Source: Yponomeuta sedellus
Lineage: Eukaryota; Arthropoda; Insecta; Lepidoptera; Yponomeutidae
NCBI GenBank assembly: GCA_934045075.1
Contig: OW203729.1
Location: 11,352,704-11,416,703 of the forward strand
DNA length: 64,000 nt
Reading direction: 5' to 3'
The notes under the pieces were generated by a model. The model did not search any database and was not told where the DNA came from. It saw nothing but the letters and a program-made list of their open reading frames with translations. The stretch's first letter is position 1. Each line of letters starts with the position of its first letter. Positions 1 to 64,000 of the stretch are shown in pieces. The position numbers and the translations under genes are program-made.

Positions 1-17
1 TGTTTTGATTATAGATT

Positions 18-118
18 TCGATATCAACCCTTGTATGTCCTTATCCCTGGGGCACGGGTCTCTTCCTGCATCGCAGGAAGGTTAGGCCATACTCCACTAC
101 AGGGGCCAAGCCCGGGTT
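18..118 (+). repeat. Family A repeat, partial copy
   Basis: Begins CGATATCAACCCTTGTATGTCC and continues GGCACGGGTCTCTTCCTGCATCGC, the left half of a ~350-bp interspersed family seen at least eleven times here. Truncated on the right after ...CCCGGGTT. Confidence 0.75.
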
Positions 119-1630
119 ATAGTTTTAGGTACATTGATTTTTAATAACGAAGTATTAAAGATTCATAATATATTTTGATTACGTTTGTAACTTAATATCT
201 GTACAAGGACAAGCCGTCGAAGTCTGGGACTTCGAGTTAAGTATTGATCACGCAGCGTTGCCAGATTATACGGTTTAAATCGTATTCATACGATGTTTTA
301 CATTTATTTTGCATGTACGATCCAGGGGCAGAAATCGTACGTAAACATACGACTTTTTTTAGATTTCATTCAACCAAAGTACTAATACCAACATAGCACG
401 TCACTATTTATTCTTTTACTTACTAAGTACCAACCCTTAAGGTAAATCTAACTAATTACTCGTATTTGTGACACAGATTATGAACGCTGCTTCAGTTCAG
501 TCAATCTTATTAAAACAAAGATCCCAAATAGGCTGAGCAATGAAACTCTAAACGGCACACTTTTGGCAAAACAACATATTAAACGCTATGGGTGTTGTGT
601 GGATTTTTCTCAAACAAGAGAAATGTTAAATAATATTAACATAACAGAAAAAACCCTTTACGGGGATAAATAAAAACCTAAATATTGTGTGTTTATGTTT
701 AATCGATTGTTTACTTTAAAGTAATATAACAAAGGTTTTGAAAACGTCCTTTTTTTTAGCAGCCTTCTTAGGGAATACTACTTTTTATTTACCCATCGTA
801 CGATCGCTTATTCAAAACGTCTGCCAATACGGTCACGTAATGATCGGGATTTTGGACATAAACGAATGGCAACATTTTTTTACTATTCGGTTTTTTAGGT
901 TAGGAAAGTAAATTCTATTAAATTGCATTTCTTACGGCCTAGTTGTAAAGCTACTAGTTGAAACTTAACTAAAATACTCAACATAAGGCAACTTTGGACT
1001 TACCACTAATTGAAACACAATCATTACTTACCTATGAAAGGAAACTTCCCCCAAAGCTCTTTCTTGACGATTTCTGCATACAATTCACCATACTTTCTCT
1101 ATTTAGGTCACCTTTAATATATCATTTCACAAATACACGGTTGCTCTTCGAAACGGCTAGCGTAGCGTTAAATATGATTACATTTTCAAAATCTTGTCGT
1201 TTGTTTGCCTCCAGAAACGTCAACTTGACACTGGGGGCAAACAAAAAAAGTAGTTACACTTTTGCTGTTTATTCTATCTCTTTCTCACCCATGATCGCTA
1301 CGAAGTTTGTTTCATTTAAAACTTGTATGTGTGCGCTGTTGCTTGCTCTATAGTTTTACTCCCTCTACGGTAAAACAGTAACGGGATTCTTTACAAAAAA
1401 ACCGATTCACCACAGACTATTTGTATTAAACGGCTTAAAAAAAAGGAGGATGTACTCAGTCCGTCAAGGTGGTGCCCTTTTTGGTGCTGTTGTGTTTCTG
1501 AGTCGGTTTTTATGTTCATCCGCGTTTTTCGAGGAATCGTGTTTTTATATAAGACCGTAATAAAATTATTTTAGCTAGGGTATTCCTTAGAGAGAGCCAT
1601 TGTACGTAATATCGACGTTTTTATAAAAGA
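119..1630. other. No gene recognised
   Basis: AT-rich, no splice-bounded coding signal. A 119-codon frame at 994..1353 (non-ATG start) has no recognisable motif. A short TTAGGTTAGG word occurs near 895. Confidence 0.5.
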
Positions 1631-1814
1631 CTAGCTGTCCCGGCGAACTTCGTACCGCCCTATAATCAAGAAATATCTGTTACCTTTTTTTTACATAAGA
1701 ACCTTCTCCTAATAATAACAAATACAACAAAAAAAGAATTAGTGAAATCGGTCCAGCCATTCACGCGTGATGCCGTGACCAAGTGAAAAAGGGATTCATT
1801 TTTATATATTTAGA
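1631..1814 (-). mobile_element. Non-autonomous Helitron-like element
   Basis: On minus it starts TC (..TCTAAATATATAAAAATGAA) and ends ..GGGACAGCTAG. The neighbouring bases are A before and T after, the A^T insertion preference of Helitrons. The AACTTCGTACC/CGGGACAGCTAG signature is common in insect genomes. A second copy lies at 30144..30303. Confidence 0.6.
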
Positions 1815-2034
1815 TTATATAGTAAAATCGTAAAGAGGCCAATATCTAAATCGGTCTCTTCGTTAAAGGCTGGTGGTAGTTTTCAAACTTTTTTGCCTCC
1901 TTCTATTAACGTTAGCCACCGAAAAATACTTTGGGCGATTAAAATTTATTTATCACTAGATGATCTGTGGAACAGTCGTTAAATTACAGGCTAATTAATT
2001 TAGCCGTATAGGCGGCGCTTTAATAATAATAATT

Positions 2035-2330
2035 GTGGTAATGACGTCCACACAACCGAATCGCGTGTCCTAGACCAAACTGGACTTGTGCTGGGAACCA
2101 GGCAAGGACATAAGGCCATGGAAATACAACTAGACTGAGTTCATGTGTGCAAAATGTATGGCTGCCCCCAGTAGGAAGAGAACCTACGACGTTCGGCATG
2201 GTAATCAGAGGTGATACCTCTTGGCCAACGAGCCAGTCGAAGTCACTTATAGCCCCGTATTTCTGTGTATCTAAGTCCCTTGATCCGCTCATTTGTGGCA
2301 GGATTGTCTGGTTGCTGATTTTTAATTACA
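2035..2330 (-). repeat. SINE-like repeat (family H), minus strand
   Basis: Contains a degenerate tRNA B-box on minus (CGTAGGTTCTCTTCC) and the CCAGTAGGAAGAGAACC block shared with other copies at 26690, 32735, 34550 and 51205. Diverged. Confidence 0.45.
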
Positions 2331-2833
2331 TAGACTCTAGAGGATTACTGATCTCAAAGCAATTAGAAACGCCGTTATTTTGACATCGCGGGAAGCTTAT
2401 AGCTCAGTCGTCCATTATAGAAAGGGTGACCAACATATAAAAGAATAAATTCGTACAAGTTTCATTAAATATTAGTTTTTTATTAAGGCGAGCGTTAGGC
2501 AGGCAAATGCACATGTTTTTGTTAAAATGCAATGAACCACAAATTATTGAATTTTGATTTGGTAATGTTCAAAGAACAATAAAGAAGGAACAGGTACTAA
2601 GGATGTTTATATTTCTTAGTAATTGTTAACAAGTGTTTTTTAAATTGTTGTCTTATTCCCTGTCTAAAATACTATACGTCAATTTTGTTATGATACAATT
2701 ACTTGGACTGCTAGGTACTGTGGTTTATGAAAATGTAACTTCCTTAAAAAACATTTTTATTATTTAATAGTTTTTGTTTTACTCTTTAAAGTTTATCTTG
2801 TTGTTTATAAAAGGTTTTTATTACAATAAAATG

Positions 2834-2834
<1 letters not shown>

Positions 2835-2912
<78 letters not shown>
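2835..2912. repeat. (TA)39 microsatellite
   Basis: 78 bp of uninterrupted TA. Able to extrude a cruciform; likely length-variable. Confidence 0.98.
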
Positions 2913-2915
<3 letters not shown>

Positions 2916-2984
2916 AATAGAACATAACTAAAACTGAAATAAGAACGAGAGCAAAGATGCAGGAAATTAAAACAATGGGAAACA

Positions 2985-3195
2985 ATCATCATAATCAGCC
3001 GATGTCGGTCCACTGCTGGGCATAGCCCTCTTCCAAGGCACGCCACTGAGCCCAATCTTCGGCTCTTCTCTTCCAGTCTCTGCCCACCACTTTGCAAACG
3101 TAGCATAGGACGCCTTGTGATCAGGAGGAGCGCCACCTTATCACAGGGCGTCTCACGCTACGTTTGCCGATTTGCAGTCTCCACTCTAGAACGGG
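2985..3195 (-). mobile_element. RTE-type LINE 3' end, fragment
   Basis: On minus it ends with the GCTATGCCCAGCAGTGGAC...TGATTATGATGATT tail typical of RTE elements. Upstream it carries remnants of the reverse-transcriptase C-terminus (VLEWR-like, EE..RAL..GYAQQWTDI pattern), degraded. Confidence 0.7.
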
Positions 3196-3199
3196 AAAA

Positions 3200-4518
3200 T
3201 GTTCAAACAATGGGAAACAATGTTCTTTCGAAATTAAGTAAATAAAGTGGTTACTTCAGAGCAATCTCCCCGGAGAGGAAACAAGGAAGTTACTCTGTTC
3301 ATGAAAACAATTAGATTGAGCGGATGTTAACACCAGCGGTAGTTAGTATTACCCTTGTGTTTATCAATGGCGATGGGCGAGAATGTTCTCTCTTGACGAG
3401 AACTTAAAATTGGAATAAAGCGTGGATTAATCTTTATTAGATAAAGATAAATTCCAAAGTCTAAAAATTAAGTAATGCTTCTCTCAGAGATTTTATAAGT
3501 AAAACGCCATGTAACTAAGTTATAATTTTATGATTAACATAAAGTTCTCGCTAAAACGCTGATAAATACATTTGCAGAATCATTAGTTACCTGTGGATAC
3601 GTCGCAAAACGCTTTTATTGCTTTGACAATATGACAATCAATTCTTTCTAGTGGTTACCGACTTTTATTTTTGATAAATACATAATTATTACTTCTTGGC
3701 ATGCAGCTCGTTCTTATCAACAAAATATTGGTCCATATCCATGATTGGAAGAAACAAAGTCAGAAAGTATACGACCACTGCAAAGTTCCTCTCGTGCTCT
3801 CATATGACAAAATTTAGTTTGACAGTCTAATCTGTGTTCTAATATAAACTCATCGGAGATTTTATACGCAGCTTTAGGTTGTAGAGAGTGAAACTAAAGT
3901 GTAGGTTTTACTTATTAACTAATCATAATTTAGTTAAGGCCAGACCGCAATAAGTCTGTTTTGTTCATTTATTTTTTTCTTTACCTAGAAACAAAAACCT
4001 AGTCAAATTTCGTTTCAGTGGAATCGTTTTTTTTAAATTAGATATACATATATATCGATGTATATTGGGGGATTTCAGTGAATAACTACGCAGAAGTAAT
4101 TGAACGAAGACTTGATTTATCAACTTTTAGGTCGTGTCAGCAAGAACATTCGTGAATAACATTCTCCACGGCCCATCTCTACTCGTGTTATTGGAAAAAG
4201 TAAGTAGGTACCTCAACCTTTTTGTACCGAAGTAGATACCGACAGCAGATTAACCAAATGTTTACACGTGCCCTCTACTCATTTACGTTAAGGTTGACTT
4301 TGTTACGGAAATAAAGGTCGAACTACTGCCGAGCGTACTTAGTAACTTTTATGCCATTCACGATTACAGAACTGCCAGCGACGAGGAAGGTTCACTTTAC
4401 GAGTACCAGTAAGTACAGTGGACAACAGCTCAAACTTTTACGTTCTAAAGTCGCCCTTAAGAACTAACTAGGTAGTTTATTACGCAATCGTAATTGACGT
4501 GCACTATACATATGTAAG
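3200..4518. other. No gene or clear repeat recognised
   Basis: AT-rich unique-looking sequence on both strands; nothing supportable. Confidence 0.4.
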
Positions 4519-4657
4519 GCCCGCCACTGTCTTGCAATCCTCCACCAACTCGGACTTGGCCCCGGTGGAGGAGTATGGCCTAACCTTCCTGATGCAGGAA
4601 GAGACCCGTGCCCCAGCAGTGGGGGCATACAAGGGTTGATACCGATCGATATCGATA
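4519..4657 (-). repeat. Family A repeat, partial copy
   Basis: Minus-strand copy ending in the ATCGATATCGGTATCAACCC boundary. It includes the CCAACTCGGACTTGGCCCC block. Confidence 0.75.
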
Positions 4658-5343
4658 CGTCTGTATAGGTTGACTCGCTGTCGACTGTACATTCAATCGC
4701 TAATTAACGAATGATAGAAGTTCATGCGCGTGCATATACTGTAGACTGATCTATCTATTTCACAATGATGGACCTGTGAGAATGTTTTTGCATGACCTAA
4801 ACTAAATATAAATTATGCATTCGTTCAATTATTCCGTTTAGTTATACACGGAAATATTGAAAACTATTTCAATAAGGATGAATTCTCAAGTATGTCATTT
4901 TTTTGTTTTTATGGAGCAAGGACATTCTGATAATATTCTCCCCCGCCCACCAGTAAGTAGCTTCAACCGACGTGTTCAATGTTCAATATTTTCTTATACG
5001 ATTTTCGTTTTTGCTAGTAGAAACAAGACATCTCGTCTTCTCCCATCTTTATATCAGTATTATATTTTATTTCTCCAAGTGTATTTTCTTTCAATAAGTG
5101 TGGGCGCTGCCGCGTCCTGTTTTTTATCGATTTGTATACGTTTTATATGAGGTCAGTCTTAAATAAAGAGATACTAGTAGTTTCCGCAAGTTTACGTATT
5201 AAAATCATTAGTTTATAGCCCTAAAGATACTACTGCAGGGCACAGGCCTTCTGTCAGAGAGATAGTATGGACTTAATTAAAACTTTTGCCCGCTGCGGAT
5301 TGACAATTTCATCAAGAGATGAGCTCTTTGAACACCTTAAGAC

Positions 5344-5527
5344 ACTCAGGTTTTACTCACGATGTCTTCCTTCGCTGTTAGCGATTGGTATCGCTACTAT
5401 AACTTCACAGATGTATATAACTCAAAAAACAAAGTCATTGGTAAATGCATGCACTTTAAATCGAACCTGGGTCTCTCGCTTCCGAGTCCTTAAAAGATCT
5501 AGCCACTGGGCTACCACCGCTCTCCAT
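5344..5527 (-). repeat. tRNA-derived SINE (family F), 3' truncated
   Basis: The minus strand reads a tRNA-like head (GGTAGCCCAGTGGCTAG) and B-box (GGTTCGAT), then the ..AATGACTTTGTTTTTTGAG... body shared with 53050, 55866 and 57917. Confidence 0.6.
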
Positions 5528-5824
5528 TATAAATACATGTGAAATGTTTTTAAAATCAGATGAGTGCTTTTGGAGATTACCCACTACATACAAACATAAT
5601 AAACTTACAAACTTACCATAGTGTAGATTATAAAAACTATTTTGATCTTGTAACTATATATCGATGTTAGCAAACATATTGAACAGTGCGTAGTGGTCAA
5701 TTTTGGCGGATTGAAGAAGATGCAGGGTGGGTGGGATGGTTTCAACATTGTGCCATGCTTTTTTCTCCAAATGTTTGCGACTTGAGAGTCGAAATTCAGA
5801 AACTCTGCCCCTGAGAGGCCGGTT

Positions 5825-5925
5825 TCTGAATTGAGAATTTTACTAAGTAAATACTTAACTAACGTTCTGTCACGCTCTTTTCAGAGAAATTTTAAGAGAC
5901 AGCACTACAAATAACTACTTACTTT
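5825..5925. repeat. Family E MITE-like repeat, copy 1
   Basis: Starts TTTCTGAATTGAGAATTTTACTAAGTAAATA, as at 59243 and 60371. The family has inverted ends (GAATTGAGAATT...AATTCTCAATTC). Confidence 0.5.
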
Positions 5926-6549
5926 AGAGTATTTTAATGTGTAAAATCCGCCTAAACATACTAAAGTAACTTCAACAAAATTCGTAACTAACTTTTTGAA
6001 GTCCAATAAAATAGCGAAAGGACAACACATAAGTTGTGCGTGGTTGTGCTTTTGTTACAAAGCCTGTCCTCGTCACAAGTCCACAAAGCGTGAGATCGAG
6101 ACGGTAAGTAGTTTCTATTATTTGTTTAGGGTCGTCCTTGATCCCGGACAGTTAATAACATTCACTGTCAAGTCACCGCATTTATTAAATGTGGTAATTC
6201 GATCGGAGCTGTGTGACTGATAGGTAGGTACCCTAATTTGTCCCATTATTGTTGGCTTTCAGGTCGGGCCGTGCAATGGCGCCCGAAAGTAATTAACTTA
6301 ACCGTTATTAATCATCAGAGAGTTTTAGGTGTAGGCTCCTCGATTTAACTTCCTTCCATCAAACGCGGACGACGGCAAATGCTCGTGTTACACTTTGTTT
6401 ATACAAACTTGGTTCAAACAAACGTGCGACTGAAAGGCTATTTACGTTACAATGAGCTGGCGAATTACGAACGGCGACGAATTCAATCTAAAATAATCCT
6501 GAAGGCGTTGGGCGATTTAATAATAGAATAAGAATCATAACTTGATAGT

Positions 6550-6651
6550 TGTCTGGAAGAGATTACTTTTAGTGATAAGGCCGCCGTCTGTACTCTTAGG
6601 TTAAGAAATATCTGTGTTATTTCCATTTTTATGTACAATAAAGTGTTCTTT
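6550..6651 (+). mobile_element. LINE 3' end leading into a microsatellite
   Basis: TGGAAGAGATTACTTTTAGTGATAAGGCCGCC...GTACAATAAAGTGTTCTTT matches the 3' ends at 8029, 42186, 46200 and 48660 and runs straight into the simple repeat at 6652. Confidence 0.6.
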
Positions 6652-6804
6652 ATCCATCCATTCATCCATCCATCCATCCATCCATCCGTCCGTCCGTCCG
6701 TCCGTCCGTCCGTCCGTCCGTCCGTCCGTCCGTCCGTCCGTCCGTCCATCCGTCCATCCATCCATCCATCCATCCATCCATCCATCCATCCATCTATCTA
6801 TCTA
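6652..6804 (+). repeat. (ATCC)n/(GTCC)n compound microsatellite
   Basis: About 150 bp: ATCC units, then a central GTCC block, then ATCC and ATCT units. Symmetric substitution suggests expansion of a GTCC variant inside the array. It follows a LINE AATAAA end, so it probably began as the LINE tail. Confidence 0.95.
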
Positions 6805-6807
6805 CAA

Positions 6808-6975
6808 TATGATTTTTTCAAAAAGTGAACCACAAAAATCTTACGTACTGACAACTATTTTTAGAACCTACAACCTAGGATCGACAACGTAGCATTTTAA
6901 TCGATTTTCGCTAAAAAGGGCTGTTTTTGGCAAAACTGCTTAAAGATCTAGAATCTTGGACTTAGGTTGTTTCAG
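6808..6975 (+). repeat. Family C interspersed repeat
   Basis: Shares GAACCTACAACCTAGGATCGACAAC..TTTTGGCAAAACTGCTTAAA with 35625, 37600 (inverted), 43850 and 61195. Confidence 0.5.
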
Positions 6976-7030
6976 TAGGTTTTAAAAAGAGCTTTTAATT
7001 AAACGGGTCTAATCGCGATTATTTATTCGT

Positions 7031-7336
7031 CCATCGCAAGAAGGTTAGGCCATACTCCACCACGGGGCCAAGTCCGGGTTGATTGTAAGACAATGGCAGG
7101 CGTTACTGCCAGAAGTTATCAAGCCGCCCAGGCCTCTGACATGGCTTAACGAGTGCCAAAACACGACAGCCGATACCAACGGCTTAGCGAACCTTGCAAA
7201 GCACGGAAGCGCTCTGAATAATGCCACTAGCGGTAGTCACGGGACAGTCACCCATCTAGTACCTGACTGCACCTGTTGTTGTTTAACCTGAGAGATTATT
7301 TCAATCACTCGGTTCCACTAGGCCACGAGCGCTTCG
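7031..7336 (+). repeat. Family A repeat, nearly full
   Basis: From GGTTAGGCCATACTCC to GGCCACGAGCGCTTC, including the conserved ATGCCACTAGCGGTAGTCAC block. Frames inside it are not genes. Confidence 0.8.
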
Positions 7337-7339
7337 CGC

Positions 7340-8028
7340 GTGGTAAAAGAAGATAATGATTTTATTTCCATTGGTGGCGTTAGGTCGCAACGCCGAGCGC
7401 CTTTACCTTTAAATGGACGTGAAAAAAATCACACTCCCAGACGGCAGGTCTCAAAGCCCCTTCTAATAAATTTCCGTTTATCCATTTTTCCAGTCCCATT
7501 TCAATTCGCAAAGGAGGTTCAAGCAGACTTCAAGTTTCGACTTATCTGGTCGAGCTTGATGAGTATTTTGGTAAAATTAAAAAAAAAAAGCTTTCATATG
7601 CCTGGCTTACTATCTGCCATTTTATTTTTGAAAACAATGTTCAATATTTAATTAAAGAAACATAAAATATTAGAGAATTATAGTTAGTGGGTCTCATAGA
7701 CCTGAAACTGTTTGTACATGAAAAATTTACGGCGGGCCTAGTGAATTCCCATTAGATTTGGATAGCATTTACTTACGTACCTACTGAGTGCTACACGATG
7801 AGATTTTCACCATCCTCAATACTATTGCAACTAAAACTGAAGCTGAACTGAACTGAACCGCTCGGGTCCGATACGTGAGGGGAAGAGGTTCTTTTCACGA
7901 AATTTAAGTAAGGATCGGGTCTGTAAGACCCACGATTCACGTTTAAATTCAAATACTTTCTGAGTTAGAGATTGACATAAAAGGTAAAACAAGTCCCGTC
8001 CTGTGTCGTTCTCGCCGCACAGTATTTG
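7340..8028. other. No gene recognised
   Basis: A 103-codon frame at 7340..7651 lacks any motif. The rest is AT-rich. Confidence 0.4.
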
Positions 8029-8160
8029 TTAGTGTATAGATAAATAGAAAGAGAACACTTTATTGCACAGCCAGAAAAAACTAATTACAACCATGATTTC
8101 TTAAATAATGTTATATAATTGGCGGTCTTATCTTTGACTGATCTCTTCCAGACAAGCCTG
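8029..8160 (-). mobile_element. LINE 3' end, minus strand
   Basis: Minus-strand ..GAAGAGATCAGTCAAAGATAAGACCGCC.. to ..AATAAAGTGTTCTC followed by TTTCTATTTATC; same family as 42186. Confidence 0.6.
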
Positions 8161-8595
8161 ATTTAGTATTGTAATTTCTAACACGGAGTATGTACAGATT
8201 AATTTAGTCACTGTGGACGCACGATAATGGATAGCCCTAGTACCATCTCTAGAAAAATTCACTCACTTCAAACTAATAAAACTCAATCAGACAATCGACA
8301 AAGAGAACCGTGGGAACTATTTTATGAACCTTAAATTGCAATCACTATTTAGCTCATTTTCCAGATGACGTACTCACACAATTGTCATGGATATCAATAA
8401 AACATACAATGGACCCATTTTGACGTTTGCGTTATCAGCAGTACCTGTAAAGTACGACAAACTTATCTGACCCGGTGACAGCGTCACTTTTCTTATATTA
8501 AACTTGACGTTTCCATACAAAATTTGACACCTCCACCGGGTTAGATAATTTTGTAGCACTAAATTTATATTTTGATAAATAGGTTTAGGCCTCAG

Positions 8596-8746
8596 ATATC
8601 GCTACAAGGATGAAATGCCCAAGGAGCATGACCTTTATGAGCTCACGCAGTTCCTAGCAAGAGACCGCGCAGGGCGGGCAGAAACAAGGGGCGATTTCTT
8701 GTGCCGGAGATTAGACCCACTGCGGATCGCTAAACCAGCAGAGCAA
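8596..8746 (+). CDS. Possible internal exon, unassigned
   Basis: A 151-nt segment lies between GGCCTCAG and GTAGGT. It is open for 50 codons in one frame only and reads like ordinary protein (YRYKDEMPKEHDLYELTQFL then a charged stretch and CRRLDPLRIAKP). It is less AT-rich than its surroundings. I recognise no family, and no partner exon was found nearby. It could be a host exon or a captured transposon fragment. Confidence 0.3.
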
Positions 8747-8802
8747 GTAGGTAAATAAGCGAAATAGGTAAGGTTTTTCAAGGGCAGTGGTCCGAGTTGA
8801 GG

Positions 8803-8890
8803 TTGTTCGGATGTCTAGGTAGAGTTGTCTGGTTGGCTAGGTCAAGTTGTCCGGATGCCCGGTTCGAGTTATCGGGATGTCCAGCTGGCC
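8803..8890 (+). repeat. Degenerate 22-bp minisatellite, block 1
   Basis: Four units around TTGTCCGGATGCCCGGTTCG with 22-bp spacing. A second block of the same unit is at 9113..9164. No open frame follows the period. Confidence 0.7.
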
Positions 8891-9112
8891 GAATCTCGCC
8901 CATGCGAATTGAAAGCGTAGACGCAAAATATAGAACTCGACAGAGTCATTAGACATTTATTTTCAAATTCGAATTCAATGTCGTATGGCGTTCAGAGTAC
9001 AGATTTTGGCTGTCGTTCGATTTTTTACGTAGAATTCCAAATCATAAGCCTTAAGAGTCGTATACGACTTATTTGCTAATGAAGTGACAATTGGCTCCCA
9101 GGTCTAGTATCT

Positions 9113-9164
9113 GGTTTTCCGGGTTGAGTTTTCCGGATGTGCTGGTTGAGTTATCTAGGGCGAG
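9113..9164 (+). repeat. Degenerate 22-bp minisatellite, block 2
   Basis: Units of the type TTTTCCGGATGTGCTGGTTG, in register with block 1 about 220 bp to the left. The intervening DNA has no such units. Confidence 0.65.
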
Positions 9165-10534
9165 ATGCTGTAGTATTCTACAGTATTACGTAGTGCTTCA
9201 CAGCGACTTTGAAGAACTGCTGTTTTAGTTGTTAGGTGTAGCCGATACCGTGATTACACAACTGTTGTTCCTATCGCCTAAACAAACAAAAGTTTTCTAA
9301 CGATGTTAATTAGTGAACAGTGTATAAGCGTAAACGCGAATAATAACTAAGTTTATTTAGAGAGTTATTGACAAGGTTATTAAAGTTATTGAAAGTTATT
9401 GGTTGTCGTTCACAATAATAATAAACGTCACGACAAAAACCCAAATTAAGGGAGTCAGTCTGTTCTCATATTGTAGCTAAAAAGCCACTGAAATGCTTTA
9501 GATAAAAAAACTTACATAAAACAAAAAACCCTTTTGCAAAAGATATTGCATACTTTTTTCTCATGTTTTTTTGCACGCCTACCAATTTTTCTTTTACCTT
9601 CTGCGGTTGACTGGAAGAAAATGCTTAAGTCATTAGGTGTGCCGCATTGTACATTTATGTAAGTGCGATAAAAGTATTATATCTTAAAACTTTAGACATA
9701 GAATTGACCACAGATTTATAATGCCTACTGCGTGTTAAGGCGCTTTTGCGTGTTCTGCGTTTCCGTACATAACACCGAGAGTCTATGGCAGACATCATTT
9801 TGTCATATTTGTGCATAGCGTTTTATACATATAATTGAACGGTATCTTCTTGTTGCCACGTCGAAGGACCTCCATGTTCATAATCTCTTAGGTCACGTAA
9901 ATTTTAGACACTCATTTGTATCACCACATCTTGAATGCATCTATACGATTCTTGAGATACTCTTTAATTGTCTAGTAATGTAAAAGTCGGATACGTGCGT
10001 GTTAAGCCATTACGGCGCGGCGTCCTAAATTTGGCTTGACATTTTGCCGTGTGCCTAGAGAAAGTAGCCCATATTCAGACCTAATTCTCACTGACAGAAC
10101 ACGCCACAACGTTCGCATCAGAAGCAAGAAAAATAACATAAAGAGCCAATGACAGAAATTACCGCAATAAAGTATTCTACTCACATCGATATCAACCCTT
10201 GTATATCGAAATTGCGTACGGAAATGTGTTCGGAATACACCTGATTTATAATTTTCGGTAATTTTGTTCAAAAGCTGGCAACATTGGCTCGTGTACGTCA
10301 TTTAACTTTGTACTAACCACACCGGGACGGGAATTACCTTTTGTGTAGGTGCCACTGACAGGGATAGCATGATCACAGAGTATATAAACACTACGTTTTA
10401 AGAGACGGGACCTCCATAGATGCTTTTGTAATGAGTTTAGCCCCGTTAGCAATACCAACCAATAGAGCAAAAATGCAATGTCTAAAGTAAGTGCTACCAA
10501 CATAACAACTTGTCTGTGCATTAGGGACGTCCAC
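9165..10534. other. No gene recognised
   Basis: Minus-strand frames at 10002..10301 and 10246..10521 overlap each other and show no motif. A family A scrap (ATCGATATCAACCCTTGTAT) is at 10186..10205. Confidence 0.4.
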
Positions 10535-11362
10535 TTACATTACTACATTTATCGATATCGATAAATTATCATCCAGGGGCTCCGCAGTTATCCTAATAAA
10601 ATTAATAAAAATCAATGTTTTCAATAAAACGACAAATGAAATTAGTATTTTATTATTTATTATCAAATCACAATAATTGTGGTCAAGGTCTATTGAATTT
10701 ATTTCAGCAGCTATTTGGTTTTTCTTTAGAGGTGTCCAATCTGAGCGAACTTCATCAATCGGTGGTTTGGATTCAGGTGCTGAAATCGTCAAAAAAGTTA
10801 AGTTGAGTCGTTATTGATTATTAATTTGTTGGTAAACTATGCTACTTACCGGGATAGTTCTGATAAATATGCTGAGATTCCAGGCCACAATAATTGTGGT
10901 CAAACCCTACTGGACCAATAGCAACAGCTGAGTTGCTGCTGCTGTACAAGGTGCTGAAAATGATAACACTTTGTAATTTATCAAAGTAAACAAACACTAG
11001 TTACAAAAAACTTCAGCGATAAATGAAAAGTCTACGTACCAGAGTTGTTTTGTGAAGCTCGACAACTAATAGGTTTTTGTATAGCTGAATCTGAAAATAA
11101 ACAATTGCAAGAATAGTCCAAAGAAAAATAAATAGTTTGTTCCTGTTTACCACATAACTGCATAATACAGTTACATAGTCACTATGTAACTATCAAATAC
11201 ATTTTTATAAAATATTTTAAGTTAAAATTAGTAAAAAAAATATTTTAGTAATTTCAATCACTAACCAGTTTCAAGTGATGCGACGTGGCTACGTGGTAAG
11301 GAAACTCAGCTAGTAAGTAATCAGGAAGAGGAGGCGCATTTATAAGTAGAGAAGGTACAGCC
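10535..11362 (-). pseudogene. Possible downstream exons of the THAP gene
   Basis: Four segments have good splice signals: 11266..11362 (TTTACAG|, begins with the AVPS-box codons), 11040..11090 (TTTTCAG|...|GTACGT), 10850..10953 (TTTTCAG|...|GTAAGT) and a last exon 10535..10779 (TTTCAG| to TAA). The fifth and sixth chain in phase and both encode DHNYC, as if one arose from the other. The second-to-third and fourth-to-fifth junctions do not keep a single open frame. Either the gene is decaying or an exon is misplaced. Confidence 0.4.
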
Positions 11363-11546
11363 CTGTAAAAAAATGTTTATCTAAGTAATGTCATTTATGT
11401 ATTAAGACGTAATAATAATATTGCGTTGTAAATGACAGAGCAAAATACATTCAAATGTTCGAAGTAAAGCAGGCGTATTTTGTTTTTTATTACATAATAA
11501 ATTATTCATGAAATTTAGTATTACATTATAATATAACACAACTCAC

Positions 11547-12045
11547 CATTTCTTTAAACGGCTTCCTTTTTTTGTTAAAATCTTTCGGCCGGAAATGATC
11601 TCCACAAACATATTTAGTTTGGTGGAGTTTTTCAATGGGGATATACGCAAGATCTTCCACAATTTTCACCCATTGTCTGCATCTAAAAAAAACACATTCA
11701 ATGCAGCCACTAATAGTGCATAGTTGATACATTGTTATGGCTTACAGCAATTCACCCGTCGTACACTGAGTAGTAATTCTGACCAAGGTACTTATCAGAT
11801 ATTTTTTTATCGATATTGAATATGTGTATGGCACATCACTATGACATTGAAACAACTGTATTAATTACGTTATTAACATAATTTATGATCTTGCTCTTGT
11901 GCAAGATGACAAAAACTGTAGCCAGAAATACTTACCGGTCTTCATCCCTAGGAAATTTACTCATAAACTTTCTTTTGGTACCCTTTGACCGGTTGCATCT
12001 TATTTTACAAATGGCACAAGTTCGACACCATCCGATCAGTGCCAT
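11547..12045 (-). CDS. THAP-domain zinc-finger gene, first two exons
   Basis: Exon 1 (11936..12045) begins with ATG and ends ..GACCG|GTAAGT. Exon 2 (11547..11682) follows TTTTTTTTAG and ends GAAATG|GTGAGT; phase is kept. The product has the C2CH zinc module of THAP DNA-binding domains: Cys10-x2-Cys13 (CAIC), FPRDEDR, the invariant-type Trp in CRQW, and Cys-x2-His in YVCGDHF. THAP proteins bind DNA sequence-specifically and many derive from P-element transposases. The AVPS box that closes the domain lies at the start of exon 3 but is out of frame by one base. So the gene is either a decayed copy, a THAP-only truncation of about 95 residues, or differently spliced. The Polinton inserted 93 bp upstream of its ATG. 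Confidence 0.7.
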
Positions 12046-12138
12046 TATTAAAAGAACATCACTAAACACTGTACAACAAGATACACACAGCTAGATATTG
12101 AAAAAACTTAAAACACAAAAAATAACTACTTTCTAATA

Positions 12139-12144
12139 CCTATG
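12139..12144. repeat. Left 6-bp target-site duplication of the Polinton
   Basis: CCTATG immediately precedes the left terminal inverted repeat and is repeated exactly after the right one. Six-base duplications are made by Polinton integrases. The site lies 93 bp upstream of the start codon of the THAP gene on the minus strand. Confidence 0.95.
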
Positions 12145-12421
12145 AGTAGTAGGAGAACCACAGTTCTGGCGCACTGACCTCCCGCTCTCCCAAGGGTCCC
12201 CCCTTTGGTTCAGAAAGTCGCGAAAGTTTGGGAAGCGGGTCCAAAAAAAAAAAAAGAAAGTTTGGTGTCTAATCCCACTAAATCGGGTGCGCTGAATCGA
12301 TTGCACTCACTCCCAGATCTCTTGGATAAGCGGTTTCGGAGATAGAAATATCGTGCCATGGTGATTAAGATAATGGTATAATCACCTCATTAATAAAGCG
12401 ATGTTTTCGTTTGGGCGTTAT

Positions 12422-12473
12422 GATCGAGCAGGTCATTAGGGCTCAGGGATCGAGCAGGTCATTAGGGCTCAGG
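12422..12473 (+). repeat. Two 26-bp direct repeats near the left tip
   Basis: Two head-to-tail 26-bp units, each beginning GATCGAGCAGGTCATTAGGG, at 12422..12447 and 12448..12473, outside the protease gene. The right arm has the pair too (about 25611..25662) with one changed base. Position near the termini fits a protein-binding or replication role, but this is inference. Confidence 0.85.
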
Positions 12474-12543
12474 TGACTTGTTAGTCACCACAATGACTAC
12501 ACATTTTGTTTCTTATAACTCTTTCTTCATTTATTTTTATACA

Positions 12544-12984
12544 TCACATAAAGCATAAATTAAACCAATCTTTCAGCATTACATCATTTCGAACGGTATT
12601 CTCAGTGAAAATATTTATAAAATTATCTAAACTCCTTCCACTATACTTATGGGCTAAGTACATCACGCAGTATTCTCCACAAACTGATGTTAACTCATTC
12701 TGCAAAATTGCGTTGTTATATCGCCATTGTTTACTATTTCTCAGTATAAACCTATGATAGGCTCCTGATGGCTTGCGACCGTATGAATCGAAGTATTCTC
12801 CAGTTCGATTTGCATCAATATGAATAGCCACCCAGTGAGATCCGGGCTGTGTGTCTGGATCAAAATTTCCTATCAAATACATTGGTACCTCTACTACCAC
12901 AGGAATGCGGTTGGCGGCATACACATTATACCTCATCAGCGGATTTATTTTATATAAACAATCTTGTATGTCTATGGTATCCAT
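12544..12984 (-). CDS. PRO: Adenain-type cysteine protease, left TIR copy
   Basis: Predicted 146-residue virion maturation protease of the adenovirus C5 type, which processes capsid and core precursors during assembly. The catalytic layout is visible: His50 in GSHWVAIHID, Asp66 in EYFDSYG, Gln95 in LQNE, and Cys102 in SVCGEYC. The Gln-to-Cys spacing of 7 equals that of adenovirus adenain. The start is the ATG at 12984. An in-frame TTG nine bases upstream lengthens the frame but is unlikely to be used. It reads outward towards the left tip and shares its upstream region with the divergent 155-residue gene. The protein is identical to the right-end copy. The ~150-residue length is shorter than adenovirus adenain (about 204) but in the range for Polintons. 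Confidence 0.93.
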   Translation of the reverse strand: MDTIDIQDCLYKINPLMRYNVYAANRIPVVVEVPMYLIGNFDPDTQPGSHWVAIHIDANRTGEYFDSYGRKPSGAYHRFILRNSKQWRYNNAILQNELTSVCGEYCVMYLAHKYSGRSLDNFINIFTENTVRNDVMLKDWFNLCFM

Positions 12985-13421
12985 GGTCAACAAATTGTTA
13001 TACGTGTAACTGATTCAAAGATCTTTTGTATTGTGTAAATCCTGGAAGTGATTCACTTATTTTTGTGGTCCGTATTTCTCTGACCTACCTATACCATTAC
13101 TTTTGATACTTACTGACGTCATTGGATGCTTTGCAACAATCTCATTAGTTATAGTGCACCGCTTCCGATGATGGAAAGTTTAAAACATTAGATGTTTGCG
13201 TAAATGCAATTAGCAATCAACTATCTGGTTTCCAAATGTTATCAATAATCATCTTGTTTCGTTCAACATCATTACTGACTAGGTTTAAACAAGATTAATA
13301 ACGAGCAAAACTGACTATATAACGGCTTCCACGGGTCTGAGTACGATACAGTTTCTATAACCAACACGGTGAAGTCTTAAGTGAATCAGCGCAATTATCT
13401 CTGCACTCTATCCAACACACC
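12985..13421. promoter_or_regulatory. Divergent promoter region, left TIR
   Basis: 437 bp between the minus-strand protease and the plus-strand 155-residue gene. On plus, TATATAA at 13316..13322 is followed by an ACAGT initiator near 13348 and the ATG at 13422. On minus, a TCAGT initiator lies about 35-40 bases before the protease ATG, with no clear TATA box. The same region is repeated at 24663..25099. Confidence 0.6.
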
Positions 13422-13980
13422 ATGGAGGTAAGTCACAAATTTTGTTTTTTATATGTACTCTCTCAATAGCAAGGCAATAATTTATGTAGATATAATAATT
13501 ATTCATTGTTCTTTACAGAATTTTTCATCTGATCTCATCGTCGATGAAGAAAATACATTTAAGAATTACTACTATCCAACTCTTTCTGATGAGGAGGAGG
13601 ACTCAAGACAAAATCGTAAGAGAAGTAACAGTGCAGACAGAAGCTTTGATAAGTTATTTGAGGTGCCAGCAAAAAAACATAAAAGCAAGAGTTCATCAAC
13701 AGTCGGTCGGGCGAATAGTGAAGGCGGCGTGTCTTACATATCAACAAACGTAGATGACGGTCGAGAAGCGACTCATCTGATAAAAATTGAAATATACGAC
13801 GTGAGAAAACTCGTCAAAATTCCACCCTCTCAGCACTGGAAACATGCCAATGTGCGAGTGAAATACTACTGCAAAGGTGTAAATAATAAACACCTAGGTA
13901 AAACCAAAGAGGTGGTTCATACAATCACCAAAGAAATCAGCACAACTCAAGACTGCCGGAACTATTCCTATAGTAACTAA
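13422..13980 (+). CDS. Spliced 155-residue TIR protein, left copy (unknown function)
   Basis: The gene has a six-base first coding exon, ATGGAG (13422..13427), followed by GTAAGT, a 91-nt intron (13428..13518) ending TTCTTTACAG, and exon 2 (13519..13980). Frame is kept. The product has an acidic N-terminus (residues 8-34), two basic clusters (RKR at 35-37, KKHKSK at 54-59) suggesting nuclear import, a Ser-rich linker, and a conserved-looking C-terminal part (about 85-145). I do not recognise a family. A TATATAA box at 13316..13322 and an ACAGT initiator about 31 bases later precede it, and AATAAA follows at about 14073. It may be an early regulator, a terminal-protein-like factor or a host-interaction protein; none of these is shown. 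The N-terminal extension through the intron is an artefact. Confidence 0.8.
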
Positions 13981-14151
13981 GGGATTTTTACTTAGTTATT
14001 ACTTAATGACCTATTCTTATTATTGAAAACAAATTGTAAAATATTCCTTTACTTAACACGAATAATTAAATTAATAAAACTGCACTTGCTTTTTTTCTTT
14101 TTCTTTTAATGCTCTAATAAGTTTACAATAAAAACTTTACATTTGACTTAA

Positions 14152-15471
14152 TTAACTACTGAAGTCTACAGTAACATTACGATTCTTATCAATTTCTATA
14201 ATATTATCAAACTCTGCATAAACAATACAATTAATAGTTTGTCGTAGATCATTGTCAAACCTTACTTCCAACCTTACACTGCCATGTCTTACAAGATTCC
14301 AATGAGCAGTAGAATTAGCAGATAAGTCAGGAGTCAAATCAAATGCCATCAAACAGTAACCATTTTGATATTGTTCCTGAGATATATCATTACCCTCATT
14401 CAGGAAATGAATTCCTGTCCCGGAAAACAACGTATGGTATGCAGCAGTATGTACTCCACCATTGAATGAAGGTTGCAAAGCTTTAGATGGTATTTGCTGA
14501 CCGTCAATATAAAGGCTAAATGAATTAATACCATGGTTATCAAAGTCGTATGGATTTCTTACTAAACTACCGTTAAATGCTGCGTTATTTACAAACCCAA
14601 TAATACATCTTTTAGGTACTTGCCCTAAAAATATATTATCTAATGTTTTCCCCTGAACTCCAGCCGGTATAGTTAAAACTTTTACTTCAGCACGTGTTAT
14701 TGGATACTTAGCAGTGGTCGTTGCTAATACCTTTTGATGAGCGAGTAATACAGTTGGATTGATTCGAGCTCTACGTATTATAAGTGTAGCATCGGTTATG
14801 CAAACTTTGTATTTAGCATCTGCTACAGCAGCCATGAGATTAAAGCTCTCCCTTGAACGAACTAATTTTACACACATTTCAACACCATTAATTAAAAACT
14901 TTTCTTGATTGAATATGTCTCCGTGAAGATGTCCAATCATTTCTATCTCTTTACTCTGACGAGAAGCTGTCTGTCTCTTAACGAAACCGGAATTATTATT
15001 ATCAGTTGCATTCATGTGGCCCGCAGTATCTTTGTACCAAAGCCCACAAGTAAGATGGGATTCTTTAGCCGCGGGAGCATAATTCAGTAAAGTTTCTATA
15101 AATGCTCGGTAGGCATATGTATTGTTGGGTGGTGACACTAGTTTCTGATTTAAGTGCACATCCAACTGGCTGAATAGAGAATGTAACCAATTATTAACCG
15201 GAGCTACGGCGGTGTCAGCAGCTAAGTTGGTAGAGTCTTGATTTAATATTTTTGCCTTAATATGAAGTAAAGTGTGTGACAAGTCAATGTAATCATCGCC
15301 GGTGCCAGGAACTTGAAACTCAATCGGACCATCATCGGTTAGCGAAGAAATGGGCTTATAATGAATCCATAGTCCACTTTCAATACTTGTTTGTGTAGAT
15401 GATGGTGATGTAGCAAATAAATCTAATTCTGACTTAACACATTCACAAGAATTATTATGTAAGAATGACAT
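14152..15471 (-). CDS. MCP: Major capsid protein, double jelly-roll type
   Basis: 439-residue hexon-like capsid subunit of the Polinton/adintovirus family, expected to trimerise into pseudohexameric capsomers. The N-terminal part has the family-like run ESGLWIHYKP...PIEFQVPG (residues 31-56) and DYIDL (60-64), which I recognise from Polinton capsid proteins. The length fits the usual 400-600. The start is the ATG at 15471, two bases after the TGA of the core-protein gene. The longer reading from a TTG at 15477 is not needed. It is the last gene of the minus-strand cluster and is tail-to-tail with the left 155-residue gene. On minus, ATTAAA at about 14105..14110 may serve for polyadenylation. 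It is intact with no stop or frameshift. Confidence 0.92.
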   Translation of the reverse strand: MSFLHNNSCECVKSELDLFATSPSSTQTSIESGLWIHYKPISSLTDDGPIEFQVPGTGDDYIDLSHTLLHIKAKILNQDSTNLAADTAVAPVNNWLHSLFSQLDVHLNQKLVSPPNNTYAYRAFIETLLNYAPAAKESHLTCGLWYKDTAGHMNATDNNNSGFVKRQTASRQSKEIEMIGHLHGDIFNQEKFLINGVEMCVKLVRSRESFNLMAAVADAKYKVCITDATLIIRRARINPTVLLAHQKVLATTTAKYPITRAEVKVLTIPAGVQGKTLDNIFLGQVPKRCIIGFVNNAAFNGSLVRNPYDFDNHGINSFSLYIDGQQIPSKALQPSFNGGVHTAAYHTLFSGTGIHFLNEGNDISQEQYQNGYCLMAFDLTPDLSANSTAHWNLVRHGSVRLEVRFDNDLRQTINCIVYAEFDNIIEIDKNRNVTVDFSS

Positions 15472-15473
15472 TT

Positions 15474-15935
15474 TCAACTTGAAAATATATCTTTGATATT
15501 TTTGTTATTTAGTGCTCTTGAATTTTTTTTAACAGCCTTCACTTTCGACTGCAGTGATTGAATGAGTGCTGCTCGTTGTTTTCTTTTAGTTATATACCCA
15601 GAACCAGACATGAGTTTGTCAATCTTATCATCAGCTTTTCTTTTTAAGTTTGTATTGACCTCTTTAAGACGTTCTTTGATAGATTCATCCATAGGACGAC
15701 TGTTGACCATATCTGACAAGAGTCCTACTCCTGCATTTAACGCTTCTTTACCAATAACCTTTGCTCCACTAGATAATAAAGGGAAAACACATCTAAATAA
15801 GCCTCCCAAGAAACTTCCAATGCCGTGGCCACGTTGATAAGGAGATCCTTTGAAAACTACACCAATACCGGACCCCGCCTGATGTGTATAATAGTGTTCA
15901 TAGGGACAAGTTATATTATCAAGCTTGGAATACAT
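15474..15935 (-). CDS. Core/membrane-active minor virion protein (pX/pVI-like)
   Basis: 153 residues. A glycine-rich amphipathic stretch lies at 36-76 (GHGIGSFLGGLFR... to LLSDM), followed by a lysine/arginine-rich tail. This resembles the small core or membrane-lytic proteins of adintoviruses and adenoviruses, and assignment beyond that is inference. Residues 109-113 read MSGSG, matching the adenain consensus (I/L/M)-X-G-X|G, so cleavage after Ser112 by the element's own protease is plausible. The ATG at 15935 overlaps the penton stop in TAATG, and the TGA lies two bases before the MCP ATG, implying coupled expression. Confidence 0.75.
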   Translation of the reverse strand: MYSKLDNITCPYEHYYTHQAGSGIGVVFKGSPYQRGHGIGSFLGGLFRCVFPLLSSGAKVIGKEALNAGVGLLSDMVNSRPMDESIKERLKEVNTNLKRKADDKIDKLMSGSGYITKRKQRAALIQSLQSKVKAVKKNSRALNNKNIKDIFSS

Positions 15936-16699
15936 TATATTTTTCTAAAGTGTAGTTTAACGCTCACAGTCCCAAATTGGAATGGTATCTTTTCTCCTGT
16001 GCTTGATCTTATATCTATTTCAATTGTATCAAATTCACGTCTCATAACAGGTAAGAAATGAGGTGGTGAGAATATATGCATTTTGTTTGATCCGTAGATA
16101 TACTTTGATGGATCCAATGGAATTATTCTTAACAAAGGTGCCATGACGTCTCCCACTATCTGAGGTTCAATAATGTCACAGTAGACAAATAACTGCGATG
16201 GTAGTCCTAAAAATATATTTGCAGGACACCTTCGGTAGTTTTTATCGACAAGATTAGTATTTGGTTCAAATCCCATTTGAAAACTTAATTTAGGTGACAA
16301 GGTTAATGATGTGATTGAGTCATCATTGATTGTTGCCATTACAAGTTTGGAGATGTCATCAAATCGGAATGTAATATTTTCTCGCAAATTATTCAAAGCT
16401 GTTATAATATTGTTGATATTTTCATAATTGGTTGCCGGTATATGTTTTTTATACATAACTGATGATGACTTTGATTCATTAGGCATAATTATACGTTTGG
16501 TTATGTAAACAATGTTTTCATGTTTTTGTACGTTAAACATTGTACAAGGGTATTGAAACTCGACGATCCCCACTGCCCATTCACCTTCTAATTTCAGAGG
16601 TTTTGGTAATTTAGTTGAAAAGTTCGTTGTCCTGTTATCGGGAAAATACTCCACGGAGCTGTTACTCAGCAATGTTAAATAAAAACTTTCTTTAGTCAT
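15935..16699 (-). CDS. Penton-like minor capsid protein
   Basis: 254 residues, starting MTKESFYLTL. The opening ESFYLTLLSNSS...PDN and the following LEGEWAVGIVEFQYP are familiar from Polinton minor capsid (penton, single jelly-roll) proteins, which fill the capsid vertices. The ATG at 16699 overlaps the integrase TGA as ATGA. This fits the family N-terminus better than an upstream TTG-initiated extension of ten residues. The stop overlaps the next ATG as TAATG. No lesions. Confidence 0.88.
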   Translation of the reverse strand: MTKESFYLTLLSNSSVEYFPDNRTTNFSTKLPKPLKLEGEWAVGIVEFQYPCTMFNVQKHENIVYITKRIIMPNESKSSSVMYKKHIPATNYENINNIITALNNLRENITFRFDDISKLVMATINDDSITSLTLSPKLSFQMGFEPNTNLVDKNYRRCPANIFLGLPSQLFVYCDIIEPQIVGDVMAPLLRIIPLDPSKYIYGSNKMHIFSPPHFLPVMRREFDTIEIDIRSSTGEKIPFQFGTVSVKLHFRKI

Positions 16700-17793
16700 A
16701 TTTTTTGTAAATTGGCTGCAGATATCCAACTGTTAAACTTATCTGGATAACCTTTCCACTTGACTAACGCTTCCTTTCTGCCACTAATGTAACGATAACA
16801 AATTATTTTATCTATTTTGTATGACGTAGTGGGGTCATAAGAGACTTTCTGTAATTCTTTTTCATAAAATGTCCCAACTATGGGTTCGTTTTGTAAATCT
16901 TTTAAAGTATAAACCACCCAAGGAGATCTCTCTATTATCGAGGATATGATGAAAACTTCATCACTCCAGTTACTTTCGTATCCTTTTTGAAAAATATGTT
17001 TGTACTTTGTTATCCTCACATGGTCACCTATATGGTAACTTGGTGGTTTCATAAAATTTGATTCATTAGATATACGAGACTTCCCAGTGTCATATAAATT
17101 GGTCCAGACTGTCATAATGTTGTTCGTGTTTACGTCACAAGGTCGCATCTTTATACTTGAATGAACTGTATGGTTATATGCAAATATTAAATCAGGTAAT
17201 ATAGTTACATATCTATAAGTGTTTTTATGAGTGAAATAACGCCACATTCTCATTTTAAGAGTTCTCTGAAATCTTTCTACTATGCTAGCTTTAATGTCGG
17301 GATTGTTTGTGGTATAGTAATTGATACCGCACTCTTTGAAGTACTGACGTACATGTTTGGAAATAAATTCTGTACCTTTGTCGGACTGGATGTGTCTCGG
17401 CGTTGCATTAGCTTCTGTAAATATACTCTCAAAACAATCTCGAACAGTCTCAGAGTTTTTATTCTTCATTGACCTAGCGAAAGCATATTTACTGAAAACA
17501 TCGATTACACAAAGAATATACTTGAAACCATCGTTATGTTCTGAGTAAGTTCGCATGTCACTTAAATCTGCCTGCCAAAGTTCATTATAATTGGATAGTA
17601 TGTATTTATTGCGAGAAAACTTTTTATTGACAGGTCTATGTAAAGTATATGTTTCTTGAGCCTGTAACCATTTTTTAACATCGTCTTTTGACATTTGACC
17701 ATGCATGGCTTTTGTTAACTTATCTAAACTACTATAGCCGGCGGGGTGTTTAACATCATAATAAATATCATTTATTGCTAATAGGGGCTCCAT
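16696..17793 (-). CDS. INT: Retroviral-type integrase with C-terminal chromodomain
   Basis: 365-residue rve-superfamily integrase that would join the element ends to host DNA and make the 6-bp duplication. Catalytic acidic residues are Asp76 (WQADLSDM), Asp138 (IQSDKGTEF) and Glu173 (SIVERFQR), the D,D-35-E type. A chromodomain-like tail occupies about 323-365 (EALVKWKGYP...NSWI), which could steer insertion to marked chromatin. The start is the ATG at 17793, overlapping the 275-residue gene by 16 bases. An upstream TTG reading is rejected. The stop TGA overlaps the penton ATG. Intact. Confidence 0.95.
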   Translation of the reverse strand: MEPLLAINDIYYDVKHPAGYSSLDKLTKAMHGQMSKDDVKKWLQAQETYTLHRPVNKKFSRNKYILSNYNELWQADLSDMRTYSEHNDGFKYILCVIDVFSKYAFARSMKNKNSETVRDCFESIFTEANATPRHIQSDKGTEFISKHVRQYFKECGINYYTTNNPDIKASIVERFQRTLKMRMWRYFTHKNTYRYVTILPDLIFAYNHTVHSSIKMRPCDVNTNNIMTVWTNLYDTGKSRISNESNFMKPPSYHIGDHVRITKYKHIFQKGYESNWSDEVFIISSIIERSPWVVYTLKDLQNEPIVGTFYEKELQKVSYDPTTSYKIDKIICYRYISGRKEALVKWKGYPDKFNSWISAANLQKI

Positions 17794-18605
17794 TTTTCCC
17801 AATCTATTTTGTTTCTAAGCTTGTATGAAGCAATGGATGCAGTTGGTGTTACCGCAGAATCTATTTCGCTCGCACTCGTAGACAGTGCATCTTGAAAGTC
17901 TTCAGCTTGTCGTGATTTTTCTCTTTTATTTTGAATTTTATCGGCGTATAGTTGATTAATGTATTCAATCCACTTCTTGTTTCCAATGTAAGTCAACGGT
18001 ACTCTTATATCTTTTAATGCATTGGCAAAGGGTTTCCATCCAATAGGGCTATTGCTTCGTCTGAGTGATCTTAAGGCGTCATTTACCAAGTCAACAATGT
18101 TACTACCTGGAATTTTTTGCTTGTCAATAATAAGTGTACCTTCATCGTCCCAAGAAATTTTATCTTTACTTGCCAAAATTGATTCCAATAGTAACTCACC
18201 TTTCTTTGTGTAAGATTTTGGTATTAATTGGAGAACATGTTTTGCAGTATACGAGGGTTTAAATGAAATAGCATGCTCAACCGGAATCTGTTGTGCCACT
18301 GCATTCTTATCATCTAATTCCTTTTTTATATATGAACCAGTCATGTCGTTTGCAACATTAACATCGCTTAGAGTTTCGGTTATAATCGGTAACATTAACG
18401 GTTTCCGTTCTTCTTCCGCGAAGTGTAAGTATCTTTGCAGTGTTTGTAAATATAATGACCACTTTGCACGATCATCTGTTTTACTGTTCAATATTTTTTG
18501 CATTTCAACATCTAAGCGAGATAATGGGGTATTGGTATTTGTTTCTTGTTTGATTCTATCTAAAAGACCAGGTTCAACAAGCAACATCTTCTTGGCGCTT
18601 TCCAT
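17778..18605 (-). CDS. Polinton-associated protein of unknown function (275 residues)
   Basis: Hydrophilic, mostly helical-looking protein with no signal or membrane segment and no motif I recognise. It has a charged N-terminal half, a region KISWDDEGTLIIDKQKIPGS at about 150-169 that reads like a small beta unit (WDDEGTLIID), and a lysine-rich stretch near 225-240. Similar unknown proteins often sit beside the capsid and integrase genes in Polintons, so a virion or assembly role is likely but unproven. The ATG at 18605 follows the previous stop by five bases, and the end overlaps the integrase start by 16. Confidence 0.75.
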   Translation of the reverse strand: MESAKKMLLVEPGLLDRIKQETNTNTPLSRLDVEMQKILNSKTDDRAKWSLYLQTLQRYLHFAEEERKPLMLPIITETLSDVNVANDMTGSYIKKELDDKNAVAQQIPVEHAISFKPSYTAKHVLQLIPKSYTKKGELLLESILASKDKISWDDEGTLIIDKQKIPGSNIVDLVNDALRSLRRSNSPIGWKPFANALKDIRVPLTYIGNKKWIEYINQLYADKIQNKREKSRQAEDFQDALSTSASEIDSAVTPTASIASYKLRNKIDWEKWSPY

Positions 18606-18610
18606 TTCGG

Positions 18611-18940
18611 TTAACTTTTTAATAACGAACTTACTAGCCCACTTAAAACTGATCCCAATATTATGGGTAAAAATGCACCTCCTTTTTGTATAATAATTTT
18701 TTTTCTAGTTGCGTGTTTTCCTTTACGTAATAGTTTTCGGAGAACGTTTTTGTATTTACCGAGTTTAGATTTTTCTTTTGGTTGTAAAGGAACTTTACCA
18801 CGAAGAACGTTATGTATACATTCACAAATGCAATTTATTTCTTCTTCTTGACAGGCCTTTAATAAAACTCTACGATATTTTGGTTTAAGAGTATGTAAAG
18901 CTCTTAACAACTCTTGATGTGTCTTGACACTATGATGCAT
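18611..18940 (-). CDS. Small basic protein with hydrophobic C-terminus (pX-like)
   Basis: 109 residues. The N-terminal helix region contains KYRRVLLKAC and a Cys pair (CICEC, 37-41), the middle is very basic (about 55-81), and a hydrophobic tail at 88-107 (GAFLPIILGSVLSGLVSSLL) looks like a membrane-active or membrane-inserting helix. I recall similar short proteins next to the ATPase in adintoviruses; they may be DNA-condensing core proteins. The ATG at 18940 shares one base with the ATPase stop (TAATG). Confidence 0.75.
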   Translation of the reverse strand: MHHSVKTHQELLRALHTLKPKYRRVLLKACQEEEINCICECIHNVLRGKVPLQPKEKSKLGKYKNVLRKLLRKGKHATRKKIIIQKGGAFLPIILGSVLSGLVSSLLKS

Positions 18941-19599
18941 TATTCATGAATGATTGAAATTTGCTGATGCCTTACGTATTTGAATTCTTTTTTAGGTACA
19001 TATACTATGCAGTTGCCATCAAACGGAAATACATTAGTCTTAAAACGACAAATATCGTTTGTATTTTGTTTCAGATCTATCATTAAATAACCATGAGCAT
19101 CTTTGGTTGCATCTTTGTATGCATCTTCGATGAACTTTAAATTCTCTGGAGAAACTTGTCTGGCTAAGTATCGAACTTGTGTTTTATCACGAGGATTTTT
19201 GAAATAAATAATGTAGCTTGAATTCAAAGATATATCTCTTTGACCTTTACCTTGATGAAATAAATTTTGTGATATGTAGAATACACTTAAATTTCTATGA
19301 TGGCTTCCTTTAGTAAATAGATCAACGATGCGTCCATCTGATTCTCTCATTAAGTCATCAATAATTATAAGATACGGTTCTTTTCCATCAAACATACCCA
19401 TGTCAGGTAGTCCTCGATGATAGATGACGTTACTTAAATTATACAAAGGTTGCATTTCATCATAGCACCACATTATTTGGGAAAACTCCTTGTTACACAT
19501 ATCTTTTATATTTTGAAGGAAATTCGTAACGAAGTTAGATTTACCACAACCACTTGGCCCCGCCACTATGGCAGTAAAAGGATGATTAAAATGAATCAT
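18940..19599 (-). CDS. ATP: FtsK/HerA-type genome-packaging ATPase
   Basis: 219-residue P-loop ATPase predicted to pump the genome into the capsid. Walker A is GPSGCGKS (14-21) and Walker B is YLIIIDD (76-82) with acidic Asp81/Asp82. A sensor-like FYISQN at 107-112 follows, the A32/FtsK-HerA pattern found in Polintons, adintoviruses and virophages. Length is typical (about 200-260). It lies 186 bp downstream of PolB. The AT-rich gap may hold PolB polyadenylation signals and a weak TATA-like AATATATTG for the late genes. The ATG at 19599 is unambiguous. Intact. Confidence 0.93.
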   Translation of the reverse strand: MIHFNHPFTAIVAGPSGCGKSNFVTNFLQNIKDMCNKEFSQIMWCYDEMQPLYNLSNVIYHRGLPDMGMFDGKEPYLIIIDDLMRESDGRIVDLFTKGSHHRNLSVFYISQNLFHQGKGQRDISLNSSYIIYFKNPRDKTQVRYLARQVSPENLKFIEDAYKDATKDAHGYLMIDLKQNTNDICRFKTNVFPFDGNCIVYVPKKEFKYVRHQQISIIHE

Positions 19600-19785
19600 T
19601 ATGGGTTATACGTGTGAGTCGTAAGAAAGAAATCAAAGAAGTGAGGTGAGCTTAGTAAAACAATATATTTATTTATCCAACATCAAACTTGGCATAATAT
19701 ACACACTTAATAATAAATTTATACAAATTAGTTTATCTTATAAATATACAACATTACAAACTAATACTTAAAACCTATATGCTAA
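19600..19785 (-). promoter_or_regulatory. Gap between polymerase and ATPase genes
   Basis: AT-rich, 186 bp, no gene. On minus it contains AATAAA (about 19670) and TATA-like runs (AATATATTG). It may end the early PolB transcript and start the late one. This is position-based inference. Confidence 0.35.
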
Positions 19786-22700
19786 CTATACTATCTTGTA
19801 ATGACCCCAAGGTAGTGTGTCAACACGATTTGGTAGAATATGTCGTTTAGTATCATTCGATGATAAACATGTTTTATTAATTTTTTGGGTGAATATTACA
19901 TGTTTTATTGACCTAAACCTGTACATTTCACAAATCTTAACATCATTATCAAACAAACAGGACTTATAGTTATTAATAGTCATAGATTTCGTAACACATT
20001 TATTAACACCTTTGGCTTTCGCTGCGATTTTATTTTCAATATCAATTGCATACATTTTCGATCTCAATCCAACAAATTCCCGAAATATTTTGCCATTATT
20101 TTCATCCTTGAAGAAACCTAACTTTTTTCTATTTATTTGAGGGTATCCAAATACATTGTCGCTCGGATAATCCGATGTATCAAAATATTCATTTAAATCG
20201 GGTTTGATGTCGGCATACAAATCATTTGTGAATATTTGATAAATCAGACTGTCTGTATCCGTATACAATAATTTTATTTTGTTAACAAACTTTTGCATCA
20301 TATAAGTATAATGAAAATTATACATCAAAGTTTTTGATATATCCAAAATGCAAAAACCTAAATATATTGGTTTATTATAAACTAGCTTAATCTTGTTCAT
20401 CTGAACGGCTACAAGCGAGTCCGAAAATATGGAAAGACTATGGAACTCAGGTCGAGCAATCAAAGTCTCTGCACCCAGGACTTTACCTTCATTTTCCCAG
20501 TGAGTTAATAATTTTACATTTACCCGTTTTTCAATGTTTTCCATGGTCTTTCCAAAAACTGAATTATTCATTAACTTATAAAAGTCTTTTTCAAAACCTG
20601 ATTGGGATAATGATCTCAAATGTGTATTCAAATCAATGTATTTCTTCAACCATGCACTTTGGTTAAACTGTAGTATTCTATGTACTTTGAGTAATTTCAA
20701 ACCCATTTCCAAACACTGTTTCAAGTTTCTGTAATGAATTACGTATTTGGTTTTACTACACAAATTTGATATTAACTTTACCTCTCTACTAACTCCAAAG
20801 CAAAGGTTTTCAGGACAAAGCGGTAAATCAGAATGTTGGTCATGAAGCTCTTTGGGATATTCTAAGTCCACTTCTAATATGTAACCAACATCAGAGGTAT
20901 CTGATGTATTAAAATCAACATTCGCATCCACCCATTTAAACCCTCCAGTCGGTAACATCTGTGACATGGCCCAACCATACAAATTGTTAGCATCAAAGTA
21001 AGCTAAAAATGAGCTTGGTAAATCCTTATCATAATCATCCATAAATTTGTTGTTTGCTTTAGCATGCCGATTACTGCATTGAGATACACCACCCCTTATA
21101 CCAGACTTAACGAACGCAATTTTCTCAAAGTCCGTTAATAGTTCTAGTTCGATCTTTGTATATTTCAACATCGCATCCCAGCTCAATCCTGGAGCAGTAT
21201 AATAATGAGCGGGATCTAAATCATAAGTTTTCAAACATAACTCGCGAAAGTTTTCAAAAACATCAGTCAAAAGTAGTACATCTGTTTTTAAATATAGGTT
21301 CGAGTAATCTGACATGTTGTGACATTCGAAGTGTTGCCACACATCTTGAGCGTGAGAGTAGTCATCAACCGAGACGTTGCAATTTGTAAGGGAGCTATAA
21401 AATTTTTCTTTGTTGGGAAGAGAAGTCAACTTCAAAGTTTCGAACGATGTCATATATTCATAAGGATAAACCCCTTTTCTTTTTAATCGCGAGAAATCAT
21501 CCGGAGACGGGAAGGATTTTTTTAGATCAACAAATTGTTCATCTTTGAGATTTCTTGCTAATTTATCTAGACTACACGATAGGAACTTGAAAGAATCAAC
21601 GAACCGTAAGCTTACAGTTTGATTGTTAATGTGCAAGAGTTTTGAAAAGGAAATATATTTTTCCTTGTTTTGAGGTATAATTTGAATTTCACCTTGTACT
21701 AAATTTAGAGCATGAACAATGAAGTGAGCATCATAGTTACTGAGGTTATGTAAAAATACAGGAATGTAGCGTGGCGCATGAAATTTATCGATGCATATCT
21801 GATGTCCAACACCTCTAAAGTCACCAGTGTACCAATCGTAATCAATCACTTTATTTTGATCTAGTGCCCTCTCACATATGAAACAGGTGGAGGTTTGTGA
21901 TACAATGCTCCGAGTCTCAATAGATAATGGATTGGGGCACTTTTGAAAACTGTTTCTACTACATATTTGTTTAATGTCAGTCAATAATCTTTCCATAAAT
22001 ATCTGTGCACAATTGGGACCGCTATATGTTTCATATTTGGATAGGCTATTATCATACGAACATTTGATGTAGTAACCAAAGCTATACACTTCATGTTTTT
22101 GAACATTTGTTGTATGTGACTTAGATGGATCGTTGGAACATGAATCAATTGGATTTAAAAACGCCTCAAAATCACCGTAGACTACAAACGGGACTTTCAT
22201 TTTATTTTGATAATTATCAAAACTTAATAAATTGTTTGGTGTCAGCTCACCAAACCAATTTTTACGTTTACTTTCCGGACTAGGTAAATCAGTCCGAATA
22301 TGTCTGCAATCTGTCGTTTGATGAGTTTCTAATATATCACGAGATGAAAAGTATATCAAACAACCATCGCAGATATGAATTGCACCATCTGATTTTTTTA
22401 CTTGTTTACTTACTAATCGAGACAAGTTTTTAATGTAGCAATAGTGACTGTTCGTGCCATTAGTAATTAATAGCAAATTAACATGAGTTGATTTACGGGA
22501 TTTTGTGAAATGAAGTGGACCTACAACTGTGTGTGTCTTTGAACGTTCATTGTATTCTAAGCCAAATACGTTGATGCTAATATTGTTAAGGGTTTCTATT
22601 TTGCTGATATCTTTCAGTTTTATTGGAAGTGATACATTGCCAAATTTTATTTTGTTGCTGTGTCTGCTGTATGATGTCACCCTATCTGAACTTTTTTGTA

Positions 22701-23905
22701 CTGGAAAAAGGGCTGAAAGCAACGCCCACTTGAAACATTGGTTATCATTATTTTGCACATTGATAATTGCTTTTTTAAGCAAAATATCCCTGGGTAATGG
22801 GATGTATGATGATCCTCGTAGGGGTGTGTATTTATTAACATTCATTTCCATATGTTTAATTTCCTTGAGGGACCAACCACTGTCTTTCTTTTCAAAGTTA
22901 CTAACTTTTTCAACAATTACATCTCGTAAATTAGATATAAAAATGTCTAGATCATCAGATTCACTTAAGATGAAGTTACATGTTTGAAAATCAAATGTGT
23001 TTTTGATGTCTTTTGTCTCTTGTACAAAATCAGCATGCAAAATGAAATTGACTTTGAAGTTTCTAAGTTCTTTGGTACATTCACTAATCAAAGTTGAAAC
23101 AGTGTCTTTAATGGAATTTAAAAATGCTTCTGGAGTTTCAAACTCTCCTTTTGTCTTATCACAATGTGATAAAATTTTGTAAGTTAGTATCCTATGTCTG
23201 AATGCACTTTCAACGAGTGTGACATTGGATAACGCATGATTTGATTTGAGAACATTATTTTTGTGAAGATTACTTTTGTAGTGATTAGTAAGGTACCTTT
23301 TGGTCACAAAAACCTGACAAGTGGTGCACTCCACTTTCAAACTGTCAGCTCCATCACGATTGTTGCTCACGTTTACAGTTGCAGATGTAGAGGGCTCTGG
23401 AGATTGTCTTGACTTCTTGTCATGGCTGCTCAGTTCCGCAGCATTTTTTCTTTTTTGTCCTCGACCAACTTGAGGTGTATCACTAAAACAAAGATAAAAC
23501 GCGTTGAAATTTGTGTATGTTATCATTTCGAGTTGTTGAGGAAAGTCAAGGAAACTTAGAGGCTGTTGAGGGAAGAGGCATGCCTTGAGGGAGACCTTTG
23601 ACCAGCAGTTGACGATTACATGCTGATTGGTTGAGGAAAATTTATAAATAAACGGTTACTTACTTGAGACTTTTCTCCACAGAGACACACAGGTCATATA
23701 GAGCTAGATCTTCCACATCAATATTGTCTTCAACTGCCGCGCAAAGATCTGCCATTTCTTTATCAAACGAGTCACTGATGGAGCTATTTTCTAGCATCAC
23801 ACACGCAGCAGACATTTCTTCATCAAATGATGAATCACACAGAGCACTTTGAACATTATTAGACACAAAAAATGCACTAACACAAACTTTATCGTGACCG
23901 TTCAT
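19786..23905 (-). CDS. POLB: Protein-primed family B DNA polymerase, spliced
   Basis: Join exon 1 (23664..23905) to exon 2 (19786..23482); 1,312 residues. It replicates the element from its termini by protein priming. In the spliced numbering: C2H2 finger (Cys133, Cys136, His148, His154), a DNQCFKW segment at 327-333 typical of Polinton polymerase N-termini, a CxxC...H/C cluster near 450-475, Exo I VYGDFEAF (Asp518, Glu520), Exo II LSNYDAHF, Exo III YLKTDVLLLTD, motif A YFDANNLYGW (Asp911), motif B KLMNNSVFGK (about 1050-1059) and motif C YTDTDS (Asp1156, Asp1158). All are intact. Unspliced, the long frame would start inside the intron, without the acidic N-terminus. Confidence 0.92.
23483..23663 (-). 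other. Intron in the polymerase gene (181 nt)
   Basis: The donor reads CTCAA|GTAAGT and the acceptor TTTGTTTTAG|TGATAC. Exon 1 leaves two bases (AA) and exon 2 supplies T, so phase is exact and the joined coding length (3,939 nt) is divisible by three. Without splicing, exon 1 stops at the TAA inside GTAAGT. Confidence 0.85.
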
Positions 23906-23973
23906 AGTTAACGATAGTGTACCTCAGAACAGTGATACTCTTGAACTATTACAATATCTGTAGCTTCATTCGG

Positions 23974-23981
23974 CTTTTATA
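23974..23981 (-). promoter_or_regulatory. TATA box for the polymerase gene
   Basis: TATAAAAG on the minus strand lies about 69 bases before the PolB ATG at 23905, a suitable distance for an RNA polymerase II start near 23950. It lies outside the terminal repeat, so PolB has a single-copy promoter. Confidence 0.55.
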
Positions 23982-24103
23982 ATTCTAGCCTAATGGAATT
24001 CAACGAGTTAACTAATCACTTAGATACGATCCACATTAGTACACTTACAATTTGTTTTCAATAATAAGAATAGGTCATTAAGTAATAACTAAGTAAAAAT
24101 CCC

Positions 24104-24662
24104 TTAGTTACTATAGGAATAGTTCCGGCAGTCTTGAGTTGTGCTGATTTCTTTGGTGATTGTATGAACCACCTCTTTGGTTTTACCTAGGTGTTTATTA
24201 TTTACACCTTTGCAGTAGTATTTCACTCGCACATTGGCATGTTTCCAGTGCTGAGAGGGTGGAATTTTGACGAGTTTTCTCACGTCGTATATTTCAATTT
24301 TTATCAGATGAGTCGCTTCTCGACCGTCATCTACGTTTGTTGATATGTAAGACACGCCGCCTTCACTATTCGCCCGACCGACTGTTGATGAACTCTTGCT
24401 TTTATGTTTTTTTGCTGGCACCTCAAATAACTTATCAAAGCTTCTGTCTGCACTGTTACTTCTCTTACGATTTTGTCTTGAGTCCTCCTCCTCATTAGAA
24501 AGAGTTGGATAGTTGTAATTCTTAAATGTATTTTCTTCATCGACGATGAGATCAGATGAAAAATTCTGTAAAGAACAATGAATAATTATTATATCTACAT
24601 AAATTATTGCCTTGCTATTGAGAGAGTACATATAAAAAACAAAATTTGTGACTTACCTCCAT
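24104..24662 (-). CDS. Spliced 155-residue TIR protein, right copy (unknown function)
   Basis: Mirror copy of the left gene. Exon 1 is 24657..24662, the intron 24566..24656 and exon 2 24104..24565, with the same GTAAGT and TTTACAG signals. Two residues differ from the left copy (Tyr to Asn in the NYYYP segment, Asp to Asn in LSDEEE). It lies upstream of and in the same direction as PolB, 198 bp away, so it could be co-regulated with replication. TATATAA (minus strand, 24762..24768) precedes it. Retention of two intact spliced copies argues that the frame is under selection. Function not assigned. Confidence 0.8.
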
Positions 24663-25099
24663 GGTGTGTTGGATAGAGTGCAGAGATAATTGCGCTGATT
24701 CACTTAAGACTTCACCGTGTTGGTGATAGAAACTGTATCGTACTCAGACCCGTGGAAGCCGTTATATAGTCAGTTTTGCTCGTTATTAATCTTGTTTAAA
24801 CCTAGTCAGTAATGATGTTGAACGAAACAAGATGATTATTGATAACATTTGGAAACCAGATAGTTGATTGCTAATTGCATTTACGCAAACATCTAATGTT
24901 TTAAACTTTCCATCATCGGAAGCGGTGCACTATAACTAATGAGATTGTTGCAAAGCATCCAATGACGTCAGTAAGTATCAAAAGTAATGGTATAGGTAGG
25001 TCAGAGAAATACGGACCACAAAAATAAGTGAATCACTTCCAGGATTTACACAATACAAAAGATCTTTGAATCAGTTACACGTATAACAATTTGTTGACC
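24663..25099. promoter_or_regulatory. Divergent promoter region, right TIR
   Basis: Inverted copy of the left divergent promoter, with the same TATA box (minus, 24762..24768) for the 155-residue gene and the same initiator for the plus-strand protease. Because it is duplicated, both genes have two promoters each in the element. Confidence 0.6.
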
Positions 25100-25540
25100 A
25101 TGGATACCATAGACATACAAGATTGTTTATATAAAATAAATCCGCTGATGAGGTATAATGTGTATGCCGCCAACCGCATTCCTGTGGTAGTAGAGGTACC
25201 AATGTATTTGATAGGAAATTTTGATCCAGACACACAGCCCGGATCTCACTGGGTGGCTATTCATATTGATGCAAATCGAACTGGAGAATACTTCGATTCA
25301 TACGGTCGCAAGCCATCAGGAGCCTATCATAGGTTTATACTGAGAAATAGTAAACAATGGCGATATAACAACGCAATTTTGCAGAATGAGTTAACATCAG
25401 TTTGTGGAGAATACTGCGTGATGTACTTAGCCCATAAGTATAGTGGAAGGAGTTTAGATAATTTTATAAATATTTTCACTGAGAATACCGTTCGAAATGA
25501 TGTAATGCTGAAAGATTGGTTTAATTTATGCTTTATGTGA
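25100..25540 (+). CDS. PRO: Adenain-type cysteine protease, right TIR copy
   Basis: Second, protein-identical copy of the 146-residue protease, reading outward to the right tip. His50, Asp66, Gln95 and Cys102 are all present, so both copies look catalytically competent. The start ATG lies in the context GACCATGG. Because it sits in the inverted repeat, the element is diploid for the gene, and gene conversion between arms can keep the copies alike. Upstream, AATCAGTTAC holds an arthropod-style TCAGT initiator that could place a transcription start about 35-40 bases before the ATG (inference). Confidence 0.93.
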   Translation: MDTIDIQDCLYKINPLMRYNVYAANRIPVVVEVPMYLIGNFDPDTQPGSHWVAIHIDANRTGEYFDSYGRKPSGAYHRFILRNSKQWRYNNAILQNELTSVCGEYCVMYLAHKYSGRSLDNFINIFTENTVRNDVMLKDWFNLCFM

Positions 25541-25754
25541 TGTATAAAAATAAATGAAGAAAGAGTTATAAGAAACAAAATGTGTAGTCATTGTGGTGAC
25601 TAACAAGTCACCTGAGCCCTAATGACCTGCTCGATCCCTGAGCCCTAATGACCCGCTCGATCATAACGCCCAAACGAAAACATCGCTTTGTTAATGAGGT
25701 GATTATACCATTATCTTAATCACCATGGCACGATATTTCTATCTCCGAAACCGT

Positions 25755-25771
25755 ATGAGTCCTAGACTCAT
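25755..25771. repeat. 17-bp palindrome found only in the right TIR
   Basis: ATGAGTCCTAGACTCAT forms 7-bp arms around CTA and lies in a net 19-bp insertion relative to the left arm. It is one of two length differences between the terminal repeats. It may be a footprint of replication or repair. Confidence 0.85.
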
Positions 25772-25961
25772 CATTATCCTAGAGCTCTGGGAGTGAGTGC
25801 AATCGATTCAGCGCACCCGATTTAGTGGGATTAGACACCAAACTTTCTTTTTTTTTTTTTTTTGGACCCGCTTCCCAAACTTGCGCGACTTTCTGAACCA
25901 AAGGGGGGACCCTTGGGAGGGCGGGAGGTCAGTGCGCCAGAACTGTGGTTCTCCTACTACT

Positions 25962-25967
25962 CCTATG
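25962..25967. repeat. Right 6-bp target-site duplication of the Polinton
   Basis: CCTATG directly follows the final ...CCTACTACT of the right terminal repeat and is identical to the left copy. The perfect match means no visible decay since insertion. Confidence 0.95.
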
Positions 25968-26141
25968 TGCCGCGTTCCGCCATGACATTTGTTGAGTTTT
26001 CAGTTTGACAGCAAAGAAAGAGTAAGTAGTATTAAAGAGTGAGACAAATATATGTCCGCCATTAAAACGGGGCTAAATGCGAACAAAAATTTCAAAGTTC
26101 CTACTTGCGCTAGGCTGAGCATGATATTTAGCAATTTGCAG

Positions 26142-26339
26142 CTATAAGAAACTCGTTGAATGAGAGAAAGATAATAAGAATTGTTTCGGACAGAACGAAT
26201 GAATGACACTTGTCAATATTCGACAACACAGTATTGTTTTGTTTTTTAGGTAGCCACTTTGCCAAATACTTTTTCTACGCTTTGACAAATTGTAAAGCAG
26301 CAACAACTCGTCCATTTCATAATCAGACTCTGAACTCAT
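26142..26339 (-). CDS. Short ORF beside a GC-rich promoter-like patch
   Basis: 65 codons from an ATG. The first ~26 residues (MSSESDYEMDELLLLYNLSK then RRKSIW) have the acidic, Leu-rich, basic, Trp order seen at the start of HARBI1-like nucleases, but the rest does not continue that similarity. It might be a first exon with an unseen splice site. The GC-rich stretch just upstream could be its promoter. Weak assignment. Confidence 0.25.
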   Translation of the reverse strand: MSSESDYEMDELLLLYNLSKRRKSIWQSGYLKNKTILCCRILTSVIHSFCPKQFLLSFSHSTSFL

Positions 26340-26369
26340 GTTTTTGTCAAACTTCTATTCCTTGCACAA

Positions 26370-26530
26370 GCTAGGAAGCGTAGCTGCGGTGCAGCATGCG
26401 GTGGGGGCTTCAACTGCCCTGCCCTGTACTGAACTGTGCTGCACTGTGCTGCGTCGTCTGCGTCACAGCATGCGCCCAGACTCATGCGCCTGACCGCGCC
26501 TGCGCCTGCGACGAGCGCTTCAAATGGTTT
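26370..26530. promoter_or_regulatory. GC-rich, CpG-containing patch
   Basis: Unusually GC-rich for the window, with repeated GCTGCACTG-type words and ATGCGCC/TGCGCCTGCGCC motifs like NRF-1 sites. It lies 400-570 bp right of the Polinton and just upstream of the minus-strand ORF at 26339. Promoter role is inferred from composition only. Confidence 0.35.
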
Positions 26531-26689
26531 AGCCCAAATCCAATTAAATAGTAATAACAATAACGACCACACAACACAATCACTGATTCTGGTCTCAAAC
26601 TACGACAACTTGTATTACGCTATACTTTTATAGCCTATAAATCGGTTTTTAGAATTGTATTACGGTAACCATGCAAGGGCATCACTAAC

Positions 26690-26800
26690 ATAGAAATACA
26701 CCCTGAGGCCATGAACCACTTTTCGGCGGCCTCCAGTGGGAATCGAATCCACGACAGTCAAACGTGTTACAGCTTGGCCAACGAGGCATCCAAATACTCA
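26690..26800 (-). repeat. SINE-like repeat (family H), partial
   Basis: Minus strand holds a degenerate tRNA-type B-box (CGTGGATTCGATTCC) and the GCCTCGTTGGCCAAGCTG head. The plus reading CCAGTGGGAATCGAATCC is shared with 34590. Confidence 0.5.
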
Positions 26801-27440
26801 CAGTCATAAGCATTCACATTATATTGAAATGGGTTTAGTAGAGAAACTCGACAGCTGACGACAGTGTTAAATGGGTCGTGTACTAGTAACAGATTGTAGC
26901 AAACCGTCAAAGATTGAATTTATTATAAAGGGGCTGAAACAAATGTAAACGCAGTCCATTTTTCTGTTTCACAAACGGTTCAATCGATTTGCCGCTTATT
27001 TCTACACTTCATCCACACGACACCAAAATGCACGCGTTTCATAAAACTACAGTTCGTAATTTATGATGAAATTGAGTCTGGAAATGGAACTTGAGTCATA
27101 TTGGACTGAGTTTTCTTTTATACCATAGAGAGAACACATATAGTAATTTGGGAAAATATCTTCTTCTTTATCTCCCATCGGAGGTCGGCTATCATTGTGG
27201 TTACTGTAACCCGTCATGTGGCGGCTCGGAACAAATTGATGGTGCCTGTCTGAAACCATTCAGCCAAGTTTTGAAGCCAGTGAGTTCTTTTACGGCCTTG
27301 TCTTCTGCGGCCCTTTATTTTTCCCTGCAGGATCAAAAAAATATACAAAATAAATAGCATAACTTTTTTGTGGTTTTGGGATCACATAATAGCCAAAAAT
27401 AAAATTAATCTAATGATAAAAACAACCTATTCCTTCCTCA

Positions 27441-27484
27441 GTGAAGAGACCCGTGCCCCTCGGTGGGGACATAATGGGTTGATG
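27441..27484 (-). repeat. Family A repeat, short scrap
   Basis: AGTGAAGAGACCCGTGCCCC..TGGGGAC..GGGTTGAT, the end portion of family A on minus. Confidence 0.55.
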
Positions 27485-27902
27485 ATGATAAAAAACAACT
27501 TATTACTTTTAGTTTTTTCATTGAATTCTAAACATTTTCTTATAATGGTCTAGAGCATAAAAATATTATTTAACAAGGTAACTCGAATATCGATAAATGC
27601 TTTATTATTATTGTTATCCTTTACCTGCAAGCCTTTGCGTCAAAGTTATTATCGTTGTTCTATGCAAAAGGGCGCAGATCCCCTTTGTGGATTTATATTA
27701 TTCTAAGAACTCCCTAACCAGCATCTCCACCTACTTACCTAACTATATTTTCTCGATATAATTGGTTTTGTCTCATTCTTAGCATTCCTTTCAGAATATA
27801 AAACGGTGATAAGTCAATGTTTTATCCACAATCCTACGTTTTAGGCTTAACTAAAATAATACTTAGGAACCTACTACTTCGTAGGCAGGTCGGTAACGCT
27901 GG

Positions 27903-27940
27903 ATACAGTAAATTTTGTAGGTCTACAAAATTTACTGTAT
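27903..27940. repeat. 38-bp perfect palindrome
   Basis: 18-bp arms ATACAGTAAATTTTGTAG and its exact complement, separated by GT. It is not part of any repeat family I identified. Confidence 0.95.
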
Positions 27941-28484
27941 GGAACATAATTTCGCATCTCTTCCAGTCATAAACATACCATTTTGTAAGTAAATTGAAAT
28001 ACCCCGGTACTTATAGCAAATTAAGAGAGGTAGGTTGGATTATAGAGGCATAATAGAAAATATAATTATTCTTTTTAAATTTTAAGTTATCACATGTATC
28101 GATATACTTACACTTAATTTTACCTTGATTTATTTTTTATTTCTGTCTAGGAAGTTTGTCTAAGATACAAAGTAACACAAACAATAATTAAAAATTCATT
28201 TACAAATATTTCGTCCACAAAGTCCGAAAAAAATAATACAAAATTACCTAGTATTTAGACGGATTCCGTTCAAACAGCAAAATATCCCTTTGGCCATGTC
28301 CTTTTTTTATTTTCCTTTCCAGATACAAGCAATATCGTATTTTTTACCCATCTGCGGCGGAGAGGGTTATATGTTTGGCTCGTATGTCTGCTTGTCCTAT
28401 GCTAGGTTCCCCCATAAGTCTCAAATAAGCTTTCAATTGATTCGTCGTAACTGCGCGAATGTCATAAGTAACGCGAAATCAGCA

Positions 28485-28731
28485 TCACCCTAATATTATA
28501 AAGGCGAAAGATTAAGAGTGTGTATGTTTGTTATTTCTTCTTGTTATTCTTAGTTCTTGTTATTCCGCGGTTTTAGTAAAACGGTTTTTTAAAAGAGCGG
28601 TTTCAATAAAATTTGGTATGGAGTTAGCGGACACCCTGAATTAACACATGGGCTACGTTTTAGTGCGGGAAAATATCTTATTCCCATGGGAAAATCCATA
28701 TACCGCGGGTAACACCGCGGGGCACAGCTAG
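28485..28731 (+). mobile_element. Non-autonomous Helitron-like element
   Basis: Starts TCACCCTAATATTATAAAGG and ends with the GC-rich CCGCGG...CCGCGG hairpin (28703..28720) seven bases before CTAG. It is preceded by A and followed by T, as expected for Helitron insertion. No internal gene. Confidence 0.75.
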
Positions 28732-28796
28732 TAGATGGATAAAAAATTATATAAGAGACAAATGTTAAAAAATTACATCCCGACCAATCCAATTTT

Positions 28797-28870
28797 TAGG
28801 GTTCCGTCCACAAGAAACCCTTATAGTTTCGCCATTTTCAGTCTGTCCGCGGCCTAGCTCAGAGCCGAAA
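28797..28870 (+). repeat. Insect interspersed repeat fragment
   Basis: TTAGGGTTCCGT...GAAACCCTTATAGTTTCGCCAT...TCTGTCCGCGGC, a word set very common in insect repeats. Class uncertain. Confidence 0.45.
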
Positions 28871-29454
28871 TTTTGCACAGACGTATATTAATCCCGCCAA
28901 AAAAAATTTAAAATTAGGTCTTAAATTTATTTAGGGTAGGTACCTCTCGCTCGATTAGGTACCTCTTTTCATTAGTCATTTAGAAACCTTTCGTGTATAG
29001 GAACACTCTGTCCTTCGATTTAAGGTTGATTGTCGAAACGTCAGAAAAATCAAGGTAGCACATACAATCAGAAAGAAAAACCATCTTGGCTAAAAGTATG
29101 CTTTACAAGACCAACCAACTTAACAAAGAAAAACTTTGTAAACATTCCATAGAAAAATTCTTTGATGAAGTTGTTAGTTCTTTAGACCAGGTAAAAACAC
29201 CTCCTTAACACGCACGAGACCGGTTCTTTACTACCTACGATGACGGAAATTGAAAGCAAATGTGTCCCCTTCTTTGGGTGAAAGTTTTTGTTGTATTTCA
29301 ACAGTTTATATTGGGTTTTATAAATTTATATACATAGCGAATGTGGGTGGAAGGACCGGATATACTTCGACTAAATAAGGGATGTATTAACAAAGGCCTA
29401 GATAAAAAGTAGTCGAAACCGGCGTAAATGAATGCTACGGCTGAACGAACGTTG

Positions 29455-29545
29455 AAGGAGCGAAGGTGTTCTGTCAGGATCGTGTGGCGAGTGGCAATCC
29501 CTGGTCTCTGCCTACCCGTCTGGTGTATAGGAGTGAGGTTATGTT
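29455..29545 (-). repeat. Family G repeat
   Basis: Shares the AGGATCGTGTGGCGAGTGGCA..CCCTGGTCTCTGCCTACCC block with 50865 and 54575 (inverse) and 61279. Confidence 0.5.
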
Positions 29546-29564
29546 ATGATATGTGTGTTATTGG

Positions 29565-29870
29565 CAAGCGGAGGTAGCGGAGCGGTAGAGCGGAGAAAGT
29601 CGGCTTCTCACTCGAGAGATCACGGGTTCGAGCCCCGGCATGTACTACTTGACTATGTTTTCTAAGTTATGCATATTTGTGAAGTCATAATTGCTATACC
29701 ACATGCTGACGTGAAGGAAAACATCGTAAAAAACCCTAGTGCATGAAGTGTTATCGCAATAGCCCACAATAGCCCAACTATGAGGCTAAGTGCTGAAATC
29801 TCAGGTCTAACTAACTGTGTATGTATTGAGTTTATTGTATAGATTATAAGCTTCAAGTTGTGACGCCATA
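29565..29870 (+). repeat. tRNA-derived SINE
   Basis: tRNA-like head with A-box GAGGTAGCGGAGCGG and B-box GGGTTCGAGCC, followed by the GACGTGAAGGAAAACATCGT body and the ..CTAACTAACTGTGTATG tail region. Same body as 47503. Confidence 0.65.
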
Positions 29871-30143
29871 GTTAGAGCCCGGTTTACATGGCGCGTTTTC
29901 GTACCACGTGACTAGAATGACTTTTCGACAGGTTATTTTAAGCCCTCCGCTCAACGGACTTAAAGCAGACTTAAAGAAAACTCGAGGACCGAAATAGAAC
30001 ATAGTGCTTTATATTGCACCTACAGGGAAAATTTGTTCGTATTTGTCTCGAGACTTCTCAGGAAGTAAGTTCTTTATGACTTCTTTAGCTGATTTTTTTT
30101 TCTGGTGGCGTCATCAAATGACATTTTTGAATAATATTAAGAA

Positions 30144-30303
30144 CTAGCTGACCCAGCAAACTTAGTACCGGCTAACAGTCGATTCTTTAATTTTTTTCTT
30201 TTTTCTCTCCGTAAAAACTTCAAAGAATATTCTAAAAAAAGAATTAGCGAAATCGGTTCACCTGCTTACCAACACATTCGGCGATTAATTTTTATATTAT
30301 AGA
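30144..30303 (-). mobile_element. Non-autonomous Helitron-like element
   Basis: On minus TCTATAATATAAAAATTAAT...AAGTTTGCTGGGTCAGCTAG, with A before and T after. Sister of 1631..1814. Confidence 0.6.
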
Positions 30304-32597
30304 TAGATATAACTAAAAGCGTAATAAAGCGCGAACAAAAAACAAACGTTTTTTATTCGTAGTTCAGAGAAAAGTTGCCAACCTCCTTTCGTGGAAAATC
30401 TTGTATAAAAAATCTACCTCTTTTGTTTATTATTTGATATAAAACTTTTTTGAGATTTGACGTTTGTATTTATTTATATTCTCTAATAAAGAAACAAAAG
30501 AACGCTATCAGTTCAGGAATGGATCTTGATATAACAGTCTATCTCTTTATTTAGTCTGTGAGTCTATCTCTATTTAGTCTGTGAAACAGTCCAGCCCTTC
30601 TTTTACGTAACATTACACTCTATCGAGTTAAGCATTTCGACGACTCCAAAGTGTCAAAATATGTATGCATTTGACCGCTGGAGCTGCCTAAAAAAAGTAA
30701 AACTCAACGTTACTCAACTCAGAGCTTAGAGTATAATAGTATACACTCTAAGACTCAGAGGATACTTACATAATAGAACCCCTGCCCTGCTATGGAGGGC
30801 AGAACTAAAAATCCAGATAACTTTTCCCGCCGCACATTCATGAGGGAGAAATTAGGAACCTTGTGACCTGTTTATGAACGAGCAATGAGGCACTTTCTGA
30901 GTGGGTGTGGTGCATAACTTTTTGTGCAAGTTCTCCATTGTGCGTTTTAGAAATAGCCCTGTAGTATTGTCTGTGACGCCATTGTCAAAACAAGTGTTCT
31001 CCTGTCAGAACTAAGTAGGTAGGTAGGTTGGTAAGACATTATATTTTCCCCATAGGAAGATGAAATGACTGCGGAGAGACATCGACGCTGCACATTTGCA
31101 TAAGCCAGTGGCTACAAAGTGCTTTTTGAGTGGTAAACTTTGCAACGGTTTTATTGTGGTTTTATAAAATATTGTACAGTCGATAGCAGGTCAACGTTTT
31201 TATTAGAATGTCACCCGCAATGTAACTGAGCAGAGTGCACGCGTGTATTGCCCGACAGAGATAAGTTTGCACCTCGCGTCATTTACTATCTGTATTAAAA
31301 ACCTGTCAAGAACAGGCCAATAATAAATAAACAAGTAGAAGACGAAGACTCGTAACACACGCGTGCGGACAAGCGGGCGGGGCCCCGCCTCCCAGCGAGT
31401 TGCAACCTTAGCTTGGTCGAGTAATAAAGGTTGTTGTGCTGTCGACTGTACCCCTTTTATATTTTCAATCCAGCATTTCAGCCAGCTATGGATTATTCAG
31501 GAAATCCAAAAGTTTTGGACGCGGAAAACTTCTTAATCATTTTGGTAAAATTTTCAAACCGTTTTATTAAAATACAATTACTTACTTAGTTGGTTCGGTT
31601 TCATGAAAATCGTTGCGAATTTGATAGACTCTTTATGTACCCCAAAGTTTATTAAATGCTCAGTTAGGCTTTACGTATTTTACCTAGGTGTAGTTGTAAG
31701 TGATTAAGATTTGATTTTAAAGCTGGTGGTAGACCGGAGCATTCAACAAGAACAACAACATACAACATCTAGCGTTCCCCGTTTCTCAGTTTGTCGAACT
31801 GAACTGCCATAAGAGCCAAGCGTAGAGCTAAACATCATTCTAGAGAATGCTCTAGTAGTAAATTCTCGACATACTCGTATCGTATATCAAATCAAAATAA
31901 AAAAATACATTCCTAAAACATTAAGAATTTACGTTTTGTCTGCTAAGTATCAATGTACAAAGTCAAATGTAAGCCGCTGCTTTCGGGCCGTGTTGTGTAG
32001 TGGAGAAAAACGCACGAAAAAAAAATAGTCCACTCCTCACCACCTTTTTTAAATCATTTTAAACCTAATACAGTAGTTGATACCTATGCTTATGATAAGA
32101 TTCCATTATTGCCATCAATAACTTTAAACAACTATAGGATGTCCGACAGCGGACCAATTACAAGATAGCTCAGCTCGGGTCAAAGCTCAAAGAAAATTAA
32201 TTACATTCGTTTTGCTAGAATCCTCGCTAGTTTACTAGCTAAAACGCCTTCGTATATTCTGAGACATTTTACCTGTGATGAACCTTTGCTAGGATGCTCA
32301 TTACAATGTGAATGCTCAAGTTCATCAGCAGCTTATGAGAAATTTTAAAATCACAATAGGTAGCTTTTCTTAAATTAATTAGTAGAAAGTTGCAAGCCTC
32401 GTTATAAAACATAGTCGGCGATTTTAGGTAACCAGCTTTATTTTGGTTCAATGGTTTCAGATGATCATTAGGCGCTATTTTAACGAGGCTCATCATATTT
32501 TGTTATAGAAATAGAATCTTTAGTGTATTTTTACTTTGACCCTTGGCAGCTTAGATCATTTTTCAATATATTTTTCAATATACTGAAAACACTTCGA
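30304..32597. other. No gene recognised; GC-rich patch at about 31365..31400
   Basis: Mostly AT-rich. Around 31365..31400 GGGCGGGGCCCCGCC is a strong GC box. Downstream AATAAAGGTTGTTGTGCTGTCGACTG could be the R/U5 side of a solo LTR or a host promoter. Neither is shown. Confidence 0.35.
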
Positions 32598-32671
32598 TAT
32601 TTACCTACCCTTGTACGTTCCCATTGCTGGGGCACGGGTCTCTGTCTACATCGCAGGAAGGTTAGGCCATA
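32598..32671 (+). repeat. Family A repeat, short copy
   Basis: CCCTTGTACGTTCCCATTGCTGGGGCACGGGTCTC..GCAGGAAGGTTAGGCC; truncated at the right. Confidence 0.65.
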
Positions 32672-32734
32672 CTTTTCTGTTTAAATATTTCGTAATTGAA
32701 ATTTATTACCAAAAATATAAAAACTACTAACCTA

Positions 32735-32995
32735 CCTACTGCCGGAGGTCGTGCGTTCGATTCCCACTGGGGGCCACTGTGCATTTGTACAACTGGACTC
32801 AATCTGGGTATATTTTAATAGTAGTTTAAGGACACACCCACAATTATATAAACATGGCTACATTCGCAGTTTTCCTCTTAGGAGGAGATAATTACCGTAG
32901 AGAGACACCCCACAGCGATATTAGTTATAGCCTATTCCTATTCCAGTTTACTCGTAGAACCAAGACAAGTAATCGTGTTGTATGATTTTTTTTAT
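32735..32995 (+). repeat. SINE-like repeat (family H)
   Basis: B-box-like GTGCGTTCGATTCCC followed by CACTGGGGGCC..ACTGTGCATTTGTACAACTGG and ..GTAATCGTGTTGTATG, as in 51205. Confidence 0.5.
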
Positions 32996-33955
32996 TATTT
33001 TAAGTGCAACTTGTTATTTAAATAAAGCAACACCTGAAACAGTTTCTTCGGTACCGATGACTAATGACTTGCAAATAGCAATGCAATCTTGAAACTCGAC
33101 GCGGTCAATTAGTAAGAAAATAAAAAATATAGTTGAAAATTTGCAACATTTGACACAAATTTAATTCACGGTTTCTGGTTTTGCTTTATTTCCATCACTC
33201 GTTGAATAGGTTTGGGCTTGAAATCGATTAATGCCGAATTTCAAGCTTTCAAGAGCTACCAGTTTTTCGAAAAAATCAGTTTAACAAAAACAATTACATT
33301 ACAGGTTGATTTGTTGAAGTCTGTGTCGTTGGATTGATCCACAATTCTTTATTTTTAAACGGTTGTCCGAAAGAAAACCTGCAACGATTTCAGGATTCAT
33401 ATAATTGAGACGGAATAAGGACCAGCGCTAGTAAAATCTTATTGCAATAATGGAATAGCTGTTGAAAGGAACTTTCAAACATTTGTCCAATAAAAAAATC
33501 TGTAATGTGTGGTGTACATGCATCGGCTACACACACAGATGCGTATATGTTCAGCTACAATAATTTATTGCAATGTTATGTGCTCAGAGTGTGGTATGAT
33601 TTTGTGTATTGTATTGCAGAAGTTTTTTACTTATTAAAAATATTCTATGTATCTATTACTCATTGTTAGATTGGTGTTATGTATATGACTAACTTACGAA
33701 AAAAAAACAAACATTCATTGTTTTACAGGTCTAAAAAAGTGCAAGAAATTTATTTACTGTAACAGTGCTAAAAACAAAATAATTTGATCCAGTTGTTTCA
33801 TTAAATTGTAAACAGCTATCTAATGAAGGCATAGTAGCATTATTTCAGGAGATAATAATTATCTCTTGAAATAATATTTTCATTTCAAATAGCGGTAAAT
33901 GCTTCATAAATTATTATAAGGCTTCAAAAGCTTTGTGAAGTTTTGACGCCACGTC
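32996..33955. other. No gene recognised
   Basis: AT-rich. A small inverted pair GGAGATAATAATTATCTC occurs near 33849. Confidence 0.4.
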
Positions 33956-34019
33956 ATGTTCGATTTAATGAAGCGATTTCGGACAAGAATGATTATTTAC
34001 ATTTTGACAAGTTATATTG

Positions 34020-34235
34020 AACCCACCGGCTCGCTGAAATACGATCTGAGGCAGATTGCTGGCAGTAGCTGGATGAGGATGGTCAAGGACAAAAGGAAGT
34101 GTCGTAATCAGCAGCAGATAAATCAGTCACCGTCGCAAAGTTCTGGGCCGAAACTGATTAGTAAGACTGATGAAAATCGTTTGCCAGCGACACGCTAAGA
34201 AGAAGCAGTGGACCAGTACGGGCTGATTGAGTGGT
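34020..34235 (+). mobile_element. RTE-type LINE 3' end, degraded
   Basis: The frame LKYDLRQIAGSSWMRMVKD resembles the last part of RTE reverse transcriptases (RW..DL...AG..WMR..QDR), ending in GCAGTGGACCAGTACGGGCTGATTG. Confidence 0.5.
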
Positions 34236-34549
34236 AGATTAAAGTTATATTATGAATGTATTAGTTGTAATTAAAGATGCTTATTACGTTTATTTGTATT
34301 GTAACATAGCCTCTCCAATGAAATCTAGATTTTTCGCAAGTTCTTCCTTGGGTGGGACACAATAATGTCGAGGGCCTGGAAGGCGCGCTTTGGTCGGTTT
34401 CACATTGAACGATATCTGTAACGACACGATACCGTTAGACTAATATTCATACAACGTTCGCTGAAAGGTCTTTGAGAAAAATATCTTCCACAAACGCAAT
34501 CGCTGTCCAGGTTCTAAAGTAGGATACCAGGACAAGAACATCACAAAAA

Positions 34550-34665
34550 TAAAAATACACGCCGTACATTTGTAGAAATGTACGTCGGGTCCCAGTGGTA
34601 ATCGAATCCACGACCTCCAGCATGGTAATCAGACGTGATATTGTTAGACCCTCGAGGCACTCATT
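34550..34665 (-). repeat. SINE-like repeat (family H), partial
   Basis: Minus strand GAGGTCGTGGATTCGATTACC B-box region and ..ATTTCTACAAATGTACGGCG; partner of 26690. Confidence 0.5.
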
Positions 34666-35060
34666 GACACTACCAATGTTATGTTAGTTATAGTGCAATG
34701 TAAAACCGGCCGTTGTCGCGAACCTCGATTACCATAAATTCCTAAAGTGGGTTCAGCAAGTTCCACGTTCGTTATGAAAACATCTGCGAAAACACTTTGG
34801 TCTTGAATATAAATTGAATAAAAGTCGTGAATCTGAATAAATAGCATTGTTTCCAGTAGCTATTACAACTTCAGAGCCAACTGAGAGACTTAAAGCTTTT
34901 GCGGGCACCTCCTATATGGTACCAGCGAGTGCGGATGAATGAAATGAAAATATGATTTGGCCGGAGGTTAACAATTTCGGAATATCTAGTTCAATCCAGA
35001 CTTTTCCAGTTTCTTATTAAGACAGCTTAATGCATAGATCATACTTTTATTAGGTTATGT

Positions 35061-35092
35061 AACCTAACAAAAGTATGTACTTTTGTTAGGTT
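35061..35092. repeat. 32-bp palindrome with insect telomere-like words
   Basis: AACCTAACAAAAGTA, TG, then its exact complement. The outer words extend as TTAGGTTAGGTT on one side and TTAGGTTATGTAACCTAAC on the other, matching the insect (TTAGG)n unit in inverted orientation. Confidence 0.85.
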
Positions 35093-35175
35093 AGGTTCGG
35101 TGTGAGTCAGTTTTTTCGTAGTGATATCGTTCGCGCGGTCCTACCCGGTGCTAACACCATTAACAAAAACATAAC

Positions 35176-35238
35176 TTTAAAAACCTATTTAGAGGCTAAA
35201 AAATCCACAAATTTTTAGCCTCTAAATAGGTTTTTAAA
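35176..35238. repeat. 27-bp-arm palindrome at the edge of family D
   Basis: Perfect arms 35176..35202 and 35212..35238 with a 9-bp spacer. Each arm is the family D tail word (CCTATTTAGAGGCTAAAAA). Confidence 0.95.
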
Positions 35239-35594
35239 ATTGTCCTTACCACGGGTTAGTGCATTAAAAATAATATAATCATGTGGGTACAGCGATATCA
35301 TTCCGATGTAAAAAAACCTAACTGCAAAATAGGTACTCGGGGCTGCAAGTGATGCAAAATTACTTCGGCCAGATGTCGCTGCCTGTACGAAATACAGAGA
35401 AATTATTATAAAGGAGGTTTGAAATTTCACTGATGCCGGTGAGTCGCCCATTAGCTCAGTTGGAAAGAGCGCTGGCACGGATAGCCAGAGGTCGCGGGTT
35501 CGAATCCCGGCATGGCTGGAATTTTTAGCCTCTAAATAGGTTTTTAAAATTGTCCTTAGCACGGGTTAGTGCATTAAAAATAATAAAATCATAA
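35239..35594 (+). repeat. Family D tRNA-like repeat, copy 1
   Basis: Unit of about 310 bp with a tRNA-like domain at 35446..35517: A-box TTAGCTCAGTTGG, B-box GGGTTCGAATCCC. The same tail word precedes and follows it, so the copy sits in a head-to-tail arrangement. Confidence 0.8.
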
Positions 35595-35624
35595 CTTGTT
35601 TTGTGAATTTTTTTCAAAACGTGA

Positions 35625-35775
35625 ATATCATAAATCTTAACAACTGAGATAAGTATTTTTTATTTTTAAACCCTATAACCTAGGATCAACAACTTAGGGT
35701 TCTAATCGGTTTCCGCTCAAAACTGCTGTTTTTGGCAAAACAGCTTAAAAGTCCTAGAATCTTGGGCCTACATTC
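35625..35775 (+). repeat. Family C interspersed repeat
   Basis: CCCTATAACCTAGGATCAACAACTTAGGG and TTTTTGGCAAAACAGCTTAAA shared with 6808. Confidence 0.5.
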
Positions 35776-36636
35776 TAAAAAGAGCTACTATATTATTTAT
35801 TAAGATTAATTATGTTCACTTTTTAAAAAGATGCATAATGAAAGAAAATATGTTTTTTTATTAGAGCACCGCGTAGTGCCTTAATCACGCAAACTAAATT
35901 GTAAAACTGTCTTCTTTTTTGCCAAAATTTTTGTAACAGTTATTTTTGTGGTTTGTTTTTTGTTGGTTCCCAAAGAGTACTTTACACATTTTTTGAACCT
36001 CGTGTCGCGTTAGCTTCATACGAGTATATCTTCAGGGATTTTATTATAAAAACAATGCCTCATGGAGGATGCATTAACTTTATTTTGAATTTCTTAGTCT
36101 GCTCTACTACACAACGTTGGATTAAAATTCAACGTTTGATCAGCAGATGAAAACGCGGTCACCCACGATGTTGTAATCGTACCGCTGCCACATAGTTTGT
36201 AAACTACTAAAACAACGTCACATAGTTTGCGAACCATCACGTAAGGTCTGCATGGCTCGTATTTTGGCAGAAGCACAGGCAGAAATCACGCATTTTCTGG
36301 CACTAAAATTTCATAATTTTGCAATCAATGTACTAATAATAATTAATATTAATATTTGTCACTTGTGAGCCTGAGGATGCCTCGTGTTAGAGGCGAAACG
36401 CGTTCGCGTATTTTCTCACACAAGTATTGGTGTCGGTGGTAGTGTGTTCGTGTCTTGCTTCTGCTTGAAAAAGTGGGAGAGAGGGCGGTGCATTAACTAA
36501 CCACATGGTGCTTGTGGGATTTTGGCGGAATTTAGCAAAGTAGTTTGCACATTTTAATATTTAAAAATTTAAATTATTATTATTATCTTTGTTTTTTTTG
36601 TCATTTTTTAGAAATAGTGCTTTGTTTAGATTTTTT

Positions 36637-36979
36637 ATATCAACCCTTGTATGTCCTCACTGTTGCGGCACGGATCTCTTCCTGTATCGCAGGAAGGTTA
36701 GGCCATACTTGGCCACCACGTGGGCCAAGTCCGGGTTGGTGGAGGATTGTAAAACCGTTGCGGGCCTTACTGTCAGAAGTTATCAAGCCGTTCATAAGGC
36801 CGATGACACGGCTTAACGACTGCCATTACATGACAGCCGGCACCAACGGCTTAACTTGCCTTGCGAAGCACGGAAGCAATTGGAAAAATGCCACTAGCGG
36901 TAGTCACGGGAAGGTCACCCATCCTGCACCTGACGGCGCCTGTTGTTGCTTAACTCAAGTGATTTATTCCAATCACACG
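36637..36979 (+). repeat. Family A repeat, nearly full
   Basis: Starts ATATCAACCCTTGTATGTCC and ends ..TTCCAATCACACGG, where it joins an RTE coding fragment without a gap. The 164-codon frame across it is spurious. Confidence 0.8.
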
Positions 36980-37490
36980 GCTGGGCAGCGTTTGGGAAAC
37001 TACGCCGAGTCTTCTCGTCATCCATACCGCAATGCTTGAAAACGAAAATTTTAATCAGTGCATCTTACCTGTCATGACCTACGGAGCCGAGACATGGACA
37101 CTCACGAAAGGGTTGGTCCACCAGTTCAAAGTCGCTCAGCGAGCTATGGAGAGAGCTATGCTCGGAGTTTCTCTGAAGGATAGGATTCGTAACGAATGCA
37201 TCCGACAGAGATTCAAAGTTATCGACATAGCTCAGAGAATCAGCAACATGAAGTGGCAGTGGGCTGGCCAATCTCGCGAAGAAACGACAACCGTTGGAGC
37301 AAACGTGTCCTTGAGTGGAGACCGCGACTCGGCAAACGTAGTGTAGGACGCCCTCCGACTAGGTGGGATGACGATCTGCGAAAAACTGCAGGCAGATGCT
37401 GGATGCGGCAAGCTGAAGACAGGGCGCTATGGCGCTCATTAGGGGAGGGCTATGTCCAGCTGTGGACTAGTATAGCCTGATGATGATGAT
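36980..37490 (+). pseudogene. RTE LINE reverse-transcriptase C-terminus, frameshifted
   Basis: Recognisable RTE end: WAAFGKLRRVFSS, LPVMTYGAETWTL, VAQRAMERAMLGVSL, then VLEWRPRLGKRSVGRPP, TRWDDDL and the GGGCTATGTCCAGC...GATGATGATGA tail. At least two single-base shifts break it (about 37044 and about 37275). 5' truncated, as usual for LINEs. Confidence 0.85.
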
Positions 37491-37599
37491 GAATAGATTA
37501 AAGACATGATTTTTAGATGGAATTTAATCGAAATGACCAGCCCCTGTCTTATGCGCATGTGTTTGTCACATCAAAATTGAAGGCGGTACTAGCTGCTTA

Positions 37600-37870
37600 T
37601 TAGCGCCACCAATGGAAAAAACACATAATATCTTCTTTTAAAATGTCTCTTTTCAAAAAGTGAACCTCAAAAATCTCAATAAAATATCATTAATAATCTT
37701 CATAAAGCTCTTTTTAGAACCGACTGACAAGAACCTTGGTCGAAGAATCTAGGACTTTAAAGCAGTTTTGCCTAAAGCGGCCACCTTTAGGGAAAATCGA
37801 TTAAAGTTCTAGGTTGTTGAACCCAGGTTCTAGACTGTAGGTTCTTAAAATAGTTGTCACAGTTGTTATG
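37600..37870 (-). repeat. Family C interspersed repeat, inverted
   Basis: Minus-strand relative of 6808 and 35625, with AGGTTCTAGACTGTAGG and CCTAAAGCGGCC words. Confidence 0.45.
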
Positions 37871-37877
37871 ATTGATT

Positions 37878-37970
37878 TTTACCCGACTGCAGCGAAGCCC
37901 AAAAGGAGGGTAATGTGTTTAGTGCGTATGTATGTATGTATGTATGTATGTATGTATGTATGTATGTATG

Positions 37971-38001
<31 letters not shown>

Positions 38002-38150
38002 GTATGTCCGATTCTATGTTCCCTCGTAACTCCATAACCAATGGTCAGATTTTGTTAAACAAGGTGTCATTCGATTCGGCATCCTTGCGCGGGTGTCATA
38101 GGCTATATAAAATCATAATTATGCGATCAGAACCGTGACGAAAAATAAAA
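37878..38150 (+). repeat. Interspersed repeat with (GTAT)n tract
   Basis: Starts TTACCCGACTGCAGCGAAGCC then AAAAGGAGGG, carries (GTAT)n at 37926..38000, then TCCGATTCTATGTTCCCTCG. The word set is widespread in Lepidoptera. The Met-Tyr-Val-Cys frame through it is not a gene. Confidence 0.6.
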
Positions 38151-38179
38151 TTCGTTAAGAAGCTTCGTTAAAGTACAGC

Positions 38180-39150
38180 TAGGAGCCACTAGATGGCGCT
38201 GTTATATTTAGTTTATTGAATTCGAATACTAATTTTATTGAACTACCCCCAACAGGTGTGAAATATTTAAAACAGAATTTTGCGGATGACGTAGGTTACA
38301 TAAAATCAGCATTAATAGAGAACCAACGGAACAAAAAATAACATTTACTTCTAAGCAATTAAAGTACCACTTTTAGCCACTTGATGGCGCTGCTATATTT
38401 TATTTATTCTAATACATGTGTATACATAATTTCGGCTTTGGTCCACATGTAAACAAACCATTTATAGAATCGGTACAAATGCGGAAAGGAATAATTCCTA
38501 TAAAGTGGTTTGATCCTTCTAGATCATTCATTTAATTAAAAAATATAATTTTGTTTAACTACGCCTAACACGTGCAAAGTATTTAAAAGAGAATTTTGCG
38601 GGAGTCGTTGATTACAAAAAATCAGCATTAATAGAGAACAAACGCAACACAAATAATATTCACTTCTAAGTAATTAAAGTACTGTAGGATTAGTTCCTCT
38701 ACCCAACCACAGATGGCGCTGTTTGTGTTCTAAATTGCGGTATGGTTTTGTCCGAAGGCCCTACATAATATTAAACAAAATTGGATAGTATTTGAGCACT
38801 CGACCAATCACTTCGACCAATACTGACTGTCCACTAATAATTGGCACGACTAGTGACGTAGGTAATATACCTCGCTTTGGCTGTGGTGCGAGGATCCCTA
38901 AGTACTAGTGACGTAGGTAATATACCTCGCTTTGGCTGTGATGCGAGGATCCCTAAGTACGTGCTGTCGTGCTGAAACAACGTTTCTCTTCTTGTCTGCT
39001 GAAACCCTGTCCTACAGTACCACTTTTAGCCACTAGGTGGCGCTGGCATATATTTATTCTAGTACATTATCAATTAACATAATATCAGCTTTGCTCTACA
39101 TGTAAAGAAACCGTTTATAGAAACGGTATAAGTGCTGAAAAAAATAATGC
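38180..39150 (+). repeat. Diverged tandem repeats with CTCF-like motifs
   Basis: Three related segments (about 38180, 38368 and 39022) share a motif, TAT-rich spacer and ..ATGCCTATAAAGTG words. CTCF-like cores are GCCACTAGATGGCGCTG (38185..38201), GCCACTTGATGGCGCTG (38376..38392), CCACAGATGGCGCTG (38707..38721) and GCCACTAGGTGGCGCTG (39029..39045), all in the same orientation. Confidence 0.6.
38849..38958 (+). repeat. 55-bp tandem duplication
   Basis: Two adjoining units (38849..38903 and 38904..38958) differing by one base (GGTG versus GATG). Each contains GTGACGTAGGTAATATACC. Recent. Confidence 0.95.
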
Positions 39151-40190
39151 CTATAAAGTGTTTATTTCTTTCTACGCCATTCGTTTATCTCATTAATTTA
39201 AGAAATATCAACCTCATAGGGGGTAATAATACATTACTGCAGAGGCCGAGAAGTAAGGGATTGCTGGACGAGTTTGGGATAGACGTCTAGAACGAGTCCT
39301 GCAATCCCTGTTCCGGCCGAGGATTGTATAATGCTTTTCTCAAACAATCAACAATATTAATATTAAAATAATTACTAGGTAATTAAGAAATTATAGTTTA
39401 GTTTGCCGCCTTTTTTTATTTATTTTTTAAATACACTAACATATTTGAGCACCATGTTTAACCGCACAAAAACCAATACCATAGATTGTTTTTTTTTTAA
39501 TCTTGCAAGTATGCTTACATAACTTAGTAGGTGGTTGGCTGTATGTAATTTTTCCTTGGTCAGTTTAATTTTAGTAAGTAAATTTAAAAAGTTAGAGCAG
39601 CGGACGGTAATGGATTTTCATACTTACTTTACTGGCTTAGGCCAGTAAATTGAGGCGGGAGCCATAAAAGAGAAACTTTGTGGCTTTATTTCATGGTAAT
39701 TAATAACACAAACATTTCCGAGCATGTTTGAGAAAAAATAATTAATTTCTTAACACTGATATTAATTTCCTACTGACACTTAGACCAAAACTAACTGAAC
39801 AAAATATATAAAGTGTAGCATGTAACTCCTTTTCCCCTGTGCGGTCATAGTCAGACAAGCTGGGTTCAAAGAAGAAACAATAAATGATAAAAAAATATTT
39901 GAACGCTCTCACTGGTAACCGAAGACGGATCCTCCGTGACCTCGTATCGTAGGACCCATGAAATTTTAAAAAATCTAGTTCTATTCATCTTAACGAATTT
40001 TATCTCGTTTCCTCCGAAAATAAGATTATGATTTTGTGTTAGGTTTCCTGTTCACTTGTGAGACCAAAGATTGCTTATCTACACCTAAATATTCAGTAAA
40101 ATTTTTCAATGCTTTAGGGGGCCACCTCAAGATGAATTTGTTATAGTTTCATTTTAATACCGGTAATATTTTGGCATTCAGAAAACCAAG
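39151..40190. other. No gene recognised
   Basis: AT-rich. A diffuse imperfect inverted pair (GGGATTGC / GCAATCCC) lies near 39260..39310. Confidence 0.4.
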
Positions 40191-40199
40191 ATTTTGTAT

Positions 40200-40640
40200 G
40201 TCTCCACGCCCATGCCACAACTCTAAATAACTACGCCAGGCCGAAGGCCGAGCCCCATCATGCGGGTGCGAGGAAACTTGCCGCGACGAGGTTGAAGGCC
40301 GAGCCCAATACAGGTCGCGACACGGCCGAAGGCTGTGAAGCGGGCTAGAGGAATACTCCCACGGTGATTCCAAATGCTGAGCTCTATTTACGCTGATGCC
40401 AAATGGAGAGACTATTAACGCGGCCGAGGCCGCAACAGTTACTTAAAGTTGCTGTTAGGAGGAAACCTGTCGCGCCTTTGTACAGGCCGCGGCTGACGGC
40501 TCAGACCATTTATGTTCCCATTTACAAGTCCTTATTCTAAGTAATTAGCGAGACCGAAGACTGGGCCCAGCAATGCAAGCACGAAGAATTCTACTCTGGA
40601 GATATCGAAAGCTGAGCGCCGTTCAGGTCGAAGAGATAAT
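40200..40640. repeat. GC-richer block with GGCCGAAGGC words
   Basis: Repeated words AGGCCGAAGGCCGAGCCC, GGTTGAAGGCCGAGCCCAA and GACACGGCCGAAGGCTG at irregular spacing. It looks like a decayed repeat; no frame is convincing. Confidence 0.4.
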
Positions 40641-41470
40641 TCGTGACTATTCCAGTCCCCACCTACAATCGTTAACATTAAATAACTAGGTGCAGTGGAG
40701 CGTTTTTTGGCTACATAAAAAACAGACAATTTATGTAAGGATAATAAAGAAAAAAATCTGTCGTTTCCTTTGCAAATATTCTAGATAGTTTAACACCATT
40801 AGACCATATTCATTATACTAGCTAAAAAATATCGTACGACATAAATTTTTAATGCAGGCAGGTGGTACCTATGACTATATCAAACAAGTATATCAGTAAA
40901 AATATTTATGATTTGCCGAGACATGTCCATTGTCGAACAAAAGAAAATAAAACAATAAACTAAAATTCATTTAGGAAATAAAATAATATAACGATTTAAA
41001 GCATGTAAACAGAACAGATGGACCTTTAAATTTTATCGTTTTACTGAGTCACTAAAAGGTCAAAAATAAAAAAATATTTAAAAAAATAAAAGAACCCGAC
41101 TGCACTGATAAATCAACTGAAAGGGAAAAAATAAGATAATTTTATTTTCGAATGCTAATGTCGAATCAGAAGAGTTCATGCTGCTTTACTTGAGGGACCA
41201 AATAATATAACTTTATAAGCATTATTTGCTCAAACTGTTGCATTTATTATTTTATATATAAAATGTTGCAGTCGGGACCCATTAGAGGACTTTAAACAAA
41301 CAGTAATGGGATTACTGTTTGTTTAAGTGTTATTGTTTAAGCATTAGAGTGTTAAAATGCGCGACTTGTATCGTCATGCCATCTACCGACTGAATGCGAA
41401 ACAATCAGTAGAGAGAACATTTCGACTCCTCACCGAGTGAGCGTCCAATTTAGTTCCGTTCGCTACCACT
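40641..41470. other. No gene recognised
   Basis: AT-rich. A short inverted pair TAAACAAACAGTAAT / ATTACTGTTTGTTTA spans 41293..41325. Confidence 0.4.
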
Positions 41471-41479
41471 GCTTACTGT

Positions 41480-41820
41480 TGTTTTACACAAATGGTAGGA
41501 AGGCGTAGGGCGGGGGCGGGGAAAAGACGCGCCCTCGCCCCATCTCTTTTGTGAGGGCTTCGTCCCGTCCCCGGTACATTTTATATGAAAAAGAATTGAA
41601 TTAACGACGTACTCGTCTCTTCCGCGATTAACGCGTCTCTTCCGTGCCTCCGTCCCTTGGCCGCGGCCGAAGCCAGCGGCCACACGGAAAAACCCATACA
41701 AAATGTACTATACATAAGGGACGGGACGAAGCCTACTCAGATGGGACGTGGGCGAGAATTCTATACAATATGTCAAGTCTTTTCCGTGCCCTTGTCTCAC
41801 GTCCTGTCTGTGTGCCTTAG
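41480..41820. mobile_element. MITE-like remnants with GCCAGCGGCCACAC ends
   Basis: Contains GCCAGCGGCCACACGG near 41672 and ..CGTCCTGTCTGTGTGCC near 41800, related to the clean element at 51577..51749. The left part (41480..41660) is a second, inverted remnant. Confidence 0.5.
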
Positions 41821-42059
41821 GCCAACAAAGATACCAACCCTTCTATCACGTAACTGTCCACTTGAGAGGGTTTACCTATTTGACGATTACAAAGTATCAA
41901 AATATGTATTTCAGAAAGTTCGGAGTAGGATAAATCGTTCTACTCCATACAGTGAAGAACACTAGTAGTATCACCCCAGTAGCAATAATATTAACGCTCG
42001 GTTTCTCGTGTAAATAGACTGTTGACTACTATTGACAGCTGTCAACGTTTTTTGTGAAA

Positions 42060-42180
42060 TAATCACCAGCCATTTGACGCCCACTGCAGGACATAGGCCT
42101 CCCTCATCCTTTTCCAAGATTCCCAGTATTGTACCGCCCGCATCCATCGACTCCCCGCCACCGTTACCAAGGGGGTGAGT
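42060..42180 (-). mobile_element. RTE-type 3' end fragment
   Basis: Minus strand ..GGATGAGGGAGGCCTATGTCCTGCAGTGGGCGTC, the RTE end; the coding part is lost. Confidence 0.6.
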
Positions 42181-42185
42181 CTCTA

Positions 42186-42753
42186 AAATGATAGATAGAT
42201 AGAGAACACTTTATTGCACAACCAGAAAAATATTACAACCATGATTCTTAAATCTAAGTAATGTTATACAATTGGCGGTCTTATCGCTAAGAGCGATCTC
42301 TTCCAGACAACCTTTGGATGGAGTGGATTGCATGAAGAATATAGTCGGTACGTGGTGCATGTACATAAATAAATAAATAGAAAATATATTGATAACAAAC
42401 AGCAAGGGAGTGCGAGAATATAATTACTTATAATTACCTACGATATAATGTACATATATTTAAATAATAATATACATAGACACCTAAAAAATAAATACAT
42501 ATCCAATTAAATACATATAGGTAAGCAACATATACTTAAATAATAATATACATAAATACCTAAAAATAAATACTTATACAATTAATACATATTTAATAAG
42601 CAACAGTTTTCCAGTTTATCCAGTGAGATAGTGGGATTTCACCAGTGCCTTAAAACAAGCCAAGGACTTTGCTTTTCTCACTTCCACGGGCAGATCATTC
42701 CATAAATGGACTGCCTGAACCGCATAGTTGTTCATCAAAGTCATATTGGTCCG
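42186..42753 (-). pseudogene. LINE remnant: RT C-terminus, 3' UTR and (TCTA) tail
   Basis: On minus, 42616..42753 encodes a reverse-transcriptase tail (NNYAVQAVHLWNDLPVEVRK, then SLACFKALVK, ending HYLTG stop). A ~300-bp AT-rich UTR and ..GGAAGAGATCGCTCTTAGCG..AATAAAGTGTTCTCTATC follow, ending in TCTA units. It gives the coding parent for the 3' ends scattered elsewhere (6550, 8029, 46200, 48660). Confidence 0.75.
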
Positions 42754-43008
42754 GTAATGGTCGTTTCATTCACACTATCGTTAGTCTAGTAACCAATCGC
42801 AATAGTTAAACCCGTGCTACTTATCTCGGCGCCTCTCGTGATTCGATCTTCTTTGCGAGATATGCCTATTTAATTTGAGTTATACCCCTGGAATGACATT
42901 GTACTGCCATTGCTTTGTAGACTACCACAATGAGGCAAATATCAACCAGTAGTGCTTATTTGATTTTATTGAAAAGCTATGTCAGTATTGGACTCTGTGA
43001 CCAGGTGA

Positions 43009-43388
43009 AGCGCTCGTGGCCTAGCCAAACCGAGTGATTGGAATTAATCACTTGAGTTAAGCAACAGCAGGCGCGGTCAGGTGCAGGATGGGTGACCGTC
43101 CCGTGACTACCGCTAGTGGCATTTTTTCCGAGCGCTTTCATGCTTCGCAAGCCACACTAAGCCGTTGGTGCAGGCTGTCATGTAATGGCAGTCGTTAAGC
43201 CATGTCAGAGGCCTTATGGGCAGCTTGATAACTTCTGACAGTAAGGCTTGCCACTGTCTTACAATCCTCCACCAACCCGGACTTGGCCCCCGTGGTGGAG
43301 TATGGCCTAACCTTCCTGCGATGCAGGAAGAGACCCGTGCCCCAGCAGTGGGGACGTCCAAGGGTTGATATCGATATCGATTAGACTC
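43009..43388 (-). repeat. Family A repeat, near full length
   Basis: The longest copy: from the GAAGCGCTCGTGGCCTAG end to GGTTGATATCGATATCGAT. Useful as the family reference, about 375 bp. Confidence 0.85.
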
Positions 43389-43390
43389 TA

Positions 43391-43500
43391 GGGCCAGGTC
43401 GTCAGACCATCTGGTGGAGGGCCTGCCCACGCCGCGTCGTCCGTACCTTGGTCGCCAGGTCAGGTTGTCGCTCCAACGAACAGCAGTCCGAGACTTCCAG
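43391..43500 (-). mobile_element. RTE reverse-transcriptase fragment
   Basis: Minus strand encodes RWSDNLTWRPRYGRRGVGRP then STRWSDDLA, the conserved RTE C-terminal motif; abuts family A as at 36980. Confidence 0.7.
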
Positions 43501-43849
43501 CTACTTTTTTGTATTATTGAAATAAAAGTGGAGTATTACATTACCTTTAACGTTATTTATTGACACGAGACAATATTTTACGACATGGAGAGAGGGTTTG
43601 GGGGAGCGGTGCCCCTGATTGGTTCGATTTTTCTTATATTGGTTGATTGGTTCGATTTTTCGTTTTGTTATATAACTTCAACCAATCATCAGTCGTTAAA
43701 AGTAGATTAACAGGTTGTTAGTGAAATGGGGGTTGACGTGTTTTAAGACAATTTAAGATAAGATTTACACACCAAAATACACATTTTTCCATTTGGGGGA
43801 ATTACTTAAGTTGCTACGAGATTAATTATCTGGTATTATAACGCGTCTT

Positions 43850-44000
43850 TGGTAAAAGTGAATATCACAAATCTTAAGAAGTACAGTATCTCTTTTTATA
43901 ACATACGGACAAGAACCAAGGTACAAGAATCTAAACTTCACTTTTTGAAAAAATGTACCTATATTACAACAAAAAATGTACCTATAATAAAACAAGTTCG
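43850..44000 (+). repeat. Family C interspersed repeat, diverged
   Basis: GTGAATATCACAAATCTTAAGAA..AGAACCAAGGTACAAGAATC; partial match to 35625 and 61940. Confidence 0.4.
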
Positions 44001-44800
44001 ATTTTAATTCTATTGGTAGCCCTAGTTAGCAGCGCGTGGCGCCGATTATTATTATTTATTAAAGCTAAACGATAAAAATAATACGCGGCCGAAGTGATTG
44101 AGGGTTAATTAAGCTCTGCACTGTGGTGGTAATTGGAGATAGAAGAGTAAGCAGGACTAACTGAACTTTTGCAGCTTCTGGTAGAGCTAATTGCTTCAAA
44201 AGTTAGACGTAGGTTCAACCCACCGGCTGCCGCGCCACCTCCGACTTCATTTGCTAAGTTACGTACGTACATTTGTAGAAGCTCTCTCACTTCCTAAAGT
44301 GAAGGAAAACATCGTGAGAAAACCAGAGAGCCTGAAGCGTTCACATACTCGTACGTACGTCAGCGCTTGAAATAGCCAATTTGTCATCTTCCCCTTCGTC
44401 CAAGAGAAGGGCGCTGCTCTAAAAGTGGGATGTAATTATAGGACGCATTATTATTTAGACGTAGGTACCTATTGTAATCAGAATTCACAGACTCTAAAAA
44501 AGAAAAATTATATTTCTAACTAGGAAAACATCGTGATGAAACCTGAGCGTCTGTGGTGTGCAAATACTTCAGAGCTTGAAGTGCCAATCCGCGGTGGTCA
44601 TGTGTGGTAATTAAGCCCATACTCTCTCTCTGAGAGAAGGCCTGTGCCCGGCTGTGAGACGTTTATAGGCTACATAAAAAATCTCACTTATATATTCCTG
44701 ATACTTACCATTATTTTAAGATCAAAAGTCAGTGCGGATATTGCACCAACTGAGGTAACTAGCAAATCAGAAATCGAAATAGTATATTTCATTACAAGTG

Positions 44801-44904
44801 CGGAAAGGCTGTCATTGCAAAGTGTTCCGACAAATGTCTACCCGAGCCAAGGCGCAGCCGAAGGCGAGGGTTGACAGTCGGAACAAGTTGCAATGACGGT
44901 TCCG
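44801..44904. repeat. Imperfect inverted repeat, about 30-bp arms
   Basis: CGGAAAGGCTGTCATTGC..TTCCGAC (44801..44831) against GTCGGAAC..GCAATGACGGTTCCG (44877..44904), with a GC-rich loop GGCGCAGCCGAAGGCG. MITE-like or a decayed hairpin. Confidence 0.65.
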
Positions 44905-46195
44905 CAGGTGTACTGAACGACTATTTTTAATACAGTTGCGAAAAAATTAAGCAATTTATTAAAATAAAATTATTTGGAAAATGGCGCCAACCGTAAAAGA
45001 ATATAAGCAGAGATTTTTTTTTTTTTCACCCATTCTGGTAGGCAAAGGGAACTATGCCCATACAGCCAAGTCTTCAGTAGATTTTTTTTATTGATATGAA
45101 ATGAAAATTAAATGAAAAAAAAACCTATTAATAAAGTAATGAAACAAATTAGTAGCTTCTTTTTAGAAATATACGTATTTGCATGAATCATTATTTTTTT
45201 TAAATCACAAATGTGAATCATAACAATGGGCGTTTTTCCTCACAGATAAATTCTGTAGCAATAACTGTCAAATTCGGTCTATTATCTGTGGTTTCCTTAT
45301 AAACCATAGAGCAGTGCACGGAGTTTGACAGTGGTTCCAACTATATTTGACATAAGGAAAAATACCCATTCTATGATTTTTTTTAGTAAAAACTTCATGG
45401 TTGTTTTTTTTATTAGACATTATTTTGACAGTTAGGAAAGAAAACGCACTAGTGCGGGAAAGGTAAAAAAAAAGCACGAGTGTGTAATAGCCTACATCGC
45501 GCACGCTATACGTCCCTGCAATACGCCACTTTTTGAGCAACTGTATTAAAAAACACTTTTCCTGTGGCGGAAACCGCAGGACAGACGTACTATTGACAGA
45601 AGCTCGATAGTACAAAAATTACGATGAAACTATTGAAACACTACACACAGTTACCCGCGATTTTGTTCGCTACATGCTATTCCTGACTTATAACCTATCT
45701 CAGTGCGAATTTTCATCCGCTCAGTTCAGCCGTTTTGGAATTATTGAGTAACAAATCCATCCATCAAAACTTTTACATTTATAATAAAATAGACTTTTTC
45801 CAATCCACAAATCAAGTACCACAATTTGCCACCTACAAATGCGAGGTGCACGGTATAATTAGTCAAAAGAATGGAGCCCAAATTGGATCAGTAATCAGGC
45901 CTCCCAGCTTAAAATGATTGGTAAATTTCCAACAGTCCCTAAAAAGAAAAGCGAATATAAAAGGTAGGTATTAAATTTATACCTGCCACGACGACTTTTG
46001 TACGCGTTTCTAAGTACGTTGTAGGTGCGGTTTGTGAAATTTTTGAGAAGCGATGCCAAAACGCTACATAGAACATCGGTTTATAAAATCACGATTCCTC
46101 TAAAGCACTCCTTAGCCTCCTACCACTGCTTAAAGTTTATATAAATTTCTAACTTAGAATTTATTCCTAATTTCAATATTACTAAATTGCACCGC
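44905..46195. other. No gene recognised; probable old repeats
   Basis: Words CACTAGTGCGGGAAAGG and TGTGGCGGAAACCGCAGG (45440..45580) and TCAGTTCAGCCGTTTTGGAATTAT (45721..45745) look like interspersed-repeat ends. The 115-codon minus frame at 45268 is not supported. Confidence 0.35.
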
Positions 46196-46199
46196 CCCG

Positions 46200-46318
46200 T
46201 CTGCAATTTCTTTCTTGTCTCCGTCTCTGGTGACCTGGAAGAAATTGCTTGTCATATAATTTATATTACTGTAATTTCTGTGTACAATAAAAATATTCTA
46301 TATATCTATCTATCTAAG
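46200..46318 (+). mobile_element. LINE 3' end with (TATC)n tail
   Basis: GACCTGGAAGAAATTGCTTGTCAT..GTACAATAAAAATATTC then TATCTATC; same family as 42186. Confidence 0.6.
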
Positions 46319-46319
46319 A

Positions 46320-47500
46320 GCCAATTTATTTTATCTGTGTTTGCGTCTTTTCCTTGTAAAATTTCAACAACAGACTATTTTAGACAGCATTTTTGGGGAG
46401 TTTTAAGGGATTGTGTTTCTATAGAAAAGTCCGTATGTTTACATCACGTTTGAATCGCATTTATAAGTGTTAGTGGGCCATGGCCCTATTTCTTAAAGTA
46501 TATTTGCAATGTTTTCAATCTTTACTTTTTTGTCCATTTCTTCTCCAATCAGATCTAGATTTTGAAATGGTCACCTTGTTTTACCAGCAACGGCAATTAA
46601 GTGATAGTTTCTTCGTTATTTTAAACAAAAACACTTCAATTTTGGTTTTGCCACAAGTCTCTACACCGCTGATTAAACCACAGCATATACGTCCATTTGC
46701 CCAATTACTGAACATTAGGAAGGACGCAAGTTGGGGAGGTATCAAATTAGTGGATATAGACAGAGACATATGCCAGTCAGGCGCGTGTGCAAAGGGGTTG
46801 GCAGCTAACTTGATGAAGTAGATTAGCCGGAGTTGGCCCGACCAAGTTAACTGAGTTTAAGGACCGACCACCTTTAGCCTGGTCGCTATTACATTCAAAA
46901 CTTCTCCCTACCTAGGTATATAACTTGAGACGGTCTTCCAGAGTTCCTGAGCAACACAGAGAGTGCGAAAGTGCATTTGAATGCAAGATAGGTATTTTAC
47001 GGTTTCCTTCCGACTTATGTCTGGATTCACTTAGGCGTTCGACAGAGTTTCGCTCAGATAAACACACACGGAATTAAGGACAAGGAATTAAATTCACACT
47101 GTCCTATTTATAAAAAAAAAAACAGGGTTGTTCCCAGTCAACACCACTGGCAACGTACCCACTGGGGACAAATGAGAAAAAAAATACCGTCCGTTGCCAG
47201 TGGTGACACGATTCCTTTAACTCGGTCTTATACCATGATTATATTCAATATGTATTCTATTATTTCTAAAAGGCCTTTAGTGTCCCTAAACTAATATATT
47301 CGAGAGTGAGTCTCTTACTGCGAGCCGTACTCCGCATATTTTATTGGTCGAAAACGATACGAATCAATAGCTTTAGTGATGAGGAGACAAACTCTTAAAA
47401 GACAACAAATTGCCATGAAAACGTGAAGGTAGAATATCATAATATGCATTGTTATCCGCCATCTTGCGCTCTAATTAAATATTATTGAAATAGTATGAGT
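46320..47500. other. No gene recognised; one hairpin
   Basis: The 113-codon frame at 46480..46821 has no motif. At 47142..47155 and 47192..47205 CACCACTGGCAACG faces its exact complement across 36 bp. Confidence 0.45.
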
Positions 47501-47502
47501 AG

Positions 47503-47815
47503 GAAGTGGTGGTGGCAGAGCGGCAGAATGTCGGCCTCTCAGTAGGCAGGTCGTGGTTTCGAATCCCGGCGAGTAGCAATGACTTTGTTTTCTAAATTTT
47601 GTACATATGTAAAGTTCTAGTAGCAATACCAATCGCTAACGGTGAAGGTTCTAACATCTTGAGAAAACCCTAATGTTGAAGTGTTAATATACCTCAGTGC
47701 TTGCTATGTACAATGTGTTAAACTATGAGAGCAGCTGCAGAAATCTCAGGTGTAACTAACTAACATCGAAAGCAACATACACATATAAACAAACATTATT
47801 TATGTGTTGACGCCA
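47503..47815 (+). repeat. tRNA-derived SINE
   Basis: Head GTGGTGGCAGAGCGGCAGAAT, B-box GGTTTCGAATCCC, then ..GGTGAAGGTTCTAACATCTTG body and ..GTGTAACTAACTAACATC. Relative of 29565. Confidence 0.6.
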
Positions 47816-49660
47816 TCATATGCTTTAAAAGCAATGGCACCGATAGCATTGTAGCATAAAAAATACGAATCTAATGTCCGAAAGGCAAAACAAGTAAAGT
47901 AGGTAACAATGAATGCCGTAACGACTGCTTTTTAATAATACGGTGTGCCTACCTACAAAGATTTGATCTATAATTCTTACTTTTCTGAAGGTGAAAACAA
48001 ACTGGTCTTACGGAAATCTTGTTCCTTAAAAGCAGTAATATCGATAGGCCTTACAAAAAAAGCACAGGGCGGTTGACTGAGATTAAGAAAAAAGTGATTT
48101 TTAAAAACTATTTTTGAAGGGGGAACTAGGTATTTATTTTTATTTATCACCTAATACCCCCCCCCCTTACGATTAAAACGCCTGCATATTTAAAAATACG
48201 ACTGGAAATAATCCCCCCATAAGTCAATATTTTCACAACATTCGTTTAATATTAATGAACGATCTCATATATTTTGTACCTCGAGGAATAAGATTAGACA
48301 AGGGCGTAATTAAGTAAATATTTGACCAAAATTATGATGGACTGTGCGTAGCCCGCTGTGATTTCCTTACGAAAGGAAGTAATCATTTAATAAAGTGAAT
48401 AAAAAATTAGGTACCTACCTAGACATCACGAACTGATAAAAGTAGCGTAATACGCCGACTAGGGCCAAGTTTCATAAAACTACAACTTAGTTTACAACAG
48501 TTAACAACTACTAGTTTATTATTTAGTCAACTACAGTTTATTATGACATTCGAGGTAAATTGCTAAGTCTACTAACCCACAGATTAACAAGTAGACTGCA
48601 AACAATGTACCTCGACGTCTAGTAATGAGATAAGACAAGATAAGAATATTCTGTGAATATTATATAGAAATACTATATAGAACTGGCGGCCTTATTTCTA
48701 AAATCAATTCCAGACAATCTTACGATGGAAAGTTGCTGAAGGAAACTAGAAATGAGATGATTTATACAGCGTCCAGTGGCACCTCCACTCACACTAGATT
48801 AGATGGGTGAAGGGACCACGCGGCCACTGCAGTAGTAGACCATGAATTGTAGTTCTATGAAAAAGGCCTCAGTTCGCAATATCGACTATCACAAGCAGAT
48901 TGCTGCCAATAGCTGAATGAGGATGTGGGAGAACAGAATGAAGTAGCGATCTCTGCTATGTTCAGCCTAGGTTCAGTATGATGGCACGAGTCACGCGTTT
49001 TGTGGCGATAAAATATCGGAAATTGACGGCAGAGATGCTACTTTTTATATTTAAGATGCACGACTACCTTGTCTAGGTTTACCCAGGCAAAGCAGTCAGT
49101 GGACGATTATGGACTGTTTGTTTGATTGAACAAGAATTAGTATCAACAAAGCGTACAAAATAAATTATTGACTTTGACCCTTTTGGTATTGTAGATTGTG
49201 GCTGTTGATACCAAATGATGTTTCATGTTTAGTGATTTAATTCCTCTGCTTGTTAGATCACGGCAGCATAGTATCCCGACACTGCAGCGTCGTAAGTTCT
49301 GAGCCGCAACTGTCTAATGAAGACTTCAAAAATGTTAAAATAAAAAATAAATCCGACTTTTATTCTATTCCACTTAAGGCGTTTAAAACGAATTTTCACC
49401 ATTTTTATGAATACGACTCCGCCTCTGTCAAATACTGTTTTCCCTTCACGAATTACTATAAAAACATCCAAATTGCTTCAAGTGTGGCCTTAAAATTTCT
49501 AGAGGTCTTTCGATTTCTACAGGATCCCAACATTCACTCCGTAAAAAGTGACAATAGGACCACCTGCGAAGGCTACCCTTTCAAACAAAAAAAGGATTTT
49601 ATCAAATCGCTCAACACGTCTTTGAGTAATCGGGGAACATACATCAAAAGCCTATGGACT
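47816..49660. other. No gene; LINE and SINE scraps
   Basis: 48660..48720 is a minus-strand LINE 3' scrap (AACTGGCGGCCTTATTTCTA). 48755..48850 is a family F scrap (GATGATTTATACAGCGTCCAGTGGC). 48886..49140 holds degraded RTE words (GATTGCTGCCAATAGCTGAA..GTCAGTGGACGATTATGG). The 168-codon frame at 49250 is not supported. Confidence 0.4.
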
Positions 49661-49725
49661 GCCTGGCCTATCTCCTGCAGTGGGTGTCAAACGGCTGATG
49701 ATGATGACGATGATAATAATACCTA
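49660..49725 (-). mobile_element. RTE-like 3' tail scrap
   Basis: CTCCTGCAGTGGGTGTCAAA then CGGCTGATGATGATGACGAT; tail-only fragment with a (GAT)n end. The end reads as if on plus, so orientation is uncertain. Confidence 0.4.
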
Positions 49726-50177
49726 CATGAAAAGTAAATATAAGATACCGAACTGAGAACTTCATCTTTTTTTTTAAATGAGCCCTTCCTACCGTAGAGG
49801 CGTGAGGTTATGTTACGTTTCTGTGTAGCGTTACTGCAAATAACGAAGTTGACGACAGATTTCATGGAGCCATTTCACTTAAACGTCACGTAACAAACAA
49901 AATTAAATGAAAACACATAGTATTATCTTACAGCTTTCTATCAAAGTTACGCTCCAAGCAAGGCAAGCACGTTCGTTTGTGGTGAATGTAAGCCAGTCAA
50001 TTTAGGGGCTGTTTGACAGATTATCTTGTCTTTAATCGGCTAGAACAATTTATCGGTGGCTTAATGAGAGTTAAAAAGACATAGGAAGAACCGCGACCGC
50101 CAATACAAATTATATCATGGAAATTATTTAATGTTAACCAGTTACACATTATACTATTTTTATTTTTAATACACTAA

Positions 50178-50305
50178 CCCATGCTAAGGACAAATTTAAA
50201 AACCTATTTAGAGGCTAAAAATTTCACCCATGCCGGGATTCGAACCCGCAACCTCTGGCTATCCGTGCCAGCGCTCTACCAATTGAGCCAATGGGCGACT
50301 CACAA
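50178..50305 (-). repeat. Family D tRNA-like repeat, copy 2 (truncated)
   Basis: Tail word, tRNA-like domain with intact B-box (on minus GGGTTCGAATCCC), then truncation within ..GAGTCGCCC. Confidence 0.8.
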
Positions 50306-50363
50306 ATTCACACAGTTACACATTCGCAAAGTGGTGGGCAGAGGAGTGGAGCGGTGGACTAGA

Positions 50364-50657
50364 TGGACTAGGAGAGTCGAAGATGATAATGATGATGAAC
50401 CAGTTACATTAGGGGATTAGGAGTGGACTAGGAGAGTCGAAGATGATAATGATGATGAACCAGTTACATTAGGGGATTAGGAGTGGACTAGGAGAGTCGA
50501 AGATGATAATGATGATGAACCAGTTACATTAGGGGATTAGGAGTGGACTAGGAGAGTCGAAGATGATAATGATGATGAACCAGTTACATTATGGGATTAG
50601 GAGTGGACTAGGAGAGTCGAAGATGATAATGATGATTAACCAGTTACATTAGGGGAT
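50364..50657 (+). repeat. 60-bp minisatellite, about five units
   Basis: Exact 60-bp period. The unit begins TGGACTAGGAGAGTCGAAGA and ends CAGTTACATTAGGGGATTAG. Units are nearly identical (one AGGGGA to ATGGGA, one GATGAA to GATTAA). The seed unit has an RTE-like GATGATAATGATGATGAA tail. Confidence 0.97.
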
Positions 50658-50864
50658 GTATTAGCAAAGGGCAAGATGTACCCGAAATGGCGTGCGTGCA
50701 AGCAACACAGGTGAAAGTTTACGTTTTGTAACCAGTTAAAACTATTTGTATAGTGGAAAGAGGCATTTTTTGTCTACAAAGACTTTTACAGGGATCCCTA
50801 CTTCTCTTTTAAGTAAATCTAGAAAAAATAGCAACATTAAAAAAATAACATAGATACATACATA

Positions 50865-50990
50865 TAACCTCACGCCTGTATCCCAGAGGGGTAAACAGAG
50901 ACCAGGGACTATCACTTGCCACGATCCTAACAGATCACCTTCGCTTCATCAACGTTCATAAGTCGTTGCATGCACGCCGGTTCCGGGTAC
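50865..50990 (+). repeat. Family G repeat
   Basis: AACCTCACGCCTGTATCCCA..GGGGTAAACAGAGACCAGGG..TTGCCACGATCCT; repeats at 54575 and inverted at 29455 and 61279. Confidence 0.55.
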
Positions 50991-51204
50991 TTTTTTCTAC
51001 CCTTTTGCTAATACATCCCCTATTTGATCGATGTATGTCCGCCTGGGACATCTCTTACCTGCCCTTCCACTCACATTCGCAATATATATTTGTTTCGTCA
51101 ATCTTTTTTCCTTCATTCTCTGAGCATGTCCAAACCAGCGCAATTTTTTTTATTAAACAATAAAAATCCCGACAACACTTATCTTATGATCTAAATTTAA
51201 TTTC

Positions 51205-51440
51205 ATTTCTACTGCCTCGTTGATCTAGCAGCATCACCTCGCTCACCTCGACTGATTGGAAGGTCGTAGGTTCGATTTCCACACGGGCTCGCCGTTCATT
51301 TGTACAAATGGTCACAGTCTGGGACAATTTCCATGTTTGTGATGTGCTTGCCCGGTTGTCATAGCACAAGGTATCCTAGTTTGGGACCAGGATAAGTGAT
51401 TGTGTTGTGTGGAGCTTAATATTATTATAAGTGTAATATT
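51205..51440 (+). repeat. SINE (family H), best copy
   Basis: tRNA-like head with GCCTCGTTGATCTAGCAGC and B-box GTAGGTTCGATTTCC, then TTCATTTGTACAAATGG, ..CATAGCACAAGGTATCCTAG.. and an AATATTATTATAAG end. Confidence 0.65.
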
Positions 51441-51576
51441 TTTTCATCTCACCAAATACTTTTCGAACTAGAATACACACACAAACCGCGACAAGTGCGC
51501 CGTCAACACTCTAAACAAGCAACGGGCCATTAAACTTTATCTTGTGTCGATACGCCTTACTGGTTTTAAGAACTTA

Positions 51577-51749
51577 GCCAGCGGCCACACAGATGGGGCG
51601 CGGGAAAGACGCGCAAAAGTTTTCATACAAAATCTACTAACGACGTAGCCAACCAGAGGAGACAGGGCAAAGGTGCGATATATATACTCGTACGACGCGC
51701 CGCGTCTTTTCCACACCCCCGTCTCACGTCCATCAGTGTGGCCGCTGGC
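51577..51749. mobile_element. 173-bp MITE, PIF/Harbinger-like
   Basis: Perfect 14-bp terminal inverted repeats GCCAGCGGCCACAC...GTGTGGCCGCTGGC flanked by TTA on both sides (51574..51576 and 51750..51752), a 3-bp duplication as made by PIF/Harbinger transposases. No gene inside. Confidence 0.75.
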
Positions 51750-52287
51750 TTAGCTCTCTCGAGGATAGGATATTTCTCCTCGGTTAACCCCAATAAAATT
51801 GTAAGCAAAGAATGCACAAGTGTATTCTCTCTGTGAGAGAAAGCATATCCCTACGGTGGGAAGTAGGTATAAATGCTACATTGTTTATTTTCATTTTAGA
51901 CTATATTGGATGTTTAGCAGTGCACGAGTACGGGCTGATTAATTATTGGTGGGTCGCCCTAGGCTTTCCGCCTGGGGGCGTCTCAAACCGACCGTAAGGG
52001 ACGCCTCAGATACGTCGACCAAATAGGGGATGTAATTGCCAAGATAAGAAGTACCGAGCCGACGTTCGTGCAGCTAATAAATGTTGATTAAGCGAAATAG
52101 GTTTGTCAGGAAACGGGAAACCCAGATCTCTACCCCTCCGGGTTAAACATTCGGGATATATTCAGACATATTCGGGATACGGATATCGGATATTCGGATA
52201 CGGTCCAGGTGCATCTTTGCAAACTAGTCATCTGGGATAGTCTTTGATTCGATATGAAAATTCCCTGAAGCGCATGTAGAAATATTA

Positions 52288-52600
52288 GACCCACTGCTGG
52301 GGCACGGGTCTCTTCCTGCATCGCAGAAAGGTTAGGCCATACTCCACCACGGGGGCCAAGTCCGGGTTGGTGGAGGATTGACAGTGGCGTGTGTGGCGAA
52401 GACAGTGGCGGGCCTTACTGTCAGAAGTTATGCCGCCCATAAGGCCTCTGACATGGCTTAACCACTGCCATTATATGACAGCCGGCACTAACGGCTTAAC
52501 GTGCCTTGCGAAGCACGGAAGCGCTCGGAAAAATGCCACTAGCGGTAGTCACGGGACGCTCACTCATCCTGTACCTGACCTGTTGTTGCTTCTTTCTTCA
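52288..52600 (+). repeat. Family A repeat
   Basis: From CCACTGCTGGGGCACGGGTC to CACTCATCCTGTACCTGACC. A small internal duplication of GACAGTGGCG is near 52380. Confidence 0.8.
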
Positions 52601-52757
52601 TAAGAGGCTGATTCTATGGTAAATCTACGAGCTGGGATACTACTACGTCAGTCAGTCCTCCACTGTACGATTTAACCTGCTCTGAACTGTCAAAGACATA
52701 TATATTTTGTGATTTCGGATTCGTCTCGAATAGGTTAACTCGATACAGTGGGGCGTC

Positions 52758-52992
52758 TCGAAGCGTTCGTGACCTAGAGGAACCAAGTTATTGGAATCAA
52801 TCACTCGTGCTAAGCAACAACAGGCGTGGTCAGGTACTGGATGGGTGACCGTCCCGTGACTACCGCTAGTGGATTTTTTCCGCGCACTTCCGTGCTTCGC
52901 AAGGCACGCTATGCCGTTGGTGCCGGCTGTCATATGATGGCAGTCGATAAGCCATGTCAGAGACCTTATGTGCGACTTGATAACTTCTTACT
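52758..52992 (-). repeat. Family A repeat, inverted neighbour
   Basis: Opposite orientation to the copy 160 bp to its left. It ends in the ..GCGACTTGATAACTTCT part. Confidence 0.8.
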
Positions 52993-53044
52993 TCTTTTAT
53001 CATCATCTTTAAATCAGGGAAAAGTTAATGTAGTGCAAATTAAT

Positions 53045-53425
53045 GAGATGAATTATATATTTAGTGGCACTTTCACTCACACTAGATGGGTGAAGGGACT
53101 AGTCGGACGCTGCGGTGCCTGGGACATTGTTTTTAGATGGTGTAGGCTGCCCGGCCATCCATCCATCCATCCATCCATACTATCATAATACTATCTTAAC
53201 AGCTTAATCGGCCTAGCTCACAGGAAAGATTAGTCAATACGCGCGGAGCCGACCAAGCCACGGGTTTCCTCACGATGTTTTCCTTGACAGCGTGTAGTAT
53301 TGCTACTACAAATTCGCAAATGAACGTAACTTTGAAATTAAACAATGTCATTGGTAGCTCGCACTGGGGATCGAACCTGGGTTCGTTTCCGAGTCTATTG
53401 TTCCACCCACTAGGCTACCATTTAC
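53045..53425 (-). repeat. tRNA-derived SINE (family F), copy 3
   Basis: Same body as 55866 with a (CATC)n tract at 53155..53178 where the others read CCAGCACC. B-box CCCAGGTTCGATCCC on minus. Confidence 0.65.
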
Positions 53426-53924
53426 TTCAGATCATGACGTCACCGTATAAATTTTGTAGCAATATTTGTACCTTTTGTGTTTAGCGACGAAAAGAACCAG
53501 AAACTATGGGATTTATCTAGGTACTTAGGAACATTGAGGTTGTTCTGAACACACTGTTAAACAGTAATTACTTTTAACAGTAATTGTTATCAGTAGATAA
53601 AAAAAATTGACTCTTTTTTTCAATGTCTGTTTTCGTCTACAGTGATGGATGATGTGACGTCAATAGTTTTTTTTTCTTACAACGTTAGTTCGAATAATAA
53701 GTTTTTGTGGTGACGGTAAGAATCATAACAGATTACAGAGACAGAAAAGGATGAGAGTTTCTTGTTATCTTCTATGCCGGATTTTTTTTCATGCGTTTGA
53801 CGCGTCAACAGAGCCTTTATTATATAATGTTCGCCAAATATGTCGAAATCCTGACGTTTGCGATCGCAATCGGTATGGAACTTGACAGTTAAACGGGTGA
53901 AATCATATTCATATTCATTTATTC

Positions 53925-54480
53925 AGTTTAGGTAGCCACATGGTCAATTTATATTTTAAGTATAAAACCAAAGCAGAAGTTTAGCTTAAATTACAATATA
54001 ACATAATTACATTTAATAATGAATACAAATAAATCTGTAAAATCAATTAACGATTAAAATAATATATGGGTAATAATATAAAGTCATGCGCTCTTTAGGG
54101 GAGGGCTATGTCCAGCAGTGGACTAGTATAGCCTGACGATGATGATGATAATGTCAAATAATAATGTCAATTCAGTTGTTCGTCCAGATATTCATCAACA
54201 GAGTAAAAGGCTTTTTCACACAAATAGTTTTTAATTTATTGTTGAATATATAATTACTCAGTGACTCCCTTATGTTAACGGGAATTTTATTATGAATACG
54301 CGGATCCATAACTCCTAGCGACTTGCCAGTCTTAGACAGACAAATGTTTAACAATCGCCAGGTCGTGCATGTCTTCGTGCTTTACACCTAATGGTGTAAA
54401 GTTATCGTTCAGGATCCAGTGATAACAGTTCACCATAGAATTTCTTCGTAATTCTGACCTTGACACATAAAAATTAAAAC
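53925..54480 (-). pseudogene. LINE remnant with RT C-terminus and nested RTE tail
   Basis: On minus, 54172..54354 encodes LSKTGKSLGVMDPRIHNKIP..SLSNYIFNNKLK, a LINE reverse-transcriptase end. One lost base near 54215 breaks the last codons. The UTR ends in ATGAATATGAATATGATTT at 53925. An RTE 3' fragment (GGGGAGGGCTATGTCCAGCA.. to GATGATGATG) sits inside at 54085..54152. Confidence 0.7.
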
Positions 54481-54574
54481 TATTCATATGGGTGTGCCGA
54501 CAGCCACTAATAAGCTACAACAGGTTAAATATTTTTATCCCTACTGTGTACTGCCATGACGTTACTAGTTGTAA

Positions 54575-54690
54575 CATAACATCACATCACCTCACGCCTG
54601 TATCTCAGAGGGATGGGCAGAGACCATGAACTGCCACTAGCCACGATCCGGACCGTCGCTTCATCAACGTGCATTGGTCGCTGCATGATA
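54575..54690 (+). repeat. Family G repeat
   Basis: CATCACCTCACGCCTGTATC..AGAGACCATGAACTGCCACT; like 50865. Confidence 0.5.
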
Positions 54691-55860
54691 ATAAAAAATT
54701 ATATTTTTATGATGCAGTAGCGTTACGTATACTCGCTACAATCGGTGAAAATGTAAAAGTAAACTTTACTTCAGCTAAATTAATCGTAGCTTATATCATT
54801 AAACCTACCCACGTTTTGCGTCTGACACATTTTGTTGGAAAATATCAAGGTTAATAGAACAAACGCGAGTGTTGCGACTTTACGAGTCATCCGGTGGCCT
54901 GAATTTGCGGCTTAATTCTTTGCTTTCACTCAGGGGGATAATTTCCGCCCCATTTCATTAACGATGCGATAGCATTCACATTCATTACTTAAACGCGATT
55001 ATGACGTAATAAAGTGAGTCGAAAAAGGTTACCCGTTATTATTTTAATGTTTTGCATCTTTATGAAACAAATACGTAAGTACGTAAACTCACGCCGCTAT
55101 CCAAGAGGGGTAGCAGGCTGTGTGTTTGTTAGATAACTTAGTCGATTTTACTAGAAATTAATAACTTAGATTGTACTTATCTTGTGATAGATAGTATTAT
55201 CAGATTTAATAACAATTCAATTTTGTGACTAACGTAAAAAATAGCTCATTAACTAAAAGACGAAGCAAAAATGTAAAATGCACTTATTTAAAAAAAAGGT
55301 TTGTTTTTCCCCATTTTGTGATGTCCTTGCTTACTCTGTTACCATAGCACAGGGTATCCTAGTTTAGGACCGGGGATGCGACAGCGTAAGTCCTCCACTG
55401 TATGGAACTGTCTGATTAAGCTTTTTCCGAAATGTCAAACCCATACATATTTTGACACTTTGGAGTGGTCTACATGCTTAAGCCGATAGTACATGCTTAA
55501 CCCGTTAGAGTGGAAAGTTACAAGTTACAAGTTCCTGAAAGTTACAAGAGTAGTACAAGTGATTATGTTGAGTGGGAGTTCTTAGTAAATGTCGTATACA
55601 GGTTGTCCCAAAAATAGTGTCAAACCCCTAGAGGAGCTCTATCTCTGGGAAGTCCAGAAAGTACAAGAACTCCAGCAATTATAACTCCAAAACTACAAAA
55701 ATTGCAGAACATACGGTGATACGGGCACCCCTTCTTCTTCTTCAGGCTATATTATTCCACTGCTGGACAACACATCGGGCACCCCTAGACGTGCTCTATC
55801 CCTAGACTTCCGTTTAATACTATTTTTTGAGATATCCTGTATGTAGGGTATATAATATTG
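54691..55860. other. No gene; family H and RTE scraps
   Basis: 55310..55395 carries the family H end (CATAGCACAGGGTATCCTAG). 55728..55790 is a minus-strand RTE tail (ATTCCACTGCTGGACAACAC). Confidence 0.4.
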
Positions 55861-55865
55861 GCCTT

Positions 55866-56248
55866 TTTGCATCTACTTAATGAGATGATTTATACAGCGT
55901 CCAGTGGTATCTTCACTCACACTAGATGGGTGATGGGACCACTCCGACGCTGTAGTGCCTGGGTCATGGTTTTATAGATGGTGTAGGCTTGCCCAGCACC
56001 TATACCATCCTGACAGCTTAGTCGGCCTAGCCCACAGGAAAGACTAGTCAATACGTGCGGAGCCAACCAAGCCGCGGGTTTCCTCACGATGTTTTCCTTC
56101 ACCGTTAGCGTGTGGTATTGCGACTGCAAATTCGCAAATGTACGTAACTTTGAAATTAAACAAAGCCATTGGTATATGCCCGCACTCGGGATCGAACCTG
56201 GGGCTCTCGCTTGCCAGTCTATGGTTCTACCCACTGAGCTACCAGGGT
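55866..56248 (-). repeat. tRNA-derived SINE (family F), full copy
   Basis: On minus: tRNA-like head (GGTAGCTCAGTGGGTAGAAC A-box, GGTTCGATCCC B-box), ..TTAATTTCAAAGTTACGTAC.., GTGAAGGAAAACATCGTGAGG, and a tail ending ..ACACTAGTGTGAGTG-like DNA then CTGGACGCTGTATAAATC. Intact A and B boxes fit RNA polymerase III transcription. Confidence 0.75.
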
Positions 56249-56845
56249 ATGTAGGGTGAAACAATTCTAAATACCCACATACATCTAAGCACGGTGGGTT
56301 CAACTAATTGGGTATTTCTCAAATATAATTATTCTAAATCCTATTTTTTCTTATAGTAAAATGGTGTACATAATTAAGATCAGAACCCCCTATTTTCAGA
56401 CGTAGGTATAGATGAATATTGTTGCTTGTATTATGTAAACTCCTCTCTTTTGGTTATTATATTCGTCTTTTACCGCCCCTTTAAACCACCTTCCAACCAA
56501 ATTCTCTCGACACATATTTTCGTCAAACTTTATACCTTCATTAGTACAATTCCTTTCTCAATTTTGGTGACTACATCCTATGTCGGTACACAACGTCCCC
56601 TAACCGCATATTGTTACATATACCATCCCTTATTACGTATCCTGCCTGACATTCAAATTAGCACCATGTATATTTCTCAAGGCACATAATGCCTTAGCGC
56701 ATATCGTTTAACTTTATAAGTGAGTTTTACAGTTTGAACCTCCATTCAGTTATATAACTAAGTAATATCGATAGTAAATCAGCCCATACACGTGTAACCC
56801 TCTAGTTAGTTACGTTACGGCGAATTTACTACAATTTTATACTAT
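56249..56845. other. No gene recognised
   Basis: AT-rich; the 87-codon frame at 56426 has no motif. Confidence 0.4.
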
Positions 56846-57290
56846 TTTTCTTTTTAATGCACTAACCCGTGCTAAGGACAATTTTAAAAACCTATTTAGA
56901 GGCTAAAAATTCCACCCATGCCGGGATTCGAACCCGCAACCTCTGGCTATCCGTGCCAGCGCTCTTCCAATTGAGCTAATGGGCGACTCACCGGCATCAG
57001 TGAAATCTCGAACCTCTTTACACTATTCTCAGATCTGTATTACGTACAGGCAGCGACATCTAGCTTAAGTAAATTGCATCACTTTCAGCCCCGACTACCT
57101 ACTTTGCAGTTAGGTTTTTACATCGGAATGATATCACTGTACCCACATGACTATACTATTTTTATTTTTAATGCACTAACCCGTGCTAAGGACAATTTTA
57201 AAAACCTATTTAGAGGCTAAAAATTCCACCCATGCCGGGATTCGAACCCGCAACCTCTGGCTATCCGTGCCAGCGCTCTTCCAATTGAGC
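56846..57290 (-). repeat. Family D tandem pair
   Basis: Two head-to-tail units (56846..57150 and 57151..57290) with identical junction word ACTATACTATTTTTATTTTTAATG-type DNA, each with a tRNA-like domain (about 56921..56987 and 57232..57290). The period is about 310 bp. Confidence 0.85.
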
Positions 57291-57339
57291 TAATCGACTC
57301 AATTGGAAGAGCGCTGGCACGGATAGCCAGAGGTTGCGG
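57248..57339. repeat. 42-bp-arm palindrome in family D
   Basis: Perfect arms 57248..57289 and 57298..57339 with an 8-bp spacer, formed by the tRNA-like domain folding back on itself. Confidence 0.95.
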
Positions 57340-57916
57340 CTAAATAGGTTTTTTTTTTACTACGATATTGAAAAATTTGAGAAGCAGTCCACCGTACATG
57401 TAATTAATTTTCCCTTTCAGGGAACTTTTTCATTAAATTTCAAATTTCAAATACCATTCATGGTTTACCATGACAATTTGATGTACATTGCCAAGCCGAT
57501 CAAACATCGGCATTGTAATAAACTATTAAATTTTATGAAACATGGCCCATAAGATCTGATATGGTCTTGGGGATTTTTATCCTAAACAGTTAGATGAAGG
57601 GAACCATTTAGATGTTAAACTAGGTATATATATGACAAGAGTAGGTAAACTACCAAATAGGTGATGAATTAGAGAAAAGCATGATTAAAGACTAATCATG
57701 CCCTAATTAATGTTGATGAAAGTAAAGGCGCAAAGACTAACTAAATTTTGATGAAAGTGAGGGTGAAATTGACTTTATTAATAAAAGAATAAAGTAAAAC
57801 CTCAATGACTTCATTTGGCAAACGGTCATAGGCATGCGCCGCATGAAGCAAATGAAGTTTGTCAGGGTCGTGGAAAGTGCCAAACCCTTTCTTCCTTCCC
57901 CTGCGGGGTAATATAA

Positions 57917-58370
57917 TAATATTGGCCTTTTTTGCATCTACTTAATGAGATGATTTATACAGCGTCCAGTGGTATCTTCACTCACACTAGATGGGTGAAG
58001 GGACCACTCCGACGCTGTAGTGCCTGGGTCATGGTTTTATAGATGGTATAGGCTTGCCCAACACCTATACCATCCTGACAGCTTAGTCGGCCTAGCCCAC
58101 AGGAAAGTACGTACGTGCGGAGCCAACCAAGCCGCGGGTTTCCTCACGATGTTTTCCTTCACCGTTAGCGTGTGGTATTGCGACTGCAAATTCGCGTTAC
58201 GTTACGTTATCAACCCTTATATGTCCCCACTGCTGGGGCACGGGTCTCTGCAAATTCACAAATGTACGTAACTTTGAAATTAAACAAAGTCATTGGAACA
58301 TGCCCGCACTCGGGATCGAACCTGGGGCTCTCGCTTGCCAGTCTATGGTTCTACCCACTGAGCTACCACC
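57917..58370 (-). repeat. Family F SINE with family A insertion
   Basis: Same as 55866, but split at 58195..58250 by a 45-bp family A fragment (TATCAACCCTTATATGTCCC..GGCACGGGTCTC). GCAAATTCGC before and GCAAATTCAC after the fragment look like a duplicated target. Confidence 0.75.
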
Positions 58371-58878
58371 GCTGTACAACCTGTACGCTGTACCTGCGGG
58401 GTACAAGCACGATTTTAAAATAGTGTCTATGTACTTATGTACGTACAGTCAATTCTGCAACACGTCTTTTTTTCGTAGTCTGCTAAATATTACTATCAAC
58501 TTATATGTATTTCTATTAAACTAAATCTATTTTGATTATTAATTATTGTTCTAGCGGGCAAATAAATCCGTTGGAAAGGACGTTGTGGATTTATAGCTGG
58601 CTATCAGAGCCAATGATAAATGGTCTCCATATTTCAAGCGTTGCCCGCGCAATGTAAAACTTCTAGATTCACAACGTTTTGAACATCTACCACTTTAGAA
58701 ATAAACAAGGCCTAAAGTTACATCGAGTTTTAGATTGAAAGAAGACCGTTTTTTTATGGATATGGAGTTCTTATTTAAACTTACATAACCCGGTTATTAA
58801 AGTTAGTCTGTTCATTAACAAAAGGGACTGGATAACTATTTGCCTCCTACTCAGACCATCTTGCTTTCTAAGTTTGGC

Positions 58879-59110
58879 AGCCTCGGTGGCGCAGCGGTTT
58901 GGCACGCCGACTGCAAAACCGACGATCTCGGGTTCGATCCCCGGCCGGGTCAAACTAGGAAATGAACTTTTCTAGTTTATCTCGGTCTCTGATGTTATCT
59001 ATATATTTATTGTATTAAATCTGCCGTCAGTTAGCACCTATTACACAAGTCATTTAGTTGTAGTTAGTATAGGGCTAACGAGATCTGTGTAAGATGTCAC
59101 TGAATATTAA
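58879..59110 (+). repeat. tRNA-derived SINE, tRNA-Cys-like head
   Basis: GGCAGCCTCGGTGGCGCAGC..GCCGACTGCAAAACCGACG.. GGGTTCGATCCCC: good A and B boxes and a GCA anticodon-like loop, but the stems pair poorly. The body ends ..GTGTAAGATGTC. A retroposon rather than a working tRNA gene. Confidence 0.65.
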
Positions 59111-59234
59111 ATTTATTTAGTGTGTGAGCAGGAGATAGATAGTTTTTGAAATAAAACTTTCGTAACCACTACCGGAGACGAGCAACCGACGACGCGAGCG
59201 CCGTCTCTACTCACCATGACTAAGCTCTGCGAAT

Positions 59235-59360
59235 CATATGGCCAATTTCTGAATTGAGAATTACGCTAAGTAAATAGTTAACTGTAGTGCTATCTCCTCG
59301 AATTTTTCATAAAAGAGCGTGACAAAACGTTACTTAAGTATTTACTTAGTGAAAAGTGAA
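59235..59360. repeat. Family E MITE-like repeat, copy 2
   Basis: AATTTCTGAATTGAGAATTACG...CGTTACTTAAGTATTTACTTAGTG. The ends pair imperfectly with each other. Confidence 0.6.
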
Positions 59361-59649
59361 ACCTGGTCGGATCGGACTTTCCGACAAAAAATCAAAGAGA
59401 CAGTATTTCTTAGTGACTAGTGGTGCTCATACATAGTTATATATTAAACGGGTCTAATTGCGATAATGAATTAGGTAAACCGTAATTACGATAATTACGT
59501 TTTAGCTAATTAATTATCGCGATTCCCGACGTTATGGCAACGCTGCAGTTGTCATGGTCCCTGGTAGACTGAAGTGGCGAGCATAGTGAGAATAAGTGTT
59601 TATACTATTTTTTATTTTTAATGCACTAACCCGTGCTAAGGACAAATTT

Positions 59650-60039
59650 AAAAACCTATTTGGAGGCTAAAAATTTCACCCATGCCGGGATTCGAACCCG
59701 CAACCTCTGGCTATCCGTGCCAGCGCTCTACCAATTGAGCCAATGGGCGACTCACCGGCATCAGTGAAATTTCGAACCTCTTTACACTATTCTCTGTATT
59801 ACGTACAGGCAGCGACATCTGGCTTAAGCAAATTGCATCAATTACAGCCCCGACTACCTACTTAATTCATTATCTAATTCATTATCGTAATACAGAGAAT
59901 AGTGTAAAGAGGTTCGAAATTTCACTGATGCCGGTGAGTCGCCCATTGGCTCAATTGGTAGAGCGCTGGCACGGATAGCCAGAGGTTGCGGGTTCGAATC
60001 CCGGCATGGGTGAAATTTTTAGCCTCTAAATAGGTTTTT
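59650..60039. repeat. Palindromic pair of family D copies (154-bp arms)
   Basis: Left arm 59650..59803 (minus orientation) and right arm 59886..60039 (plus) are complementary with one mismatch (TTTGGAGG versus TTTAGAGG) around an 82-bp spacer. Both carry the tRNA-like domain with A and B boxes. Confidence 0.95.
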
Positions 60040-60370
60040 GAGAATAAGCGTTCTATATTCAAGTCACTTTCAGTTTTTCGCAGCCGGCCTTCACATAACT
60101 CTCACTTTACGTATTGCCTTATAAATAATCGTGACTAGACCCGTTTAATATTATATTAATATGTTGCGCATCCGGAGTCATTAAGACACACTAGATATAC
60201 ATTTTGGTTGCCTACCTGGTTAGCGTACATGTATATTAAGGTTGATGTGCTGTCGATTGCACAGGATGTTATTATACCAACCTTTTTTTGCTATTTCTTG
60301 CCTTAGAAAGTATGTAGAAAAAATAGTCAGAATATAGCTAGAACGTTAACACAACTGCGTGTAATAATGG

Positions 60371-60660
60371 CCAATTTCTGAATTGAGATTTTCGCTAAGT
60401 AAATAGTTAATGCTGGCTCTTCGAATTTCTCAGAAAAGAGCGTAACAGAATGTTACTTAAGTATTTACTTAGTGAAGTTCTCAACAACCTATTTAGAGGC
60501 TAAAAATTCCACCCATGCCGGGATTCGAACCCGCGACCTCTGGCTATCCGTACCAGCGCTCTTTCCAACTGAGCTAATGGGCGACTCACCGGCCTCAGTG
60601 AAATTTCGAACCTCTTTACACTAATCTCTGTATTACGTACGAAATTCTCAATTCTAAAAC
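60371..60660. repeat. Family E copy interrupted by a family D copy
   Basis: Family E runs from 60371 to about 60485 (..TTACTTAGTGAAGTTCTCAA), family D (minus) fills about 60486..60640, and the family E end resumes as GAAATTCTCAATTCTAAAACC. Confidence 0.7.
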
Positions 60661-61194
60661 CGGCTCTAAGGGTCCTATTAATTAAACTTAAGAACGCAGA
60701 TACGTGAAATATGTTAAACCTGTACTTTTTGTATGCTAGCCCCGTCTCTACTCACCATCATTAAGCTCTGGAAATCAGAGGAAGCCTGGTCGGACTTTTC
60801 CGATAAAAAAACTCAAATAAGTGAATCCGGAGTTGAGGACCTTTTATTTATTTATTTCGAGAGCTATTGTAAACCAACAGCTATTATAACGATATAGAAA
60901 CTTAATCTTAGTTAGTTAGTAAGACCTGAGATTTCCGCACTTAGCCTCATAGCCATTGTACGTAGCAAGCGCTACTGTCTACCCTACTGTCTGAGGTATG
61001 CTAACACCTCAGACAGTAGGGTTTCCTAATCTTAAGGAAACATAAAGCTAATTACACTTATAGCACACAATATAGAAACAGGATTCTTATAAGGTTTAAA
61101 CACTAATGAAGTCGGTTGAAAAGAAGTCGGTCACTGCACAAATTACTAAATTAAGGCGCTTAGGGGTGCTCACTAGTGTCAACAATGGAACATA

Positions 61195-61560
61195 GCTCGT
61201 TTTATAACATTTTTTTTCAAAAAGTTAACACCAAAAATATTAATGTTTGTGATAACTATTTTAAGAACATACATGCAACATGTGCCAGGATCGTGGCATA
61301 TGGCAGTCCCGTGTCTCTGCCTACCCCTCTGGGCTACAGGCGTAAGGTTATGTTCATGTGTACATGCAAGAACGTAGTATCAAGATCCTAGGACTTTAAT
61401 AAATTTCCGCTAAAAACGGCCTTTTTTGTCGGAAATAAAAATAGTTGTCACTGTAGTCATAATTTCTCCTGTTAATTTTTAGCTCAAAACGTATTATAAA
61501 AAAGTTATGATTTTTTTCTGTTAGTGGCTCTAGTTAGCGACCCGAACCGCCTTAAACAGT
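61195..61560 (+). repeat. Family C repeat with nested family G retroposon
   Basis: Family C words flank an 83-bp insert at 61279..61361 (CATGTGCCAGGATCGTGGCA..). The insert is bracketed by a perfect 9-bp duplication TACATGCAA (61270..61278 and 61362..61370). Confidence 0.7.
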
Positions 61561-61840
61561 TATAGTGCAAGCATGTAAGGATACATCGGTATACAATAGC
61601 AATAAATTTTGTATATTTACAAAAAGAAAAATTGAGTCGGAATAGAGTACCTCCTCCTTTTTAAGGCGATAAAAAATTAATCGTAGATATACAACCGCGC
61701 ACGACTTAATATTAAATAGATTAAAGGCCAAATAGAACATTAAAACGTCCAGCAGATTGATTTATAGACAAATTATCGGCCTGTCTATGAGGTTTTGATT
61801 GAAAAATTAACTGAAACATTTTGCGAATCGACAGGTGGAC
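61561..61840. other. No gene recognised
   Basis: AT-rich; the 62-codon minus frame is unsupported. Confidence 0.4.
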
Positions 61841-61860
61841 CTCGACTCTGTTACGGCGCA

Positions 61861-62130
61861 ACGGATTAAGGCGCTTTAGGGTGCTATGTCCAGCAGTGGA
61901 CTACATAATATAGCCTGAAGAAGAATAAGAAGAAGGTGATATCTAGTGCCACCAATGAAATAAAAATCATAACAGTAACATAACTGGGATGTTAATAGTA
62001 GGTTCTGGGCTGTATGTTCTAAAAATGGTTATCACAGATATTAAGATTTATGATGATTACTTTCTGAAAAAAACGTATTGTAAAACAAGTTATGATTTAT
62101 ATTCCATTGGTGACGCAAGACTGCACCCCA
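61861..62130 (+). repeat. RTE tail joined to a family C copy
   Basis: GGGTGCTATGTCCAGCAGTG, then TATAGCCTGAAGAAGAATAA is an RTE end. It is followed by family C words (GTTCTGGGCTGTATGTTC, ..GATATTAAGATTTATGATG). Confidence 0.5.
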
Positions 62131-62652
62131 AAGCGCCTTAATGCGTTGTAATAAAATAAAAATGGCATGAACGCGTTAATTTCATTCGACTGCCGCTTTT
62201 AGTCTACACTCCCACATTTAAGCATCCCAGACGCCCGATTCAATAAAAACCTTTCAAGTGTGAGTCCGATTCGTACACGAACGGTGCCGTACTATTATCT
62301 ATACAACATTTAAATATATTAACGGCCCTACTAATAAAGGTCAAGTCAAACTGGTTATTTGTACGCTAAATGCGATTAAACCAGTTTAAATAGATATACG
62401 TCAAATAGTTAGAGTGTAAAACTTATTAATAGTAAGGCCGTAAGAGTCTACCTGTTGCCGAGCAAAAAATCACGTTTGTTGTATGAGAGCCCCTCCTAAA
62501 TATTAATGTTATTCTGTTTTTAGTACTTGTTGTCAAAACGGCAACTGATATACATAATTTGCGAAAATGTCCACTATCTAGAAGTCACTGTTCACGAGTT
62601 ACAGCCTGGAGACAAATAGACGGACAGTTCTTACCCTTTGGGTAAGACACCC

Positions 62653-63006
62653 TAAGCCTTGTATGTCCTCACCGCTGGGTCACGGGTCTCTTTCTGCATC
62701 GCAGGAAGGTAAGGCCATACTCCACCAGGGGGCCAAGTCCGGGTTGGTTTAGGATTGTAAGACAGTGGCGGGGCTTACTATCAGAAGTTATCAAGCCGCC
62801 CATGAGGTCTCTAACATGGCTTAATGACTGCCATTACATGACAGCCGGCACCAACGGCTTAACGTGCCTAGCAAAACACGGAGGCGCTCGGAAAAATGCC
62901 ACTAGCGGTAGTTACGGCACGGTCACCCATCCTGCACCTGACCACGCCTGTTGTTGCTTAACTCAAGTGATTGATTGCAATCACTCGGTTCGACTAGGCC
63001 ACGAGC
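62653..63006 (+). repeat. Family A repeat, nearly full
   Basis: From CCTTGTATGTCCTCACCGCT to GGCCACGAGCGC, with all family blocks. Confidence 0.85.
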
Positions 63007-64000
63007 GCATCTTTTGGGTACGGAACCCTAAAAAAGCAAGTCACATGACCTAACCGTCAATCTGTCATTGTACTAATTTTCAGTCACAGAACCATTATAT
63101 TCTTCTGCAAAATCACACATGCGTCACTAAATACAGTGTGTGCAATATACCTTTTTTGGTCTATAGCAATACTCAATACTGTATGGCAGCCATAAGTTTG
63201 TATTAGATGTCAAAGATCGATCGATGCTATCGTCTAATATCCAAGCGATGAGTTTTGACGTTACGAATTCACGATCGTTCACACTATGTAGGTAAACTGT
63301 TTATGAAACACCGGCTATAATTGCAGCGTGCCCGCCCGCTCTGCATCCGGCGGCGCAAAATTAAACTATTAATTGGCAGATTCTTTCGTGACTCATGCAT
63401 GATGTTTTATTTCTCATATAAACAGTATCTTTATCTCAGTACCTACTTAATATCTTTGTAGTTATGTGTGATTTCGATAAAAGAATCCTAGATTCTGATT
63501 AAATCTCTGTGCGTAAGTGCATAAAGTTATAAATAATAATAAAATAGGATGTCTGTTACGATCTTTGTTTGATCATCACTGACTAACTTTTCAGTCATAG
63601 ACAGTTAAATTGAGTTTTGTACGCTAAAAATATGTTTTAATGGCTTGTTTCTTATTGATTGGCAAAGGATTGATTTATTTTTGTACTATCTATAAAAATC
63701 AATAAGACATCTTAATGTTGTCATGGATATAGTCTTGTCACAAGAGTGCATAATGCACACGCACTTTTAGGACAATTAATATGGCAAAACAAAGTTTGCG
63801 GGGTCAGCCAGTAGTTGACTGTCGCTGGCAATTTGTATTATTCCGCGTTTTACAAACGGCGTCGTCCGTTTCAAAACTGCGAACGCTTATGCGTTCGCTG
63901 TTTTGAAATATGCCGAAGGCAAAATTTAAATAGCCTTGAGACCACTCAATTGGTAAATTTAGTCGATTGTTATCATAGGGTGACTATAATATAGTATAAT
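63007..64000. other. No gene recognised
   Basis: Begins with GGGTACGGAACCCTAAAAAA, an interspersed-repeat word related to 28797 (inverse). The rest is AT-rich to the window edge, with a GAACGCTTATGCGTTC palindrome near 63880. Confidence 0.4.

What the first reader, a model, noticed from the sequence alone, without database searches (positions are those of the whole stretch)
12139..25967. A complete, apparently undamaged Polinton with perfect target duplication
Ends, duplication (CCTATG both sides), all core motifs and every frame are intact, and the 1.9-kb arms differ by few bases. Most insect Polintons in assemblies are broken, so an intact copy could be recently mobile or produce virions. 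Seen: ends, duplication, motifs. Inference: recency.
Basis: partly seen in the sequence, partly recalled or inferred. Interest (0 to 1): 0.9.

Follow-up and report, generated by a model that had tools for sequence, protein, structure and literature searches.

The report
Complete virus-like transposon in insect genome
This is a complete virus-like jumping gene (a Polinton) in what is probably a butterfly or moth genome, one of about twenty closely similar copies that inserted fairly recently; it belongs to a known kind, with the twist that its long end repeats carry two of its genes.

Summary
A 13,817-bp Polinton/Maverick lies at 12145-25961 between perfect CCTATG duplications. Its 1.9-kb arms differ by 9 substitutions and 3 indel events, and its core frames are open. 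Gene order, end motif, 6-bp duplication and capsid fold fit the family.

The same 657.5-Mb assembly holds sister copies. Of 19 end pairs examined, 17 have perfect, mutually different duplications, and 18 of 18 full-length capsid-gene matches lack stops. So this is one member of a recently amplified family, not a rare survivor. The window copy is of ordinary age for the family: about 18 private substitutions in 13,307 sites. Its capsid gene carries a private in-frame insertion.

Beyond the finding: the arms carry the protease and a small spliced gene, so each is present twice, also in sister copies. The two arms of a copy evolve in concert (49 of 64 alike, 13% when permuted). Virions, expression and present mobility are untested. 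Verdict: new member of a known kind.

The parts
12139..12144 (.). left 6-bp target site duplication CCTATG
25962..25967 (.). right 6-bp target site duplication CCTATG
12145..14039 (+). left terminal inverted repeat arm, begins AGTAGTAGG
24045..25961 (-). right terminal inverted repeat arm, ends CCTACTACT; has about 19 extra nt, not found (exact 17-letter test) in any of 38 sister arms fetched
12422..12473 (+). 26-bp unit repeated twice in left arm (mirror at 25611-25662 in right arm); 1 or 2 copies in sister arms
12544..12984 (-). adenovirus-type cysteine protease (PRO), 146 aa, left-arm copy
   Evidence: Pfam Peptidase_C48 just above cut-off; African swine fever virus S273R E 3.1e-4; 40.5% over 116 aa to L001
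25100..25540 (+). second PRO copy in right arm, same protein
13422..13980 (+). small spliced gene, 155 aa (exons 13422-13427 and 13519-13980), left-arm copy; 7 protein relatives
24104..24662 (-). second copy of the 155-aa gene in right arm, two residues different, co-directional with polymerase
14152..15471 (-). major capsid protein, 439 aa, double jelly-roll
15474..15935 (-). 153-aa protein between penton and capsid genes (PW position)
   Evidence: 44% over 87 aa to the same position in L001
15935..16699 (-). minor capsid (penton) protein by position, 254 aa
   Evidence: C-terminal 42% over 84 aa to L001
16696..17793 (-). retroviral-type integrase with C-terminal chromodomain, 365 aa
   Evidence: Pfam rve 6.8e-15, Chromo 8.7e-10
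17778..18605 (-). 275-aa protein (PZ position)
   Evidence: open frame, position only
18611..18940 (-). 109-aa protein (PM position)
   Evidence: open frame, position only
18940..19599 (-). packaging ATPase, 219 aa, with Walker A and B motifs as read by eye
   Evidence: Pfam RNA_helicase 2.9e-4 and Pox_A32 0.032, weak
19786..23482 (-). protein-primed DNA polymerase B, exon 2
23664..23905 (-). DNA polymerase B, exon 1
   Evidence: GT..AG junction; resembles the N-terminus of annotated Bicyclus protein P0123 (by eye)

Best explanation
A complete Polinton/Maverick (polintovirus) of the insect type, one of about twenty related copies in this genome. Shown: boundaries, 6-bp duplication, gene set, open frames, sister copies with their own duplications, gene-bearing arms and concerted arm evolution. 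Inferred from family knowledge: the integrase cuts with a 6-bp stagger and inserts a linear copy; polymerase B replicates that copy by protein priming from the ends; capsid, penton, ATPase and protease would package it. Inferred here: during replication one arm templates or recombines with the other, which keeps the 1.9-kb arms alike. The protease, and perhaps the small gene, are probably left-end genes copied to the right end. After insertion the copy only accumulates host mutations.
For: Ends, duplication, arms. Genes. Seventeen of 19 examined end pairs, window included, have perfect, different 6-bp duplications. Genome-wide capsid search: 26 of 26 candidates scored, 18 full-length (window included), all without stops. 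In 9 of 15 sister near-full copies all nine core pieces are open. Window arm differences are singletons among 32 arms. Arms alike within copies in 49 of 64 comparisons, permuted mean 13%. Variants shared by two or more copies are 12 nonsynonymous to 10 synonymous against an expected ratio of 3.2 (p 0.023). Left-end origin of PRO: in L001 PRO directly follows the capsid gene on the same strand. Weaker, for the small gene: polyadenylation-type signals just outside the left arm (such motifs occur 25 and 34 times on the two strands).
Against: No expression, extrachromosomal or particle data. Six of 15 sister near-full copies have a broken core gene, and two of the nine open ones carry in-frame deletions in the capsid gene; three of the nine have one arm copy of PRO or of the small gene interrupted. 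The window capsid gene has a private in-frame insertion whose effect is unknown. Window arms carry more private changes than its core would predict (10 in 3,770 against 8 in 9,537 sites, p 0.016; one of the 10 lies beside an indel and may be an alignment effect, since the pairwise alignment shows 9), so arm divergence is not a clean clock. L001 is a distant relative. Private changes of sister copies are also poorer in nonsynonymous changes than neutral (96:47, p 0.014), and shared and private changes do not differ significantly (p 0.35), so the selection evidence is weak.
Confidence: 0.93

Rival explanations
1. A purely intragenomic transposon: copies move through the germ line without ever forming virions, and the capsid genes persist by hitch-hiking or too little time to decay.
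For: About twenty copies in one genome; no particle evidence; six of 15 sister near-full copies broken; shared and private changes do not differ significantly in nonsynonymous share (p 0.35).
Against: 18 of 18 full-length capsid matches have no stops, and capsid relatives keep length and conserved columns (window changes 2 of 101 invariant columns, the other 19 sequences 0-9). That is expected if capsid function is selected in the longer term.
Confidence: 0.35
2. An actively or recently infectious polintovirus whose virions spread between individuals or species, with the insertions as proviruses.
For: Complete morphogenesis module, capsid double jelly-roll model, many copies with open frames, best viral-library match by E-value a bracovirus protein at 50% identity (TM-score 0.40 only).
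Against: No particle, read-level or cross-species DNA evidence was available here; the 50% match is far too distant for recent transfer.
Confidence: 0.3
3. An assembly artefact: identical arms produced by mis-assembly of one end.
For: Arms are about 99.5% alike and the element is multi-copy.
Against: The arms differ at 9 substitutions and 3 indel events, these differences are private to this copy, the flanks carry a perfect duplication, and 16 of 19 examined copies on several contigs have arms of the same length.
Confidence: 0.02

Closest known systems
Vertebrate Mavericks, 134 intact elements (PMC8097293, passages read)
   Same: 6-bp duplication, (AGT)2//(ACT)2 ends, size range 12.7-24.6 kb, gene order polymerase-ATPase-PM-PZ and integrase-minor capsid-PW-major capsid-protease
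   Different: Arms 1.9 kb here against 46-1,447 bp there; arms carry genes; polymerase split by a predicted intron, theirs intronless; all core genes on one strand, as reported there for Xenopus tropicalis
Group II insect Mavericks, 12 intact elements (PMC10328495, passages read)
   Same: Insect host, polymerase relatives from insects
   Different: Their arm structure and copy numbers were not seen by me
Adintoviridae, renamed Eupolintoviridae (PMC12451622, passages), and Drosophila-associated adintoviruses (PMC8363768, passages)
   Same: Polymerase B, integrase, capsid, protease and ATPase (FtsK); 13-15 kb
   Different: Those Drosophila sequences are contigs from pooled flies; here a dated, multi-copy chromosomal family
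Lepidopteran Polinton genes in public annotation (Parnassius mnemosyne, Melitaea, Plutella, Bicyclus)
   Same: Capsid 71-84% identical; one Parnassius mnemosyne capsid cluster holds 164 members
   Different: Only proteins seen; arms and duplications not available

Membership tests
Polinton/Maverick | terminal inverted repeats with AGT-type ends | tested here: met
Polinton/Maverick | 6-bp target site duplication | tested here: met
   window and 16 of 18 sister end pairs; in the other two the exact terminal motif was not found at the left end
Polinton/Maverick | protein-primed DNA polymerase B | tested here: met
   7949 of 7984 scored candidates are homologous, a capped list, some named DNA-directed DNA polymerase; the window protein itself has no Pfam polymerase match, 1 of 22 aligned members has DNA_pol_B_2; catalytic motifs read by eye
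Polinton/Maverick | retroviral-type integrase | tested here: met
   Pfam rve and Chromo above cut-off
Polinton/Maverick | double jelly-roll major capsid protein | tested here: met
Polinton/Maverick | adenovirus-type protease | tested here: met
Polinton/Maverick | packaging ATPase | tested here: inconclusive
   weak Pfam hits only; Walker motifs by eye, position as in the family
Polinton/Maverick | penton (single jelly-roll) protein | tested here: inconclusive
   position and partial match to L001; fold not modelled
Eupolintoviridae (virus family) | virions | not testable with these tools
   no particle data
Group II (insect) Mavericks | no VSR-like insertion in the polymerase | tested here: inconclusive
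   no VSR family among the Pfam matches, but the insertion was not aligned directly

The most novel reading that the evidence does not exclude
A currently multiplying polintovirus lineage in which the virion protease and a lineage-specific, probably nuclear, regulator have been taken into the inverted repeats. Both arms are rewritten from each other in every replication cycle, giving two kept-alike copies of these genes and placing the regulator directly upstream of the polymerase.
Probability: 0.3. Interest if true: 0.6.

Novelty: new member of a known kind. Interest (0 to 1): 0.38.

Why it matters
Whether Polintons still form virions in animals is open: PMC4642659 (2015; passages) says the actual virions remain to be identified. 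A single insect genome with about twenty young copies, many with open frames and most with a clear insertion site, is a good natural setting for observation. The gene-bearing, concertedly evolving arms give direct sequence evidence about how the ends are copied between insertions.

Tried and rejected
1. Two ages for outer and inner arm. From the window alone the outer 186 bp looked older than the inner 1.7 kb (4 of 186 against 5 of 1,709, p 0.008), suggesting a recent arm extension. Rejected: in the 32-arm alignment every difference is private to one window arm. Still unexplained: 7 of 10 window arm singletons lie in the outer 330 bp (others 12 of 41); one of the 7 may be an alignment effect beside the indel.

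2. Arm divergence as the only clock. Rejected because core and arms disagree for this copy.

3. Related elements in other collections. Integrase and capsid queries on viral contigs gave none. The polymerase alignment gave one distant contig, with integrase but no capsid match and no long arms in the stretch held (L002). The GTDB scan gave one 3.6-kb fragment (L001). Phage records gave no match.

4. The fold of the small arm gene was not predicted with confidence (pLDDT 47). A weak zf-IS66 match below cut-off was not used.

5. Empty site: joined 600-bp flanks found no second copy within the window. The genome-wide flank search did not complete, nor were the polymerase (118, 125, 128), integrase (101) and protease (120) genome searches.

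6. Pfam and PDB sequence or profile searches did not recognise the window's capsid or polymerase; the capsid was recognised by fold.
Full report
What was checked. The element runs from 12145 to 25961 (13,817 bp). It starts AGTAGTAGG and ends CCTACTACT, and CCTATG stands on both sides. The arms are 1,895 bp (left) and 1,917 bp (right), with 9 substitutions and 3 indel events between them. Arm similarity stops abruptly at the inner edge: 23 of 100 bases are alike just inside it. The longest core frame is 1,246 aa; the longest frame in 100 shuffles of the core was 145 aa.

Corrections to the annotation. The polymerase gene has an upstream exon (23664-23905), a 181-base intron with GT and AG borders, and a main exon (19786-23482). 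The upstream exon resembles the start of the annotated Bicyclus anynana protein P0123 (by eye). The small arm gene starts at 13422, has a 91-base intron, and makes 155 residues. It has 7 homologues among 22 candidates; one of the 7 carries an organism name, the moth Tuta absoluta. TATA-type motifs lie 76 to 124 bases upstream of the starts of polymerase, small gene and ATPase. Such motifs occur 16 times per strand in the element, so this is only suggestive.

Sister copies. The window lies at G000:C9:11352704-11416703 of a 657.5-Mb assembly. A 662-bp end query gave 42 matches, with 40 of 68 candidates scored, so counts are lower bounds. I examined 19 pairs of ends including the window; two further single ends were fetched but not paired. 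Seventeen of the 19 have perfect 6-bp duplications, all different; in the other two the left end did not contain the exact terminal motif. Sixteen of 19 have arms with 1,860-1,905 aligned columns; the other three give 555, 568 and 964 and are shortened or truncated copies. The capsid search scored 26 of 26 candidates: 18 are full-length, including the window, and all 18 lack stops; one more is interrupted; the rest are fragments or a decayed older relative (88% identical, 7 stops). For 15 sister near-full copies I compared nine core pieces each: 9 of 15 have all nine open (two of these with in-frame deletions), and 6 of 15 have at least one frameshift or stop. Three of those nine have one arm copy of PRO or of the small gene interrupted. 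Of the 38 sister arms fetched, 32 keep PRO open at 146 or 148 residues and 31 keep the small gene open. Gene-bearing arms are thus a property of the family.

Age. In an alignment of 32 arms from 16 copies, every difference between the window's arms is a state found in only one arm. These changes therefore arose in this copy, most simply after insertion. The window carries 10 private substitutions in its two arms (9 in the pairwise alignment, the extra one beside an indel) and 8 in 9,537 core sites, where other copies average 10.4. Together about 18 in 13,307 sites, or 0.135%; other copies average about 0.099%. With 2.9e-9 per site per generation (recalled for Heliconius, from no call) this is about 0.47 million generations, with a wide margin. 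The window copy is thus recent on an evolutionary scale but ordinary, not youngest, in its family; one sister copy with full arms has no substitution between them. The window's capsid gene has a private in-frame insertion.

Arms copy each other. At 32 arm columns with variants seen in at least two arms, a copy carrying a non-majority state has both arms alike in 49 of 64 cases; with right arms permuted among copies the mean is 13% and the maximum 27%. So arms are homogenised between insertions, which fits replication or recombination through paired ends. Which of these acts is not shown. That PRO is a left-end gene copied to the right end is inferred: in L001 PRO directly follows the capsid gene on the same strand. 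For the small gene the case is weaker: polyadenylation-type signals lie just outside the left arm, but such motifs are common in the element.

Selection. Variants shared by two or more copies are 12 nonsynonymous to 10 synonymous, against an expected 3.2 to 1 (p 0.023). Private changes are 1 to 5 in the window and 96 to 47 in the others (p 0.0036 and 0.014). This points to some constraint, but shared and private changes do not differ significantly (p 0.35), so it does not show when the constraint acted.

What is known. Intact Mavericks with 6-bp duplications and (AGT)2 ends are described in vertebrates, with arms of 46-1,447 bp in 134 elements and 96% of loci degraded (PMC8097293, passages). 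Twelve intact insect Mavericks are in print (PMC10328495, passages). Adintoviridae is now Eupolintoviridae (PMC12451622, passages). My ten literature searches listed, by title and start of abstract, no paper on gene-bearing Polinton arms in Lepidoptera. I saw passages of nine papers and the whole text of none; most subscription papers are not in that library, so this is not a claim of priority.

Verdict. It is a new member of a known kind, with a notable arm structure. Recency is supported, rarity of intact copies is not, and virion production remains untested.

Noticed in passing
window 35444-35520, 50223-50298, 56911-56986, 59675-59750, 59939-60014, 60508-60584: Six tRNA-Ser(GGA)-like genes in about 25 kb (Rfam tRNA matches), probably tRNA-derived SINE copies, with similar-looking frame fragments near 36.5, 43.1 and 62.6 kb (by eye).
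   Followed up: no
window 12145-12475 and 25630-25961: Seven of ten window-private arm substitutions, and the extra ~19 nt of the right arm, lie in the outer 330 bp or so; other copies show only a mild excess there (12 of 41).
   Followed up: partly
G000:C11:16825538-16826620: An older, decayed relative (capsid 88% identical, 7 stops) suggests an earlier wave of the same lineage.
   Followed up: no
L001 1-3607: A contig filed under a tubeworm endosymbiont MAG carries animal-type Polinton genes (penton end, capsid in two frames, protease, polymerase), probably host contamination in the bin.
   Followed up: no
window 14152-15471 (minus): The best viral-library structure match of the capsid by E-value is a Cotesia sesamiae bracovirus protein, 50% identical but TM-score 0.40; such wasps parasitise caterpillars (recalled).
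   Followed up: no
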